Positions 1 through 64,000 of a stretch of DNA of 64,000 nucleotides are shown in pieces (positions within the stretch are counted from its first letter, which is position 1; the number at the start of each line of letters is the position of its first letter). The translations under genes and the position numbers were made by a program. The notes under the pieces are model-generated. The model saw only the letters and a list, made by a program, of their open reading frames with translations. It did not search any database and was not told where the DNA came from. Source of the DNA: Patescibacteria group bacterium (GTDB taxonomy: Bacteria > Patescibacteriota > Gracilibacteria > UBA1369); assembly GCA_963169655.1 (NCBI GenBank), contig CAUJCM010000001.1, positions 1-64,000 on the forward strand. The letters are read 5' to 3'.

Positions 1-1053
1 TGTAATAAGCACCTTATTTCTACTATTGTAGATTATTGACGAGGTATGATATGATGATAGTTTGTAATAAGCACCTTATTTCTACTTTTGTAGATTATAC
101 TTGATTGTTGGTATGAGTAAATGTTTGTAATAAGCACCTTATTTCTACTTTTGTAGATATATCTTCTAAGCGTACTTTATTCCAATAGTTTGTAATAAGC
201 ACCTTATTTCTACTTTTGTAGATTGGTTGAATATTTTGAAGCTAAGATTGAAGTGTTTGTAATAAGCACCTTATTTCTACTTTTGTAGATCTAACGTCTG
301 GTAGTGTAGGGTTTTAGTTTGTAATAAGCACCTTATTTCTACTTTTGTAGATTTCTTCGGGTTGAGAACTCAGAAAGTCGTTTGTAATAAGCACCTTATT
401 TCTACTTTTGTAGATGAGAATTGGAGAGAGCCATTTAAATTTAGTTTGTAATAAGCACCTTATTTCTACTTTTGTAGATCTACATCATCAGAAAAAATAT
501 GATTAAACGTTTGTAATAAGCACCTTATTTCTACTTTTGTAGATGCATCACCGCTTGTACCTTGTATAACTAGTTTGTAATAAGCACCTTATTTCTACTT
601 TTGTAGATTAGTATTCAGCAACTCCTGCTAAGTGTGGTTTGTAATAAGCACCTTATTTCTACTTTTGTAGATCTTGGCTCATTTGTAGGATTTGTGATGT
701 GTTTGTAATAAGCACCTTATTTCTACTTTTGTAGATAACCGTGAACATTTAAAACAATTTACTGTTTGTAATAAGCACCTTATTTCTACTTTTGTAGATA
801 AATATTCTTGAAAAAATAAAACTTCATGTTTGTAATAAGCACCTTATTTCTACTTTTGTAGATGTGTACTGGTCAATCAGGTAAGCTCTAGTTTGTAATA
901 AGCACCTTATTTCTACTTTTGTAGATTTCTTTAGACGCTACAAAAGCCGAGATTGTTTGTAATAAGCACCTTATTTCTACTTTTGTAGATACAAGCTGTT
1001 TTATAAGGTTTTTTGCGGTTTGTAATAAGCACCTTATTTCTACTTTTGTAGAT
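1..1053 (+). CRISPR. Type V-A (Cas12a) CRISPR array, 3' part
   Basis: Seventeen copies of a 36-nt repeat separate sixteen spacers of 26-31 nt. Repeats begin at 60, 123, 188, 255, 317, 380, 444, 509, 573, 637, 701, 764, 828, 891, 955 and 1018, and the first copy is cut by the window edge (33 nt visible, 1-33). Each ends in ATTTCTACTTTTGTAGAT, the stem-loop (TCTAC/GTAGA) of Cas12a crRNA handles, which fixes transcription as left to right with the spacer 3' of the repeat. The first copy differs by one loop base (TATT for TTTT); I saw no other repeat variant. The effector, cas1/2/4 and the leader must lie to the left, outside the window. After the last repeat at 1053 no further repeat occurs. Confidence 0.98.
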
Positions 1054-1064
1054 TTAAAGCAGTA

Positions 1065-1093
1065 TTGACAAGAATTGGAAAGACTTTAAGCTT
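1065..1093 (+). promoter_or_regulatory. Possible queD-folE promoter
   Basis: A perfect TTGACA lies at 1065-1070, twelve bases after the last CRISPR repeat. The -10 is poor (AAGCTT at 17-bp spacing; TTAAAT further on), so this is a weak call. It sits where a 17th spacer would be and may be chance within that sequence. Confidence 0.3.
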
Positions 1094-1120
1094 AAATTAG
1101 TTTATGAATAATTTTTGATT

Positions 1121-1492
1121 ATGAGCAGAATTTCTATTACAAAAAGATTTGGCTTTGAATCAGCGCATTTTTTGCCGGATAAGATTTATGGGAAATGTGA
1201 GAGAGTTCATGGGCATTCTTATCAGCTTTTTGTGACTGTAAGTTCTGAAAAATTAGTAAATAATATGGTAATCAATTTTAGTGATTTGTCGGTTATTGTA
1301 AAAGAAAATATCATTGATAAAGTGGATCATTTTTTATTGAATGATGTTTTTCCTGAAATTAAATTTCCGACTGCTGAAAATATAATTTTGAAATTTGTAG
1401 ATATTTTAGAAAGTAAATTTCCTGATGGAGTTTTTTTAGAAAAAATTAAATTATTTGAAACAGCTAATTCCTTTGCAGAATGGACAAAATAA
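1121..1492 (+). CDS. queD: 6-carboxy-tetrahydropterin synthase-like protein (QueD/PTPS family)
   Basis: The protein converts dihydroneopterin triphosphate to 6-carboxytetrahydropterin (queuosine/7-deazaguanine route) or a related pterin. The family's zinc histidines are visible in FESAHF and VHGHSY, with the catalytic cysteine just before them (KCERVHGH); PTAEN and a C-terminal [11 protein letters not shown] match the family. At 123 aa it has the usual length. I chose ATG 1121; a TTG two codons upstream is less likely. It overlaps folE by 13 nt, so the two are one operon: FolE makes the triphosphate that QueD uses. Later queuosine genes are not in the window, so the end product is uncertain. 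Confidence 0.93.
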
Positions 1493-2022
1493 AATTAATT
1501 CAAGAACTTTTGACTGAGATAGGGGAGAATATTGACAGAGAAGGTTTAAAGAAGACTCCTGAACGCTTTTTAAAGGCTTTTAAGGAAGTTAATCAAGGTT
1601 ATGGTCTTGTAAGTACAAAATTTTATCAATCCACCTTTAAAGCTGAAAATAAAGAGATGGTGATTGTGAAGGATATTGATTTTTATAGTTTGTGTGAACA
1701 TCATCTTTTGCCTTTTTTTGGAAAAATACATATTGCTTATTTGCCTGATAAAAAAGTTTTGGGGCTTTCAAAATTTGCTCGTATTGCAGAGGTTTTTTAT
1801 CGTAGACTTCAAATGCAAGAGAGGTTAAATAAACAAATTTGTGAAGATATTTTTGATAATTTAAAGCCTTTAGGTGTGATGGTGGTGATTGAGGCTAGGC
1901 ATATGTGTATGAGTATGCGTGGAGTAAATAAGGTAAATTCAAAAACAATGACTATTGCAAGTTGTGGTGTTTTTGAAAAGGATGAAAAATTGAGAAAGGA
2001 ATTTTTAAGTATTTTGAAATAA
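1480..2022 (+). CDS. folE: GTP cyclohydrolase I (type IA)
   Basis: It converts GTP to 7,8-dihydroneopterin triphosphate, the first step to folate, biopterin and queuosine. The zinc-binding motif [10 protein letters not shown] lies near residues 70-80 and the second cysteine in RHMCMSMRG near residue 142, so this is the zinc-dependent type IA enzyme. The 180-aa length is normal. The ATG lies inside the end of queD (13-nt overlap), which implies translational coupling. A strong hairpin terminator follows. Confidence 0.98.
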
Positions 2023-2054
2023 ATCAGCTATATATTGGTGGAAGTATAGATTTT

Positions 2055-2086
2055 AAAAAACCTATCTAAGTGAATAGATAGGTTTT
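2055..2086. terminator. Bidirectional terminator between folE and the RRM gene
   Basis: An 11-bp perfect stem (AAAACCTATCT 2057-2067 with AGATAGGTTTT 2076-2086) with an 8-nt loop carries A/T tracts on both sides. It lies between two convergent genes and can serve both. Confidence 0.85.
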
Positions 2087-2109
2087 AAACTATTTAAGTT
2101 TTGAAGTGA

Positions 2110-2406
2110 TTAGTAACGACCTCCACGATTTGGTCTGTCTCCTCTGTCTCTTCTTTCTTCTTGAGGACGAGCTTCGCTTACAATCCATTTTCTTCCGTCA
2201 ATTTCTTTTCCGTTTAAAGCTTCTACAACTTGTTTAGCTTCTTCTTCTGTTGACATTTCAACAAAGCCGAAACCTTTTGAACGTCCACTCATTCTGTCTG
2301 AAATAATAGTTGCTGATTCGACAGTTCCAAATTCAGCAGCAGCTCTTTGTAAATCTTCATCTTTTGTTGAGTAAGGAAGATTTCCGAAAAATAATTTCTT
2401 TGCCAT
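2110..2406 (-). CDS. RNA-binding protein with one RRM domain (cold-shock Rbp type)
   Basis: A single RNA-recognition motif fills residues 3-80: RNP2 is LFFGNLPY and RNP1 is KGFGFVEM. A short Arg/Gly-rich tail (RRDRGDRPNRGGRY) follows. Such 80-100-aa RRM proteins in cyanobacteria and many uncultured bacteria bind single-stranded RNA and are often cold-induced. It is monocistronic with its own promoter and an estimated 120-nt untranslated leader, unusually long for this genome, which hints at post-transcriptional control. Confidence 0.97.
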   Translation of the reverse strand: MAKKLFFGNLPYSTKDEDLQRAAAEFGTVESATIISDRMSGRSKGFGFVEMSTEEEAKQVVEALNGKEIDGRKWIVSEARPQEERRDRGDRPNRGGRY

Positions 2407-2535
2407 AAATTTAATTGTTTAACATTTTTTTTGATATAAGATAGAGTTCGACCTAACCCTGTTTCCTACCTTACAAAGAAATGCTTTTTTGAGAATTTTA
2501 TGGTAAGAAGACGAAACAAGAGCACTAACATATTT

Positions 2536-2563
2536 ATAATACTGGTAAATGCTAATAAGTCAA
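2536..2563 (-). promoter_or_regulatory. Promoter of the RRM gene
   Basis: On the minus strand, -35 TTGACT (2558-2563) and -10 TATTAT (2536-2541) are 16 bp apart. The predicted start near 2529 leaves an untranslated leader of about 120 nt before the ATG at 2406. Confidence 0.7.
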
Positions 2564-2612
2564 ATGGATTGTATTGATGGGATATTGGAAAATAGGAAAA
2601 TAATAAGGCCAT

Positions 2613-2649
2613 TTTTTAAAAAAGCCCTTACTTTGTGAGTAAAGGCTTT
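2613..2649 (-). terminator. Terminator of the DUF5684 gene
   Basis: A hairpin of AAAGCC-TTACT type arms (2621-2649) lies just past the stop codon of the membrane protein gene. In the minus direction it is followed by a T run. Confidence 0.75.
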
Positions 2650-2668
2650 AAATTTATGAGAGATGACC

Positions 2669-3097
2669 TTAGGCTTGAGCTGGGCCAACATATTTTGAAG
2701 AACCGAGTGCAAGAATTGGGTAAAAGATTGGTCCAAGGAAGATTAAACCAAGAGTGAATCCTGTTCCATGTCCAAAGCTTTTTGAGATATTGTGAATTAA
2801 CATAATTCCCATAATGATATTTACAAAAGGAACCATGAAAAGAAGAATCCACCAATCTGGTTTGCCAACCATTTTAATTAAAAGATAGAGATTTAAAAAA
2901 GGTACTAAAAATCCCCAAGCTGGTTGATTTCCTTTGCTGTAAAGTCTCCATGCGCAGAAAAAATAAAATGCTGCAACTATGATAATGCCAATTCCAAAGC
3001 CTGCTAAATAACTAAGAAAGGCATTAAAATCAAAATTTATTACTAGGTTTGGATCTATGGCTGTTGGATCCATTAAAGTATCGAATGATGATTCCAT
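2669..3097 (-). CDS. Small membrane protein, DUF5684 family
   Basis: The 142-aa protein has about four hydrophobic segments (roughly residues 33-50, 60-75, 83-103 and 110-132). The pattern KPDWWILLFMVPFVNI, then SFGHGTGFTLGL and IFYPILALG, matches DUF5684, a family of unknown function often found beside or fused to signal peptidase-like proteins in CPR genomes. It stands alone with its own promoter and terminator. Function unknown. Confidence 0.85.
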   Translation of the reverse strand: MESSFDTLMDPTAIDPNLVINFDFNAFLSYLAGFGIGIIIVAAFYFFCAWRLYSKGNQPAWGFLVPFLNLYLLIKMVGKPDWWILLFMVPFVNIIMGIMLIHNISKSFGHGTGFTLGLIFLGPIFYPILALGSSKYVGPAQA

Positions 3098-3127
3098 TTT
3101 GTTTTTGTTAAAAAATAAACTAAGGAG

Positions 3128-3156
3128 AATATAAGTGATTATCTTTTTTTAGGCAA
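3128..3156 (-). promoter_or_regulatory. Promoter of the DUF5684 gene
   Basis: On the minus strand, -35 TTGCCT (3151-3156) and -10 TATATT (3128-3133) have a 17-bp spacer, about 30 bp upstream of the ATG. Confidence 0.65.
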
Positions 3157-3255
3157 ATATTTGGGCTTAAAAAGTGTGAAATGGGTAATTCAAAAATACT
3201 AAAATAATATAATTTATTGGGATGAGAGAGGGAAGAACTTTGTATGTGATTTTGA

Positions 3256-3633
3256 TTAATTAAGAAAATTATTATTTATAAAACTTTTGATTCTTTCTGG
3301 GTTTTCCTTTTTCTGATCAGCCTTGAAATAAATTTCGATGAAAATTATTGTTTGAGTGGTAGGAAGGTAGGCGTAAATTAGTCGGATGCCACTATTTGCG
3401 CCTTTTCCTTTTAAGCTTTTACATTGGAATTTTTTAACCTTGAAAAATGTATATTCTTTTAAATTATTGACCCTTTCAATTTTAAAGATACTATGACTAT
3501 CAATATTTTGACTATGGAAAAGTTCGATTCGAAATTGTTTATTAGACTGAAAATCTTCTTTTAAAGTGGGAAATTTTTTAAGTAATTTTTTGAAATCTTT
3601 TTGGAATTCTTTAGTTTCTTGATATTTCAACAT
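3256..3633 (-). CDS. RelE/HigB-like toxin of a type II toxin-antitoxin pair
   Basis: The 125-aa basic protein has the layout of RelE-superfamily mRNA interferases: an N-terminal helical region, then a strand-rich C-terminal half (RLIYAYLPTTQTIIFIEIYFKADQ), the pattern of HigB/RelE-like toxins that cleave ribosome-bound mRNA. The call is from fold pattern and context, as I cannot place catalytic residues with certainty. Its ATG at 3633 overlaps the antitoxin stop by 7 nt (ATGTTGA), so the pair is co-translated, with antitoxin first. Confidence 0.75.
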   Translation of the reverse strand: MLKYQETKEFQKDFKKLLKKFPTLKEDFQSNKQFRIELFHSQNIDSHSIFKIERVNNLKEYTFFKVKKFQCKSLKGKGANSGIRLIYAYLPTTQTIIFIEIYFKADQKKENPERIKSFINNNFLN

Positions 3634-4406
3634 AATTCATCATTGTATTTTCTTATGGATAATTCGTCTGTTCTAGCGAAAACGGCTTCGTAATCTATTA
3701 TTTGTTTATCCTTTGTACCGATCCATGGTACATCTCGATGAGATAATTCACTTATTTTAGTAGCGTTGTAATCTTTAAATCTTTCAATTTCATGATCGAT
3801 CAATTCCTTTTCTTGTGCAGAGAATATGGAAAGGTTTGCTGAACGAAGTGGTAAGTATTTTTTTTGTTGATATTGAAAATATTTGTTTTTTACAAGAGTT
3901 AATTCTTGGTTTTTGATCATTTGCTCAATTATTTGTGCATAAGCTGCTGGAGTTGGTCCATGCGTGTTTTTAATGTATTTAGCGCCGATTAATTGCTCTT
4001 CATATTTTTCATAGTAATCAAAGTCGATAAAATACATTAATTTCCAAATTACTACTTCTCCAATATTTGGACGAGCGCCAATTTTTTCTAAAATATAAAT
4101 AAATACCTCTTTAAATTTTTCTACACTTTCTTGAGGGACTGAAATACGAATTTCTTGTTTTGGGGCTTTTGGCTTTGGTTTTTCAAATTTGATAGTCATT
4201 TTAGGAGAATTATTTTCTTTGCCTTCGATGAAATCTTCTAAAGACATATTAAAAAGCTTAGCTAAAGATTGAGCTTCTTTTAGAGTTAATTCTCTATTGC
4301 CATTTTCAATTTGAGAATAAGTGGGTCGAGAAATACCAAGTTTATTAGCTAAAAATTCCTGGCTAATATTTTGTCCCTCTCTAATTTTCTTTAATGAAAA
4401 ACTCAT
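3627..4406 (-). CDS. Antitoxin: HTH plus Panacea (DUF4065/SocA-like) domain
   Basis: Residues 1-62 form an Xre-type HTH (ISQEFLANKLGISRPTYSQIENG). A linker leads to a Panacea/DUF4065 domain near residues 90-250, with LMYFIDFDYYEKY, GAKYIKNTHGPTP and HRDVPW as landmarks. Panacea antitoxins are known to neutralise many unrelated toxins, with the attached domain giving DNA binding. Here the HTH should autoregulate the operon through the palindrome five bases upstream. This is the only gene in the window ending in TGA, which may mark it as recently acquired. Confidence 0.9.
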   Translation of the reverse strand: MSFSLKKIREGQNISQEFLANKLGISRPTYSQIENGNRELTLKEAQSLAKLFNMSLEDFIEGKENNSPKMTIKFEKPKPKAPKQEIRISVPQESVEKFKEVFIYILEKIGARPNIGEVVIWKLMYFIDFDYYEKYEEQLIGAKYIKNTHGPTPAAYAQIIEQMIKNQELTLVKNKYFQYQQKKYLPLRSANLSIFSAQEKELIDHEIERFKDYNATKISELSHRDVPWIGTKDKQIIDYEAVFARTDELSIRKYNDELC

Positions 4407-4410
4407 ATTG

Positions 4411-4461
4411 TACTAAAAATATTGTTATTTTTAGTATAAATAATGTAAAGATTTCTGTCAA
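4411..4461 (-). promoter_or_regulatory. Autoregulated promoter/operator of the toxin-antitoxin operon
   Basis: On the minus strand a near-consensus promoter is visible: -35 TTGACA (4456-4461), 17-bp spacer, -10 TATACT (4433-4438). A perfect 11-bp inverted repeat (TACTAAAAATA, 4411-4421 with 4426-4436, 4-nt centre) overlaps the -10 and start region. A repressor bound there would block RNA polymerase, the usual arrangement for antitoxin autoregulation. Confidence 0.85.
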
Positions 4462-4497
4462 ATAAATTGTTAGAAATTTTTACAGAATGTCTTAGAA

Positions 4498-6255
4498 TTA
4501 TTTGTGTTGTTTATTGTTTTGAATTTCAGTAAGTAATAAGTTTATTAATTCAATAATGTTTTCTTTTCTTCTATTTGCAATATCTGAGTTTTGATAAATT
4601 TCTTGTACTTCAGGTTTTTGGATATCTGATAATATTTTTTTGAGCTTATTTGTTATAACTTTTTTGTATATGTTTTCTTTTTGATTTTCAGAGTAAATGT
4701 CCCAATTGTTTAATTCATCTTCATTTAAATCTTTTTTAAAGATACTTATTTCTTTCCAAGAATTAAAAAAAGATAAAATAATTTGAATGGTTTCTTTCTT
4801 TTGTGTTTCTATTTTTTCTTCCATTGCTTCACGTATTTTATGATCTCTTTCCTCTCGGCTTTCTTCAATTGACCCTGATAATTCTAATATAGGACCTAAA
4901 ATATAAAAATTAGGGTCTTTTTCTAAGGTATATATTAATTCATTTGAAAAATATAATATTAAAAAAGTAGTAAATAAAGAAGGATCTATGTCGGGGAAGA
5001 TTCCATGTATTACTTTTACTAGATTTTTATCAATTTTTTCATCATCGTTTGTATTAAGAATACGGTTCCTAGACCAGTGTAAGAAATTGTTAAATATTAA
5101 ATGAGTTATTTTACTATCTTTATTGGTACTAATTATCTTCCATTCAGATGGAAAATAATGTTTCCAAATATCAAAGTTTGATGGTGAATTATCAATTTCA
5201 TTGAATAAAGTGTCACAAAAAATAGAAAATAAGCTTCTTATGTAATTATCATATTTTTCTTTGTTACTTTTGTGTTTTTTGGACTCATTCTTAACCTCTT
5301 CTATGTATTGTTTAAATGAGTTAAATAATTGATATGGGCTATTATTGTCTTTGAGTATAATCTTGATCAGGTCTTGAAAAAAATTATTTCTAAAGTAATT
5401 CAACTGCCAAATGGATTCGATTTCTGGACTTATAGTTTTGTAAAATTTTGATATCAATTCCTTGAAGGTTGGAAAATATTTTTGAGAAAAAAGATTTTGA
5501 ATTCTAATTGAATTTTCAAATGTTTTCTGCAATCGCTGTTGTTCACCCCATAATATTTTATCCCATTCTAATACTTTTGGTAAAATATCATGACTAATTG
5601 AAATAATATTTCTTTTATCAATATTATTTGTATATATATTGGCAAGTTTAATACTAAGTTTTAATTTATTATGCTTAATAACATTATCTATATGTGATAT
5701 GAACATTTTGGTATATATTCTTTCATCATTGTTTAATTTTTCTGACCAAACAGCTTGCCAAGAATTAAGTATTTTTTTTGATTTACTTGTATTATTAAAG
5801 ATAGAATATCTTGAGATTTTTAATTTTTTTAAGAAACTAAATTTAAATTCGGCTTTTTGTCCCTCTGAGAATCTTAAAATTTTTGTAAAAGGGATCAAGA
5901 AAAGTACAATTAGTATAATTACTACAAAAATTGTTAATATTTTATATGGTGTTGGAGTATTTGTGCCTGAAAAGAATGAAAAAAATACTATACCGAAAAT
6001 GGAAAGCCAAAAAACTTTCTTTACACCAAGTATTTCATCACTTAATACCATTTTTTCAAATTCACTGATTTCTTTATTTTTGGAATTTAAAATGTCTGTG
6101 AGAAAGACAATTGCGAATGGAATGAAAATTGCTAAAATCCCCATTATGATACTTTGAAATAACGAAGGGTCAAGTCTTTGCAAGAATGAATCTAAAAAAC
6201 TTATTATTGATGGCCATACTTTTTGAATAAATTCACACATGTATTTAAACATCAT
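4498..6255 (-). CDS. Unknown membrane protein coupled to the type I restriction operon
   Basis: The 585-aa protein is not one I recognise. Three hydrophobic segments lie near residues 34-55, 80-97 and 104-127. The remaining 450 residues are hydrophilic, rich in Lys, Asn and Ile and probably cytoplasmic, with a charged, possibly coiled-coil stretch near residues 475-500. The start (ATGATG) lies inside the end of hsdM-hsdS (11-nt overlap), so it is translated with the restriction-modification genes. It could be an accessory or membrane-acting defence effector; the sequence shows no catalytic motif. Confidence 0.6.
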   Translation of the reverse strand: MMFKYMCEFIQKVWPSIISFLDSFLQRLDPSLFQSIIMGILAIFIPFAIVFLTDILNSKNKEISEFEKMVLSDEILGVKKVFWLSIFGIVFFSFFSGTNTPTPYKILTIFVVIILIVLFLIPFTKILRFSEGQKAEFKFSFLKKLKISRYSIFNNTSKSKKILNSWQAVWSEKLNNDERIYTKMFISHIDNVIKHNKLKLSIKLANIYTNNIDKRNIISISHDILPKVLEWDKILWGEQQRLQKTFENSIRIQNLFSQKYFPTFKELISKFYKTISPEIESIWQLNYFRNNFFQDLIKIILKDNNSPYQLFNSFKQYIEEVKNESKKHKSNKEKYDNYIRSLFSIFCDTLFNEIDNSPSNFDIWKHYFPSEWKIISTNKDSKITHLIFNNFLHWSRNRILNTNDDEKIDKNLVKVIHGIFPDIDPSLFTTFLILYFSNELIYTLEKDPNFYILGPILELSGSIEESREERDHKIREAMEEKIETQKKETIQIILSFFNSWKEISIFKKDLNEDELNNWDIYSENQKENIYKKVITNKLKKILSDIQKPEVQEIYQNSDIANRRKENIIELINLLLTEIQNNKQHK

Positions 6256-8617
6256 TTATCACATCTTCTATTTTTTTCTCCATTATTTCAATTAGATTTT
6301 TGTTGGCGGCGATAATTTCTTCTTCTTTTTCTGTCTCGGCAACTAATTTTTTTTGAATTTCTAGAGGAGGGAGGGGGATTTTTTCATTTTTAATCATTGG
6401 AACTGTTAACTGTGGAATGGAGTTTCCATTTCTGTAAATATTTAATGTACTTAATATATATTTCATATAACTGATATCTATAATATTATTTTTTGGTATC
6501 GCTACAATTAACCTAATAGCAGGATAAAACGGTTTAACTCTTATTTCAGGAAAGCCTATTGTTCCTCTTGCTGAAATAGTTATTGCTTTTTTATGTACTC
6601 TTGCTACTTCTGTAAATCCATATAAACCTTTGTCTTTTAAACCATTGGAATATATGGGGATTTGGTACTGATTAGTTTTTAATTTTGAATAATTTTTAGG
6701 GACATCTCCCCCAGCGAATAACTCTTCACACACCTCCCCCAACTCCACCCATTCAACACCCTCTAATTTTCTAAAGCTTTGTCCAAAATAAACTCTCTCT
6801 CTCTCTAGACTATCAATCAATTCTTTCGCAGAGTCTATTGCTTTTTGTTTAACTTCAATTTGCTCGACTATGTCTTTTTGAACTGAAATAGGTGGGAGAA
6901 GAATTTTGTATTTTTTCAACTTTGTGAAATGTCTTTTATATCCATCGGATTTTAGAGGTTTAAATTTAAGTAGGTAATAAAGATATTTGGGAATCAAATT
7001 ATCATTTGTTTTTAATATTTTTATACCATCTGCACCCTGTATAAAAGGTTTGTCGATATACTTAACGATACATGTGTGGTCACCAAATATAACTAAAGGC
7101 TTATTATTATTAATTAGAGCTTCTTTGTCGTTACTCCATCCTGCGAATTCTTCTTGTGATTGATCAATAATAGCAAATCTTCCGGATTTACTAAATGAGC
7201 TTTTAGGAATTTTCTTTGGCGGAGTAATCGTACCAATTACCTCCCCCAACTCCACCATTGGCCATTTTTGATTAACTTGAATTTCACTTTCTCTATATCT
7301 CTCTCCTGTCAAATTATAATCTCCGCTTTCAGCAATCTTACTTCGCTCAACAAGTAAAGAAATTTCTTTTTCTTCTGTAGTGAAATTTTGATCATTTAAA
7401 GTTTTTTTAAATTTTTGAAGAATGGAAAGTGCATTTGGTAAATTATTTTTATCTATTTCTCTCCTTTGTGCTCCTAAATCAAATCCATCACTTGAAATTT
7501 TAATAAATAAAATTTCTTTAGTTTTTTTGGCTAATTCTTTGTCAATTATTAAAATACTGGTTTTTACTCCACTATAAGGATTGAAAACTCCACCTGGTAA
7601 ACTGATTACTGCAATTAATCCATCTTCAATTAACTTTTTCCTTAAATCTTTATAAGCATTACTTGCTTGAAAAATAATTCCTTCAGGCACAATGATTCCT
7701 GCACGACCATTAATGTTTAAATGATCTATTATATAACTTACAAATAAAACTTCTGATCTATTTGCTTGTACTGAAAATTTTGAATGTGGTCTAATCCCAC
7801 CTTTTGGAGTCATGAAAGGTGGATTTGCTAAAATTATGTCGAAAGTATCTTCCCATCGGGTCTCACTTGAAAGAGTGTCATATTCATAAATTTTTGGTTC
7901 TTTAAAGCCATGTAAATACATATTTACTAAAGCGAGCTTTACCATATCAGGCGAAATGTCATAACCTACAAGATTTTGTGCTAATTTATTTTTTGCACTT
8001 GGGGAAAGAAGTTTATCTTTATTTTGTTTTAAAATATGTTTATAGCTGGAAATTAAAAATCCTGCAGTTCCACAAGCTGGATCAAGAATGGTTTCAGTGA
8101 TTTTTGGGTTTACTACATCAATAATAAAATCAATAATATGTCTTGGGGTTCGAAATTGTCCTGCATCTCCTTGGCTTCCAAGAACAGAAAGTAAATATTC
8201 AAAAGCATTTCCTAGATTTTCACTATGATCATAGGAAAATTCATTAATTTCTTTTAAAAATAGTGAAAGTGTACGAGGGTCATTGTATGGTAAAAAAGCA
8301 CCTTTAAAAATATTTCTAAATAATTCTGGAATATCAGGATTTTTGGGAATATTACTCATTGCTTCAATATACAGACTTAATCTTTCTGGACCTGAAAGTT
8401 TAGGATCAAATAATTTACTCCAAGAATATTTGGCATAATTACCTGTGAAAAAAGTAGGTTTTCCTCCAAGTTCTTCTGCTTCTTTATCCATATCATCCAT
8501 AAATTTATAAATCAGAGCAGTAGTGATTTGTTCAACTTGAGCTTTTGGGTCTGGAACTTTTCCAACTAAAATATTTCTTGCTGAATCGATTTTTTGTTTA
8601 GTACTTTGATCTAACAT
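6245..8617 (-). CDS. hsdM: Type I restriction-modification: fused HsdM methylase and HsdS specificity subunit
   Basis: Residues 1 to about 440 are an N6-adenine methylase with motif I DPACGTAGF (near 177) and motif IV NPPF (near 266). Residues 450-790 are a specificity subunit with two target-recognition domains, each opened by VELGEV (near 456 and 624) and closed by LPPxxxQKxxV, with helical spacers after each. HsdM and HsdS are normally separate, so at 790 aa this is a natural fusion. The complex methylates a bipartite site and directs HsdR. It starts 3 nt after hsdR and overlaps the next gene. The hsdS part holds a dinucleotide repeat and duplicated 18-nt segments (separate entries). Confidence 0.95.
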   Translation of the reverse strand: MLDQSTKQKIDSARNILVGKVPDPKAQVEQITTALIYKFMDDMDKEAEELGGKPTFFTGNYAKYSWSKLFDPKLSGPERLSLYIEAMSNIPKNPDIPELFRNIFKGAFLPYNDPRTLSLFLKEINEFSYDHSENLGNAFEYLLSVLGSQGDAGQFRTPRHIIDFIIDVVNPKITETILDPACGTAGFLISSYKHILKQNKDKLLSPSAKNKLAQNLVGYDISPDMVKLALVNMYLHGFKEPKIYEYDTLSSETRWEDTFDIILANPPFMTPKGGIRPHSKFSVQANRSEVLFVSYIIDHLNINGRAGIIVPEGIIFQASNAYKDLRKKLIEDGLIAVISLPGGVFNPYSGVKTSILIIDKELAKKTKEILFIKISSDGFDLGAQRREIDKNNLPNALSILQKFKKTLNDQNFTTEEKEISLLVERSKIAESGDYNLTGERYRESEIQVNQKWPMVELGEVIGTITPPKKIPKSSFSKSGRFAIIDQSQEEFAGWSNDKEALINNNKPLVIFGDHTCIVKYIDKPFIQGADGIKILKTNDNLIPKYLYYLLKFKPLKSDGYKRHFTKLKKYKILLPPISVQKDIVEQIEVKQKAIDSAKELIDSLERERVYFGQSFRKLEGVEWVELGEVCEELFAGGDVPKNYSKLKTNQYQIPIYSNGLKDKGLYGFTEVARVHKKAITISARGTIGFPEIRVKPFYPAIRLIVAIPKNNIIDISYMKYILSTLNIYRNGNSIPQLTVPMIKNEKIPLPPLEIQKKLVAETEKEEEIIAANKNLIEIMEKKIEDVINDV
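6732..7256. repeat. 18-nt perfect direct repeat pair inside hsdS
   Basis: The same 18 bases (acctcccccaactccacc) occur at 6732-6749 and 7239-7256, coding the start of each half of the specificity subunit. The copies are 507 nt apart, a multiple of three, so exchange between them would remove or swap a recognition domain in frame. Confidence 0.9.
6793..6806. repeat. (CT)7 dinucleotide repeat inside hsdS
   Basis: Seven CT units (GA on the coding strand) encode Leu-Glu-Arg-Glu-Arg in the helical linker between the two recognition domains, near residue 604. A gain or loss of one unit would shift the frame and truncate the second domain. Confidence 0.9.
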
Positions 8618-8620
8618 ATT

Positions 8621-11137
8621 TTACATATATTGATTAATGGAAATATAATCTTTTACATATTCTGGAATAATTTCTCGATAACCGTTTAATTGTTTGAATT
8701 CATCCATAGTAAAACCTGAATATACATTTAAATCTGCAAATTGCTTATGATCGATAATTTCACGGAATTTTGGATCAGTGATATAAGCTTTGAGATAATT
8801 TTTAATAAATGGAATATATTGATTTTCAGGTTTATAAATTGAAATAAACTTATCACATTCTTCATCTAATTTTTGATCTTTTGTTTTAAATCCTGTGATC
8901 AAACCAAAAATTCTTTCTAGAACTTCACGCCAAGTAAGTCGACGATCTAAATTTTCACTTTTTCTAATTTTTTCAAGATTTAAATAAAGTTGTGGTTTAT
9001 CTTCATATTTTTCTCTAATTAATTGAATAGCTTTATCCCATTGTTCATTATCAACTGCTGTTTTAATTTCAGTATCAGCACTAATTTCTTCTTGAGCTTT
9101 TTCGAATAATTTTCTATCTACTTTCATTCCTTCAAAGCCTATTGGAGTTTCAACTAAAGTCTTAACTTTATCTGGATCTGATATTTCTAAACTATCTATA
9201 TTAACTTTATCAATTACTGTTTCAAGAGCTGCTCCATGATGTTGAAGTGGTAAGTTTAAAATTTCATCATAATCAAATTTTTCTTCAAAGTATTCACAAT
9301 TAGCAAAAAAGTCGAAAAGCTTGAAATGCTCTTTTGTTTTTTTGTAAATTTCATTGTATGCATCTGTATATTTAAAAGTGAATTTTCTTGTGCCCCTTCC
9401 TTTAATCTGAATAAAATCAGTTGGTGAAAATATAGGACGCATTAAAGCAATATTCAAAATATCCTGACAGTCATAACCCGTGGTCATCATGCCGACAGTG
9501 ACACAAATTCTAGTTTTACTTGTTTTGTAATTTTCTAAAAATTTAGTATATCCATTTAAATTGTTATTGGCAAAATTGATAGTATTTTGTTGACTATTTT
9601 CGACATTAGAAGTGACTTGAACTGCTAAATCAGAATTGTATTTGTCTGGCCAAATTTGGCTAGCCATTTGATTTAAAGTTTGAGTGATTTTTGAAGCATG
9701 ATTTTGACTAACACAAAAAACAATAGTTTTTCCAATTTCTCCACTAATTGGATCTTTTAAAGCATTTTCTAGTAAAGTTTGGCAGAAAACTTGATTAGTT
9801 TTTTCTGAATAAAATTTTCTTTCAAAATCTCGATGATAGAAAGTTTCTTCATTTTGATTACCATCTTGATCTTCAATCATTGTCGCATAACCTTTTTCTG
9901 ATAATAGCTCGGTGGTGATATCTGTCCTTGCATCAGTGACAATTGGATTTATTAAATATCCTTCTTTTACTCCATCTAGCAAATTGAATCTAAATGTTGG
10001 AATACCTGATTTACATCCAAAAGTAGTATAGGTATCAAGTAACTGTCTTCTTTCCCATGCTCTTGGATCATTTTGAGATAATTTATTTAAATCAATATTT
10101 TTTAAATAATCTTTGGGAGTTGCTGTTAAACCAAGTTTATAACTAATGAAATATTCAAAAACAGCTCTAGAATTTCCACCAATTGCCCTATGAGATTCAT
10201 CTGCAATTATTAAATCAAAATCTGTTGGGGAAAATAATTTTTTGTATTTATCTTGACTAGAAAGAGATTGAATTGTGGATACAACAATTTCTGCTTTCTT
10301 CCAATCATCTCGATTTTGTTTGTAAATGACGGACTCAAAATCATTTTTGAGATAATCTTGAAAGTTTTTTTGTGCTTGATTTTCAAGTTCTAATCTATCT
10401 ACTAAAAATAAAATCCTTTTAGCATTTCCTGTTCGTAAAAATAATTTAATGATAGCAGCAGAAACTAAAGTTTTTCCCGTACCAGTTGCCATTTCAAAAA
10501 GAAAACGATCATTTCCCTCGGCGGCTGACTCTTGAAGTGCATGAATGGCTTTAAGTTGATAAGGTCTCAAAATTCTTAAATTATTATCAATTAAAAATTG
10601 TTCTCTTGTATTTTCATTTAAATATAAAGGATCTTCTTTGAAATTAGGGGATTGTGTTAAAGCAATATAGTCTTCATTTACTATTTCGCTTGAGAGTTTT
10701 CTATTATCAGGTTTGAAGTTTTCTCGATGTTTTAAAGATTCTTGAGTTGGGAATTCGGTAATGATTTCAGGATCACCTCTTTCAAGATCCCAAAAATAAT
10801 GGAGATCTCCATTGGAAAGAATAATAAATCTAGTATTTAAATTTTTTGCATAAGTTCTAGCTTGCTCTTTCCCATCTAAAGGATTTTTTCCTTCTTTCTT
10901 TGCTTCAAGAACAACTAATGAATTCCCATCTTGATCGAGCAATAAGAAATCTACAAAACCATTTTTTTGAGTTTCAAAGTCATTGCCTAATTCATCGAGT
11001 TGAAGCTGTGTTATTTTTACATTTGGCTCAAGTTGCACATTTGCTAGTCCTTCTTCTGTATCGAGAAAACGCCATTTTGCATCTTCAAGTAATTTATTTA
11101 TTTTTATTCGTGCTTTTGCTTCTTTTGTATTGGTCAT
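8621..11137 (-). CDS. hsdR: Type I restriction endonuclease subunit HsdR
   Basis: The 838-aa motor-nuclease subunit cuts DNA after translocation. An N-terminal PD-(D/E)XK nuclease is visible (VDFLLLD, then LVVLEAKKEG near residue 77). A superfamily 2 helicase follows: Walker A FEMATGTGKT (near 216), DEAD-like ADESHR (near 312), GLTATP, and motif VI in IKGRGTRK. Architecture and length match the EcoEI-type R subunit. It is the first gene of the hsdR-hsdMS-membrane protein operon. Confidence 0.96.
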   Translation of the reverse strand: MTNTKEAKARIKINKLLEDAKWRFLDTEEGLANVQLEPNVKITQLQLDELGNDFETQKNGFVDFLLLDQDGNSLVVLEAKKEGKNPLDGKEQARTYAKNLNTRFIILSNGDLHYFWDLERGDPEIITEFPTQESLKHRENFKPDNRKLSSEIVNEDYIALTQSPNFKEDPLYLNENTREQFLIDNNLRILRPYQLKAIHALQESAAEGNDRFLFEMATGTGKTLVSAAIIKLFLRTGNAKRILFLVDRLELENQAQKNFQDYLKNDFESVIYKQNRDDWKKAEIVVSTIQSLSSQDKYKKLFSPTDFDLIIADESHRAIGGNSRAVFEYFISYKLGLTATPKDYLKNIDLNKLSQNDPRAWERRQLLDTYTTFGCKSGIPTFRFNLLDGVKEGYLINPIVTDARTDITTELLSEKGYATMIEDQDGNQNEETFYHRDFERKFYSEKTNQVFCQTLLENALKDPISGEIGKTIVFCVSQNHASKITQTLNQMASQIWPDKYNSDLAVQVTSNVENSQQNTINFANNNLNGYTKFLENYKTSKTRICVTVGMMTTGYDCQDILNIALMRPIFSPTDFIQIKGRGTRKFTFKYTDAYNEIYKKTKEHFKLFDFFANCEYFEEKFDYDEILNLPLQHHGAALETVIDKVNIDSLEISDPDKVKTLVETPIGFEGMKVDRKLFEKAQEEISADTEIKTAVDNEQWDKAIQLIREKYEDKPQLYLNLEKIRKSENLDRRLTWREVLERIFGLITGFKTKDQKLDEECDKFISIYKPENQYIPFIKNYLKAYITDPKFREIIDHKQFADLNVYSGFTMDEFKQLNGYREIIPEYVKDYISINQYM

Positions 11138-11170
11138 ATTTTTGTTTTTTTGTTCTGTTCTGTGATATTT

Positions 11171-11211
11171 ACGGTTCCGTTTAAATATACATATTTTTAT
11201 AAAAATGTGAA
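11171..11211 (-). promoter_or_regulatory. Promoter and possible operator of the hsdR operon
   Basis: On the minus strand, -35 TTCACA (11206-11211) and -10 TATATT (11184-11189) are 16 bp apart. A short inverted repeat, ACGGTTCCGT (11171-11180), sits at the predicted start site and could be an operator. Confidence 0.6.
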
Positions 11212-11268
11212 AGATGGACTAAAAATTTAGTGAAGGTGATTTGAAAAATAGGGGAGCTACCCTTTCAT

Positions 11269-13479
11269 TTATCCCAACAACCTCTCTACTTCTTGATAAA
11301 GGTTTTTTAATTCATCAATCCCAAGGTCAACTATTGGTTCATACATGAAAGAATTGAGGTGAATATTTGATGGGGTCATCACCATGACTCTTTCCAGTGT
11401 TTGAATAGCTGATTGGTATTTTGGTTTTTTGCTATAATCTTTTTTAAATCTTTCAAATAATTTACCTGTTTGATTACTACCGAGAGATTTTTTATTTTTA
11501 ACTTTAGACCACATGTATTGTTCTGCTTTAAGACGAATGCCAATAGAGAGAATAATTTTATTTTCTAAAGAAATAGCTTCGAGATTTTGGTCATTTATAA
11601 TTTCTTTTAACTCTTGATCGATGATATCTATAATTTTTTTATTTTTATCTTCAAAAGTGAAATTGATATCTTTAAGAATTGAAGAAAAAGTTTTTTCGAG
11701 ATCTTTAATTGTAATATCTGCTGTATTTAAAACATTTTCTGAACGATTAATAAAATGAAGTAAATTGGTTAGAATTTGATAGTTTGGGCTTTTTTTACCT
11801 TGTTGAAATTCAATTAAATTGCGGATAAATGGGATTGAAGCTATTAAATATTTTTGATTGTGATTTAATTCCTCTCTCCATTTTTCAAAAGGATTAGTAA
11901 ATTTTTTTTCACCAGCTGAAATTAATTGAATTTCTTCGGCTCTTTTTTCTGCAATAAAAGAATGAGTTCTTTTATATTTTTCAGTCAAAACTCTTGATTG
12001 CAAAGTTCTAAAAAAATCAAAATTATGAGTTAAAATGATAGAATAAAAGTTAGGTTCTTTAGCTAAATCATTTAAATATTCAACAATTGCATATTTATTT
12101 TTATAATCAAAAGAGTCAGCAATATCATCAATAATAAATAAAGTTTCTTGATTTTTCTTTAATCTTGCTCGTATTTCAAAAATAATATTTAAGAGGTAAA
12201 AAGCTCTTCTTTCTCCTTGGCTGAGGATTCTTTCTGTGAGTAATTCTTTATCTATTGGATGTGACTTTTTTGTGTTTTGATCTATAAATTGAAAGGTTAA
12301 TTCTGGTTTCTCTAGACCTAAAACTACTAAGTCTGGTTTATTTTGAAGTTCAATATTAAATGGCATATTTACAAATCTTTTTCTGAAAGTTTCTATGATT
12401 ATTTGCCATTCAGGGATTTCTTTTTTGGCTTGAATGATAATTTTTTGAAGTTTATCTCTATTTTTAGAATATGAATTATGAAGATTTTTAATTTCATCTG
12501 ATAATTTAGAGAGATGACTTAGCCAATATTTTTGCTTAAACTGTTTTAAATCATTTAATTCTAAAAGGATTGATGGATCATGTTGAATAATTTCCCTGAA
12601 ATCTTGCATATTATTAGCATGTAAAATCTTGTCAATGTCACGAAATATCATTCTTAATGCCGAGTTTTGAATAATTTGGTTAATTTGTTGATCGATAATT
12701 TCTCTTAACTGTGAATAACTTGTAATTATTTGACCATTTTTAAGTTTTATTTGATGGCCAGTTTTAAAATATCCTTCATCGCTTAAAGCTGATAGAAGTT
12801 TATAGGCTTGAGGAGTGCCAAAATTTCCATCTTCTGAAAAAAGATCTTGTGAATTTTTAAGTAATTCAAAATATTTTTGGAAATAAGAATTTAAGTTTTC
12901 TTGATTTTCTTCAATAAAATTTTCAATTGTAAGATTGTCAAAAATAACATTGTATTTGAAGTCATAGTTAGCGAAAGTTTGATCAGTTATTTGATCTAAT
13001 AGATGATCAATTATTTGATAAAAATTTTCTCCAAATTCTTGAAAGGTTTGAATTATTTCTTTTTCACAATCAGAACTAGATGAACTTATTTTTAATTTTT
13101 TGATGATATCTTTTTTTGTTTGATGAAGTTTTTCAAGAATTTCTTGATATTCTTTTCTTAACTTTTCATTTACTAAAAGTGTAGAAATTTCATCAGAAAC
13201 ATATTCAGTATTGATAAAAGAATTAATTACAAAAATATTTTCGGAATTTAAAGTTTGTTTATCATCTTTGATAATTGATCTTTGATATTTTTTAGATTTT
13301 AAAACTTTATCTTGAGATGGGCGGTTTTGTATATAGTCTTCAAATGTTTTAGCAAAAGAAGTTTTCATCACTCCATTTGATGCATAAATTAAAAAAGTAC
13401 GGAATTTAGAAAAATCAAATTCCTGATCTATCTTGGAAATACCGTGATTATTTTCTAATTTTACTTTTAACTTTTTCAC
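11269..13479 (-). CDS. RecF/SMC-type ABC ATPase, probable defence protein beside the R-M genes
   Basis: The 736-aa protein has an ABC-ATPase head split by a long helical insert. The P-loop is altered: YASNGVMKTS near residue 33, with Lys-Thr kept but two glycines replaced by Ala and Met. The ABC signature LSQGERR (near 420), Walker B LFIIDDIADS (near 450) and switch histidine in LTHNFDFF (near 481) are all good. The C-terminal 230 residues carry no motif I can name. ABC ATPases next to type I R-M genes include the anticodon nucleases PrrC and RloC; placement suggests a similar role, but I see no definite nuclease triad. It has its own consensus promoter. Confidence 0.75.
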   Translation of the reverse strand: MKKLKVKLENNHGISKIDQEFDFSKFRTFLIYASNGVMKTSFAKTFEDYIQNRPSQDKVLKSKKYQRSIIKDDKQTLNSENIFVINSFINTEYVSDEISTLLVNEKLRKEYQEILEKLHQTKKDIIKKLKISSSSSDCEKEIIQTFQEFGENFYQIIDHLLDQITDQTFANYDFKYNVIFDNLTIENFIEENQENLNSYFQKYFELLKNSQDLFSEDGNFGTPQAYKLLSALSDEGYFKTGHQIKLKNGQIITSYSQLREIIDQQINQIIQNSALRMIFRDIDKILHANNMQDFREIIQHDPSILLELNDLKQFKQKYWLSHLSKLSDEIKNLHNSYSKNRDKLQKIIIQAKKEIPEWQIIIETFRKRFVNMPFNIELQNKPDLVVLGLEKPELTFQFIDQNTKKSHPIDKELLTERILSQGERRAFYLLNIIFEIRARLKKNQETLFIIDDIADSFDYKNKYAIVEYLNDLAKEPNFYSIILTHNFDFFRTLQSRVLTEKYKRTHSFIAEKRAEEIQLISAGEKKFTNPFEKWREELNHNQKYLIASIPFIRNLIEFQQGKKSPNYQILTNLLHFINRSENVLNTADITIKDLEKTFSSILKDINFTFEDKNKKIIDIIDQELKEIINDQNLEAISLENKIILSIGIRLKAEQYMWSKVKNKKSLGSNQTGKLFERFKKDYSKKPKYQSAIQTLERVMVMTPSNIHLNSFMYEPIVDLGIDELKNLYQEVERLLG

Positions 13480-13517
13480 CTAAATTCTTAAAAAGAGAAG
13501 ATTTAGAAAGAGGTGTA

Positions 13518-13545
13518 ATTATAACTTATTTTAGAATTATGTCAA
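13518..13545 (-). promoter_or_regulatory. Consensus promoter of the ABC-type ATPase gene
   Basis: On the minus strand, both boxes are perfect: -35 TTGACA (13540-13545) and -10 TATAAT (13518-13523), with a 16-bp spacer. The start codon lies about 38 bp downstream of the -10. Confidence 0.8.
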
Positions 13546-13637
13546 AAGAATAGAGGGGCTGGGGAAATACACATTCCAGGTCTTTTGGATGGGTTGAGTT
13601 TTTAATTTTCAATAAATTTGGGTTTTGAAATTGTTAA

Positions 13638-13727
13638 TGGCGGAGGAGGAGAGATTCGAACTCTCGAATGCCTTTCGACATTACGCGCTTTCCAAGCGCG
13701 CGCACTAGGCCACTATGCGACTCCTCC
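13638..13727 (-). tRNA. tRNA-Ser (anticodon GGA)
   Basis: The minus strand folds as a class II tRNA: acceptor GGAGGAG/CTCCTCC, a long variable arm, TTCGAAT T-loop, discriminator G and an encoded CCA at 13638-13640. The anticodon loop TTGGAAA gives GGA, reading UCC and UCU. Confidence 0.96.
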
Positions 13728-13752
13728 ACACTGGCTTTTTTGTAGGCGAATG

Positions 13753-13781
13753 ATAATAGACGGTGCTTATTTTTGCAACAA
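13753..13781 (-). promoter_or_regulatory. Promoter of tRNA-Ser
   Basis: On the minus strand, -35 TTGTTG (13776-13781) and -10 TATTAT (13753-13758) have 17-bp spacing, 25 bp before the tRNA. Confidence 0.55.
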
Positions 13782-13896
13782 AATTGCTAAAAGTGTTAAG
13801 TTTAAAATATGTGGTGACCCATTATTAAATGTGCCATCGAGATTAACTTTTATCTTTGATTGCTGAAATTAACGAAGTGAATTTATAAATTAGCAA

Positions 13897-13929
13897 AATA
13901 AAAAAGCCCTATGGGTTGGTATAGGGCTT
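13897..13929 (-). terminator. Terminator of rpmB
   Basis: A 9-bp perfect stem (AAGCCCTAT 13904-13912 with ATAGGGCTT 13921-13929) is followed, in the minus direction, by a T run. It lies 22 nt past the rpmB stop. Confidence 0.9.
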
Positions 13930-13951
13930 ATGTTCCAAAATATAAATATTT

Positions 13952-14203
13952 TTATTTAGCTACTTTTTTAGCTTGTTTCTTTACTAAAGCAGCAAATTCA
14001 TTTTTAAATTTTCCTGGATTTTTACTTAATGTTCGAAGAGCTCTTGTTGAAACATTAAGTTTTAGTTTTGTTCCAGTTGCAGGATCAATAATAGTTTTTT
14101 TTGCAACATTTGGTTTGAAAGTCCTTTTAGTATGTCTGTTTGAATGAGAAATATTGTAGCCAGTAGATTGTTTCTTGCCTGTAAGTACGCATGTCTTAGC
14201 CAT
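13952..14203 (-). CDS. rpmB: 50S ribosomal protein L28
   Basis: The 83-aa basic protein matches L28: it begins MAKTCVLTGKK and has the conserved SHSNRHTKRTFKPN segment. L28 joins the large subunit near the E site. It is monocistronic, between an extended -10 promoter and a strong terminator. Confidence 0.97.
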   Translation of the reverse strand: MAKTCVLTGKKQSTGYNISHSNRHTKRTFKPNVAKKTIIDPATGTKLKLNVSTRALRTLSKNPGKFKNEFAALVKKQAKKVAK

Positions 14204-14245
14204 GTTTTTCAGAATTAAGTTCTATTATTGCTTTTTAGCGGTGGA

Positions 14246-14273
14246 ATATTAGCATATAAGTGGGCAAATGCAA
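14246..14273 (-). promoter_or_regulatory. Promoter of rpmB (extended -10)
   Basis: On the minus strand, -35 TTGCAT (14268-14273), 16-bp spacer and -10 TAATAT (14246-14251), preceded by TGC. The same TTGCAT box precedes tRNA-Thr and tRNA-Arg. Confidence 0.65.
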
Positions 14274-14349
14274 GTTTTTTGAAAACTTTGATAAAATTAT
14301 GTTTATGGAGCCTTACCTCTTCTAGACTACGCTTTTTGTTTGTATAAAT

Positions 14350-14437
14350 GATCCACCCCGTCAGCTACGCTGACACCCCTCAAGAAGGGAAAGGTTACCT
14401 CGAAAGCTAGTGGCTGACACCCCTCGAGAGGGGAATT
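14350..14437. repeat. REP-like palindromic repeat cluster, locus A
   Basis: This intergenic stretch holds modules of the form CCACCCCGTCA, a variable short hairpin (GTCAGC-TAC-GCTGAC), then CACCCCTCAAGA-GGG, plus a second CCCCTC-GA-GAGGGG hairpin. It is richer in GC than its surroundings. The same module recurs at 28711 and 33962. The rest of the 14204-14509 gap holds the rpmB promoter and a weak promoter for the protease gene. Confidence 0.85.
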
Positions 14438-14458
14438 GAGTGTATCTTTTAAATTGAT

Positions 14459-14486
14459 TTAGTGCTGGGTAAATTTATGCTAGTAT
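14459..14486 (+). promoter_or_regulatory. Possible promoter of the site-2 protease gene
   Basis: -35 TTAGTG (14459-14464) and extended -10 TGC-TAGTAT (14481-14486) are 16 bp apart. The -35 is weak. Confidence 0.4.
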
Positions 14487-14509
14487 TTATTTACTTTTAA
14501 AGTGTTTAT

Positions 14510-15142
14510 ATGGATTTTTTAGTTCAATTTATATTTTCGATTATTGCGTTAGTATTGGTGATTGCACTTCATGAATTTGCTCATGCTTATACCGCTTTTT
14601 TATTTGGGGATCCAACTGCTAAGCACCATGGTAGGGTAACTTTAAACCCTTTGAAGCATTTAGATCCAATGGGTACTATTTTAATGTTTTTAGTGGGGAT
14701 TGGTTGGGGAAAACCTGTTCCAGTAAATAGATATTATTTTAAAAAGCCTTTGATGTATGAAGCTATTACGGCATTGGCTGGCCCTTTGATGAATTTGCTA
14801 ATTGCTATTGTAGTTTTAATCCCTTTAAAATATTTTATTGTTTATATCCCTCAACTTTTAGCCTTATTTTTGAGTATAGTTTTTGATATTTCTATTTTGC
14901 TATTTGCTTTTAATATGCTCCCTTTTCCTCCACTTGATGGATCAAAGTTTTTACAACTTATTATCCCAAAAAAATGGCAAGGAAAATACCAAAATTATTT
15001 GATGAATGCTGGTGTGTATTTTTTAGTTTTTTTAGTAATTGATAATTTTATACTAGGAAAGTATTTTGGTTTTTCAATTTTAAGTTGGCTTATTGGATGG
15101 ATTGTCTTTTTTGTGAAATCTATTTTATTTTTAGGTTCGTAA
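14510..15142 (+). CDS. Site-2 protease family zinc metalloprotease (M50)
   Basis: This 210-aa integral membrane protease cleaves substrates within the bilayer. The zinc motif HEFAH is at residues 21-25 in the first membrane segment, and the distal motif NMLPFPPLDGSKF near residues 138-150 supplies the third ligand (LDG). Five or six hydrophobic segments are visible and there is no PDZ domain, so it is the short M50 type rather than RseP. It has no operon partner, and the substrate is unknown. Confidence 0.93.
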   Translation: MDFLVQFIFSIIALVLVIALHEFAHAYTAFLFGDPTAKHHGRVTLNPLKHLDPMGTILMFLVGIGWGKPVPVNRYYFKKPLMYEAITALAGPLMNLLIAIVVLIPLKYFIVYIPQLLALFLSIVFDISILLFAFNMLPFPPLDGSKFLQLIIPKKWQGKYQNYLMNAGVYFLVFLVIDNFILGKYFGFSILSWLIGWIVFFVKSILFLGS

Positions 15143-15221
15143 AAAATATTAAAAGGAGATCTTTAAAAAGACTAATCAATGAAAGCTTGGCTTAAATTTG
15201 TAATAAAGAAGAAAAATAATA

Positions 15222-15377
15222 CAATCCTTTGTGCCGGGCCATCTCAGGAATACATACCCCGTATTCCTATAAGTGGGTGACCGCAACTTCACTCCGCAGA
15301 ATGAAGCAATATGAGCCTCCCTTAATTTATGATTGTGAGAGAGATAACCGAGATTTTATCGAACACAAAAGATTGCA
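15222..15377 (-). ncRNA. Candidate structured non-coding RNA (6S-like?)
   Basis: On the minus strand about 155 nt fold with paired ends: 15364-15375 pairs with 15222-15233 over 12 bp. Inside are three hairpins: GAUAA/UUAUC near 15343-15360; an 8-bp stem CUUCAUUC/GAGUGAAG closed by a UGCG (UNCG-type) loop at 15287-15306; and AGGAAUAC/GUAUUCCU at 15246-15268. Two positions pair as U-G on this strand but would be C-A mismatches on the other, which fixes the strand. A promoter ends just before the 5' end and a T-rich run follows the 3' end. It lacks the SRP, tmRNA and RNase P signatures. 6S RNA is a guess from size and isolation. Confidence 0.65.
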
Positions 15378-15383
15378 TCTATA

Positions 15384-15412
15384 AATATAACATTCTTCCT
15401 AATTAAAGTGAA
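15384..15412 (-). promoter_or_regulatory. Promoter of the candidate ncRNA
   Basis: On the minus strand, -35 TTCACT (15407-15412) and -10 TATATT (15384-15389) have 17-bp spacing. Transcription should begin near 15376-15379, at the outer end of the RNA's closing stem. Confidence 0.65.
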
Positions 15413-15454
15413 GGTATTTAAAGCTGTTTTTATATAAATTATGTTGAAGTTATT

Positions 15455-18400
15455 TTACCATTCTGTGTCGTGAAATGGGCATTTGTCTGTTGGAGAGGTA
15501 TGCTCATTAACTTCAAAATTAAGTAAGTTCATTTGTTGGTAAACAAACTTAATATTTTCAATTACTTCTTTTTCATCTGCTGGTGTTATTTCAAGTTCTG
15601 GATTCTTGAGATAATCTTTTTTCTCTTTATCTTTTTCAAGTAAATCAATTGTCGATTTCAGTACTTTTTTATTTTTAAATTTCTTTTGGAAATTTGGGGA
15701 ATTATCTGCAAGTAGCTTGTAAAATACTAATTGCCTCCAATAATCAACATTTTTACTTTCATCGGATTCAGATTTTTGAGATGGTCTTTTGGATTTTTTA
15801 AGAGCATATTTAGGTTTACCAGTTTTATAGTCAGTGATAATTAAACCTTGATCTAAATCTTCAATCTTATCTATTTTCCCAGTGATTGGAACTCCATCGA
15901 TATTGACACCATCTCTACTAAAATTATATTCAGAAATAATATTTGGATGAAATTTATCTTTATTTTTTTCATAATAATCATTGAGAATTTCTAGACCATA
16001 ATTAAGTCTGATTTGATAATCCTCATCATTTAAAATTTCTCTGGTTAAAGCTGATTTATAAGTTAAGGTTAAAAGCTCTTTTGGTGGCTTAGTATGAGTA
16101 GTGTGATATTGAGTAAAATACACTTCCAAAGCTTTATGAATAGCTGTTCCCATTGATGCTGATACATTTTTTGCACTTGGTATTCTCAAAACATTTTGAA
16201 AGAAAAATTTGCGTGGACATTGTAAATAAGTGTTTACAGCAGTAGGGGAGAGAACAATTTTACTAACTAAACCTTTAATAAATGCTTTTTCTTGTTCTGT
16301 AAAATCATAGTCTTCTTCAAAGAATAATAGTGTTTCTAATTCATTAATTTCTTCTTCTGTATTTGTTTCTTGTTGATTAATTTCAATATAACTTTCATTT
16401 AATTCTTTAATAAATCTGCTAGGATTAATGTTTCTACTTTTATTTTGGTCAGATTTAGCAGTGGGGTAACTGACGAATAGCTCTTTTTTGGCTCTTGTCA
16501 TTCCCACATAAAATAAACGGCGATTATCTTCTTCTTTTTCTTGAAGTTCATCTTTAATTTCAGAGGCAATTAGACCTGGTGGTAATTTTAAAGTATTCAT
16601 TTCACGACTTTTTTCCCAATGATTTTCGGCACAATTAATCATAAAAACATATTCAAATTCCAAACCTTTTGAAGCGTGAACTGTCATTAATTGCACGCCT
16701 GATTTATCTCCAACTAATGGATCTTCATATAATTTAAAATTAAATTCTTGACGAATTTTTAGCTGTTCGAGAAATTGATTTATAGTTAATTTATGATTAA
16801 TTTGATTTTCTTTTTTCAATTCTTTAAACAGAGTATTGATTTTGTTTAACTGGGAAAGTCTGTCTTTTTCTTTGATTAAATTATTTAAAAAACCTGAATC
16901 ACGAATTACAATTTCAAAAAATTTATTAAGTGTTTTGTTTTCAGAATCACTTTTCCATTGAGCTAATTTTTCTGCTAAATCTAAAAAGATTTGTGGATTT
17001 TTAACTTCAGCTTCTTTGAGAGCTTCTTCACTGCTAATTGTTTGGAATAAACTTTTAGAAAAATTGTTGAATCTATTTTTTTGATTGTAGTATTGAGTAA
17101 TTTTAAATACATCTAGTCTTGGGAGTCCAAAAAAGTTTAAAAATAATCCATGTGCTAAATATTCATCATTATTACAATCGTTAATTAGTTGGAAAAGTTG
17201 TATTAATTTTTCAATATTAAAATCATCAAGAATGTTTACTCCTGCAATAATATGATGAGGAATATTTAATTTTTTAAAATATTCAATTAATAAATTTGAA
17301 TTGGAGTGTTTTCGATAGAGTATGGCAATTTGGTTGGGGTCTACACCCTGATTTATTAATTTTTGAACTTTTTTAGCTGTATAGTAACTTTCTTTATCTT
17401 CTGAAGAATAAATATTTATTTTTATTGGACTTTCTTTTATCTCTACTTGGCTTTTTAAATTTTTATCAATGCTTGGGATATGAGAGGCGATTCTTAATGT
17501 GTTATTTTTAATTAATTCGGAAGCAGAATCAAGTATTGTTTGTTGACTACGATAATTTCTGTTTAGAGTAATAATTTTTAAATATTCTTGATATTGGTGA
17601 TGAAAGTCGATGATATTTTCTACTGAGGCTCCTTGAAATCTGTAAATTGATTGGTCATCATCACCTACAACAAAAATATTTGGATTATTAAAGAAATTAC
17701 CGATTAAACTGACAGTAAGATTTTGAGCAGAATTGGTGTCTTGGTATTCATCAACTAAAATATATTGATAAAGTTCTTGATAATCTCTTAGCATACCACC
17801 TTGTGGATTTAATGAGTCTTTTTGAAATCTTTGACTTACTAGCATTATCATATCTTCATAATCATATCTTTTCTTTTTTGCCATTAATTCTTGATATTTT
17901 TGATATGCTTTAGCTAGTTCAAACTGATGAGGTAATTTGTTAGTTAAAGATTTTTTAAAAATTCTTATTTGATCACGAAAATTTAATCTGGATTTATTAA
18001 TTTCTTTTTTACTTTCTGCATTTTGACTTTGAAAATTATCCCAAAGTTTTTGATAGTAATTTAAGTAATTTTGTTGAATATGAGTTGGAGTAGGAAAATT
18101 ACTTTTAATATTTTGTGGATTAACTGCATTTAAGCATTCATCAGGAACTTTTCTTTGAGCATTGCATAATTCTTCAATTAAAGGATTGAAAATATCTGTA
18201 AAACTTTTTATTTCTTGAAGTAATTCTTGAAACTTGGCTGGATTAATATTTTCTTTTTTGAGATTTTGAATACCTTGAATAATATTTTGAAAATGATGAT
18301 ATGGCTCTCCAAGAGGTCTGATTTCGCTTTTGTATCCTAAACTATCAATAGCTTCTTTTAGAATTTCTATTTTTTCGATGTCACTTACTTGTAAATGGTC

Positions 18401-18757
18401 ACTACTTAAATTGAATTCAAATAAATGATCTTTGATGACTTCATTACAAAAACTATGAAAAGTGGTGATTTTGATGTGACTTGCTGAGGGGCCTATAATT
18501 TCTTGTAGTCTGTGTCGCATGGCTGTGACACCAGTTTCTGTGAATGTTAAACATAAAATATTAGAAGGTGAAATTTGTGTTTCAAGTAGAATTTTAGCAA
18601 TTCTAACAGCTAAAATTTGAGTTTTTCCAGTACCTGCTCCTGCAATTGTCATTACTGGTCCTTCAATTGTATCAACTGCTTTTTTTTGCTCCGGGTTTAA
18701 GGAATTGTAATATTTATTAAAATTTTGAAGTGATTCTTGTTGGTCTTGATTTGTCAT
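15455..18757 (-). CDS. UvrD/PcrA-like helicase with C-terminal RecB-family nuclease domain
   Basis: The 1100-aa protein has a superfamily 1 helicase: Walker A AGAGTGKT (near residue 38), Walker B ILVDEYQDT (near 333), GDDDQSIYRFQGA, and TVHASKGLEFEYVF with RRLFYVGMTRAKKEL later. Residues 835-1090 form a PD-(D/E)XK nuclease of the AddB/RecB type, with YLQCPRKFFF (near 847), GKIDKIE and the catalytic TDYKTGK (near 976). Two cysteines (847 region and the CPFHDTEW end) fall where iron-sulfur ligands sit in AddB/Cas4 nucleases, but a full set of four is not evident. Likely role: double-strand end processing or repair. Confidence 0.93.
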   Translation of the reverse strand: MTNQDQQESLQNFNKYYNSLNPEQKKAVDTIEGPVMTIAGAGTGKTQILAVRIAKILLETQISPSNILCLTFTETGVTAMRHRLQEIIGPSASHIKITTFHSFCNEVIKDHLFEFNLSSDHLQVSDIEKIEILKEAIDSLGYKSEIRPLGEPYHHFQNIIQGIQNLKKENINPAKFQELLQEIKSFTDIFNPLIEELCNAQRKVPDECLNAVNPQNIKSNFPTPTHIQQNYLNYYQKLWDNFQSQNAESKKEINKSRLNFRDQIRIFKKSLTNKLPHQFELAKAYQKYQELMAKKKRYDYEDMIMLVSQRFQKDSLNPQGGMLRDYQELYQYILVDEYQDTNSAQNLTVSLIGNFFNNPNIFVVGDDDQSIYRFQGASVENIIDFHHQYQEYLKIITLNRNYRSQQTILDSASELIKNNTLRIASHIPSIDKNLKSQVEIKESPIKINIYSSEDKESYYTAKKVQKLINQGVDPNQIAILYRKHSNSNLLIEYFKKLNIPHHIIAGVNILDDFNIEKLIQLFQLINDCNNDEYLAHGLFLNFFGLPRLDVFKITQYYNQKNRFNNFSKSLFQTISSEEALKEAEVKNPQIFLDLAEKLAQWKSDSENKTLNKFFEIVIRDSGFLNNLIKEKDRLSQLNKINTLFKELKKENQINHKLTINQFLEQLKIRQEFNFKLYEDPLVGDKSGVQLMTVHASKGLEFEYVFMINCAENHWEKSREMNTLKLPPGLIASEIKDELQEKEEDNRRLFYVGMTRAKKELFVSYPTAKSDQNKSRNINPSRFIKELNESYIEINQQETNTEEEINELETLLFFEEDYDFTEQEKAFIKGLVSKIVLSPTAVNTYLQCPRKFFFQNVLRIPSAKNVSASMGTAIHKALEVYFTQYHTTHTKPPKELLTLTYKSALTREILNDEDYQIRLNYGLEILNDYYEKNKDKFHPNIISEYNFSRDGVNIDGVPITGKIDKIEDLDQGLIITDYKTGKPKYALKKSKRPSQKSESDESKNVDYWRQLVFYKLLADNSPNFQKKFKNKKVLKSTIDLLEKDKEKKDYLKNPELEITPADEKEVIENIKFVYQQMNLLNFEVNEHTSPTDKCPFHDTEW

Positions 18758-18779
18758 ATTTGATTTTTAAATTGCTAGA

Positions 18780-18807
18780 ATAATAGCATTTATCTTTCCA
18801 ATCTTAA
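18780..18807 (-). promoter_or_regulatory. Promoter of the helicase-nuclease gene (extended -10)
   Basis: On the minus strand, -10 TATTAT (18780-18785) preceded by TGC, 16-bp spacer, weak -35 TTAAGA (18802-18807). An inverted repeat TGCTA-GAATAA-TAGCA (plus strand) covers the -10. Confidence 0.5.
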
Positions 18808-18898
18808 ATTTAATTTTGATTTTAATATTAATTTATAAAAACTATTTTCTTTTTGATTTTATTTATGTCATACTTGAGCCATTCAATAAAAGTGATTT

Positions 18899-19486
18899 AT
18901 GTCAAAAAACTTTAGAGAAAAATTACAAACTTTACCTGAATCGGTGAGTGGAGCTGAAAAAAGTGATAGTTCTGATAAAATTGAGTCAATAATTCCAGAT
19001 ATTATTATTCAAAGTAAATATGAAAAGCTGGATAGTGATTTCCCTTTAGTAAAGTCTAAGATAAGAATTACTGTTATTGAAATTTTAAATAAGAAATATG
19101 CTTCTAGCGAATTATTATTGAGCTTATTTGATCAATATCAAGATGAATTATATGAACTTTTAAAAATTTTGAGCCAAATAAGAGATAAAGGTAGATATAG
19201 GCTTGAAAGTGTTTCGAGAAGTGATCAAATTTCAACTACTCAATTCCAAAGAAAAACTTCTGCAGACTTTTTGAGGTTTAATGATACTTCAGAAGAAAAT
19301 GATAGATTAGCTCAAAATCCAGCTTTAGGTCTTCGTGAGAAAGTAAGATCTTTATTGAGAAATACTTTAGCTGATATTGATGAATTGGAATCGCAAGGTG
19401 ATAGGCCTACTAATCCCGACTTACTTAAACCAAGAGTTTCAATTTCATTGCCGGTAGTAAAAGAAGATAAGAAAGATAAAAAATAA
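18899..19486 (+). CDS. Hypothetical soluble protein
   Basis: The 195-aa hydrophilic protein has no signal peptide or membrane segment and I do not recognise it. The ends look disordered (Ser-rich start, Lys/Asp-rich tail). The middle (residues 45-95 and 125-165) is predicted helical, with LLSLFDQYQDELYELLKIL as its most regular stretch. It is divergent from the helicase-nuclease gene. Function unknown. Confidence 0.7.
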   Translation: MSKNFREKLQTLPESVSGAEKSDSSDKIESIIPDIIIQSKYEKLDSDFPLVKSKIRITVIEILNKKYASSELLLSLFDQYQDELYELLKILSQIRDKGRYRLESVSRSDQISTTQFQRKTSADFLRFNDTSEENDRLAQNPALGLREKVRSLLRNTLADIDELESQGDRPTNPDLLKPRVSISLPVVKEDKKDKK

Positions 19487-19494
19487 TAATTCCT

Positions 19495-19524
19495 TTGAGC
19501 AATTTTAAATTGTCATGCTATACT
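19495..19524 (+). promoter_or_regulatory. Promoter of the ZIP transporter gene (extended -10)
   Basis: -35 TTGAGC (19495-19500) and -10 TATACT (19519-19524), preceded by TGC, are 18 bp apart. Confidence 0.6.
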
Positions 19525-19563
19525 TTATAGAATAAGATAATTTAAAAGTAATAAAGCCTTAGA

Positions 19564-20385
19564 ATGATTTATGCTCTTATAGCTACAGTATTTGTCAGTT
19601 TAATTTCTCTTGTTGGAGCATTGGTTTTGTTTAATTCTAAATTTATTAAAGGGTTTTATAGTTCAATAATGATTAGTTTAGCAGCTGGGGTAATGCTTAC
19701 GACTGCTGTTTTGGATTTACTTCCTGAAGCTTTGAAAAAGTCTACAAATCAAAGTATTTATTGGTCACTCTTGGCTGGAATATGTATTTTTTTTGTATTA
19801 GAAAGATTAATATTTTGGTATCATCATCATGCACATGGACATAAGAAAAAAGATGAAATTGAACCATCTGCATATTTAGTTTTGCTAGGTGATGGATTAC
19901 ATAATTTCTTTGATGGATTAGCTATTGCTGCATCATTTAGTGTGAATTGGCGCGTGGGGATTGTGGCAACTATTGCAATTATTATTCATGAAGTTTTGCA
20001 AGAATTAGCTGATTTTGTAGTTTTAATTAATGGAGGTTTTTCAACTTTTAAAGCTTTATTTTACAATTTATTATCTGGAGTAACTGCAATACTTGGAGTT
20101 TTTGTAGGTTGGTATTTTATTAATAATGAAGGAATTTTGCCTTATTTGTTAGCATTTAATTCTGGTATGTTTATTTATATTTCCTGTTCAGATTTGATTC
20201 CTGCTTTGCATGAAGATTTTAAGAAGAAGCGAAAGTGGTTACAAACTTTTACTTTTATTATGGCTGTAATTGCTATGATTGTTTTAATGAATGTAATTAA
20301 TCCAGATTCTTTTGATGATAAATTGTATTCGAATGATGGTTCTGCACCAATTGTTAAATCAGTACATTTAGAAGCTGAAAATTAA
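19564..20385 (+). CDS. ZIP family metal (zinc/iron) transporter
   Basis: The 273-aa membrane protein imports divalent metal ions. It has about eight hydrophobic segments, the metal-site motif HNFFDG (near residue 113) and HEVLQE (near residue 142), both diagnostic of ZIP proteins. A histidine-rich cytoplasmic loop (HHHAHGHKKK, near residue 88) is typical too. The metal cannot be told from the sequence. Its stop codon shares a TTAA with the convergent UPF0489 gene. Confidence 0.94.
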   Translation: MIYALIATVFVSLISLVGALVLFNSKFIKGFYSSIMISLAAGVMLTTAVLDLLPEALKKSTNQSIYWSLLAGICIFFVLERLIFWYHHHAHGHKKKDEIEPSAYLVLLGDGLHNFFDGLAIAASFSVNWRVGIVATIAIIIHEVLQELADFVVLINGGFSTFKALFYNLLSGVTAILGVFVGWYFINNEGILPYLLAFNSGMFIYISCSDLIPALHEDFKKKRKWLQTFTFIMAVIAMIVLMNVINPDSFDDKLYSNDGSAPIVKSVHLEAEN

Positions 20386-21056
20386 ATTTTTAACAGATGT
20401 TTTTCGGTGAATATTTTGAGAAAGTATGAGAATGCTTTTTCTGATTTGATGAAATATGGAGAGGTAGCAAAAGTTATTATTTTAGCAAAAGGAATTAACC
20501 TTTGAATATTTCTGATTTTTAAATTGTGGTCGATGTAATTTAAGTCATCGCTAAAAAAATCTAAATCGATATCTAGAATAAAATTTTCTGGGATTGGTGT
20601 TTTTTCAATTTTTAAAAGGCTTAATTCAGAATCAATATTTATGATATTTTTGATTAAATTTGTTTTGACTGCTGGAGGGATGAAATTACCGACATTAAGT
20701 GTGTGATTTGTATATTCAGCGAGATATTTTTCATTTAGTGACTCTTCTTGAGTAATAAAACTTGCTGGAATTCTAGTATCTTTATGTTGGTCGATATGAA
20801 TTAAAGTGAAAGGTGTTGGAAGTTTTAATTCTTGTTGATAAAAATGCCAGAAGAAAAACGAATGATTGTGATTATCAAAAAGTAAAATTGGGTATTTTTT
20901 TTGAAAAGGGTTTGAAAAAATTTTAAAGGAATTTAGGCTTGGGAAAGATTTTACTTTTCCATCTTCCAAAATTTCAAATGCTGGTTGATTATTTTCTTTT
21001 AAATCATTAAATACTTCTTCTAAAGTAGAAAAGAATTTAAGAGGAGCTATTCTCAA
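20382..21056 (-). CDS. UPF0489 family protein, start codon uncertain
   Basis: The family is recognised from FDNHNHSFFFWHF, LIHIDQHKDTR, LNVGNFIPPA and ILDIDLDFF, with Asp/His pairs arranged as in arginase-fold metal sites. The function is unknown. The listed start is a TTG at 21056, but the same frame stays open and coding-like upstream to 21182, where a stop precedes it, with no ATG, GTG or TTG. An ATA at 21165-21167 or ATC at 21159-21161 would be the only natural candidates. The true protein is probably about 35 residues longer or its start was lost by mutation. Confidence 0.8.
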   Translation of the reverse strand: MRIAPLKFFSTLEEVFNDLKENNQPAFEILEDGKVKSFPSLNSFKIFSNPFQKKYPILLFDNHNHSFFFWHFYQQELKLPTPFTLIHIDQHKDTRIPASFITQEESLNEKYLAEYTNHTLNVGNFIPPAVKTNLIKNIINIDSELSLLKIEKTPIPENFILDIDLDFFSDDLNYIDHNLKIRNIQRLIPFAKIITFATSPYFIKSEKAFSYFLKIFTEKHLLKI

Positions 21057-21171
21057 ATATGGTTCTGGATGAGTTTCTGATCTTTGATTAAAATCGAAAG
21101 CATTATTACCTAAATTTTCATTTAGAAATTGCTCGTTTTGATATGTGAGTGGTACTTTGATAGCTATTTTC

Positions 21172-21200
21172 TTGTTTTTTAATTAAAATTTAGCTAGAAT
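21172..21200 (+). promoter_or_regulatory. Promoter of the SIMPL protein gene
   Basis: -35 TTGTTT (21172-21177) and -10 TAGAAT (21195-21200) have a 17-bp spacer, 35 bp upstream of the ATG. Confidence 0.6.
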
Positions 21201-21234
21201 TTAGCAGTAAAAAATAAATAATAAAATAATATTT

Positions 21235-22122
21235 ATGCCAAAAAATACAAAAGATTCTGAACAAATGGATTCCTCTTTTTGTTCTTGTTCAAATTGCCCT
21301 TCAAATATGATGGGAGGAAGACATTTTAAACATCGTCGTTGTCCTTTAAAGTTTTTAAAAGGAATTGTTTTTTTAATCTTTTTTGTTTTTTTGACTGTTT
21401 TACTTGGAATGCAAATTTGGGGAAGACCTTGGTATAAAGATATTCGTGCAGAATTTACATCTACACCTTATGCAAGAACAATTACAGTTAATGGTGAAGG
21501 TAAAATTACTATTAAACCAGATATTGCTATGGTGACATTAACTGTTTCTTCTGCTGGGAAAACAGTTGCTGAGGTGACTGCTGATGGAAATAAAAAAATG
21601 ACAAATATTATTGCTGAAATGAAAACATTAGGTATTAAGGCTGAGGATATTCAAACTTCAGAATATAATCTTTACCCAAGATATGATTATGGATCTACTG
21701 TAAGTGGAACATATCGACCTACAACTCCTACAATTTTGGGATATAGTTTAGATCAATCTGTAAATGTAAAGATTAGGAATTTAGAAAAATCTGATCAGGT
21801 TTTAGATAGAGCTATTCAAGCTGGTGCAAATCAAGTAAGTTCACTCACTTTTGATATGGATGATGCAAGTTCAGTGAAAAAAGATGCAAGAAAGATGGCT
21901 TTTGATAAGGCAAGAGAAAAAGCTGAAGAAATGTCTAAAGCAGCTGGAGTATCTTTGGGTAGAGTAATTACTTTCTCGGAAGATAATTATGGTGGAATAA
22001 TGCCTTATGCTAATTTTTCAATGAAAGCTGATATGGCTATGGCGACTGCTGAATCGGTTAGTATAGAACCAGGAAGTAAAGAATTTACCGTAAATGTTTC
22101 TGTTACTTATGAAATTAACTAA
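21235..22122 (+). CDS. SIMPL (DUF541) domain protein, membrane-anchored
   Basis: The 295-aa protein has a cysteine-rich cytoplasmic start (CSCSNC near residue 16), one membrane helix at about residues 41-62, and an extracytoplasmic SIMPL domain from residue 78 (TITVNGEGKITIKPDIAMVT to the end). Family members such as YggE are linked to oxidative stress or cell-surface roles without a known activity. It ends at a strong terminator. Confidence 0.93.
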   Translation: MPKNTKDSEQMDSSFCSCSNCPSNMMGGRHFKHRRCPLKFLKGIVFLIFFVFLTVLLGMQIWGRPWYKDIRAEFTSTPYARTITVNGEGKITIKPDIAMVTLTVSSAGKTVAEVTADGNKKMTNIIAEMKTLGIKAEDIQTSEYNLYPRYDYGSTVSGTYRPTTPTILGYSLDQSVNVKIRNLEKSDQVLDRAIQAGANQVSSLTFDMDDASSVKKDARKMAFDKAREKAEEMSKAAGVSLGRVITFSEDNYGGIMPYANFSMKADMAMATAESVSIEPGSKEFTVNVSVTYEIN

Positions 22123-22146
22123 ATTATTGTAATTTAATAAATAATG

Positions 22147-22175
22147 AAAGCTCTCAATTTTTTGGGAGCTTTTTT
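22147..22175. terminator. Bidirectional terminator between the SIMPL and polX genes
   Basis: A 9-bp stem (AAAGCTCTC 22147-22155 with GGGAGCTTT 22164-22172, one G-T pair) is followed by a T run on the plus strand. It abuts the stop of the convergent polX gene. Confidence 0.85.
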
Positions 22176-23955
22176 ATTTGTTTAAAAATTTTTGGAAAGT
22201 TTTAAGATTGAAAGTGTTGACGATATTTTTGTTTTCTGCCCAACCTCTTTGGGCTGTCCAAGCGCCATACTTTAAATTTCTGATGTCTTTATTTGTAGTG
22301 AAATCTGAATTTATTGCTAAAGGAATTTTTTGTTCAACAGCAAGTTTTATTTGACTGTCTGTTAATTCTAGTAAATTTGGCTGACTATTTATTTCAAAAA
22401 TAATATTTTGATTTTTAGAAGCATTAAAAATTTTTTCAATATTGATAGAAATGCCTTCTCTTTGATTTAAAATTCTGGCATTTAAGGTAGAAATCATTTT
22501 TATTTTTGGATGTGAATGCATGGCTTTAATAATTCTTTCATTTTGTAGAGATTCTGGTAGTGTGAAGTTGCTATTTACTTTGATAGTTAAAAAATCGAGA
22601 TTTTGAATTAATTTGTCTGGAGGTAAATCTAATGAGCCATCACTATTAATTGATGTTTTTATTGAATGAAAAATTTTTAAATTTGGATATTGTTTTTGTA
22701 GGAAATGAATTTTTTCGATTTGTTGTTCAAGTGTTTGGTTATTGAGATTAGAAATTAAAGAGCTTGGAGAATAAAGGTCATTTATACAAATATATTGGAA
22801 ATTGTTTTCCTGATAGAGTTTTGCAATTTCAGCAATAGTGGATTTTCCTATCCCATAATTGCTGTTAATGTTGAGGTCGCCTTTTAAATCTTTTTTGGTG
22901 ACTAATTTAGGTAGTTGCCCTTTTTTACTTGCTTCTAACTCACCTTTATTTTCACGAAGTACAGGTGGAATGTAATTAAAATTAAAAGTTTGATAAAATT
23001 TTTTTTCACTTTCACCTGTAATGAAAGTTTCTATTTCTTCTCCTTTTTTATTTTTGGTAATTTGAAAAATTCCATATTCATTTACTTTTTTGTTTTGTTT
23101 TATGGCATGAGTTCTGATCGCAATATTATGATCTTTTGAGCCAGTGAAATAATGTAAGGCTGTACCAAAAGAGTTTAATTCTACTATTCGTAAATCGACT
23201 TGAACGCCATTTTGCAAGATGACTGAACTTTTCGTGTTTCCACTGGCAATAATATTTTTTACTAATGGAAATTTTTGGAAATAAGTGATTATTTTTTGAG
23301 AGTCTTCAATGTGGAAAGGGGATACTAAAATATCAATATCTCCAATTGTTTCCTTTCTCCTTCTCAAGCTCCCTGCATATTTTATTTTTGCAATTGGTTT
23401 ATTTGCTGAGTATTTTGGAGCTTGAAAAACTTGAAGGTGTTGAATTATAGATTTAGCTAATGTTAATGCATCTGGTAATAACATCCTGACACTATATTTA
23501 AAGTGTTCTTCGATAGCGATTAAGATTTCTTTTTCGCTTTTTTCTCCCATTCTAGGAAGTTTTGATAATTTTCCTGCTAAAGCTGCTTTTTGTAATTTTT
23601 CAATATTATCAATGTTTAATTGGTGATAAAAGAGAGCTGCTTTTTTTGGTCCTACTGTTCTGATAGATAAAATATCTAATAAACCTTGTCCATATTTTTT
23701 AAGAAGATTTTGATGATATTTGCATATACCAGTAATTAGTAATTCTTCAATTTTTAACTTTAAATCCTCTCCAATTCCAGGTAATTCTCCTAATTCTTTT
23801 GGATTATTTACCCATATTTCAGATAATTCTCTTCCCATTCCTCGGATGTTTTCTGCTGCATTTTTATAGGCTAATACTCGAAATTTATTTGCTCCATCGA
23901 TTTCTAGTAATTGTCCAATTTCTTCGAATACTGTTGCTATTTGTTGATTGTCCAT
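22174..23955 (-). CDS. polX: Family X DNA polymerase with degenerate PHP domain
   Basis: The 593-aa repair polymerase has two helix-hairpin-helix regions (LPGIGEDLKLKI, RTVGPKKA), the nucleotidyl-transfer motif GSLRRRKETIGDIDILV (two catalytic Asp) and a third Asp in VQVDLRIV, so the polymerase site looks intact. The C-terminal PHP domain, normally a Mn-dependent 3'-5' exonuclease, has lost its ligands: the HxH motif reads GDLNINSN, the VHS position reads VNS, the GHP motif is absent and the terminal DAH reads SDFTTN. It is probably a gap-filling polymerase without proofreading. Confidence 0.94.
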   Translation of the reverse strand: MDNQQIATVFEEIGQLLEIDGANKFRVLAYKNAAENIRGMGRELSEIWVNNPKELGELPGIGEDLKLKIEELLITGICKYHQNLLKKYGQGLLDILSIRTVGPKKAALFYHQLNIDNIEKLQKAALAGKLSKLPRMGEKSEKEILIAIEEHFKYSVRMLLPDALTLAKSIIQHLQVFQAPKYSANKPIAKIKYAGSLRRRKETIGDIDILVSPFHIEDSQKIITYFQKFPLVKNIIASGNTKSSVILQNGVQVDLRIVELNSFGTALHYFTGSKDHNIAIRTHAIKQNKKVNEYGIFQITKNKKGEEIETFITGESEKKFYQTFNFNYIPPVLRENKGELEASKKGQLPKLVTKKDLKGDLNINSNYGIGKSTIAEIAKLYQENNFQYICINDLYSPSSLISNLNNQTLEQQIEKIHFLQKQYPNLKIFHSIKTSINSDGSLDLPPDKLIQNLDFLTIKVNSNFTLPESLQNERIIKAMHSHPKIKMISTLNARILNQREGISINIEKIFNASKNQNIIFEINSQPNLLELTDSQIKLAVEQKIPLAINSDFTTNKDIRNLKYGAWTAQRGWAENKNIVNTFNLKTFQKFLNK

Positions 23956-24022
23956 AATATGAAAAATGTTGAATTAATGATATAATAATATGATTATTGC
24001 TTAATTAAAACTTTAAAAATTA

Positions 24023-24631
24023 ATGAAAAAGAAAAGAATTTTAGCTTTAGCGTGTTCTCCTTCTAAAGGCTTTAACTCTGATACAATGCTTGATAGTTTT
24101 ATTATGGGTATAAAAGAAAATCCTGCTATTGAAGTTAAGAAAATTTATTTAATTGATTTAGAAATTAGCCATTATACATTTTTTAATAAAGTGCCAAATC
24201 AAAAAGATGATCGAGATTTGATTATGATTGTTAATGAGCTTAAAAAAGCTGATGGTTTAGTAATTGGTACTCCTTGTTTTAATTTTAATGTACCAGCTAC
24301 TTTGAAAAATCTTTTAGATAGATTAAGTTTTATGGCTTTGGACTATAAAAAACTTAATTGGTGTAAAGAACCAACTGGCAAATTAACTTATTTAAAAAAT
24401 TATTATTTAGTGAGCTGTGGAAGTCCTGCTTGGATGGTTAAACTCTTTTTATGGCCAGTGTTCCCATTAATGTGGCTTAAAATCGTATTTAATTATTATG
24501 GATCAAAAAATATTGGAGGGTTTTATGGAGCTGGTTTGAATACTAATAATTTAGCAAAAAATAATTTAGCTTTATTGGAAAAGTGTAAAAAGGCTGGACG
24601 GAATTATGCTAAAAAAATACTTAATTTCTAA
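24023..24631 (+). CDS. Flavodoxin-fold NAD(P)H-dependent FMN reductase family protein
   Basis: The 202-aa protein has the flavodoxin-like pattern: an N-terminal strand and phosphate loop (ILALACSPSKGFNSDTM), VIGTPCFNFNVPATLKNLLDRL as the isoalloxazine-binding loop, and a late YYLVSCGSP. Such proteins use FMN to reduce quinones or other acceptors. A hydrophobic stretch near residues 135-157 is longer than usual and may touch the membrane. Its end overlaps the convergent dehydrogenase gene by 11 nt. Confidence 0.85.
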   Translation: MKKKRILALACSPSKGFNSDTMLDSFIMGIKENPAIEVKKIYLIDLEISHYTFFNKVPNQKDDRDLIMIVNELKKADGLVIGTPCFNFNVPATLKNLLDRLSFMALDYKKLNWCKEPTGKLTYLKNYYLVSCGSPAWMVKLFLWPVFPLMWLKIVFNYYGSKNIGGFYGAGLNTNNLAKNNLALLEKCKKAGRNYAKKILNF

Positions 24632-25637
24632 ATATAACTAGATTGATTGGCTGATTTTTTTCAAATGCTGAAATATTATCAACCGTGACTTTTAAAATAT
24701 TTGTTAATGCTTCTATGCTATTAAAGGCAATATGAGGTGTTATAATTACATCATTTCTAGCTACTAATTGATGATTTTGGATTATTTTTATTAGGTTGGT
24801 ATTTTCAGGTAATTTGCCGGATAGTAGCTGGCTTTCTTCTTTAATTTCATTTTCTTCTTCAAGCACATCTAAACCTGCTCCTGAAAGTATACCTTCATTT
24901 AAAGCAGTTAGTAGAGCTTGAGTATCTACTAAACCACCTCGAGAAGTATTAATTAAAATAGCTCCTTTTTTGATTTTATGAATATTTTCTTGATTAATTA
25001 AATGATGAGTTGAGGGAAGATAAGGGGCATGTAAAGAAATGATATCTGATTTTTGAAGTAAAGTATCTAGGTCTGTGTAAGTGAAATTATAATGGTTTGC
25101 AAGCTCTTGATTTGGTCTTGGGTCACTTACTAATACATTCATTTCAAAACCTTGTTTAGCAATTTGAGCAACATTGATTCCAATTTTTCCACCACCAATA
25201 ATACCAATAGTTTTTTTAAATAAATCAAATCCAGTTAAACCATGATAATCAAAATTTAATTTTTCAGTTCTTTCATAAGCAAACATTATTTTTCTGGAGA
25301 GTGCTAATATTAATGCAAAAGTATGTTCTGCAACAGTTCTGTCGCCATAGGCTGGAACATTGCAAACTGCGATATTTTTATTTTGTGTTTCTTGCAAATC
25401 AATGTGATCAGAACCTACAGATCTTGTTGTAATTAATTTTAAATTTGGTAACTGATTTAGTATGTTTTTGTTGATTTGTGAATAAATAAATACAGAAATA
25501 ATATCTGCATTAATCGCTAAATTAACATTTTTTTCAGTTAATGGTTCTTGATAAAAAGTAACTTGATAATCTTTTAAAGATTCAGTTAGAAAATTTTCTT
25601 CCCAGCCTTCAGTCTCAAAAAATACTATTTTTTTCAT
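24621..25637 (-). CDS. D-isomer-specific 2-hydroxyacid dehydrogenase (D-lactate dehydrogenase-like)
   Basis: The 338-aa enzyme interconverts 2-oxoacids and D-2-hydroxyacids with NAD. The Rossmann motif GIIGGGKIG is near residue 144, the catalytic Arg in INTSRGGLVD near 236, the Glu in the DVLEEEN segment and the His in ITPHIAF near 299. In a fermentative CPR cell it would most simply be a D-lactate dehydrogenase regenerating NAD, though the substrate is inferred. Confidence 0.93.
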   Translation of the reverse strand: MKKIVFFETEGWEENFLTESLKDYQVTFYQEPLTEKNVNLAINADIISVFIYSQINKNILNQLPNLKLITTRSVGSDHIDLQETQNKNIAVCNVPAYGDRTVAEHTFALILALSRKIMFAYERTEKLNFDYHGLTGFDLFKKTIGIIGGGKIGINVAQIAKQGFEMNVLVSDPRPNQELANHYNFTYTDLDTLLQKSDIISLHAPYLPSTHHLINQENIHKIKKGAILINTSRGGLVDTQALLTALNEGILSGAGLDVLEEENEIKEESQLLSGKLPENTNLIKIIQNHQLVARNDVIITPHIAFNSIEALTNILKVTVDNISAFEKNQPINLVIFRN

Positions 25638-25766
25638 TTTTAAATTTTTCTTTATTTATAAAATCAGTCTACCTTATTTTTGTGTTTTTGGCTACTTTTA
25701 CTGGTCAAATGGATTTAGATGATTAAAATGCAAATACATATTTTAAAATTATTCTAAAAATAAATT

Positions 25767-26645
25767 ATGAATGAAAAAGGGAATAAATTAGAAAGAGATA
25801 CAATAATAGATCAGGTTTTTGACATAGATAAAAAGCCTTTGCCAAGAGCTACTAAAAATCAATCTGGAACTACTTATAAAAAGACCATTGTTCCTCAAAT
25901 AGATAATAATGTTGAAGATATTCATATACCGAGGCCACCTTTATCTCCTAATATTCCAACAATTGAAGAAATTAAAAGTATAATTGTTGGCCAGTTGAGG
26001 AAAAAATTATTCAATAAATATAAACATGTTTTTGTTTTAAATAGTTTAACAGAAGATAAAATGGAAAAATTATATGAAGATGAAGATTTGCCACCTGTTC
26101 TTCGAGTACCAAAAAAAATTAGAAATTTAGAACAATTAAATAAATCTTTTGTTAGAGAGAGAGAAGTGACTAACCCGGATATTGGAGCTGTAACTTTAAA
26201 TGGAAAAACTCAAGTAGATTTGGTTAATAGTTTTGTGGAAGGCTTTGATAAGGTGATTGAAGAGAGTGATGGTAGTAATTTAATTGAAGAAAATATTAAT
26301 GAATTTAAAAAGCGTTTGATGGACTCTGGACTTACTTTATCGGATTTGGTTTTGATTGATATACAGAGAAGTATGAATTGTAATGTTGCCTGGTGGGATT
26401 CTTCTAATTCTTTAGTAAGACTTTGGGGACAAATTAATGCTCCTTATCAAGTTTTTGAAGATACTGTAATTCTAAATGATTTATTAGAAGTTCTTGGACA
26501 AGAATTTTTGTTTAAAAAAAATAATAGTTTGGTGGATGAACAATTTCAATTATGGGAATATTTGAATAAGGAAGAAATTAAAGATGAAATTCAAAAGAAA
26601 TATGCTCATATTAATTTAGATGTTATTATTGGAAAAGATAAATAG
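25767..26645 (+). CDS. Hypothetical protein, probably cytoplasmic
   Basis: The 292-aa protein is not one I recognise. It has no membrane segment. The first 70 residues look disordered and contain a proline-rich stretch (IPRPPLSPNIPTIEE). The rest alternates helix and loop, with acidic clusters. It ends 10 nt before the metallophosphoesterase gene, so the two are probably co-transcribed. Confidence 0.75.
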   Translation: MNEKGNKLERDTIIDQVFDIDKKPLPRATKNQSGTTYKKTIVPQIDNNVEDIHIPRPPLSPNIPTIEEIKSIIVGQLRKKLFNKYKHVFVLNSLTEDKMEKLYEDEDLPPVLRVPKKIRNLEQLNKSFVREREVTNPDIGAVTLNGKTQVDLVNSFVEGFDKVIEESDGSNLIEENINEFKKRLMDSGLTLSDLVLIDIQRSMNCNVAWWDSSNSLVRLWGQINAPYQVFEDTVILNDLLEVLGQEFLFKKNNSLVDEQFQLWEYLNKEEIKDEIQKKYAHINLDVIIGKDK

Positions 26646-26655
26646 TATTTAAATT

Positions 26656-27552
26656 ATGCTGACAAGTAGGTGGTTTCAATTATTAGTTTTTTATTTGAGT
26701 TATTTAATTGTTTTAGTTTTTGCAGGTGCTTTTTATTGTTTAAGTGAAGATGGGAATAGTATTGGAGCGTGGATAGTATTTTTTCTTAGTTTGTGGTTTT
26801 TGTATGCTAGATTTATAGAAACTAAATTAATTAAAATTAGAAGGGAAAAATTTCAGAATGAAAGAATTCAGATGAAAGGATTTCGAGTGGCATTGATTTC
26901 AGATTTACATATGGGGGTTTTTAAAGGGGAGAAGTTTTTAAAAAGAGTAGTGAAAAAAATTAATAGTGAGAAGCCTGATTTTGTGATTATTGCTGGGGAT
27001 TTGATTAATGAGCCTAGTAATGAGCAATTGTTTTCTATTTTTAGATGTATTAAGGATATAAATGTGCCGATTATGGCTGTGACTGGCAATCATGATTGTA
27101 GAATGCCAGGAACAGTGCCTGTAGAAGAAGTGAGAGAAGTTTTAAAGCCTTTTTTATTAGTGATAGATAATGATTTTGCTTATTTGAATAGTCGAAAAAC
27201 TGCTATTTTGGGGTTTAGCGACTTAGATGAGAATAAAATTAAGTGGGAATTATTAGATAATTTACGAAAGGATTATTTAAATATTGTAGTAGCTCATAAT
27301 CCTGATACAGCTTATCTGATTAAAGAAAAGTATCCTGTTGATTTAGTTTTAGCTGGTCATACACATGGAGGTCAAATATTTCTTCCACCACTATCTGATT
27401 TTTTAATCCCTTGTAAAAATAAATTTAGAAGAGGGTGGTATCAAGTAAATGGAAGGAGTGTTTATGTGAGTTCTGGGCTCGGGGAAGTTATTTTACCTAT
27501 GAGGTTTTTGCTTCCTCCTGAAATTGTGATTATGGATATTCAGAGCAAGTAA
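26656..27552 (+). CDS. Membrane-anchored calcineurin-type metallophosphoesterase
   Basis: The 298-aa protein has two hydrophobic segments at residues 7-26 and 35-52, then a metallophosphoesterase domain with all five metal-binding blocks: SDLHMG (near 81), AGDLI (near 114), TGNHD (near 146), AHNPD (near 214) and GHTHGGQ (near 236). The layout is that of the YkuE/YaeI group, which act on lipid-linked or cell-envelope substrates. It follows the upstream unknown gene by 10 nt. Confidence 0.92.
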   Translation: MLTSRWFQLLVFYLSYLIVLVFAGAFYCLSEDGNSIGAWIVFFLSLWFLYARFIETKLIKIRREKFQNERIQMKGFRVALISDLHMGVFKGEKFLKRVVKKINSEKPDFVIIAGDLINEPSNEQLFSIFRCIKDINVPIMAVTGNHDCRMPGTVPVEEVREVLKPFLLVIDNDFAYLNSRKTAILGFSDLDENKIKWELLDNLRKDYLNIVVAHNPDTAYLIKEKYPVDLVLAGHTHGGQIFLPPLSDFLIPCKNKFRRGWYQVNGRSVYVSSGLGEVILPMRFLLPPEIVIMDIQSK

Positions 27553-27675
27553 AGGATTTATAATATTATTAGTGGCTCATTTTTTGGTTTGTTGATGGCG
27601 ACTTATTGACATTTGACATATTTAAAAATGTTTTATAAAATAACTTCTCAAAGTATTATGTAAAAATATATCTGA

Positions 27676-28395
27676 ATGTCTGAAAAAGATAATAAAAATT
27701 TGATTGGAAATATTGGTGATGATGCTGATTTAGATAGTTTTTTTGATGTTTTAGAAGATCCTAATATTTGTGAAGTTAAAGATATTGATATTTCTCGTGA
27801 AGGCTGGGAAGTTATTGTTTATTTTGATGATATTGATCCAAAGAATTTGAGTTTTGAAGTTGGTAATGATTGGTGGTATTTGGAGCAAGGTGAAGCTATA
27901 GGGCTTTTTAAGCTTAAATATGAGAAATTACCTGTGAGAAGAGCTATTTTGTCTTATTCAGAAGATTGTGATGATTGTAGTTTTGATGAAAGACATTTAG
28001 ATATATTTAAAAAATATAGAGTCTTTGCAAAGGCACCAATTGAGGCAAGGAAGGTTGAAGATTTGAAGGTAGAAGTAAGTGCTCGAGTTGATGAGGTAAT
28101 AGATTCTCAAGAAGATTTTGAGGAGGTTTTATGTAATGACTTTGATCATCAGAAAGTGTTAAATTTGAATTTTTTGGTTTTAGTTGTGAGACTTTCAAGG
28201 AAAGAATCATTAAATAAAAATATTTTATATAAAATTGCTAAAATAGCTAAAGCAGAAAATTTACTGTTAGATATTGAGAGGAAAGAAAATGAATTAGAAT
28301 TATGTTTTACAAAAAAAGATGAAGCTCAATATGGTCAAATGCAAGAAGAAAATGCAGCATTCTTGCAAAGTTTTGAATATGAAATTTTGGAATAG
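27676..28395 (+). CDS. Hypothetical acidic protein
   Basis: The 239-aa acidic protein has no signal, membrane segment or motif that I recognise. Residues 30-120 look strand-rich (WEVIVYFDDI, WWYLEQGEAIGLFKLKYEKL, RRAILSYS), which resembles an Hsp20-like beta sandwich, but this is only a visual likeness. It has its own intergenic region upstream. Confidence 0.7.
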   Translation: MSEKDNKNLIGNIGDDADLDSFFDVLEDPNICEVKDIDISREGWEVIVYFDDIDPKNLSFEVGNDWWYLEQGEAIGLFKLKYEKLPVRRAILSYSEDCDDCSFDERHLDIFKKYRVFAKAPIEARKVEDLKVEVSARVDEVIDSQEDFEEVLCNDFDHQKVLNLNFLVLVVRLSRKESLNKNILYKIAKIAKAENLLLDIERKENELELCFTKKDEAQYGQMQEENAAFLQSFEYEILE

Positions 28396-28523
28396 AGGGG
28401 GTAAATAAATTTTTAAATAATTTCTAGAAAATTGAGTTGATTTGACTTATTGGTGAGAAGGTAATGAAACTGCCTGTATGAAGAATTTAGATCTTTTTCC
28501 AAAGAGAATTATAGTTAAATAAT

Positions 28524-28543
28524 AGAGCTTCCTAGGAAGCTCT
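28524..28543 (-). terminator. Hairpin downstream of tRNA-Thr
   Basis: A perfect 20-nt palindrome (AGAGCTTCCT-AGGAAGCTCT) lies 20 nt past the 3' end of tRNA-Thr and is followed by an A/T-rich run. It is probably its terminator. Confidence 0.55.
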
Positions 28544-28563
28544 CAGTTGTCGCACTGCCTTAC

Positions 28564-28639
28564 TGGAGCCACAGACGGGAATTGAACCCGTGACCTCATC
28601 CTTACCATGGATGCGCTCTACCAACTGAGCTACTGCGGC
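28564..28639 (-). tRNA. tRNA-Thr (anticodon GGT)
   Basis: The minus strand gives a full cloverleaf: acceptor GCCGCAG/CTGTGGC, D-arm GCTC/GAGC, anticodon stem CATCC/GGATG with loop ATGGTAA, T-loop TTCAATT, and encoded CCA (28564-28566). Anticodon GGU reads ACC and ACU. Confidence 0.96.
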
Positions 28640-28655
28640 ATTTTTTATTGTGTCG

Positions 28656-28683
28656 ATTTTAACATATAGCTTTTTCTATGCAA
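28656..28683 (-). promoter_or_regulatory. Promoter of tRNA-Thr
   Basis: On the minus strand, -35 TTGCAT (28678-28683) and -10 TAAAAT (28656-28661) are 16 bp apart. Confidence 0.6.
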
Positions 28684-28710
28684 ATTGGACTTTGGTTAAA
28701 AGGATCTACC

Positions 28711-28880
28711 CTGTTAGTCTGCGGCTCCCCCCTTGTCCACCCCGTCAGCCTGTGTTTGCCACCTCTCAAGAGGTGAAGGTTTTCCTCGAAAATCTTTGGT
28801 CTCAATCCCTCATCTACCCCGTCAAATCCTTCGGATTTGCCACCCCTCAAGAGGGGGGTAATTGTGAGGCTTTGCCTCTT
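28711..28880. repeat. REP-like palindromic repeat cluster, locus B
   Basis: Two modules are visible: CCACCCCGTCAGCC...GCCACCTCTCAAGAGGTGAA (28737-28775) and CTACCCCGTCA with a CAAATCC-TTC-GGATTTG hairpin, then CCACCCCTCAAGAGGGG (28814-28856). A small GAGGC-TTT-GCCTC hairpin follows. The remainder of the 28640-29007 gap is an A/T-rich leader of the next gene with a TATAAT near 28914. Confidence 0.85.
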
Positions 28881-29007
28881 AAAAATATATTTTTTATAAG
28901 GAAGTTTCTTGATTATAATAATTTATTTTTTTTTAATTTTAAATTTAATTTTGTTTTTTACAGTGTTTTCGAATTAGCTAATTCAATTTAAATTTTAACT
29001 GATAGAA

Positions 29008-30540
29008 ATGATGAGAATTAATCAAATTTATGATACTTCGTGGTTAAAAAGAACATTTAGTGGGTTTTTATTATTAATTGTTTTATTAGGTTTATTGCCT
29101 CGTTTTGCTTTGGCTGCTGATATTGGTTCAGTGGTAATTAATGAAATCGCGTGGGCTGGTACTCAAGATTCTTCAAATGATGAATGGATTGAAATTTATA
29201 ATACAACTGACAATATGATTGACTTATCAAATTGGCAATTAATTGATGATGGAACAGTTGCTTTTGTCTTTCCTCAAGGATCTCAAATTGCTCCAAAATC
29301 ATATCAATTAATTGAAGATAAAGAATCTGTGACTGATATACCTTCTGACTATATTTATAATATGTCTTTAGCAAATGCTGGAGACACTCTTCAGTTATCT
29401 AATGCTTCTAGTCAAATTATTGATACTGTTAATATGAGTGGAAAAGCTTGGTATGCTGGCTCATCTACTACTTATGCAACTATGGAAAGAATCAATCCTT
29501 ATTTAGGTGATTTTAAAGAGAATTTTGCGTCAGCAGTTTCTGGAAATGGAGCTAAAGGTAGTTTAGGTAACAATATTTTAGGCACTCCAAAATCTCAAAA
29601 CTCTGTTTTTAAACTTGAAGAAGAACAAAATAAGTTTAATCAAATCAAAGCAGTATTTGAAAATAGTAATTGGAATGCTGGGGATATTGTAGAATTGAAA
29701 GTAAATGCAGAAAATATTAATAAATTATTTGTTTATGGGATTGGATTAATCTATGATTCTTCAATTTTAGAATTTCAAGGAGCTTTTAAAGGATCTTTTT
29801 TAAGTGCTGGAAATGAAAATGCAACTTCTTTTCAATCAGGGCTTAGAGGTGGTGAAGAAGGAAATTTACTTATTGCAGAAGCTAAACTTGATCAAATGAA
29901 AAATGGAATTGATGGAAGTGGTAATTTATTTACAGTTCAATTTAAGGCTTTGTCTGATATTCAAACTAATACTGCTATAATTTTTGCTAGTGATTCTTTT
30001 GCGGCTACTCCTAATAATGATTTAAGCATTACTTTTGAAAATGCCTTGTATGAACCAGAGATAATATTAAATCCTGTAAATAATTTAACTACTCAAATAG
30101 GTGATGATCGCTATCAAATCAAATTATCTTGGAATAAGTTATCTGTTAATAATGTACAATATCAAATTGAAAGACTTGGTGCAGATGGAAATTGGTATGT
30201 AATTGGTATTAGTGATGATAATTACTTTATTGATAAAGATGGGGTTAATAAGGGAGGAAATATTATTCCAGATTTAACTTATTCATATCGAGTTGCTGTT
30301 AAAAAAGGTGAAGATTTAAGTGCGTATCAAGAAGTTCAAGGTATGGATTTTAGAGGAATAAAAGGTGATAATACTAGATCTGATTTGGTTGATGGAAGAG
30401 ATTTGGAAAAATTAGCACTTCATTTTGGAGAAAATTTTGAAAGTGGTAATTTTGAAGCTTTAATAGATACAACTTATGATGGATTAATAAATGGAAGTGA
30501 TTTAATTGATTTAGGTTCTAATTTTGCAAAGAAATATTAA
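29008..30540 (+). CDS. Secreted multidomain surface protein: lamin-tail, cohesin-like, Fn3 and dockerin-like modules
   Basis: A signal peptide (about residues 14-36, GFLLLIVLLGLLPRFALAAD) is followed by a lamin-tail domain (40-160; INEIAWAG, DEWIEIYN, DLSNWQL, AGDTLQL). A cohesin-like segment (about 215-345) has ELKVNAENINKLFVYGIGL, YDSSILEF and NLFTVQFKA. A Fn3-like domain follows (365-450). The last 60 residues hold two Asp-rich repeats (DLVDGRDLEKLALHFG and DGLINGSDLIDLGSNF) like the calcium-binding repeats of dockerin. Cohesin and dockerin pair between proteins, so having both in one chain suggests self-association or assembly on the cell surface. Confidence 0.8.
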   Translation: MMRINQIYDTSWLKRTFSGFLLLIVLLGLLPRFALAADIGSVVINEIAWAGTQDSSNDEWIEIYNTTDNMIDLSNWQLIDDGTVAFVFPQGSQIAPKSYQLIEDKESVTDIPSDYIYNMSLANAGDTLQLSNASSQIIDTVNMSGKAWYAGSSTTYATMERINPYLGDFKENFASAVSGNGAKGSLGNNILGTPKSQNSVFKLEEEQNKFNQIKAVFENSNWNAGDIVELKVNAENINKLFVYGIGLIYDSSILEFQGAFKGSFLSAGNENATSFQSGLRGGEEGNLLIAEAKLDQMKNGIDGSGNLFTVQFKALSDIQTNTAIIFASDSFAATPNNDLSITFENALYEPEIILNPVNNLTTQIGDDRYQIKLSWNKLSVNNVQYQIERLGADGNWYVIGISDDNYFIDKDGVNKGGNIIPDLTYSYRVAVKKGEDLSAYQEVQGMDFRGIKGDNTRSDLVDGRDLEKLALHFGENFESGNFEALIDTTYDGLINGSDLIDLGSNFAKKY

Positions 30541-30546
30541 CTTTAT

Positions 30547-30574
30547 AAGCCCCTTTTTATGTTAAGAGGGGCTT
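30547..30574 (+). terminator. Hairpin after the surface protein gene
   Basis: An 8-bp GC-rich stem (AAGCCCCT 30547-30554 with AGGGGCTT 30567-30574) follows the stop by 6 nt. It is not followed by a strong T run. It overlaps an upstream in-frame ATG of the next gene, which argues for that gene's later start. Confidence 0.6.
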
Positions 30575-30591
30575 ACTTAAATAAAAAATTT

Positions 30592-31242
30592 ATGACTAAA
30601 ATAGTTTTACAACAAGAAAATTTAAATAATTTTATTTTAAAAGCTGATAAATTACCTAAAAATTGGTTGGGGCTTGCGGGAGATTTGAAATGGCAAAATA
30701 ATTTTTTGCAAGGAGAACCTCAGATAATTTTAGCTCCACAAATTGATGATTTGGTACAGCAAGGAAAAATGATGTTTTTATACAAAGTTAATAAGGAGGA
30801 TGGGAGGATTATCTTTGGATTAAGTTTTAAGGGGGAAGAAATTGTTCAAATCAAAAGTAATGATTTGTTTAAAATTAATTTTTTAGGGAAAATTGAAGAA
30901 TTTGAAAGGTTCGATAATACAGTGTTTAGCGTGATGGAACAGGGGAGAAAAGATATTGATGTAAATTGGGATTATAAAGGAGTACAAAAAGTACAAGTAG
31001 TTTCCAAGAAGACTATAGGAGGTGAAGAGGTTGGAGAAGTTACTCTTGTAGAAAATATGATGAGAAATGAAGAAGATTGGAGCGATTTGACTTTTGAGAT
31101 AGTGCAGGATACAAATGATTTTTCATATCTAAATCTTTTATCAGCTGTAAAACCTGGCTATTTTTGGCTTATTTTTATTGTTATTTTAATTAGTGTTTTA
31201 ATAAAATTAAAAATTAGACAAAATAAATTAAAATTAGAATAA
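30592..31242 (+). CDS. Hypothetical protein with C-terminal membrane anchor
   Basis: The 216-aa protein, from ATG 30592, has no signal peptide, one membrane helix at the end (LIFIVILISVLIKL) and a basic tail. The first 110 residues are strand-rich (NNFILKADKLPKNWLGLAGDLKW, GRIIFGLSFKG, DLFKINFLG), a pattern that faintly resembles cohesin-like sandwiches such as the one in the preceding gene. I rejected ATG 30559 because it lies inside the hairpin. Function unknown. Confidence 0.7.
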   Translation: MTKIVLQQENLNNFILKADKLPKNWLGLAGDLKWQNNFLQGEPQIILAPQIDDLVQQGKMMFLYKVNKEDGRIIFGLSFKGEEIVQIKSNDLFKINFLGKIEEFERFDNTVFSVMEQGRKDIDVNWDYKGVQKVQVVSKKTIGGEEVGEVTLVENMMRNEEDWSDLTFEIVQDTNDFSYLNLLSAVKPGYFWLIFIVILISVLIKLKIRQNKLKLE

Positions 31243-31326
31243 TAATATTATAAATTCTGATAAGAACTTGACTACTTTTGAGTTTAAGCTAAAATCCGAT
31301 AGTAATTTATTAGTATTATAGAAATT

Positions 31327-31509
31327 ATGGCGAAAGGGAAAAGCACATATTGTACATGGTATTGTGGTGAATGTAATGCCCCAAAGAAAACTACTGCTTA
31401 CAATAAAAAAAATAATGACCAAATTGTGAAAGAATTATCAATGTTCTGTAAGCAATGCAGGAAACATACTGATCACAAAAGGAAAGATACAAAAAAAGGA
31501 TCTAAATAA
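31327..31509 (+). CDS. rpmG: 50S ribosomal protein L33
   Basis: The 60-aa basic protein ends like zinc-type L33: NKKNNDQIVKELSMFCKQCRKHTDHKR matches the family. Cysteine pairs CGEC and CKQC can bind zinc. The N-terminal 18 residues are less typical. The ATG follows an AT-rich leader. Confidence 0.88.
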   Translation: MAKGKSTYCTWYCGECNAPKKTTAYNKKNNDQIVKELSMFCKQCRKHTDHKRKDTKKGSK

Positions 31510-31545
31510 TTTAAAAAACAAAATTTACAATTTAAATATTTACCC

Positions 31546-33306
31546 ATGGTTAATAATCAAAAGTCCTCTGTTTTCCCAAAGTTTTTAACCTTGGGTTTTG
31601 TTAGTTTATTGGTGTTATCTGCTTGTAATACCATTACTGGTAGTGATAATTCGAGATTTAAATCAAGAGAAGGTGTTAATTTAGAATCATTTATGCCTTC
31701 AGATTTGATGTTACTTGCTAAGATTGGAACAAATGATGAAAAGCAAATTGAATATTTAAAAAATATCAATTCTTATTTTCCAACTGACCTATATAAAGAG
31801 TTTATAACTGGATTTAATGAGGGATTTACTTCTAGTAGTGATTTTGATGAATATGGATTGGATTATGAAAAGGATATTTTACCAATTATTGGAGAGAAAA
31901 CTGAGTTTTATGTTGGTATATCTTTAGGTGGACAAGATGTTAAGGAATTTAATCCAGATGATATTAAGGTTTCTGCTTTACTAACTACTCAGGATCCTGA
32001 AAAATTAAGTAATTTACTCAATAAATTTTCTAAAGACGGCAAATTAAAAGAGGCAAATTATAATAATAATAAATATTTTGTTGGTAGTGATGATTCCCAA
32101 GTATTTATAGCTCAACTTAAAGATGTATTGGTTTATTCGAATAATGAATCTTTATTGAAAGCTGGTTTTGATAATTTAGCAAATGGCGTTAGTGCATTAA
32201 AAAATAATAAGAATTTTAATGACACATTTAATAAATACTATAAATCTAGCATAGCTTTTGTTTATGGTGATTCTGCTGGTGCTATGGAATTTGTTCAACA
32301 ATTAGCAAAACAAGAAGGGGTTAATGGAATTAATACTGGTTTAGAAGGTATTAAATCGCAATTATATGTATTAGTAGCAGAAAAAGATGGTATTCGATTT
32401 AAAGTTGATATGTTAGGAGATGGTAATGCTGACTTTACAAAATTAACTGGAAAGTCAAAGAAGATATATTTGGCTGATAAAATTCCAAGTGTAAATTCTA
32501 TTATGTATTTTGAAAGTAGTGGTTTAAAAGCTATGTTTGATCAAGTGCTTGCAACAGCTAAACAAGAAGAAGGATTTGATGAAGAATATAATGCTATGAA
32601 AGAGGAGATTAGTGCGATGGGACTTGATTTAGAAAAGGATATTTTACCTTTATTAGAAAATAATTTTGCGTTTATTTTTGGGGATAATGATTCAGTACTT
32701 CCTTCTTTAGGCTTGTTTATAGATGTAAAGGGGCATAATGAAAGTGCTGCGAAAGTAGTTTCTAAGATGGATGAAGGTATGGATTATGCTTATGAAATGG
32801 CAAAAGCAGATAGTGAGGATTTAGCTATGTTTATTGAAAAAGAAGAAATTGAAAAAGGAAAATTATGGAAGTATAAATTATTACTGGGTCCACTTTTAGC
32901 GACAGCTCCAGAAGAGATTGCAAAAGAATTAACAGGTTTAAAAGTGGAATTGTATTATGGTTTAATTGACGACAATACTTTAGGAATTGCTTTATATCCA
33001 AATTTAGAAAAAGATTTTGCTAATACTAAATTAAGTATTGCTCAAAACGGAGATTTTAAAAATGCGATTAACGATTTAGGAGGTAATTTACAATCAGTAA
33101 CTTATATCTCATTTAAACAATCTTTAGCGTATGTTGATAGAATTATGAATATGGCTAAAAAAGTAGGAGCTTTACCGGTTATACCTGCTGAATATGAAAT
33201 GGTAAAACAATATTTAAATCCAATTAAACATTTTATCGTTGGAAATACTGTTGTAGATAAGCAATATATTCATAGTGAGATGTTTATTAAAATTACCAAT
33301 AACTAG
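31546..33306 (+). CDS. DUF3352 family lipoprotein
   Basis: The 586-aa protein begins with a lipoprotein signal (lipobox LSAC, Cys27). The mature part matches DUF3352: MPSDLMLLAKIG near the start, paired halves with DYEKDILPIIGEKTEFYVG and DLEKDILPLLENNFAFIFG, and a C-terminal SVTYISFKQ segment. DUF3352 proteins are extracytoplasmic with unknown function. It lies 36 nt after rpmG. Confidence 0.87.
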   Translation: MVNNQKSSVFPKFLTLGFVSLLVLSACNTITGSDNSRFKSREGVNLESFMPSDLMLLAKIGTNDEKQIEYLKNINSYFPTDLYKEFITGFNEGFTSSSDFDEYGLDYEKDILPIIGEKTEFYVGISLGGQDVKEFNPDDIKVSALLTTQDPEKLSNLLNKFSKDGKLKEANYNNNKYFVGSDDSQVFIAQLKDVLVYSNNESLLKAGFDNLANGVSALKNNKNFNDTFNKYYKSSIAFVYGDSAGAMEFVQQLAKQEGVNGINTGLEGIKSQLYVLVAEKDGIRFKVDMLGDGNADFTKLTGKSKKIYLADKIPSVNSIMYFESSGLKAMFDQVLATAKQEEGFDEEYNAMKEEISAMGLDLEKDILPLLENNFAFIFGDNDSVLPSLGLFIDVKGHNESAAKVVSKMDEGMDYAYEMAKADSEDLAMFIEKEEIEKGKLWKYKLLLGPLLATAPEEIAKELTGLKVELYYGLIDDNTLGIALYPNLEKDFANTKLSIAQNGDFKNAINDLGGNLQSVTYISFKQSLAYVDRIMNMAKKVGALPVIPAEYEMVKQYLNPIKHFIVGNTVVDKQYIHSEMFIKITNN

Positions 33307-33323
33307 TTAAATTATAGAGATGT

Positions 33324-33360
33324 AAAAAGAGGAAAAGTGTTTTACACTTTTCCTCTTTTT
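33324..33360. terminator. Strong bidirectional terminator
   Basis: A 17-bp perfect stem (33324-33340 with 33344-33360) with a 3-nt loop begins and ends in A/T runs. It separates two convergent genes. Confidence 0.95.
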
Positions 33361-33378
33361 TATTTGATTAAAAATAAA

Positions 33379-33867
33379 TTAATTTGAATCTTTATCATCA
33401 CCTTCTTGCATTTTGTGAAGAATATAATCAGATAATTCAGCGCTATTATCGTCTTCAAATTTTAATTTTTCTTTGATAGTTTTTTGAATTTGAGATTGTA
33501 ATGCTTGTATATTCTCATCTGATTTTATATCAACTTTTTGAGGTGATATTTCAAAATTAGCTTCAATGAAATTTACCATTTCTATTGGACTAATTAATTC
33601 TTTTTTTGAATTATTAATGAGCCAAGTAACTGCAGCGGCTATATATGTGAAATCAGGGTCTTTTGTATTTCCAACTTCTCTTCTGTATATAATGCTGACT
33701 TCTCTTGGAGTAATAGTTTCTTCTTTTTGGCTGATAACTTTATAAAGTTCTTGATATTCACTAAAAATTATATCTGGATTTTGAACTATATATTCAGCTA
33801 TTTCTTGATGTAATTGTTTATATTTTTCTTGTTTATCACTAGGATTTGGGGAATTTCTTAATGGCAT
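33379..33867 (-). CDS. Hypothetical protein
   Basis: The 162-aa hydrophilic, mainly helical protein has no membrane segment. It is not one I recognise. The N-terminal 30 residues (SDKQEKYKQLHQEIAEYIV) and the region 100-155 look like amphipathic helices. Monocistronic, sharing a terminator with the DUF3352 gene. Confidence 0.65.
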   Translation of the reverse strand: MPLRNSPNPSDKQEKYKQLHQEIAEYIVQNPDIIFSEYQELYKVISQKEETITPREVSIIYRREVGNTKDPDFTYIAAAVTWLINNSKKELISPIEMVNFIEANFEISPQKVDIKSDENIQALQSQIQKTIKEKLKFEDDNSAELSDYILHKMQEGDDKDSN

Positions 33868-33961
33868 AATAATTTATTTAATAAATTGTATTATTATATC
33901 ATTTTTTGAATTTAAAATAAATGTAAATAGTGAAATGTTTAAATACTTTTTTACTTGTGAA

Positions 33962-34136
33962 TATCCACCCCGTCAAATTCTGCGAATTTGCCACCCCTCA
34001 AGACCCAGTGTTTTTTGCTGTGATTTATCCGTCCCGTTAGCCTTTTGTTGTCACCTCTCAAGAGGGGAATGGTTAGGGGCTAATACTATCTAAAGCACAA
34101 GCAGCCTTCGGTTGCCACCTCTCAAGAGGGGAATTT
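33962..34136. repeat. REP-like palindromic repeat cluster, locus C
   Basis: Three modules occur: CCACCCCGTCA with CAAATTC-TGC-GAATTTG, then CCACCCCTCAAGA (33964-34003); a diverged copy ending CACCTCTCAAGAGGGG (34029-34067); and GCAGCC-TTC-GGTTGC followed by CACCTCTCAAGAGGGG (34101-34131). The variable inner stems keep pairing although their sequence differs. Otherwise the 33868-34194 gap shows only A/T-rich sequence. Confidence 0.85.
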
Positions 34137-34194
34137 CAATCTCTGGTGATTTGTACTTTTGACTATCGCCATGTTCTAGCTATATTGAGTTTCC

Positions 34195-36459
34195 TTATCT
34201 CCTATCAGGTGGATATGAATAATATTCAAATAAATATTCAGCTACAGATTTAAATAAGTTACTGGTGGTATTATCTGCCCATTCACTACTTCTTGGTCTG
34301 TCTAATTTTGCTAAGATTACAAATTTAGGATTACTAACTGGTCCATATCCAACAACTGAGGCAAATGTTGTACCAGCTCCAGAAAGTGGTTTGCCATTAC
34401 GATATGTTTGAGCGGTACCAGTTTTAGCCGCAATAATATAGTCTTTCATTTTATTATTACTAGATACACCTTCTTCTACAGCACCTATCATCATTTCTGT
34501 AATAACTTTGGCTGTTTCAGGTTTAATCATTTGACCTAAAATTGTTGGTTCAGTATAAACCCAGTTTCCTGGAGATTTTTCAATACTATCAATGATAAAA
34601 GGTTGCATTTCTACACCATTATTTGCAATGGCTCCTATTGCCATAATCATCTGTATTGGAGTAACTGTAAGCCCCTGTCCAAAAGCATGAGTAACTAATT
34701 CAGAATCAGCCCATTGATTTGAATGAGTTAGTTTTCCAGGGTGTTCATTATCAAATTCAATTTCTGTTCTTTCTCCAAAACCAAATCTTTTTAAACTGTT
34801 ATAAAATAAACTTCTTCCCATTTTTTGTGCAATCCAACCCATTCCAGTATTACAAGATTGGGCTAGTACTTGTGCCATATTAAGTCTGCCGGTACATTTA
34901 GCAGATACATTTTTAATTTCATATTCATCAACTTTAAGTATTCCTGAATCATTAATATATGTGGAAGGTGAAATGATTCCATCATCAATAGCAATGGCCA
35001 TTACTAATGGTTTAAAAATGGATCCTGGTTCATAAGGTTCACTGACAATTTTGTTTTGATAGGCTTCTGGCCCAATATTATTTTTATAGTGTTCATAAAT
35101 TACTGTTCCGTCATTTAAAGTTTTTTTAAATACCATTAATCTATCTTGAGCTGCAAAATTACGATATAACCAAAATGTATCTTCCATATTTGTGACAGGG
35201 ACTAAGTCTGTAATTTGTTGTTCTGTTAATTTTATTTCTTCTTTTTCATAAACAGTACCGTAATTGTTTGGATTAAAGCTTGGATAATGAGCTAAAGCAA
35301 TGATCCTCCCTGTTTTTGGATCCATTACTATTACCTGACCACTATCTGCACGATAGTCATTTACCGCTTTTTTAAGTCTTGCCTCAACTGCCATTTGTAC
35401 AGATCTATCGAGAGTTAATACATAATTTTTTCCATCTTGAGCTGGTTTAATTAAAGTGTCATCTCCGACTGTGATTAATCTTCCAATAGAATCTTTTTGA
35501 GTTTGGAAAATTCCTTTTTGTCCTTTTAATTCTGTATTAAATTTTTCTTCGATACCGTAATTTCCTTCACCTGAAGAGGCAACAAACCCAAGAACATTTG
35601 CTGCAAGTTCATTTTCTGGATAATATCTATAATACTCTTCAGTAAAACCAAGTCCTGTAAAATTATCATTTTTATCTTGTCGAACCATATCTTTGATTTG
35701 TGCTGTAAGTTCAGGAGTTAATTTTTTAGCTAGTACTACATATCTATTACGCCCTTTTAATGTTGCTGATAGTTGTAATGAAGGTACTTCAAGAATAGTT
35801 GATAATTTTTCTGATGTACCAGTATAGTCAATGATTTGTGGAGGATAAGCATATAAACTATTATTTTCATTTACTTGTATTCCTGGCAAATTGAGATTTT
35901 TAACTAAGTTTGCTTTTTCGGGAGTTAGACTATTGCTTAAAATGATCACAGGTCTAATGTCTGCTGAAATTTTTTCTAGAATATCATTGTAAAAATTTTG
36001 ATATAATTCATCATCAGAATAAGGTTTTGCTTTTTCAATTTCTTCGGCTGTTTTTGCTCTATTTATTGCAAGTTTAACTCTTTCTTGGTCATCGATTTTG
36101 GCTTGTTCTAAGTTAAAAATCATTGGAGCTATTCGATCAGCAACTAGTTTTTTGTTTTTGATCAAAGTAGGATCAGCAAAAAGTAAATACAAAGTTGAAT
36201 TAGTAGCTATTCTTATATTATCTCCTGATGCATAGTCTTTGATGAAAATTTCCCCTCTATGTGCTGGAATTTCGCTATATCCATAATGAGCTTTAGCTGC
36301 GATTTGTGCATAATGATCATGGGCAATTACTTGTAGAGAAAATAATTGAGCAATAATAATTAGAGAAATAAGCCCAATTATACTTAGAAATATTAAATGC
36401 CTATTGATTTGGAAGTTGAACTTTTGCCTTCTGCTAGATTTATAAACTTGATAATTCAT
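34195..36459 (-). CDS. Class B penicillin-binding protein (FtsI/PBP2-type transpeptidase)
   Basis: The 754-aa protein crosslinks peptidoglycan. One membrane helix (residues 23-44) is followed by a PBP dimerisation domain and a transpeptidase domain with all three active-site motifs: GSIFK (Ser near 480), SCN (near 535) and KTGTAQ (near 680). No PASTA domain is seen. It is a division or elongation transpeptidase; no neighbour (such as ftsW or rodA) tells which. Its presence shows a peptidoglycan wall. Confidence 0.95.
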   Translation of the reverse strand: MNYQVYKSSRRQKFNFQINRHLIFLSIIGLISLIIIAQLFSLQVIAHDHYAQIAAKAHYGYSEIPAHRGEIFIKDYASGDNIRIATNSTLYLLFADPTLIKNKKLVADRIAPMIFNLEQAKIDDQERVKLAINRAKTAEEIEKAKPYSDDELYQNFYNDILEKISADIRPVIILSNSLTPEKANLVKNLNLPGIQVNENNSLYAYPPQIIDYTGTSEKLSTILEVPSLQLSATLKGRNRYVVLAKKLTPELTAQIKDMVRQDKNDNFTGLGFTEEYYRYYPENELAANVLGFVASSGEGNYGIEEKFNTELKGQKGIFQTQKDSIGRLITVGDDTLIKPAQDGKNYVLTLDRSVQMAVEARLKKAVNDYRADSGQVIVMDPKTGRIIALAHYPSFNPNNYGTVYEKEEIKLTEQQITDLVPVTNMEDTFWLYRNFAAQDRLMVFKKTLNDGTVIYEHYKNNIGPEAYQNKIVSEPYEPGSIFKPLVMAIAIDDGIISPSTYINDSGILKVDEYEIKNVSAKCTGRLNMAQVLAQSCNTGMGWIAQKMGRSLFYNSLKRFGFGERTEIEFDNEHPGKLTHSNQWADSELVTHAFGQGLTVTPIQMIMAIGAIANNGVEMQPFIIDSIEKSPGNWVYTEPTILGQMIKPETAKVITEMMIGAVEEGVSSNNKMKDYIIAAKTGTAQTYRNGKPLSGAGTTFASVVGYGPVSNPKFVILAKLDRPRSSEWADNTTSNLFKSVAEYLFEYYSYPPDRR

Positions 36460-36548
36460 GAAAATTTGTAGTCTACTTTATTTTGAGATAGAATTTTACC
36501 ACTTTGTGTGAGAATTTAATATACTTTTATAATAGATTTTTAAAAATT

Positions 36549-37823
36549 ATGGTCAAGACAACAAAATTAAAAAATAATTTGAGAGTTGTTACTAAACTAC
36601 TTCCAAATACAAATTCAATTACTGTGCTGATTTTAGTTCGAGCAGGTTCTAGATATGAAAAATTGGAATTAAATGGAATTTCACACTTTTTAGAGCATAT
36701 GTTTTTTAAAGGAGCAGAAAAATATAAAAATACAAAAGAAGTTTCTGAAGCAATTGATTCTGTGGGTGGGGATTTTAATGCTTTTACTGGTAAAGAGTAT
36801 GCTGGTTATTTCGTTAAAGTTTCAGCAGATAAGTATGATGTAGCGATAAATGTTTTAGCTGATATGTTGATTGATGCTCGTTTAGATGTTCAAGAAATTG
36901 AAAAAGAAAGAGGTGTTATTTTAGAAGAATATAATATGTATCAAGATACTCCAATGTATCAAATTGGTTGGGATTTTGAGAGACTTATTTATGGTGATCA
37001 GCCAATGGGTAGGGATCAAATTGGAACGAAAGAATTAATTAAAAGCGTAAGTCAGCAAGATTTTTTGAATTATTTAAATGACTTATATACGCCAGATAAT
37101 ACTGTAATTGCTATTGCTGGAAATTTTGAAGAAGAAAAGATTATTAAAGATATTGAAAATTTATTTGTTTTTCCAAATAGTCGTGAAAATAAAAAATTAA
37201 GTTTTGATCCAATTCAAAATTTATTGTCTGAAAAAAAAGTATGGTTACGAAATAAGAAAACTGAACAAGCTCATATTGTAATTGGCTTTCCTGGCTTTGC
37301 AGCAAAAGATGAAAGGTTGTATGCTTCTAAATTGTTAGCAGTTATTATGGGGGGAAATATGAGTTCTCGATTATTTTTAGCTGTTAGAGAGGCTCAAGGA
37401 CTTGCTTATTATATTAATGCTAATACAGATGATTATACTGATACTGGTATTTGGTCTGTGAGTGCGGGAGTAACTGTTGAAAAAATTGATCAGGCTATTA
37501 AATCTACAATTAATGAATTTAAAAAAGTAGTGAAAGAGGGGATTTTGGCTGATGAATTAGAGAAAGCTAAATCATTCTTGAAAGGTAAAATGGTATTAAG
37601 GCTAGAAGATTCTGAAGAATATGCACACTTGATTGGTAAGTATGCTTTATTACAAAATCAGGAAATAGGTGTGGAAGATATTATTAAAAAAATTGATGAA
37701 GTTACTTTAAATGATATTAATCAAGTCGCTCAAGAATTGTTTAAGGAAGATTTAATGAGAATGGCGGTTATTGGACCTTATGACGATCAAGAACATTTTG
37801 AAAACTTGTTAAAATTTGATTAA
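36549..37823 (+). CDS. M16 family zinc metallopeptidase
   Basis: The 424-aa protease has the inverted zinc motif HFLEH (residues 46-50) and the downstream Glu in the EIEKERGVILEE segment. A second, inactive half follows with the RLFLAVREAQGLAYYINA signature. It resembles the processing-peptidase-like bacterial M16 proteins. I chose ATG 36549; 15 in-frame codons upstream start at a non-ATG codon and look non-coding. Confidence 0.94.
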   Translation: MVKTTKLKNNLRVVTKLLPNTNSITVLILVRAGSRYEKLELNGISHFLEHMFFKGAEKYKNTKEVSEAIDSVGGDFNAFTGKEYAGYFVKVSADKYDVAINVLADMLIDARLDVQEIEKERGVILEEYNMYQDTPMYQIGWDFERLIYGDQPMGRDQIGTKELIKSVSQQDFLNYLNDLYTPDNTVIAIAGNFEEEKIIKDIENLFVFPNSRENKKLSFDPIQNLLSEKKVWLRNKKTEQAHIVIGFPGFAAKDERLYASKLLAVIMGGNMSSRLFLAVREAQGLAYYINANTDDYTDTGIWSVSAGVTVEKIDQAIKSTINEFKKVVKEGILADELEKAKSFLKGKMVLRLEDSEEYAHLIGKYALLQNQEIGVEDIIKKIDEVTLNDINQVAQELFKEDLMRMAVIGPYDDQEHFENLLKFD

Positions 37824-37850
37824 GGAGTAAATTAAATCCATAAAAAAATA

Positions 37851-37879
37851 GTGACAGTAGTTAAAACACTATATATAAT
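37851..37879 (+). promoter_or_regulatory. Promoter of ndk
   Basis: -35 GTGACA (37851-37856) and a perfect -10 TATAAT (37874-37879) have a 17-bp spacer. Confidence 0.75.
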
Positions 37880-37911
37880 CCACACAAATTTTTATTATTA
37901 ATTTAAAAAAT

Positions 37912-38406
37912 ATGACTATTAATTTTAAAGGAATACATGAGAAAACTTTAGTTTTGATTAAACCAGACGGTATTCAAAGAGGTTTAGTTGGTGAAGTTTT
38001 ACATAGATTTGAAAGAAAAGGATTAAAGATTGTAGGTATGAAAATGATGTCTTTAGATGAAGTAATTTTAAGAGATCATTACCAACATATTGTAGATAAA
38101 CCTTTTTTCCCTGGTGTAGCAGCTTTTATGCAAAGTTCACCGGTTATGGTGATTTGTTTAGAAGGATTACAAGTAGTTTCAACTGTAAGAAAACTTGTTG
38201 GTATTACTAAATCTTGTGATGCAGAAGCTGGAACAATCCGTGGAGATTTTGCTATGAGTGTAGCTTGTAATGTTGTTCATGCATCAGATTCTGTAGAAAA
38301 TGCTGTATCAGAAGTGTCAAGATTTTTCCATGAAAATGAAATTTTAAGCTATTCTAAAGGCGAGTATGAACATATTTATATGTCAGATGAAAGAGTAGAT
38401 GAATAA
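37912..38406 (+). CDS. ndk: Nucleoside diphosphate kinase
   Basis: It moves phosphate from ATP to NDPs to balance NTP pools. LVLIKPDGIQRGL at the start and the catalytic histidine in NVVHASDS (near residue 122) are diagnostic. At 164 aa it is slightly longer than the usual 140-150, because of a C-terminal extension. Monocistronic, with promoter and terminator. Confidence 0.97.
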   Translation: MTINFKGIHEKTLVLIKPDGIQRGLVGEVLHRFERKGLKIVGMKMMSLDEVILRDHYQHIVDKPFFPGVAAFMQSSPVMVICLEGLQVVSTVRKLVGITKSCDAEAGTIRGDFAMSVACNVVHASDSVENAVSEVSRFFHENEILSYSKGEYEHIYMSDERVDE

Positions 38407-38420
38407 AAGATAGTAATTTC

Positions 38421-38454
38421 AAAAAGCGGCTTATAATTTGTAAGTCGCTTTTTT
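38421..38454. terminator. Terminator of ndk and the convergent gene
   Basis: A 13-bp stem (AAAAAGCGGCTTA 38421-38433 with TAAGTCGCTTTTT 38441-38453, one G-T pair) is followed by T. It sits between convergent genes. Confidence 0.92.
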
Positions 38455-38473
38455 AAAAGTTATTTTAAAATTA

Positions 38474-38878
38474 TTATAAAGTTCTTTTTTCTTCTCTTCC
38501 ATTCAAATAAAGTCGCATTTCTGGCATAATTTGAACTCTGATTGGGCCATTGTCAGTATCTAAATTCATATCTAATGGCTTTTGTGGTAGTTTAGATATT
38601 TGTTCAAATAGTTTAGTATTAGCGTCTGCTAATTCTTCTTCTTTTTTGACTTTTAATTCTCGTAAATTATTATAATCCTGTTCACTTTGTAGCTCTAAAA
38701 GCCATTGATCTTTAAATTCTTTAACTTGCTTTTTAAGATCTTTTAAAGCTTTTTCAAGATCTATATATTCAGGACTATCTATTTTTTCTTCTGCTTTGAT
38801 ATCTTTTTTAATATCTCTTAATTCTTCTTTAATTTTTTTAATATCTTGTAAAGATAACTTAATTTGATCATCTATCAT
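38474..38878 (-). CDS. Hypothetical coiled-coil protein
   Basis: The 134-aa protein is mostly Lys/Glu-rich heptad-like helix (residues 5-95), then a short strand-like tail (GPIRVQIMPEMRLYLNGREEKRT). No function is evident. Confidence 0.7.
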   Translation of the reverse strand: MIDDQIKLSLQDIKKIKEELRDIKKDIKAEEKIDSPEYIDLEKALKDLKKQVKEFKDQWLLELQSEQDYNNLRELKVKKEEELADANTKLFEQISKLPQKPLDMNLDTDNGPIRVQIMPEMRLYLNGREEKRTL

Positions 38879-38944
38879 AAAATTTTGTTTGAATAATGTG
38901 GTGCTATATTGTTAAATCAAAATTGTTAGTTAATCAAGATTGAC

Positions 38945-39286
38945 ATGCAAAGTGTGAGAATTTTTGAAGATGTTTTAAATGGAAAAAATGTTATTAATAT
39001 TTTCTTTTTTAAAGAAGGTAGAATTTTTTATTTAAAAAACTGCATTGAAGGGGATTTTGTTGCTCGATCTATTCATTTTTTAGAAACAATTTTTCCTGTG
39101 TTGGAAGTTGAAGAGATGGATTTAAAAAATATAGATGAATGCTTTTTTGTGGATGGTAGTTCTGATTATTTAAGAAATTTTAAAGATAAAATTGTATCTG
39201 TTCGCCAGATTGGTAAGAATAAAATAGGAAATGTTCATCTTTGTGTTAAAAAATTAACTGAATTTTGGAAAGATAAGAATTGCTAA
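38945..39286 (+). CDS. Hypothetical protein
   Basis: The 113-aa protein has no recognisable domain. It is a mixed alpha/beta sequence without signal or membrane segment. It lies 44 nt upstream of the transketolase half-gene on the same strand, so co-transcription is possible. Confidence 0.6.
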   Translation: MQSVRIFEDVLNGKNVINIFFFKEGRIFYLKNCIEGDFVARSIHFLETIFPVLEVEEMDLKNIDECFFVDGSSDYLRNFKDKIVSVRQIGKNKIGNVHLCVKKLTEFWKDKNC

Positions 39287-39330
39287 AATAATAGACTATT
39301 GGTAGTTTAAACTTACTTAATTGAAGATTT

Positions 39331-40182
39331 ATGTCATTTCAAGATTATTTAATAGCATTAAGAAAAAAAGCTACAGAAATTAGAATTGAAGCTATAAAAA
39401 TGATTACTAATGCTGGCTCTGGTGCAGTTGGAAGTGCTTTATCATGTACTGAAATATTAACTGCATTATATTATGGACAAGGAAATGATGGTCCTTTATT
39501 TAATATAGACCCAAATAATCCAAATTGGGATGATCAAGATTATTTTATTTTATCTAAAGGTGGAGCAACACCAACTTTATATGCAATTTTAGCAGATTTA
39601 GGATTTTTTTCGTCTGAAGAATTAAAATTTTATAAGGGAACAGGAGCTTTATTGACATCTTTACCGAGAATAAAAATTCCTGGAATTGCTGGTAGTACTG
39701 GGCTTGCAGGACAGGGGATAGGTGAGGGGGTAGGGCTTGCTTTATCACTTAAAACAGATAGAGCAAGAAATAAAGTTTTTGTGTTAGCTGGAGATGCAGA
39801 ACTGGCTAGTGGTAGTGTTTGGGAGTCTATTATTCAAGCTGGTCAAATGAAATTAGGAAATTTTGTTTTAATAGTTGATAGAAATAATATTCAATTAGAT
39901 GGAATTGTGAGAAATTTAAATGTTGTAGATCCAATTGCAGACAAATTAGAGTATTTTGGTTTTAGAACAATAAATGTTTTTGCTGGTCATGATTTTGAAC
40001 AGCTTTTAGATGCTTATGAAAAATCTATTTTAGAAACAAGATTACCAGTTGCAATTATTGCTAAAACTGTAAAAGGGAAAGGTGTGGATTTTGCTGAAAA
40101 TAAGAGCTTTTATCACGATAAAGCTTTTAGTCCTGAAGAACTTGCAGAAGCTATAAAAGCATTAGAGCGTAAAATTGATTAA
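39331..40182 (+). CDS. Transketolase, N-terminal (thiamine diphosphate-binding) subunit
   Basis: The 283-aa subunit carries the thiamine diphosphate motif GDAELASG (near residue 153) through DRNNIQLDG, with an intact GLAGQGIGEGVGLAL segment. It transfers two-carbon units in the pentose phosphate pathway together with the C-terminal subunit, which here is encoded 1 kb away on the other strand (41174-42112). RpiB and Rpe follow nearby, so the non-oxidative pathway is grouped. It ends 2 nt before lepB. Confidence 0.95.
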   Translation: MSFQDYLIALRKKATEIRIEAIKMITNAGSGAVGSALSCTEILTALYYGQGNDGPLFNIDPNNPNWDDQDYFILSKGGATPTLYAILADLGFFSSEELKFYKGTGALLTSLPRIKIPGIAGSTGLAGQGIGEGVGLALSLKTDRARNKVFVLAGDAELASGSVWESIIQAGQMKLGNFVLIVDRNNIQLDGIVRNLNVVDPIADKLEYFGFRTINVFAGHDFEQLLDAYEKSILETRLPVAIIAKTVKGKGVDFAENKSFYHDKAFSPEELAEAIKALERKID

Positions 40183-40184
40183 AT

Positions 40185-40646
40185 ATGACTAATTTTTTTA
40201 TAATTTGGTTGGTATTTACAAGACTTATATTTTTTACTCCTTTTTTAATTGAAGGTGAATCAATGGAAGGAAGTTTGCAAAATCATCAAATTATTTTGGT
40301 TAATCAAAAGTTTGATAAAAATCTTTTAAAGAGAGGGGATATTATCGTGTTTTCTTTTGATAATGATTTTTACTATGTAAAGAGGATTATTGGTTTGCCA
40401 GGTGAAACATTGAAGATAAAAGATAATAGGGTGGAGATAAAAAGAGAGGGAAAGGATTATCAAATTTTAAATGAACCTTATTTAAATAATAATATTTACC
40501 ATTATGGAGATGAAAGATTTTTTATTGTGCCTGAAGGTGAGTATTTTGTTTTAGGAGATAATAGAGATCATAGTAAAGATTCTCGATTTTTTGAATATCC
40601 TTATGTAAAATTAAATCAAATTTTTGGTTTAGATGTTTATCCTTAA
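40185..40646 (+). CDS. lepB: Signal peptidase I
   Basis: The 153-aa membrane protease removes signal peptides. The catalytic Ser (GESMEGS, Ser26) and Lys (YYVKRIIGLPGE, near 65) and the GDNRDHSKDSR box are present. There is a single N-terminal membrane helix (residues 3-22). Minimal in size, as in other CPR signal peptidases. Confidence 0.95.
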   Translation: MTNFFIIWLVFTRLIFFTPFLIEGESMEGSLQNHQIILVNQKFDKNLLKRGDIIVFSFDNDFYYVKRIIGLPGETLKIKDNRVEIKREGKDYQILNEPYLNNNIYHYGDERFFIVPEGEYFVLGDNRDHSKDSRFFEYPYVKLNQIFGLDVYP

Positions 40647-40654
40647 AAATATTT

Positions 40655-41173
40655 ATGATTAAAAAAATTTTTATTTTAGCTAGTGTTTTATTTTATTTAA
40701 CTTCTTGTACTATGTCTGAACAAAACAAATTAAATACGACAAATCATGATTATGTGGATAATTCAGTTTTATATGAAACTGTTAATAAAAATTTAAATGA
40801 AGTAAACTTTAGTTTTTTTACTGAGAAAGGCGAGAAGGTAATTAAAGTAGAAATTGCTGATAATTATCAAAGTAGGATGGTAGGTTTGATGAATAGGATT
40901 TCTTTGCCAGAAGAAAGTGGTATGTTATTTGTTTTTGAAGAACAAGGATTTTTAAATTTTTGGATGAAGAATACTTTAATTCCTTTAGATATGATTTTTA
41001 TTAATCAAGAAGGTGTGATTGAACATATTGCTAAAAATGTACAACCTTGTCGTGGTTTGGATGAAGATTGTCCAAAAATTCCTTCTGAAAAGCCAGTTAG
41101 ATATGTTGTTGAAGTGAATGGGAATATGGCAGATAAGTGGGGAATAAAAGTGGGAGATAAAATACATTGGTAA
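40655..41173 (+). CDS. DUF192 family lipoprotein
   Basis: The 172-aa protein starts with a lipoprotein signal (LTSC, Cys18). The DUF192 domain fills residues 50-172 (SRMVGLMNRISLPEESGMLF, FWMKNTLIPLDMIFI, VRYVVEVNG). Function unknown; extracytoplasmic. It is 8 nt after lepB and ends next to the convergent transketolase gene. Confidence 0.92.
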   Translation: MIKKIFILASVLFYLTSCTMSEQNKLNTTNHDYVDNSVLYETVNKNLNEVNFSFFTEKGEKVIKVEIADNYQSRMVGLMNRISLPEESGMLFVFEEQGFLNFWMKNTLIPLDMIFINQEGVIEHIAKNVQPCRGLDEDCPKIPSEKPVRYVVEVNGNMADKWGIKVGDKIHW

Positions 41174-42112
41174 TTAACTGCCAATCCAGTGATCTCTGAT
41201 TGCAGAATAAATTGTTTGGGCGGATAAATTATTTTGATCTAATATATCTTTTAACTTTCCTGGTGCTGGGATGTCATTAAAAGCTAATTTAATGACTTTT
41301 TTATTGATATTATTTTCGAGTAGTAGTTCATTAATCATTGATCCAATTCCATTATAAATACTGTGGTCTTCAATAGTGGCAATAATTTCAAATTTATTGA
41401 GTGTTTGGACAAACTCTTTGCTTTTTATCGAATTAAAAGATGATAAATTAAATATACTTGTCGATAAGCCTTTTCTTTGTAATTCAATACTAGCTTGCCA
41501 AACTTCTTTCATTAAAAAGCCAGATGAAATTAAAGCTATTTGATCGCCAGAGGCTAACGCTTTGATTTTCCCCATTTCAAATTGATAATTAGAATCTAAA
41601 TATTCTTCATCAATATTTGTGTAAATTCTTAATACTATTGGCCCAAATTCATTTAATGACCAATCTAACATAGATTTTAATTCATATTGATCGACTGGAG
41701 TTAAAACTTTTAAATTAGGTAAAGTTCTGAGAATAGCAATGTCTTCAGTAATGGTATGTGCAAGCCCACATTCTATATTACTGATTCCAGGGTTAAGAAG
41801 AATAATTTTGATATTTAAGTTTTGTTGAGCAATGGCATTTCTTAAAATGTCTAAACCTCTACTTAATAAATTTGAGGCATTTACAATAACAATAGGAGTT
41901 TTTTTTCGAATACACATACCTGCAGCTAATGACAATAAACTGCTTTCACTGTTAAAGATAGTGTGATGTCTGTCGGGATATATTTTGGCAAAAGCTAAAG
42001 TATTTAATTGATTATTTAAATCTGCATCAAGTACAGTAATATTTTTAAGTTTGGCACTTAATTTTATTAAATTTTCACTAAATATATTTCTTAGGGAAGT
42101 ATTGCTAGGCAT
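41174..42112 (-). CDS. Transketolase, C-terminal (pyrimidine-binding) subunit
   Basis: The 312-aa subunit has the pyrimidine-domain pattern: a conserved glutamate in NSESSLLSLAAGM (near residue 55) and the GLAHTITEDIAILRTLPNLKVLTPVD segment, then the transketolase C domain. It completes the enzyme with the N-terminal subunit on the opposite strand. The divergent gene is rpiB. Confidence 0.92.
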   Translation of the reverse strand: MPSNTSLRNIFSENLIKLSAKLKNITVLDADLNNQLNTLAFAKIYPDRHHTIFNSESSLLSLAAGMCIRKKTPIVIVNASNLLSRGLDILRNAIAQQNLNIKIILLNPGISNIECGLAHTITEDIAILRTLPNLKVLTPVDQYELKSMLDWSLNEFGPIVLRIYTNIDEEYLDSNYQFEMGKIKALASGDQIALISSGFLMKEVWQASIELQRKGLSTSIFNLSSFNSIKSKEFVQTLNKFEIIATIEDHSIYNGIGSMINELLLENNINKKVIKLAFNDIPAPGKLKDILDQNNLSAQTIYSAIRDHWIGS

Positions 42113-42136
42113 TTGTTGTTGTCTGTGGATTGAGAT

Positions 42137-42164
42137 TTTAAATAAGACACTTTTGGTGTATAAT
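42137..42164 (+). promoter_or_regulatory. Promoter of rpiB-rpe
   Basis: A perfect -10 TATAAT (42159-42164) has a weak -35 TTTAAA (42137-42142) 16 bp upstream. Confidence 0.55.
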
Positions 42165-42196
42165 ATAACAATGAATATTTAAAAAAACAAAAAATT

Positions 42197-42676
42197 ATGC
42201 AAGTTTATTTAGGTTCCAATCATTTTGGATTTGAATTAAAAAAACAGGTTAAAGAGTATTTAAGTTCAAAGTATCAAGGTGAAGATGATAATATTTTAGA
42301 TTTAGGAGTGTTTTCTAATGATGCTACTGAATATCCTGATATTGCTAGAGAAGTTTCAGAAAAAGTATTAGAAAATAAAGGAGCATTTGGCATCTTAATT
42401 TGTAATACGGGAATTGGAATGTCTATTTCTGCAAATCGTCATAAAGGAGTAAGAGCTGTTATTGCTCATGATAATGAGACTGCTTTATCAGCTAGAATGA
42501 ATAATAATGCAAATATTTTAATTATGGGGGCTAAAATGACTTCTATTGAAGTGGCTAAAGTTATAGTAGATACTTTTTTAGAAACTAAATTTGCTGGAGA
42601 TGAAAGAGATAATAAAAATCAAAAAACTGAAATTTCTAAGGATCAAAGAAATACTCCTCATGAAGGAACTTGTTAA
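42197..42676 (+). CDS. rpiB: Ribose-5-phosphate isomerase B
   Basis: The 159-aa enzyme interconverts ribose 5-phosphate and ribulose 5-phosphate. The catalytic Cys in ICNTGIGMSISANRHKGVRA (near residue 70) and the substrate-binding NNNANILIMG are diagnostic. The last 15 residues are a hydrophilic extension. It is 9 nt upstream of rpe. Confidence 0.95.
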   Translation: MQVYLGSNHFGFELKKQVKEYLSSKYQGEDDNILDLGVFSNDATEYPDIAREVSEKVLENKGAFGILICNTGIGMSISANRHKGVRAVIAHDNETALSARMNNNANILIMGAKMTSIEVAKVIVDTFLETKFAGDERDNKNQKTEISKDQRNTPHEGTC

Positions 42677-42685
42677 TCTTAGTCT

Positions 42686-43321
42686 ATGCCTAAAAAAAGA
42701 AAAATTTTAATTTCACCTTCAATTTTATCTGTTAATTTTGGACAATTAAATAGAGAAGTGGCATCGGTGGCTAGTGCGGATATGTTGCATTTAGATTTGA
42801 TGGATCATCATTTTGTGCCAAATCTTTCATTTGGCGTACCAGTTATTAAACATATTAAAACAAAGCTTTTATTGGACTGTCATTTGATGGTGGAAAATCC
42901 AGAACTATATTTAGAAGAATTAGCTGAAATTGGGGTTTACTCTGTGACTATTCACTATGAAGCTACTAAACATTTACATAGATTGATTGATAGAATAAAG
43001 GAGTTTGGAATGAAAGCTTCAGTAGCTTTAAATCCTGCTACACCTGTTGATTTGATTAAAGATATTTTACCTGATTTAGACATGGTTTTGATTATGAGTG
43101 TGAATCCAGGTTTTGGAGGACAAAGGTTTATAGATTTGGCGGTGAAAAAAATTAAATATTTAAGGTCTTTAGATAAAGATATTTTAATTCAAGTTGATGG
43201 GGGGATTAATCAGGAAACGGCTAAAATATGTCGTAATGCTGGAGCAGATGTGTTAGTTGCCGGTTCTTATATTTTTAATGCAAAAGATAAAGTTAAAGCT
43301 ATTGAGTCTTTGAGAAAATAA
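42686..43321 (+). CDS. rpe: Ribulose-phosphate 3-epimerase
   Basis: The 211-aa TIM-barrel enzyme epimerises ribulose 5-phosphate to xylulose 5-phosphate. Key landmarks are SPSILS, the metal/catalytic DLMDHHFVPNLSFG, CHLMVENP, MSVNPGFGGQ and VDGGIN. With rpiB and the transketolase halves it completes the non-oxidative pentose phosphate branch. Confidence 0.97.
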   Translation: MPKKRKILISPSILSVNFGQLNREVASVASADMLHLDLMDHHFVPNLSFGVPVIKHIKTKLLLDCHLMVENPELYLEELAEIGVYSVTIHYEATKHLHRLIDRIKEFGMKASVALNPATPVDLIKDILPDLDMVLIMSVNPGFGGQRFIDLAVKKIKYLRSLDKDILIQVDGGINQETAKICRNAGADVLVAGSYIFNAKDKVKAIESLRK

Positions 43322-43322
43322 A

Positions 43323-43349
43323 AATAGCTGATTTTTGATGTCAGCTATT
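43323..43349. terminator. Terminator of rpiB-rpe and the convergent gene
   Basis: A 9-bp stem (AATAGCTGA 43323-43331 with TCAGCTATT 43341-43349) begins 2 nt after the rpe stop. Confidence 0.75.
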
Positions 43350-43376
43350 GAATTAAATAATTTAACTAATTTGTTT

Positions 43377-43817
43377 TTATTTTGTTGTTGTGGCTTTAGG
43401 TTGTGGATTTAATTCATATAAACCTAATTGATATAAAATATATAAGAAATAATTATTAGTTCTTTCAATTGTTTGTTCTCCTGAGGAAGCTTCTCTTAAA
43501 AAATAGCCTAAACTAATTGGTGGATTAGTAAGTTCTTCGTCAGTTTTCTTTTTTAATTCTTCACAATTTAAACTTTTATAATCTTTTTGATATTTTTTGA
43601 TAAAATATGGATTTCTTAAATTTTCATCATTAAGTCTTGTGTCAATATATTCACATTGTTCTTTAGTATTTTTGAAAATATTATCTCCATAAAAAACGCT
43701 TGTTAAACTGAATTTACTGGCAATAAATGTGCTTCCTGCAAGTGACATATAAGCCAAAGCCCCTGATATTACAATGACAAGAGATACTAATAATGTGAAT
43801 TGGGTTTTATTTTTCAT
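43377..43817 (-). CDS. Hypothetical membrane-anchored protein
   Basis: The 146-aa protein has an N-terminal membrane helix or signal anchor (residues 7-27, FTLLVSLVIVISGALAYMSLAG) and a hydrophilic outer part with two Cys (near 57 and 79). I do not recognise the family. Confidence 0.65.
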   Translation of the reverse strand: MKNKTQFTLLVSLVIVISGALAYMSLAGSTFIASKFSLTSVFYGDNIFKNTKEQCEYIDTRLNDENLRNPYFIKKYQKDYKSLNCEELKKKTDEELTNPPISLGYFLREASSGEQTIERTNNYFLYILYQLGLYELNPQPKATTTK

Positions 43818-43894
43818 ATTTGTATTTGATTAATCTTTAAATTATATACTAAAAACAGTCTTTTTGCAAAGACTAGGTACAGTAATTTATTTTA

Positions 43895-43971
43895 TGGTGA
43901 GCCCGGCGCGATTCGAACGCGCGACCTTTGGCTCCGCAAACCAACGCTCTATCCAGCTGAGCTACGGGCTC
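43895..43971 (-). tRNA. tRNA-Arg (anticodon GCG)
   Basis: The minus strand folds well: acceptor GAGCCCG/CGGGCTC, D-arm GCTC/GAGC, T-arm GCGCG/CGCGC, encoded CCA (43895-43897). The anticodon stem TTGGT/GCCAA encloses the loop TTGCGGA, so the anticodon is GCG (codons CGC/CGU). Most bacteria use ACG (inosine) for these codons. Confidence 0.93.
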
Positions 43972-44019
43972 AAAAACATATGAATATGCTTTTAAAAAGC
44001 TTAAATCAAATGCCTGCGT

Positions 44020-44047
44020 ATCATAATATAGATTTGAAAAAATGCAA
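44020..44047 (-). promoter_or_regulatory. Promoter of tRNA-Arg
   Basis: On the minus strand, -35 TTGCAT (44042-44047) and -10 TATGAT (44020-44025) have a 16-bp spacer. Confidence 0.6.
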
Positions 44048-44057
44048 ATATTATAGT

Positions 44058-44510
44058 TTATAGAGATGTTTTTGATTTTTTATAAGTGCCCATTAGTTGA
44101 TTTTTATCAATGATTTTCCCTTCTAAAGCCTTTAATAGGCCTTCTTTATTTGTATTTTGAGGTAAATCTAGTAATGAGTCTATAGCATAAATTGTGAAAA
44201 AATATCTGTGAATGCCACTTGGTGGACAAGGTCCTATATATTGATTGGTTTGAGCTGAATTTAGCCCTTGTACTGCAAAGTTTGGTCCTATATTTTCTTT
44301 TAAGATTTTAGTTGTAGGTTCAATGTTCCACATAATCCAATGAGTGAATGTTTGGTTTGGTGCATCAGGATCATCCATTATTAAAACTAATGATTTAGCA
44401 TTAATAGGTATATTGAAAAAATGTAATTCTGGGGAAATATTTTCTCCTTGGCATGTATATTTTGCTGGGATTGTAGAATTGTTTTGAAAATTTGGGCTGA
44501 TGATTTGCAT
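44058..44510 (-). CDS. YbhB/YbcL family (PEBP, Raf kinase inhibitor-like) protein
   Basis: The 150-aa protein has the phosphatidylethanolamine-binding fold: IPAKYTCQGENISPELHF, the ligand-site DDPDAP and FTHWIMWNI, and CPPSGIHRYFFTIYA. No signal peptide is seen. The cellular role of bacterial members is unclear. Confidence 0.95.
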   Translation of the reverse strand: MQIISPNFQNNSTIPAKYTCQGENISPELHFFNIPINAKSLVLIMDDPDAPNQTFTHWIMWNIEPTTKILKENIGPNFAVQGLNSAQTNQYIGPCPPSGIHRYFFTIYAIDSLLDLPQNTNKEGLLKALEGKIIDKNQLMGTYKKSKTSL

Positions 44511-44529
44511 TTTTTTAAATAAGGTTCAA

Positions 44530-44558
44530 TTGTTAAATTGAGGCTTTTAGTATATAAT
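44530..44558 (+). promoter_or_regulatory. Promoter of the DUF4112 gene
   Basis: -35 TTGTTA (44530-44535) and a perfect -10 TATAAT (44553-44558) have 17-bp spacing. The predicted start site coincides with an upstream in-frame ATG at 44565. Confidence 0.7.
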
Positions 44559-44591
44559 AAATAGATGTTTTATAAAAATAATTTTAATTTT

Positions 44592-45230
44592 ATGGGAAAT
44601 AAAAATACTGATGAATCACGAAATGTTCCAAGAGAAAATGTACATGAAGATAAAAAAGTTACAAGAAAAGTGGCGGTAGAAACTATTGAAGGGAAGAGTC
44701 AGGAAAATAGAGGTAATTTAAAAAAAGAAATATATGAAACTCCAAAAGAAGAAAGAGAAAGAAATTTAACTCCTGAACAAAAAGAAATTTTAAATCAATT
44801 TAAAAAAGCTCAAGGATCTGCAGAAAGAGTTAAACTTTTTGCAAAAGTGGCAGATGATCTTGGTTTAGATGCTTTGGTTTCTTTAATACCTGAGCTTGGA
44901 GATGCTGGTTCATCAATTGTATCTGGAGTTTATTTGCTTTTTGAAGCAAAAAGAGCTGGTTTAAGTAAATGGTCATATTTAAAAATTATTGGACTTCAGA
45001 CTGCGGATTTTGCAGTAGGAGCTATACCTATATTAGGTGATGTAGCTGATTATTTCTTTAAAGCTAATAAGTGGAGTGGGAAAAGTTTTGAAAAACAAGC
45101 TGCAGAATTGGCTCAAAAAGCAAGAGATGCTGGAGTTCCAGAAGAAGAAATAGCTAAAATAAATCAAGTAGCTGCAAAATGGCCTCAATTAGCTAGTAAA
45201 GCTGTCGGAATGTATAAAAGTTTTCAATAG
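44592..45230 (+). CDS. DUF4112 family protein
   Basis: From ATG 44592 the protein is 212 aa. The first 70 residues are charged and disordered. The DUF4112 domain follows (LGLDALVSLIPELGDAGSSIVSGVYLL, then DFAVGAIPILGDVADYFFKAN), with two hydrophobic segments. The family is of unknown function. ATG 44565 falls at the predicted transcription start, which would make the mRNA leaderless, so I prefer 44592; both are possible. Confidence 0.85.
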   Translation: MGNKNTDESRNVPRENVHEDKKVTRKVAVETIEGKSQENRGNLKKEIYETPKEERERNLTPEQKEILNQFKKAQGSAERVKLFAKVADDLGLDALVSLIPELGDAGSSIVSGVYLLFEAKRAGLSKWSYLKIIGLQTADFAVGAIPILGDVADYFFKANKWSGKSFEKQAAELAQKARDAGVPEEEIAKINQVAAKWPQLASKAVGMYKSFQ

Positions 45231-45288
45231 AAAACTGCATAATTTGCTTCGTAAAAGTTTAGATTTAATATTGTATAACAATAAAATT

Positions 45289-45307
45289 GTAGTATTCTGA
45301 ATGCTAC
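45289..45307. promoter_or_regulatory. Inverted repeat in the uvrB leader
   Basis: GTAGTATTC-T-GAATGCTAC is a 9-bp inverted repeat with one mismatch, 42 nt before the uvrB start. It overlaps a possible -10 (TAGTAT). It could be an operator; it does not match the LexA boxes I know. Confidence 0.35.
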
Positions 45308-45348
45308 TATGTGTAGTTTTAGAATATTTAATATTTTATTGTTTTATT

Positions 45349-47343
45349 ATGTCTATAGTTCCAGGAAATTCAGCAGGTTTTAAATTGAAAGCTCCATATC
45401 AACCAAAAGGAGATCAACCTAAGGCTATTGATGTTTTAGTTAAAAATTTAAATAAAGATGTAAAACATCAAGTACTTTTAGGGGCGACTGGTACTGGGAA
45501 GACTTTTACTATGGCTAATGTGATTCAACAAGTACAAAGGCCTACTTTAGTTTTGGCTCATAATAAAACTTTAGCTGCTCAATTATGTAATGAATTTAAA
45601 GAATTTTTTCCAGATAACGCGGTTAGTTATTTTGTTTCTTATTATGATTATTATCAACCAGAAGCATATATTGCTACTACTGATACTTATATTGAGAAAG
45701 ATGCTTCTATTAATGAAGAAATTACAAAATTTAGACATGCTGCAACAGTAAATTTGCTTACAAGGAGAGATGTTTTAATTGTAGCTTCAGTTAGTTGTAT
45801 TTATGGTTTGGGTTCGGTGGAAGATTATACGGCTTTTGCTATTGAATTAAAAAAAGGTGAAGAAAGAAAAAGAGATAAATTACTCAGACATTTAACTGAC
45901 ATTCAATACATACGTAGTAATATGGAATTTAAACAAGGTATGTTTCACGTTTTGGGTGATACTCTTGAGATTTTTCCACCTGATAGAGATACTATTTATA
46001 GAATTGAGTTTTTTGGAGATGAAATTGAGAGAATAACTGAGGCTGATTCTTTTACTGGAGAAGAATATCAAGAATTAGATTCGATTAAAATATTTCCTGC
46101 TAAACATGATATTACATCAAAAGAAAAGATAGATAGAGCTTCAGTTTTTATTTTGGAAGAAATGGAACAGAGAAGACAGGAATTTTTGAAGCAAGGTCGG
46201 CTTTTGGAGGCCGAAAGAATAAAAACGAGAACTGAATATGATATGGAAATATTGAAAGAAACTGGATATTGCCAAGGGATTGAAAATTATACTAGATATT
46301 TAAATATGAGAGAGCCAGGACAACCTCCAGCTACCTTACTTGATTATTTCCCTGATGATTTTTTATTGATTGCTGATGAATCTCATATTTCAATACCGCA
46401 AATTGGAGGTATGTTTAATGGAAATTTTTCAAGAAAAGAAAATTTAATAAATTATGGGTTTAGATTACCTTCTTCTCATGATAATAGGCCGTTGAAGTTT
46501 AATGAATTTGAAAATGCAATTAAGCAAGCAATTTATGTTTCTGCTACACCTGCTAAATATGAATTTGAAAAAAGTGGTGAAAATATTGCTGAGCAAATTA
46601 TCAGACCAACAGGTTTGGTTGATCCTACGATAGAAGTAAGACCAAGAAAAGGACAAATAGATGATTTGATTAAGGAAATACACGATAGAGTTGCGGTTAA
46701 AGAAAGAGTCTTAATTACTACTTTAACAAAAAGGTCAGCTGAAGATTTAACAGATTATTTGATTGATGCGGGTATTAAAGTTAAATATTTACATTCAGAT
46801 ATTGATACTATAGAAAGAATTGAAATTTTAAGAGATTTGAGGCTTGGGAAATTTGATGTTTTAGTGGGAATTAATTTACTGCGTGAAGGATTAGATTTGC
46901 CAGAAGTATCGTTAATTGCAGTTTTAGATGCTGATAAAGAAGGATTTTTACGGTCTAAGAGCTCATTAATTCAAACAATTGGTAGATGTGCTAGAAATGT
47001 AAATGGATTTGTAATTATGTATGCAGATAAAATTACTGATTCTATGAAAGGAGCGATTGATGAAACTGAAAGAAGAAGGTCTGTGCAGGTTGCTTATAAT
47101 AAAGAACATAATATTACTCCAGAAAATATCGTGAGAGCTGTAAAGGATATTGCTATGGAGGCCGGCAAGAGAGATATGATGACTGGAAATAGAAAAATTG
47201 ATCCAAAGAAAATACCAAAAAGTGAGATGGCTCGTTTTATTAATGAATTGGAAAATCAAATGGAGATGGCTTCGATGAATTTAGAATTTGAAAAGGCTGC
47301 TGAACTTCGTGATGAAATTGAGATGTTGAGGAAGGATTTATAA
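45349..47343 (+). CDS. uvrB: Excinuclease ABC subunit B
   Basis: The 664-aa helicase-like subunit verifies DNA damage in nucleotide excision repair. Walker A GATGTGKT (near residue 45), the damage-binding hairpin [31 protein letters not shown] and [10 protein letters not shown] are present, and a C-terminal UVR domain ([22 protein letters not shown]) binds UvrC. Start ATG 45349 gives the usual [13 protein letters not shown] beginning; the earlier in-frame ATG adds a non-homologous hydrophobic stretch. uvrA and uvrC are not here. Confidence 0.97.
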
Positions 47344-47423
47344 TTAATTTTTATAAAGGGTATTTTAATAGCCTTGATTTGTTAAGTATTTTGTGTTGTA
47401 ATTTAATCTTTCTTAAATATTTA

Positions 47424-48749
47424 ATGATGACTAGAAATCGTTTAGACCTGATAAAAAATGAGGAGCTGGAATTTTTAGAAAATCAATTAAAAGATGTACT
47501 GACTTTTAAAAATTCACAAGAGTTTGAAAAATTTGCTAAGCTGTTAACAGATATAGATGAGTTTATTAATTCTGAGAAAATTCAAGATATTGATGAATGT
47601 GTATTATTGCCAATGCAAAGGCTTGTAGAAGTCTCTCTGATGATTAAAGGATATGAGGAGCAGGAGATTAAGCGAGATTTACATAGTAAAGGGATATTCG
47701 ATGTTTCAGAATTTAAAACTTTGAAAAGAATATTTATTGATGTTCATAATGATTATTTTTTAGACAGATGGGAGATAGATTTGAATGATTGTTTATTAGA
47801 GGATTTAAGGAAAACTTCAAAAATTTTACTTTATGAAACTGAAAAACATTTTTCTCAAATAATAAAATTATTGAATGAAAATCAGTTTCTTAGATTGGAT
47901 ATTATAGCGAATTACAATTGTGATTTACCTTTACCAATTAATATTTTATTTAATGCTTTGCATTGTTTTTGGATAAAAATAAATGATTTAATTGCTCAAT
48001 TTCATACTATTCAAGAGACTTTTAATATTATGTACTCTCCGATTAAAGTTGATCACTATTTAAATGATAAAGAAATTATACCGGTAAGTTGTTTAAAAAA
48101 TTTAATTGAAGTAGTGACTGATAGTTTATTAGATAGACAGGATAAGTTTAATATTGATGATATGAATGAAATATTAAATGAATTATATATTTATCCAACT
48201 TATCATAAATGGACTTACAGAATAGAAAGAGAGATAGCAGAATTGAAAGATATAAAATATCAAAAAATATTTGATTCATTTAACTCTTTTAAAAAGCAAC
48301 AATTGTTCAATGTATATGATGAAGAATTTTCTAATTTATCATCTTTTAAAGAAATTAAAGAGATTGATATTGAGGTTAAAGAAGAGGTTTTTTCTTGCTT
48401 AGGAACTAATATTACTGATTTACATCGATACAAATCTTTGCGAGTGGATAAAAAATTACCTGATGTTGTTCAACCTACGAGGATTTATGTTAGGTCTGAT
48501 CTTATTTTATCAACTCAATATAAGGTTTTAGATTTGATGAAGGATTTAATAATGAATAATATGATGCAAGAAGCCGAATTAATTTATCGTTGTTATTTAC
48601 TTTTGACCAATAGGATTAATTTTAATGAATATAATCATGCTGAAAGATATTTCCAAAGATGGATAGATGCTGAAGTTTATATTCAACAATTTTTATTAAA
48701 ATTAGCTCAAAAAAATCTTAAAGTTTTATCATCTTCTACTTCTATTTAA
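47424..48749 (+). CDS. Hypothetical helical protein
   Basis: The 441-aa protein is acidic, Leu/Ile-rich and mostly helical, with no membrane segment once the start is set at ATG 47424. I do not recognise it. It follows uvrB by 80 nt on the same strand, so co-expression is possible. Confidence 0.7.
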   Translation: MMTRNRLDLIKNEELEFLENQLKDVLTFKNSQEFEKFAKLLTDIDEFINSEKIQDIDECVLLPMQRLVEVSLMIKGYEEQEIKRDLHSKGIFDVSEFKTLKRIFIDVHNDYFLDRWEIDLNDCLLEDLRKTSKILLYETEKHFSQIIKLLNENQFLRLDIIANYNCDLPLPINILFNALHCFWIKINDLIAQFHTIQETFNIMYSPIKVDHYLNDKEIIPVSCLKNLIEVVTDSLLDRQDKFNIDDMNEILNELYIYPTYHKWTYRIEREIAELKDIKYQKIFDSFNSFKKQQLFNVYDEEFSNLSSFKEIKEIDIEVKEEVFSCLGTNITDLHRYKSLRVDKKLPDVVQPTRIYVRSDLILSTQYKVLDLMKDLIMNNMMQEAELIYRCYLLLTNRINFNEYNHAERYFQRWIDAEVYIQQFLLKLAQKNLKVLSSSTSI

Positions 48750-48822
48750 ATTATCAAATGTGGAATTGTGAGGAGTGTCAATAAATTTCTCTTTGGATTA
48801 AACTTAATAGAAGTTTGAATTT

Positions 48823-50601
48823 TTACCAGCTTCCACCACCGCCGCCTCCGCCACCTCCACCACTGAATCCACCTCCACCGAATCCACTTGAGCCAGCTGA
48901 AGAAGCGCTTCTTGGAGCTGTTGTTAAACTAGTGGTGGCGGAGTTATTAAAGCTATTTAATGACCTAACAAATGTTGAGGTAGAGAAATTAGCAAGATTC
49001 ATACTATCACTTTGATACCAATTTGGTGGCTGTTTCATTAATCCTTCACAAGCTTTTGCCCATTTTTCCCCTAAATTAAGTGCGATTGCAATTGGTAGTA
49101 ATTTTTCAAAAATATTTTCTTTTTCATAAAACTTCATTCTATCTTTTTCTGCTGTTCTTAAAAATTCTTCTAATCCCAAAATATGAATTAAAGTGTCAAC
49201 TCCTTGCTGAGTTTTCTTTGGCATATAGAAACTGAATATGATGAAAAGTATAAATGTTAAAAATAAACCAAAATAAATTGAGAGATTGAGTAGGACAATA
49301 AAAGCTCCACTCATAGTTATTAATAAAAATATGCCAACTATCCCTATTGTTAAATATGTTCCTCTGACTTTATCAGGATTACTGTCATAGTATTTTTTTG
49401 TAACTAATCCATCATAAATTTGATTTTTTACTTTCTCTAGGACTGTGTAAAAATCATTATTGAGATCACTTAATTTAACTTCATCACCACTACTAAAGAT
49501 TTTTTCATAAATAGTTTTTTCAAAATCTAATAAGGTATCGGTTGTTTTTGTAGGAATTGTTTTTGTTAATGTGTAAGAAGAAACCGTGCTGAAAAATATT
49601 TTTTCACTTTTTTCAGTTATTTTGAGCCAACCTCTAGTTGCTAAATCAATTATGGTACTTGTGATATCTCTCATATCAACTTTGTCATCAATTAAAGTAC
49701 CTATTTCAGCGGGGGATAAGTCTTTTGGAGGGTCATATTGAGGCATAATAGCTGAACGAAGTGCTTTTGGGTCTTTACCTTTGGTATACCATTTATGATA
49801 AAGTATGAAGAAAAAGATTATTGGAATTAAATACCCAAAATTGTCTTGAAAAAACCAAATGATATATTGTAAAGAACTTGGCCATTCAACAATACCTCTT
49901 GGGAACCCAGTAACTATAGAGATACCTTCATAGTTATTTAAAGGTTTGTTGGCTTTGAATTGAATAGTTTGTCCATCGATGACTTCAAAAGTACATTCTT
50001 GTTCAGTACTATAACCTTCCCCGGTATAACAAGTATTTTTTATTTCAGAGATATTTACATTCTCTGGTAATTTCACCGTTGCACTAGCTTGAGCTATTAT
50101 AGTATCCCAGCCATTTCCTGTGACATTCCAGTATAATTCATCATGGTCTTCAAATTGATTTAATCCTCTGTCTAATTTGTATTTAATTATATAAGTGACT
50201 ACTTGTCCATCTACTAATTTATCTGCATCACCAATACGAATATTGACATTATCACCTTCATAAGTAATTTGATTTGTTAATGAATTGCCATTTTCATCAG
50301 TGATTTGAATATCACTTATACGAAAATTAATATCCTGATTGTATTTAGTTTTATATTTAATGGGAATATATCTGTAAATACCATGTTTACTAAAAGCTTG
50401 AGTGAAATCAGTTATAATAGTTTCTTGAACATTAATAGAACTATTTTTATTAATTTGTATATTTGAGTCAAAAGATCTGATACCCCAACCAGTAGAACTA
50501 AAATCGTATGAATTAGTGCTATCTTGAGCATTTACAAAAGAAGACTGTATTAAAAAAAGACCTATAAATATTAATAAAAACTTTTGTATAAACTTTTTCA
50601 T
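48823..50601 (-). CDS. DUF2207 domain membrane protein with glycine-rich tail
   Basis: The 592-aa protein has a signal peptide (cleavage after VNA, near residue 25), a DUF2207 domain outside the membrane (residues 40-220), a membrane helix (near 245-265), a cytoplasmic winged-helix-like region (290-385), two more helices (near 420-460) and a low-complexity tail of Gly/Ser ending in a run of glycines and SW. It lies 29 nt after lemA. LemA-DUF2207 pairs are widespread and of unknown function. Confidence 0.92.
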   Translation of the reverse strand: MKKFIQKFLLIFIGLFLIQSSFVNAQDSTNSYDFSSTGWGIRSFDSNIQINKNSSINVQETIITDFTQAFSKHGIYRYIPIKYKTKYNQDINFRISDIQITDENGNSLTNQITYEGDNVNIRIGDADKLVDGQVVTYIIKYKLDRGLNQFEDHDELYWNVTGNGWDTIIAQASATVKLPENVNISEIKNTCYTGEGYSTEQECTFEVIDGQTIQFKANKPLNNYEGISIVTGFPRGIVEWPSSLQYIIWFFQDNFGYLIPIIFFFILYHKWYTKGKDPKALRSAIMPQYDPPKDLSPAEIGTLIDDKVDMRDITSTIIDLATRGWLKITEKSEKIFFSTVSSYTLTKTIPTKTTDTLLDFEKTIYEKIFSSGDEVKLSDLNNDFYTVLEKVKNQIYDGLVTKKYYDSNPDKVRGTYLTIGIVGIFLLITMSGAFIVLLNLSIYFGLFLTFILFIIFSFYMPKKTQQGVDTLIHILGLEEFLRTAEKDRMKFYEKENIFEKLLPIAIALNLGEKWAKACEGLMKQPPNWYQSDSMNLANFSTSTFVRSLNSFNNSATTSLTTAPRSASSAGSSGFGGGGFSGGGGGGGGGGSW

Positions 50602-50630
50602 ATTTGTAGGTCTTAAAATTTAGATGGGCT

Positions 50631-51197
50631 TTATTTTTCTTCGCTGAAAGAAACTTTTACATTTTCTCTTTCATTTGGGTTTTCAATTTCAAAGAATTGG
50701 CGTCTTTTAAATTGGAACATTCCTGCTAATACATTATTTGGAAAAATTTCAATTTTAGTGTTGAAATCACGTACAGTAGCATTGTAATAACGACGAGATA
50801 ACTGTAGTTTGTCTTCAACTTCTTTTAAAGTTCCCTGTAAATCCATGAAATTTTGATTTGCTTTAAGTTCAGGATAGTTTTCAGCTAAGGCAAACAATGT
50901 TTTTAATGTTCCAGTTAATGCATTTTCAGCTTTAATTTTTTCTTCTGGAGTAGAAGCAGACATTGCCATATTTCTTGCTTTAGTAACAGCTTCAAAAGTA
51001 CCACTTTCGTGTTTTGCATAACCTTTTACTGTTTCTACCATATTAGGGATTAAGTCATAACGTCTTTTTAATTGAGTATCAATATCTGACCATCCTTCAT
51101 CTACTTTATTTTTAAGTTGAATTAATGAATTATATATTCCAATAATTCCAATTGCTAATAAGACTAAGACAACTATAAGACCTGTTGAGTATAACAT
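50631..51197 (-). CDS. lemA: LemA family protein
   Basis: The 188-aa protein has an N-terminal membrane helix (residues 5-25) with a long helical bundle after it. The family pattern is clear: NKVDEGWSDIDTQLKRRYDLIPNMVETVKGYA, LKANQNFMDLQGTL and SRRYYNATVRDFN. Function is unknown; it is first in an operon with DUF2207. Confidence 0.96.
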   Translation of the reverse strand: MLYSTGLIVVLVLLAIGIIGIYNSLIQLKNKVDEGWSDIDTQLKRRYDLIPNMVETVKGYAKHESGTFEAVTKARNMAMSASTPEEKIKAENALTGTLKTLFALAENYPELKANQNFMDLQGTLKEVEDKLQLSRRYYNATVRDFNTKIEIFPNNVLAGMFQFKRRQFFEIENPNERENVKVSFSEEK

Positions 51198-51277
51198 AGA
51201 ATAATTATTAAATATTTAACACTGATGACAATTTTAATTTACTTGCGTTAGTAAATCAAATTTAACTTAAAAATTGA

Positions 51278-52849
51278 TTAGATTGAAGCAATATTGAAGT
51301 TATTATCTGGCTTTTGAAAAGAGGGGATATTAGGGTTGACTAAAATTGGTTCAGGATTCTTTCTTACTTTAATTGTGTTAGTTTTTTGTGGAATTTTTAA
51401 ACTGATTTCTGAAGAATGATCTTCATTAGAATAGTCCTCATCTTCAATATTATTTTTTAAGGCTTCTTTTATATTTTTGAAATCATTTTGATTAATATCA
51501 TTTAGTGTAAGTAATTCTTCTTCTTCTTCGGAAGTATAGTTTTCAAATTCATTAAGTAAATCTTTTTGTTCTTCAATTGATAAAGAATTAATATAATCAA
51601 TTAATTCATTGAGCTTATCATTATCTTGATTATTTTCTTTGTTTTGTTGATAATCATCGTCATTATTCTCTGTATCTTTATCTAAATCAGTATCTTCTTT
51701 TTTTTGATTAGATTGTTGTGTAATATTGGATTCTATAATATCATTATTTTTTACTTTTGGTTTTGCTTTTTGAACAAATCCAGTAAATTTTAATACTCCA
51801 TTTCCTAAACTATAAGCTTTTTGCTCGTCGGATCTATCTCTTAACATTAATCTAATTATATAGGTGACTGGGAATTTAGTTTCTGGATCTGAAATAGTTC
51901 CTAGATATATTGGATCTAAATACATTGATAATGTGTCATCTTGGTAATCCCATTTAACTTCATTAAAAATTTGTGATTCACTTGATTTATTAGCGTTTTG
52001 AAAATTTAAATATAATTTATTACCACAATTTTTAAAGTAATTTTCATCTATACCTTTAAATGTTAAAGTTAGTGCTTCTTTTGTTTCGAAATTTGGTATT
52101 TTTACTTTTGGTAAATAATTAGAACAAGGAATAGTTAATTTAAATTTAATGTCAGGTGCAAAATTTAAAGTTAAAAAAGTATTACCAGGTGTGATGCTTT
52201 TAACATATTGACCATCATCTTTTTGATAATATGCACTATTATTATTGATTAAGATTTCATGGATTAATGGTCTGCTATTAATAAATCCATTTGTGTCTAA
52301 TTTTACAGTTCCAAGTAATTCTTCATTTTCATTTGTTAATTCTCCAACTAAGGACGATTCACAAATATTAGTGTCATAAAAATAATTTAGATTATTTTTC
52401 TTAAAATTGATTTGTACTACTTTATTGGCTGAACCTAGTGGGTAAACACTGTTTTTGTCTAGAGTTTGTGAGATGATTTGATTATTTGCATCATAAACAG
52501 TGATAGTAGGTTGATAATTATTTTCTAAATATGTACAGGCTAATCTGCCATTTTTTATGGAAATTGGAATGATATTTTCACCTAAACCTCGATCTGTATA
52601 ATTTGCAAAAATTGTATATTCACCATCTGGATATTTTTTATTTAAGAGATTTTTATGAAAATTTTCACAAGTATCTAAAGAAGTACTATTGAAATTTGCT
52701 CCTTCCATTTTGCATGAGCTATAAATTGGTCTTACATTATATAAAGCTCCTTGAAAGATTTTGCTTGATAAATCACTAAATAATGCAATTAGAACGACGC
52801 TCACTACCGCTACTAATGCTATGAAGCTAATAATTAATTTCTTTTTCAT
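51278..52849 (-). CDS. Hypothetical secreted or membrane-anchored protein with acidic tail
   Basis: From ATG 52849 (523 aa) the protein starts with a basic end and a membrane helix (IISFIALVAVVSVVLIALF). The outer part to about residue 375 looks strand-rich, with several Cys. Residues 385-500 are a low-complexity Asp/Glu/Asn region. I chose the later ATG because it sits directly before the MKKK signal-anchor; the earlier one adds 11 residues. Family not recognised. Confidence 0.7.
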   Translation of the reverse strand: MKKKLIISFIALVAVVSVVLIALFSDLSSKIFQGALYNVRPIYSSCKMEGANFNSTSLDTCENFHKNLLNKKYPDGEYTIFANYTDRGLGENIIPISIKNGRLACTYLENNYQPTITVYDANNQIISQTLDKNSVYPLGSANKVVQINFKKNNLNYFYDTNICESSLVGELTNENEELLGTVKLDTNGFINSRPLIHEILINNNSAYYQKDDGQYVKSITPGNTFLTLNFAPDIKFKLTIPCSNYLPKVKIPNFETKEALTLTFKGIDENYFKNCGNKLYLNFQNANKSSESQIFNEVKWDYQDDTLSMYLDPIYLGTISDPETKFPVTYIIRLMLRDRSDEQKAYSLGNGVLKFTGFVQKAKPKVKNNDIIESNITQQSNQKKEDTDLDKDTENNDDDYQQNKENNQDNDKLNELIDYINSLSIEEQKDLLNEFENYTSEEEEELLTLNDINQNDFKNIKEALKNNIEDEDYSNEDHSSEISLKIPQKTNTIKVRKNPEPILVNPNIPSFQKPDNNFNIASI

Positions 52850-52906
52850 TTTTAATTTGGCTAAATCTTTATATTTTAGCACAAAAATACGGCTTTTTGA
52901 AGGAAA

Positions 52907-55567
52907 TTATTTGCTTAAAAAATGATGTACTTGGTCTTTTTTGCATTGATGAATTTGTATGCCGGCTGGTAAAGAAGAGATAAACGATTGTCCATAGGAT
53001 TTTTGTACTAATCTTGAATCTAAAATAATAACTGCTCCTGTGTCTGAGGCTGATCTGATTAATCGTCCAAATCCTTGTTTAAAGCGTAATATCGCCCTTG
53101 GTAAACTGTATTGATCGAAAGGTTGTGAAAATAAAGTTGATCTTGAAGAAATAATTGGATCATCTGGTGGGTCAAAAGGTAATTTTTGTATGATTACACT
53201 AGTTAGAATATTACCTGCTAAATCGACTCCTTCCCAAAAACTATTTGTTCCAAGAATGGCTGTTTTGGCTGGTTCATGGGAAAAATGTGAAATTATTTTA
53301 CCTCTTCCTCCAGATATATTTTGTCCTAAAAGCTCAAATCCTTCTTGTTTTAATTGTGGAGCAAGGTCAAAATATATTTTGTGTAAATCTCTTTTTGCTG
53401 TGAAGAGAACTAATGTTCTTCCTCCATTGGTTTTAATTACCTGTTCAATTATTTTTTCACATTGTTCAAGATATTCAGGATTTTTAGGTTCAGTTAAGTC
53501 TTCTGGAATGATGATTTTGACTTGATCGGGATAACTGAAATGACTAGATATTTGTAGTTCTTCAAAGCTTGGATCAAGTCCTAATTCATCTTTAATATAT
53601 TGAAAATTATTATTAGTTGTTAAAGTAGCTGAAGTTAAAATGATGGATGAATATCTTGGTAAAATATTATTGGTGACTGTTTCTTGTATTTTTAAAGGTG
53701 TAAATTTAAAGTGAATACTTTCGTCCATTCCTTTGTTAATCCAGGTAATAAGATTATGTGTGTTTTGCGTGTATTTTTGTAAATCGCTGAAGTATTTGTT
53801 TAATTCAAATAAATTATGATTTAATTCGGTGTTATTTAAATTTAAATCTGTAATTAATTCATTAGTTTTGTTAATGAGATTGTTGATTTGAGGTAGGTTG
53901 ACAATAAATGTGTGAAGAAGATTTAGGACTTCAATCCAGGAAGTAGATTGGAGTATTTGTTGATTAATTGTTAAGTTTTGATTGTTAGTATTGATACTAA
54001 CTTTTTGTTCTAAAAGACCTTTTAAAATTAAGAATACTTTTTCAATTAAAATTGATAATTCTGGTTTGATTTTTTTCCAATCACTTAATAGTGGACTAAT
54101 AATATTACTAAAGTCCATTGTGCTATTTTTATGGTCTTCTATTGGGCTAATAATATTATTTAAAATTTTTTCTAGCTTATTGCTTCCAATTGATACAGTT
54201 TGAGCATCAGTGATTGTTGTTTCAAGATGATGTGCTTCATCAACTATTAAAATAGGATTATTGGGTAGAATGATATTATCACTAATTGTATCTTGGATAA
54301 GTAAGGCATGATTTACCACTACAATATCAGCTGATTCAGCTTTTTGTCTGGCTTTTTCGAGGTATTCAAACTCTTGATCTTTTAAAGGTTGATGATCTGG
54401 ATCTGAACAAATTACTTCATATAAAGTAATTTCTTTATTAATTAAATTTAATTCATCTAAATCACCAGTTCCAGTATGATTTAACCAAAGTAGGATTTTG
54501 ATGATAGCTGTAAGTTCATATTCTTCAAAATAATCTTTATTTTTAAATTGATTAAATCGGGAGATAGAAAAATATTTTTTTCTGCCTTTGAGGGTAGTAA
54601 TTTGAATATTAGGAAAAAGAGTTTTAACTATATTAAAATCTTTGTTAGTTATTTGATCTTGTAAGTTATTTGTGTGGGTTGAGATTATTACTTTTTTATT
54701 CCATTTTGTTTTAGCAAAAGCTGCAGCTAATAAATAAGCTAATGTTTTTCCTGTCCCAGTTCCAGCTTCAATAATTGCATTAGTGTTATTTTGAAAACTA
54801 TTTAATATGTGATTAATCATTTTAATTTGACCAGCTCTAACTTCGTAGTTATGGATATTTTCCGTGAATGGGCTATTTTGATTTAATAAATTAATTAAAT
54901 CTTCAATAGAGTTGATTGATATATTTAAAGTAGAATTTTCTGGTTTGGGTATTACTGTGACGGGATTTGAAATATTTTGATTTTGACTTTCAGCATTTTG
55001 AAAAATATCAGCTAAATCCCAATTACTTTTTTTAATTAATGTTTTAATTTCATCTAATGTGTTTTTAGGTATTTCAGTAATTTTCTCCTTTAAGATATTA
55101 AATAAATCTACACATACAGAAGCATCTGACATAGCCCTGTGCTTGTGTTCATGTTTAATATTGAGATGAGTGCTGATAGTTTCTAGACTAAGAGATGGCA
55201 GGTTATTAAGTAAAATATTAGACAGTTTTAATGTGTCAATTTGTTTGTTTAAAATAGGAATACCTTTGGCTTCAAGAAAATTAAGGTCAAACTCAATATT
55301 ATGTCCAATTATTGGATAATTTCCGAGAAACTCACTGAGTTTTTGTTTGATTTCACTAAATGTAGGGGCATTTTTGACAAGTTCAGTGTTAATTCCAGTG
55401 ATATGGCTAACCATTGAAGGTATTTCTATTTCAGGATTAATTAATGTTTCAAATCTATCGATAATTTGATTGTTTTGAAATTTGATTGCGGCTATCTCAA
55501 TGACTTGATCAAAAGCTGGTTCAAATCCTGTTGTTTCAAGGTCTAGTGAAATGTAAATTTGGGACAT
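52907..55567 (-). CDS. dinG: DinG-type helicase fused to a DnaQ-like 3'-5' exonuclease
   Basis: The 886-aa protein begins with a DEDDh exonuclease (DLETTG at residues 9-14, HNIEFD near 93, HRAMSD near 142). From residue 245 an XPD-type superfamily 2 helicase follows: Walker A GTGTGKT (near 272), DEAHH (near 443) and GFGRLIRS (near 835). The cysteines for an iron-sulfur cluster are not apparent. The layout is that of the Firmicutes-type DinG (YpvA). It acts on DNA in repair or replication. Confidence 0.94.
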   Translation of the reverse strand: MSQIYISLDLETTGFEPAFDQVIEIAAIKFQNNQIIDRFETLINPEIEIPSMVSHITGINTELVKNAPTFSEIKQKLSEFLGNYPIIGHNIEFDLNFLEAKGIPILNKQIDTLKLSNILLNNLPSLSLETISTHLNIKHEHKHRAMSDASVCVDLFNILKEKITEIPKNTLDEIKTLIKKSNWDLADIFQNAESQNQNISNPVTVIPKPENSTLNISINSIEDLINLLNQNSPFTENIHNYEVRAGQIKMINHILNSFQNNTNAIIEAGTGTGKTLAYLLAAAFAKTKWNKKVIISTHTNNLQDQITNKDFNIVKTLFPNIQITTLKGRKKYFSISRFNQFKNKDYFEEYELTAIIKILLWLNHTGTGDLDELNLINKEITLYEVICSDPDHQPLKDQEFEYLEKARQKAESADIVVVNHALLIQDTISDNIILPNNPILIVDEAHHLETTITDAQTVSIGSNKLEKILNNIISPIEDHKNSTMDFSNIISPLLSDWKKIKPELSILIEKVFLILKGLLEQKVSINTNNQNLTINQQILQSTSWIEVLNLLHTFIVNLPQINNLINKTNELITDLNLNNTELNHNLFELNKYFSDLQKYTQNTHNLITWINKGMDESIHFKFTPLKIQETVTNNILPRYSSIILTSATLTTNNNFQYIKDELGLDPSFEELQISSHFSYPDQVKIIIPEDLTEPKNPEYLEQCEKIIEQVIKTNGGRTLVLFTAKRDLHKIYFDLAPQLKQEGFELLGQNISGGRGKIISHFSHEPAKTAILGTNSFWEGVDLAGNILTSVIIQKLPFDPPDDPIISSRSTLFSQPFDQYSLPRAILRFKQGFGRLIRSASDTGAVIILDSRLVQKSYGQSFISSLPAGIQIHQCKKDQVHHFLSK

Positions 55568-55714
55568 TAGGTTCTTGTCGGGTTGAAAAGTAAGTGAGTG
55601 TATAATACATTATTCAAGAGTTTTGATAAAGTATTAAAAAATGTGAAAGCTATACTTTACAAACATAGTTATTGATGTTATTTTATTTTCTTGTTTTTAT
55701 TTTTAAATAGACAG

Positions 55715-56380
55715 ATGCCAAAATTTTTTTTAAAGAGATCAAAAGATATAATAAAAGTTCTTAAGGGAGATGAAGTAGACTTAGAGGTGTTGAATGAAGC
55801 AGATAATGGTGAGGTTGCGGATATTAAAGATCAAATTTCCATAAAATTGAATGATTTGATTATCCCAAGTCATTTAAATATGATAGTCCGTGAGTTTTCT
55901 GAAAATGATGAAGAATTAATGCAACTTTATTATGAAATTTTTGCAGAATTAGGACAAGATGGATTGAAAATAGTTTTGACTTTAGATTTTTTAAATATAA
56001 AAAATTCCAATGAAAGGATTTTAAAACAAGAATTAAGATTGTTGAAAGATTTATTTAGTAAAATAGTTGTAAGTTACCAAGATTTTGGGGTAAATCCTTT
56101 GGTTCTTTTAAGCTCAATAGTATCTAAAAACCCAGATATTTCTATTACTCAATTAATTGAGATTACTTATAAAATTGAAAGATTAATCACTTTGTCTTTT
56201 CCAGCAAAACTACATCAAAAGTTAATGAAAATTGATTGGACTATTAATGAGTTAGTGCTTTTGATTGAAAATTTGGAGTTTATTATTAAAAGAGATTCTA
56301 GGTATGCTGGTTTTGAATATTTACGTAATTATTTAAATTCAGCAAATCAAGTTATTGAAGAAGGAATGCTTTATAATTAA
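55715..56380 (+). CDS. Hypothetical helical protein
   Basis: The 221-aa soluble protein is rich in Leu, Ile, Glu and Lys and appears all-helical. No family is recognised. I chose ATG 55715 over an upstream TTG. Its stop and the stop of the convergent gene share the TTAA at 56377-56380. Confidence 0.65.
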   Translation: MPKFFLKRSKDIIKVLKGDEVDLEVLNEADNGEVADIKDQISIKLNDLIIPSHLNMIVREFSENDEELMQLYYEIFAELGQDGLKIVLTLDFLNIKNSNERILKQELRLLKDLFSKIVVSYQDFGVNPLVLLSSIVSKNPDISITQLIEITYKIERLITLSFPAKLHQKLMKIDWTINELVLLIENLEFIIKRDSRYAGFEYLRNYLNSANQVIEEGMLYN

Positions 56381-57729
56381 GCGTTAAGATGTGTTTGTGC
56401 TGTTTGACCTGAAGAAGTTGATGGAAAATTTCCTCTAGTATAAGCTGTGGTGGCATCAATTACTCCTTCTGCACCGTTTAATATTTTTGCTATTTTAGGA
56501 TCTTGCAATGCTTTGTAATATTCCATTTGAACTATATTTCCATCTGGATAAGCAATACTAATTGTATTATCTACTGGTCTGAATCCATGACTATAATCAC
56601 GATATAAATCGTCATGAGCTGGATTTTTTTGAATAGGCTCGCCATCGATATATAAGCCATCAAAATCTAATTTGCCTGGATGATCAATTGCATATCTAGA
56701 GATAATTACATCTTTTTTTGAGCCAGCGACTAAGGCTTGTCCATTCATTAATCTTTGTCTACCTTGAGCTCCTAATTGATTATCTATTGCTGAACTATGT
56801 CTTAAAATAAAAGCATTTCCTTGCATTTGATTTCTTTGTTCAGTGATTTGTGAAGATCCTTCACTTCCTGTGAGTAAGCCAATTCCTGGTAATTTTATGT
56901 CTGCTTGAGAGTAAGTTTGTCTTGTCATTGTTCTCGTTGGTAAACCCCAACCAAATCTTTTAGATAATTCTTGAGCAAGTAGTGGAGTCATTGGGACTCT
57001 TACATAATCACTGTCTGAACCAATAGCTAAATAATCTGGAGAAGTTCTATAGCTTACTCTTGTCCCATCTTCTCCTTGCATAGTAATAGTTCTCATATTT
57101 TCTGGTCGGCTAAAAGAGGGAATATTACCTCTTTCAATTTCAGCTAAAATAGCTATTTCCATTTTTCTTTGATTTTCTTTATTATTCATATTTCCAAAAT
57201 TGACCGCATCCATAAAAGTACGTCCACTAGGAGCATTTCTTGGGCGAGGGGGAATTCTTGTTGGCGAGATTGGTCTTTCAAATTTAACTGGTTCTAATTT
57301 TGGTGCTGATGCTTTAGGAGAAGAAGTAGGGGCCGAAGCAGGTGCATTTTGATTTGTTGATTGAGAAGGGGTTGTAGAGGTGTTTTCTGCTTGAGTTTCA
57401 TTTTTTTTATCTTTTTTAAATAATCCTCCTAAACCAATTGCATCTAGTATTTTATAAATATCTATATCTCCATTTTGATCAGAAAATTGTTCTTTAAAAT
57501 CGTGAGTAAATTGTTCAAAATTTCCTTTAATAGTTGAAAAAAATTCATCAAAAAAAGTGCTTTTGGCTTCTGGAGTTTGGACTTCTTGTGAAATTTCTTG
57601 GCCAATAGCTTCTGGTGTCGAACTTGTTTCTGGTGCAGGTTTAGGGATATTGATGTTACCTGACTGTGCTTGTTCATTTTCCCCAGTCCTTTCTATTGAT
57701 GGATTAGATGTAGGAGTATTTTGTTGCAT
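56377..57729 (-). CDS. Hypothetical protein with Pro/Ser/Thr-rich linker
   Basis: The 450-aa protein has a disordered, Gln/Thr/Pro-rich start (residues 1-55 and 110-165) and a folded C-terminal part from about 170. Residues 335-400 (AGSKKDVIISRY, IDGEPIQKNPAHDDLYRDYSHGFRPV) resemble a motif I know from secreted bacterial proteins of unknown function, with a Gly-Lys-Lys-Asp-Val-Val block and a Tyr-x-Asp-Tyr-Ser-His-Gly block. No signal peptide is present. The SFPSTSSGQTAQ-like tail looks like linker sequence. The start overlaps the stop of a 50-aa upstream gene (TAATG). Confidence 0.75.
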   Translation of the reverse strand: MQQNTPTSNPSIERTGENEQAQSGNINIPKPAPETSSTPEAIGQEISQEVQTPEAKSTFFDEFFSTIKGNFEQFTHDFKEQFSDQNGDIDIYKILDAIGLGGLFKKDKKNETQAENTSTTPSQSTNQNAPASAPTSSPKASAPKLEPVKFERPISPTRIPPRPRNAPSGRTFMDAVNFGNMNNKENQRKMEIAILAEIERGNIPSFSRPENMRTITMQGEDGTRVSYRTSPDYLAIGSDSDYVRVPMTPLLAQELSKRFGWGLPTRTMTRQTYSQADIKLPGIGLLTGSEGSSQITEQRNQMQGNAFILRHSSAIDNQLGAQGRQRLMNGQALVAGSKKDVIISRYAIDHPGKLDFDGLYIDGEPIQKNPAHDDLYRDYSHGFRPVDNTISIAYPDGNIVQMEYYKALQDPKIAKILNGAEGVIDATTAYTRGNFPSTSSGQTAQTHLNA

Positions 57730-57881
57730 TATTGAAATATATTAAATTTCTTTTTTTGATTTTCTTTAATTAATAATTTTTTTTTGGTTTTGAATAATGC
57801 TTCTTTAGCAATATTTTCTAGTAATTGTTTATCTTTTATGTTGATTTGATATTTATTTTGGTCATTTTGTTTTTGATTCAT
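57729..57881 (-). CDS. Small basic protein, 50 aa
   Basis: An ORF of 50 codons begins MNQKQNDQNKYQINIKDKQL and ends NQKKKFNIFQ. It is basic (many Lys) and probably a single helix. Its TAA overlaps the ATG of the 450-aa gene (TAATG), the usual form of translational coupling. No function is known. The A/T-rich composition means chance cannot be excluded. Confidence 0.5.
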   Translation of the reverse strand: MNQKQNDQNKYQINIKDKQLLENIAKEALFKTKKKLLIKENQKKKFNIFQ

Positions 57882-58006
57882 AATTGAAGATGAATATATC
57901 GAAATATTATATCATAAATTAGATATTTTGTCTTGTTTTTAAACAATCAAAATTTATTAATTAAAATTTTTAGTGTATAGGGTATTTGCTAATAAAATGT
58001 TTTTGA

Positions 58007-61000
58007 ATGCATTTAAATTATTTAGAGAGTTTACCAATATTTAGTCATAAAGATACTATTATTCGAGCTATTGAAGAAAATGTAGTATCTATTGTGGTTG
58101 GAGAAACTGGTTCCGGAAAATCAACTCAAATACCTAAAATGATTATTGAGGCTTTAGCTAATAGAGGTAAAGCTGATCCTAGTGCTTCTAATCTGAAAAT
58201 TGCTTGTACGCAACCACGCAGAATTGCTGCTGTATCTATTGCTACTTGGATAGCACAAGAAATGGAAGTAACTTTGGGAGAAGAAGTTGGTTATAAAATT
58301 CGATTTGATGATGATACTACAAAAGGGACGGTGGTAACTATTTGTACTGATGGTATTTTATTGCAGGAGATGAAAGGGGATCCATTGTTATCAAAATATG
58401 ATGCGATTTTAGTAGATGAGGCTCATGAAAGAAATTTAAATATCGATTTTTTATTGGGACTATTAAAGGATATTCAAAATAAGAGGAAAGCAGTTAATAA
58501 AAATGAGTTAAAAATTGTTGTGACATCTGCTACTTTTGATGCTCAAAAATTTGCTGATTTTTTTGCTGATTTAAATATTGATCAGAAGGGAATTTTAAAA
58601 GAAATTCCGATTATAAATGTGTCAGGAAGACTTTTCCCGGTTGATATTTCATATAATCCTATTGTTGATGAAGAAGATATTTACCGTAAAATTGCTAAAA
58701 TAGTTCAAGAAATTGAAGAAGATGAGAGAAAATTAGGCTTAAAGAAGGGAGGTATTTTAATATTTATGCCTGGTGAAGGTGAAATATTTAAAACTATTGA
58801 TGAAATAGAAAAATTAAGAAATATTAATTTAATTAGTTTTCCTCTCTATTCTCGTTTATCAATGGAGGATCAAGAGAAAATTTATCAACATTTTGAAGAT
58901 AAAAATAAAATTGTTGTGGCTACAAATATTGCTGAAACTTCTTTAACTGTGCCTGATATTCGATATGTTATAGACACTGGACTCGCTCGTATTACTGATT
59001 TTAATTTTAGAACTGGAATAGGTAGTTTGGAAGTTACTAAAATTTCTAAAGCTTCGATTATTCAAAGAGCTGGTAGGGCTGGAAGAGTGGAGCCGGGGAT
59101 TTGTATTAGACTTTTTTCTGAAGAAGATTTTGAAAGTCGAGATGATTATACAAAGCCTGAAATTCAAAGATCTGATTTATCATCAGTAGTTTTGCATATG
59201 CTTTTAATTGGCATAGAGAATTTATTTAATTTTAATTTTATTGATAGCCCTGAACCAAAAGCATTTAAAAATGCTATTAATAATTTGATAGAATTAGGAG
59301 CTTTGGACCAAAATCAGAAATTAACTGTTCTTGGTGAGAGAATGGCTATTTTACCTTTAGAACCAAGAATTTCAGTAATGCTTTTAATGGCTGAAAAATA
59401 TGGATGTGTTAATAAAATAGCTATTATTGCTTCTTCCTTATCTGTGAAAGACCCTTTTTTAAGGCCAAAAGATGAAGAAGATTTAGCTGATAAAGCAAAA
59501 AAATATTTTCAGAGATTAGCTGGAGGTAATGTAACAAAATACAAGACAATCAAATTACGAAGAGGAAGAAAATTAATTACAAAAAGAGTTGTAGATAAGA
59601 GTTCAAATAATCAACAGTTGATGTCTGATTTGATTGTATTTTTAGTGGTTTGGAATAAGCTTCAAAGTTTAAAAACTGAAGAAGAAAAAATAAGTTATTG
59701 CCAAATAAATTATCTAAATTGGTTGATGTTTAAAGAGATTGAACAGATCTATAGGCAATTATTAGATACTTTAAATATTTTTGCCAAGGAAGAATTTCAA
59801 AAATATCAATTAATAGAAGGGCAGACTGATTTATCTGTGAAATTAGAAAATAGAGAGGGAGTTTTGAAATCAATTGCTTCTGGTTTTATTCAAAATTTAT
59901 GTGAATTAATTGGGCATCAAATTTATAAAACTAGAAATACAGAAAATATTTTTATACATCCTGGTTCTGCTTTATTTTATATTAATCCAAAGGTTTTTGT
60001 GTCTGCTGAGATAATAGAAACAACGAGGTTATATGCGAGAAATAATACAATGATTGATTTGGCTTGGTTAGAAGAAATTGCACCACAATTAAGTAAGAAA
60101 AAAGAAGGTCCAATCCGTTTTGATTATAAAAGTGGAAGAACTTTTAGAGAGGAAGAAGTTTATTTTAGAGATAAAAAAATTGTGAAGAAAAGAATGATAG
60201 ATCTTTCAGAAACAAATCCAAAGTTAGCAGAAGAGTTTTTAGTTAAAGAAGGTTTGGTTAGAGGTCAATTTGTGAGATTTTTCCCTTGGTTAGAAAAAAA
60301 TTATAAATTATTAGCACAATTAAAATTGTATGCTAGTCAATTAAATAATCCTGATTTAATTTTTAATAATCAAAAATTAAAGGAGTGGTATTTGAAGAAG
60401 TTTGAAAAGAGTTTAAAGCCAATTACATCTATTAATGGTATTCGTGAATTACTGAAAGATTTTGGAGAAGATTATTTAGTAATGACTATAGATAAAATTT
60501 TAAGTAAAAGTGATTTGGAAAAAATTAATAAGATATTTCCTGGAGAGATTTTTTTGTCCGGTAAAAAATATCTGATTAAATATATGTTTGATGAAGGAAG
60601 ATATGTTGATGGCCCAAATATTTTTGTTAATGTTGGGGATTTGCAAGATTTAAATAATGAAATTATTAAAAATAATTTGCGTGATTATCCTAATTTACGT
60701 CCAAATTTTGTTATTATTAGTGAAGGTAATAAAGAGGAAATTACTAGTGGAGAAGATATTGATGAGCTTAAAAATAGGGTTGATCATTGGCATTTAAAGA
60801 AATATTGGCAGAAATTAAGGAAAAATGTGGAAGTTAAAAATATTAGAATAGAAGATGTTTGGAGAAATTGGAAAGGTCTTTTAAGTCAATTTGAAGTGGG
60901 ACATAGTTTATTTGAATCGGGTGAGCTTGGTATTATTTATGCTTATATTGGCTTTTGTAAAAATGGACATAAAATAAATAAAGTGTTATTCGAAGATATT

Positions 61001-61399
61001 GAAGTAGCTTGGAGAACTAGTTTAGAAGTTATTAAGGAATTATTTAAATTGCAAGTTAAGGGGGCTTTGAATTTTAAAGAAATTAAAATTTTAGAACTGG
61101 AAAAGAAATACCAGGACTATATTTATGGTTTTGATATCAATAGTATTTTGAAAAAAATATTGTGGAAGCGATTAGATTTTGAAAATAAGTTAGCAGATTA
61201 TGCTGTGATAAAAGATGAATTAAAAGTTAAAAAAATATTAGAAGCTGAACAAAAAAAATTACAAGAATATAAAGAAGAATGTTTAGCAAACTTAGAAAGA
61301 TTATTGAAAGAAATAGAGAAATTATCTCAATCTAATAGCCGAGAAGATTTATTAAAGATTGCTGAATTTAAGAAAAAGATAGACTTTGCTGAATTTTAG
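58007..61399 (+). CDS. hrpA: ATP-dependent RNA helicase HrpA-like (DEAH)
   Basis: The 1130-aa protein has a DEAH-box helicase: Walker A GETGSGKST (near residue 33), VDEAHER (near 140), SAT, TNIAETSLT and QRAGRAGR. An HA2/OB-fold region and a C-terminal HrpA domain (DUF3418-like) fill the rest, with a Lys/Glu coiled-coil end. HrpA-type helicases act on mRNA and stalled ribosomes. Length is near the family's usual 1300. Monocistronic. Confidence 0.94.
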   Translation: MHLNYLESLPIFSHKDTIIRAIEENVVSIVVGETGSGKSTQIPKMIIEALANRGKADPSASNLKIACTQPRRIAAVSIATWIAQEMEVTLGEEVGYKIRFDDDTTKGTVVTICTDGILLQEMKGDPLLSKYDAILVDEAHERNLNIDFLLGLLKDIQNKRKAVNKNELKIVVTSATFDAQKFADFFADLNIDQKGILKEIPIINVSGRLFPVDISYNPIVDEEDIYRKIAKIVQEIEEDERKLGLKKGGILIFMPGEGEIFKTIDEIEKLRNINLISFPLYSRLSMEDQEKIYQHFEDKNKIVVATNIAETSLTVPDIRYVIDTGLARITDFNFRTGIGSLEVTKISKASIIQRAGRAGRVEPGICIRLFSEEDFESRDDYTKPEIQRSDLSSVVLHMLLIGIENLFNFNFIDSPEPKAFKNAINNLIELGALDQNQKLTVLGERMAILPLEPRISVMLLMAEKYGCVNKIAIIASSLSVKDPFLRPKDEEDLADKAKKYFQRLAGGNVTKYKTIKLRRGRKLITKRVVDKSSNNQQLMSDLIVFLVVWNKLQSLKTEEEKISYCQINYLNWLMFKEIEQIYRQLLDTLNIFAKEEFQKYQLIEGQTDLSVKLENREGVLKSIASGFIQNLCELIGHQIYKTRNTENIFIHPGSALFYINPKVFVSAEIIETTRLYARNNTMIDLAWLEEIAPQLSKKKEGPIRFDYKSGRTFREEEVYFRDKKIVKKRMIDLSETNPKLAEEFLVKEGLVRGQFVRFFPWLEKNYKLLAQLKLYASQLNNPDLIFNNQKLKEWYLKKFEKSLKPITSINGIRELLKDFGEDYLVMTIDKILSKSDLEKINKIFPGEIFLSGKKYLIKYMFDEGRYVDGPNIFVNVGDLQDLNNEIIKNNLRDYPNLRPNFVIISEGNKEEITSGEDIDELKNRVDHWHLKKYWQKLRKNVEVKNIRIEDVWRNWKGLLSQFEVGHSLFESGELGIIYAYIGFCKNGHKINKVLFEDIEVAWRTSLEVIKELFKLQVKGALNFKEIKILELEKKYQDYIYGFDINSILKKILWKRLDFENKLADYAVIKDELKVKKILEAEQKKLQEYKEECLANLERLLKEIEKLSQSNSREDLLKIAEFKKKIDFAEF

Positions 61400-61430
61400 G
61401 AATTTTTAATCTTTAATTTATTTTTTTATG

Positions 61431-61470
61431 TTACCCTCCCCTTTGCGGTGGGTGGGGGATAGGGATGGTA
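61431..61470. other. GC-rich imperfect hairpin between hrpA and rsmA
   Basis: TTACCCTCCC pairs imperfectly with GGGATGGTAA around a G-rich centre (GGTGGGTGGGGG). The composition stands out from the A/T-rich surroundings. It may be a terminator for the convergent genes or a distant relative of the palindromic repeats. Confidence 0.4.
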
Positions 61471-61518
61471 AAAATTAAAAAATATTTTGTATAAAAGGCA
61501 ATTGTTAAGTGAGGTGTT

Positions 61519-62337
61519 TTAGTACTTTTTGGCAACTTGTAAAATCCTTTCCCAGTCTGAAAAGTCTAAATGTTGTGGACGGGAATTAGAGGTAATTTTT
61601 GCTTCTTGAATGATACTTGACCATTTTGTTTTATTGTGTCCCCATAATGTATTTAAACTATTTTCTAAAGTCTTCCTTTTTTGAGAAAATGCCTTTTTTA
61701 TTAAAATAGTGAAATTATGCCAATCTTTTATTTTTGGCTTGTTTAAGGATTGTAATTTTAAAATTGCTGAATAAACTTTGGGGACTGGAATAAAATTGTT
61801 TGGTGATACTTTATCAATAATTTGGCAGTCGGCGAATGCTTGAGTTTGAAGACTTAAAATATTATGATTGCCTTTTTTTGCTAGAATTTTTTCGGCAACT
61901 TCAAGCTGTGTAAGTAAAATTAAGGTTTTAGGTGGATATTGGCTATGTAAAAAGTGTGTGATGATTGGAGAGGTAATATAATATGGTATATTTGCGACAA
62001 CTTTATAATTTTTTAATTTTATTGGATATTTTAATATATCCTGATGAATAATTTGGAGGTTTTTGGCATTTTGAAAAGTTTTATTTAAATATGGTATTAA
62101 AGTTGAATCTTTTTCAACTGTAATAACTTGTTTTGCTTTTTTAATTAATTCATTAGTTAAAATTCCTAAACCTGGTCCTACTTCAATAATATTATCATTT
62201 TGGCTAATCTCTGCTGCACTTACTATCTTATCAATAATTTTAGTATTAAAAAGAAAATTTTGACCTAGGTTTTTTTTTGTATAAAGGTTTTCAGATTTTA
62301 ATATATTGAGTAGCTCTTTTTGATTATTGTATAGCAT
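61519..62337 (-). CDS. rsmA: 16S rRNA dimethyladenosine transferase (RsmA/KsgA)
   Basis: The 272-aa methylase adds four methyls to two adenines at the 3' end of 16S rRNA. LGQNFL (near residue 24), the SAM motif EVGPGLGIL (near 52) and the NIPYYITSP motif (near 116) are diagnostic. It overlaps the DUF167 gene stop by one base (62337), so the two are coupled. Confidence 0.96.
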   Translation of the reverse strand: MLYNNQKELLNILKSENLYTKKNLGQNFLFNTKIIDKIVSAAEISQNDNIIEVGPGLGILTNELIKKAKQVITVEKDSTLIPYLNKTFQNAKNLQIIHQDILKYPIKLKNYKVVANIPYYITSPIITHFLHSQYPPKTLILLTQLEVAEKILAKKGNHNILSLQTQAFADCQIIDKVSPNNFIPVPKVYSAILKLQSLNKPKIKDWHNFTILIKKAFSQKRKTLENSLNTLWGHNKTKWSSIIQEAKITSNSRPQHLDFSDWERILQVAKKY

Positions 62338-62615
62338 TAGACTTGTATGCTTAATAATTTATGTCTTTGAGTATGTCCAGAAATGATTTGTATTTTTGAG
62401 GGAGCTATTTTAAGTGATTTAGCAATAAATTTTATTAATTCCTTATTAGCTTTATTATTTTCAGGGACGGCTGTTAATTTTATTTTTAAATTGAGATGAT
62501 CATCTATTAATTCTTCTGAAATCAATTCATTTTTTTTACTATTAGGAATTAAATGTACTTTAAAAGTAATTTGTGAGGAATTAGATTGATTTATTAATGT
62601 TCGTAGATGATTCAT
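62337..62615 (-). CDS. DUF167 (YggU) family protein
   Basis: The 92-aa protein matches DUF167: HLIPNSKKNELI, LNLKIKLTAVPENNKANKELIKFIAKSLKI and IISGHTQRHK. Function unknown. It overlaps the ATPase gene upstream by 35 nt and rsmA downstream by one, so all three form a minus-strand operon. Confidence 0.9.
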   Translation of the reverse strand: MNHLRTLINQSNSSQITFKVHLIPNSKKNELISEELIDDHLNLKIKLTAVPENNKANKELIKFIAKSLKIAPSKIQIISGHTQRHKLLSIQV

Positions 62616-64000
62616 TGTAAGCAGTTTGAGGTAAAAATTTAGTGACTTCTAAAATAATTAGAAATAGTATCCCGCCTATTAAAATGGTGATCCAATCTAT
62701 TAAATTTAGGCTATTTGTATGAAAATAATTTTGTAATATTGGGACTTCGACTATTGCAATTGATATTACTAAAGATATGATATTTCCCCATAATAATCGC
62801 CAATTACTAAAAGGATTTACGGAGAATATTGATTGATTCCTACTTCTTACATCAAAAGAATTGATAATTTGTAAGAAAATTAAAGATATGAAAACTATTG
62901 AAAAAGAAGTATTCATAGCGGAATTACTAATATTATTGCCGACAAACCAGCCAAGGTTGACAAGTTTATATAAGTATAAACCTAATGAAATTATTCCTAA
63001 TGACATACCAATAATAATGATACGCATAATAAAAGTTTTAGTAATAATTTTTTCATGTGCAGATCTTGGAGGCTTAAGCATAATGTCTTTTTCTGCTGGT
63101 TCAAATCCAAGAGCTAATGCAGGTAATAAGTCCGTTGCAAAGTTAATTATTAAAATCAATACAGCTGTTAAGGGGGATGGTAATCCTATTAATAAGGCAA
63201 AAAATATAATAGTAACCTCTCCAATATTGGAAGAAAACATATAAAAGATAAATTTCTTTAAATTATCAAAAATGGTTCTACCTTCTTTAATTGCTTCTAC
63301 AATAGTTTGAAAACTTTCATCCATTAAAACTAAGCTTGAGACTTCTTTGGCAATATCTGATCCAGTTTTACCCATAGCTACCCCAATATCAGATTTTTTT
63401 AAGGCAGGGGCATCATTTACTCCATCGCCAGTTACTGCAACTATTTCGCCAAGTTCTTTAAGTAAGGATACGATTTTTAACTTATGTTCTGGTTTAACTC
63501 TGGCAAAAATTAATGTCTTTGTCTTGTCACTTAAAAAATCTTTAATTTGTTGATCAGAACATTCATTTAATTGATCACCGTTAATAATTTCTAGACTATT
63601 ATTTTTAGGTGATAATTCAATTTCCTCTGCAATTGCTTTAGCGGTTAGACCATTATCACCTGTGATGATGATTGTTCTAATCCCTGCGATTTGTGTCAAT
63701 TTTATGGCTTCTTTAACATCTATCCTTGGTGGATCAATAATTCCAACCATTCCAATATATGTAAGTTTTTTTTCTAGGATTTGTGTTTTGTCATTAAATT
63801 GAGTGGAATTAGCAAAATCTTTTATATCATTACTATTTAATTCTCTATAAGCAAAAGCCAAAGTTCTTAGAGCTTTGCTACTTAATTGTTGACTATATTC
63901 GATAGCCTCTTCCTTAACCCCTTTAGTTAAAATATTGACTTTCCCATTGTTTAATCGCTGATCACAAAGTTTGAGTAAAAATTCAGGAGCACCTTTAATA
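62581..64000 (-). CDS. Cation-transporting P-type ATPase (Ca2+ type), C-terminal part
   Basis: The 5' part lies beyond the window; about 473 residues are visible. The frame is open to 64000 (KGAPEFLLKLCD, the nucleotide-domain motif, is upstream of 63861), so the TTG at 63861 is not the start. The hinge motif TGDGVNDAPALKKSDIGVAMG, the membrane segment SSNIGEV and the TDLLPALALGFEPAEKDIM sequence mark the Ca2+/SERCA-like group. About six C-terminal membrane helices follow. It exports or takes up Ca2+ or a related ion. Confidence 0.93.
   Translation of the reverse strand, partial: IKGAPEFLLKLCDQRLNNGKVNILTKGVKEEAIEYSQQLSSKALRTLAFAYRELNSNDIKDFANSTQFNDKTQILEKKLTYIGMVGIIDPPRIDVKEAIKLTQIAGIRTIIITGDNGLTAKAIAEEIELSPKNNSLEIINGDQLNECSDQQIKDFLSDKTKTLIFARVKPEHKLKIVSLLKELGEIVAVTGDGVNDAPALKKSDIGVAMGKTGSDIAKEVSSLVLMDESFQTIVEAIKEGRTIFDNLKKFIFYMFSSNIGEVTIIFFALLIGLPSPLTAVLILIINFATDLLPALALGFEPAEKDIMLKPPRSAHEKIITKTFIMRIIIIGMSLGIISLGLYLYKLVNLGWFVGNNISNSAMNTSFSIVFISLIFLQIINSFDVRSRNQSIFSVNPFSNWRLLWGNIISLVISIAIVEVPILQNYFHTNSLNLIDWITILIGGILFLIILEVTKFLPQTAYNESSTNINKSI

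Follow-up and report, generated by a model that had tools for sequence, protein, structure and literature searches.

The window, a 64,000-nucleotide stretch of a 1.02-Mb Patescibacteria (Peregrinibacteria-like) genome that has a Patescibacteria group bacterium and a Candidatus Peregrinibacteria bacterium as its closest relatives with names, carries on its minus strand, at 15219–15377, a gene of about 160 nt for 6S (SsrS) RNA, the RNA that imitates melted promoter DNA and restrains RNA polymerase. This RNA adds a divergent new member to a known family. We put at about 95% the probability of the full reading, namely that this is a Peregrinibacteria-like 6S gene with its own extended −10 promoter, whose product would mimic an open promoter and bind an RNA polymerase holoenzyme from which pRNA synthesis would release it. 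The original prediction had placed an unassigned structured RNA with its own promoter at 15222–15412. Its structured character, its strand and its promoter were borne out; the RNA is no longer unassigned, being 6S by its match in Rfam, by its relatives and their scores, by reciprocal comparison with Escherichia coli ssrS and by covariation, and the RNA proper spans 15219–15377, the stretch up to 15412 taking in the promoter.

For the minus strand the computed folding energy is −56.3 kcal/mol (z −3.63), a value that none of 200 shuffles equaled, as against −40.1 kcal/mol (z −1.91) for the plus strand; the plus strand was rejected as the coding strand of the RNA on account of this weaker fold and because every model scores the minus strand. 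The predicted closing stem is exactly 12 bp long, with one U-G pair, and joins CAATCTTTTGTG (15375–15364, extending via UUCG to 15360), which would mimic the downstream duplex, to CACAAAGGATTG (15233–15222, extending via CGG); both strands are supported by covariation in held-out sequences. The hairpin with a UNCG loop is present in the sequence as CUUCAUUC-UGCG-GAGUGAAG, as are the two other hairpins that had been described, GGAAUAC...GUAUUCC in the 3′ half and the GGGAG...CACCC arm. The apical arm (15275–15321), closed by GGG/CCC and capped by a UGCG tetraloop, shows strong covariation and would form the upstream-duplex or “−35”-like side. The fold also places a hairpin on the 3′ strand of the central bubble (15246–15268), a likeness, judged by description, to the 3′-bubble hairpin that is known in Bacillus subtilis 6S-1 and is predicted there in the free RNA (PMC8876501). 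Past the 3′ end is the T-rich run noticed earlier (15190–15219, minus strand), a probable termination or processing region; a terminator check of the window region called no separate intrinsic terminator after the 6S stem. The open reading frame list of the window holds no frame of at least 60 amino acids overlapping 15219–15377.

The original prediction had pointed to the 6S families of Rfam, and this was the right lead. In a low-threshold scan of a 331-bp stretch, the 6S model RF00013 was the best match by far, running end to end (model positions 1–187) along 15219–15377 of the minus strand with 41.2 bits and an E-value of 3e-7; the other matches on the stretch, to Vimentin3, a snoRNA and mir-1303, were at chance level and were set aside. 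The score lies below the RF00013 gathering score of 46.4, which is a line drawn by the curators and not a biological feature. A default Rfam scan therefore misses this 6S gene: at the gathering threshold a scan of the window returned only tRNAs, and a search of the whole genome with RF00013 under genome-search filters returned no match, which we read as a filter or threshold miss. We file the RNA as 6S despite its sub-threshold score because of the outcome of reciprocal and structural tests. By DNA search, three relatives from the window's family carry the element, with 76–86% identity, and RF00013 itself matches in 44 of the 89 genomes of the window's order, with 19 of these matches above the cut-off. 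We built a covariance model, R1, from 34 sequences of the order only; it gives the RNA 122.6 bits, the window itself being in the training set. Applied to E. coli, in tests on 1-kb and 20-kb regions, R1 matched 384–567 with 25.7 bits, within one base of the ends of ssrS as annotated (384–566), and in the 20-kb region the sole match of a second model, R2, was ssrS. This mutual recognition with a bona fide 6S RNA is the strongest argument for the assignment.

The sub-threshold Rfam score might instead be taken to mean that this is a different structured RNA that merely resembles 6S, such as a lineage-specific small RNA or an Ms1-like binder of core RNA polymerase. Ms1 has a 6S-like rod and is a small RNA that binds RNA polymerase, but it is reported from Actinobacteria as a binder of the core enzyme without the primary sigma factor (PMC9130861), and the low-threshold scan of the 331-bp stretch gave no Ms1 match. 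Relatives of the window RNA do pass the Rfam 6S threshold, and a model made from CPR sequences only aligns E. coli ssrS from end to end, the UGUUCG/CGGCA closing stem included. We consider a different RNA highly unlikely and retain the assignment to 6S, with which the RNA shares this end-to-end match and closing stem, a central bubble, an apical arm, single copy and a promoter of σ70 type. It departs from E. coli ssrS in length (about 160 nt rather than 183), and from 6S as otherwise known in its score below the gathering line, in the rpmB–M50 neighborhood conserved in its group and in its apical tetraloop, which is usually CGUG in the group and UGCG in the window.

The promoter consists of the −35 sequence TTCACT (15412–15407), a spacer of 17 nt and an extended −10 element, TG-T-TATATT (hexamer 15389–15384), so that it occupies 15384–15412 of the minus strand beside the 5′ stem, as had been proposed. 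Taken alone the match is near chance (six such matches in the region, 3.2 expected); what supports it is that relatives have kept the element in the same position. Thus, at 44 of 70 loci in the order (composition shuffles: mean 12.8, maximum 21) and at 37 of 57 loci outside it (mean 10.5, maximum 18), the RNA is closely preceded by a −10 sequence with at least five of six matches. TG precedes the −10 sequence in 23/63 cases in the order and 17/45 beyond, the upstream frequencies of TG being 0.09 and 0.07. As read from sequence, the RNA thus has an independent promoter of σ70 type and a length in the range of ~150–200 nt, both features by which a 6S RNA is recognized; lengths among the homologs are 152–169 nt within the order and 132–163 nt beyond.

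The gene lies between that for an M50 family metallopeptidase (14510–15142, plus strand; PF02163, 51 bits), which is convergent with it, and that for a UvrD-type helicase with a PD-(D/E)XK nuclease domain (15455–18757, minus strand), which is upstream of the 6S promoter. Synteny identifies the M50 gene as a conserved neighbor of 6S in the phylum, and rpmB, for ribosomal protein L28 (13952–14203, minus strand; PF00830/TIGR00009), as a second. The M50 gene is upstream of 6S and on its strand at 60 of 70 loci in the order and at 32 of 57 outside it, where M50 and L28 neighbors were sought by tblastn only and distant copies were possibly missed; rpmB often lies beyond M50 on the opposite strand at the loci outside the order. 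The covariance search is blind to gene context, and the rpmB–M50 neighborhood therefore lends independent support to the weaker 6S matches; as read from gene order, it suggests an ancestral rpmB–M50–6S locus. In proteobacteria 6S is commonly adjoined by ygfA/fau, a gene absent from its immediate neighbors in the window.

Across 14510–15454 of the window, the orientation of the 6S gene with respect to M50 is the reverse of that in most genomes of the order, the flanking genes being arranged as in genome G003: the order is M50(+), 6S(−), helicase(−) in the window and M50(+), 6S(+), helicase(−) in G003. The arrangement is most simply explained by a small inversion, although relocation or an assembly error might also account for it. 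Elsewhere in the window, the minus strand at 11269–13479, near a tRNA-Ser gene, encodes a 736-amino-acid protein whose one match, of SMC_N/RecF type, is weak.

Because the RNA shares a strand with the helicase gene and begins 78 nt past the stop codon of the latter, it might be thought a 3′-UTR element, or an attenuator of the adjoining helicase or M50 gene, and not an independent RNA. Such an element would hardly be expected to have its own conserved promoter, to keep its conservation while the neighbors on its far side vary between genomes, or to remain conserved in the window while inverted relative to M50, and we give this explanation slightly less credence than that of a different RNA.

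Covariation in homologs, the other check that had been proposed, proved to be strong, also among sequences that had no part in model building. In the order, sequences outside the R1 training set showed changes on both sides in 26 of 32 pairs (239 cells, against 72 in shuffles), and in the phylum such sequences did so in 29 of 32 (571 cells, against 173). Alignments A3 and A4 are fitted to the structure of the model, which somewhat inflates these pair counts; the MAFFT alignment A2, fitted to no model and thus cleaner as to structural bias, agrees with them, with changes on both sides in 22 of 32 pairs and 187 cells against 57 in shuffles. In the sets outside the R1 training, the signal was lost when partners were slid by one to three columns. 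The covariation thus supports the rod typical of 6S, that is, a closing stem, a large central bubble and an apical arm, and the arm strands GGGA and CCCAC are present at all 57 loci outside the window's order. That the structure is a functionless chance inverted repeat, for which the weakness of the lone promoter match and of the T-run might each be cited, has negligible probability given the fold z-score of −3.63 and the strong covariation across the phylum, which we count as already refuting it. Among the 127 homologous loci the apical loop is mostly CCGUGG, with the variants UGUG, UGCG and CGCG, an unusually conserved tetraloop.

Within the order, R1 matches in 71 of 89 genomes, with a single copy in all except one. 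In a sample of 380 genomes of the phylum, at E ≤ 0.001 per genome, R1 found 6S in 143 and R2 in 161 (42%), nearly always in one copy; R2 matched in 147 of the 338 good-quality genomes. R2 was trained partly on matches from this sample, which makes its gain over R1 not fully independent, and the phylum searches score few candidates per genome, which makes all these counts lower bounds. RF00013 matched in 27 of the 380, at sites that R1 also finds in every case, and only four (~1%) exceeded its cut-off. Detection is thus raised from ~1% of sampled genomes at the Rfam cut-off to 42% with R2, at a locus conserved across the phylum, and the covariance models permit annotation of 6S in this group. 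6S RNA has been called widespread in bacteria (PMC9130861). Our search of the open-access literature, the scope to which it was confined, found no paper reporting 6S RNA in CPR/Patescibacteria; some members have likely been annotated earlier. Genome G001, a close relative in the window's family, had no 6S match at the M50 locus or elsewhere in the genome; its M50 and helicase genes are ~50 bp apart (L139 2124–2174), an apparent loss of 6S.

Known 6S RNAs bind the holoenzyme containing the primary sigma factor by way of a −35-like region, located in the apical arm, and a −10-like one, located in the 3′ bubble; synthesis of a pRNA on the 5′ bubble frees them (PMC8876501; PMC8058203). The window RNA folds into a rod in which a large central bubble separates the closing stem from the apical arm, a shape that imitates an open promoter, and by analogy with the family it would be expressed from its own extended −10 promoter. 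Most likely it would bind the holoenzyme with the primary sigma factor and keep it off housekeeping promoters once growth stops, until the polymerase copied the strand of the 5′ bubble into a short pRNA and the 6S RNA was released. The genome appears to encode a primary sigma factor, its gene flanked by primase-like and greA-like ones, as well as two short sigma factors of ECF-like type; apart from a Sigma70_r2 match, these genes were named by eye. In an ungapped alignment, U44 of E. coli ssrS, which we take to be the start of the E. coli pRNA, falls at 15334. The putative pRNA template would then be the 5′ side of the central bubble at 15335–15354 (minus strand), and the pRNA would start near 15334/15335 as GUGAGAGAGAUAACCGAGAU in the sense of the plus strand, its predicted 5′ start being GUGAGAGAG. 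At the place expected for the template, GTGAGAGAG is invariant in four close relatives, as are the first nine bases of the predicted pRNA, GUGAGAGAGAUAACC.... Cells with few genes, probably dependent on a host, would in this way retain a global switch coupling transcription to the state of growth.

Finally, we examined the region downstream of M50 in those genomes of the order that gave no 6S match. In five of the six genomes of f2, a sister family in the same order, it holds an element of about 110 nt (L141 1332–1447, L142 1322–1432 and L147 1325–1439, minus strand; L144 2214–2330 and L145 2153–2271, plus strand), with a strong consensus-like promoter upstream and a 6S-like outer stem, UGUGCG...ACGGCA. 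A short helix enclosing two small hairpins replaces the bubble and apical arm, and the GGGA/CCCAC arm is missing. No other 6S was detectable in these five genomes. The complement folds about as stably in several of the five, and covariation could be drawn from five sequences only. In genome G088 a near-consensus 6S closing stem, CUCUGUGGUGUUCGU / ACGGCAUUGUGGAG, encloses only ~32 nt (L143 2245–2316, plus strand), a candidate for a reduced or decaying 6S. None of the f2 RNAs had an Rfam match, and R3, a model made from them, found nothing significant outside f2 (one weak match, E 0.066).

From the locus and the closing stem we infer that the f2 RNAs descend from 6S, and we give even odds that they and the G088 element are naturally reduced 6S RNAs. 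A function for the f2 RNAs is plausible, because B. subtilis 6S-1 remains functional in vitro when truncated to short arms (PMC8876501), yet much of the bubble has been lost as well. If the interpretation is correct, the reduced forms of the one family would be a natural means of finding out which parts of 6S are indispensable, and the smallest RNA able to regulate polymerase would become open to direct testing. In alignments made with R2, the outer stems of L143 and L142 fall on the two ends of 6S, with the interior mostly missing, at 25.4 bits (E 0.00016) and 17.4 bits (E 0.011), respectively, over 7 kb.
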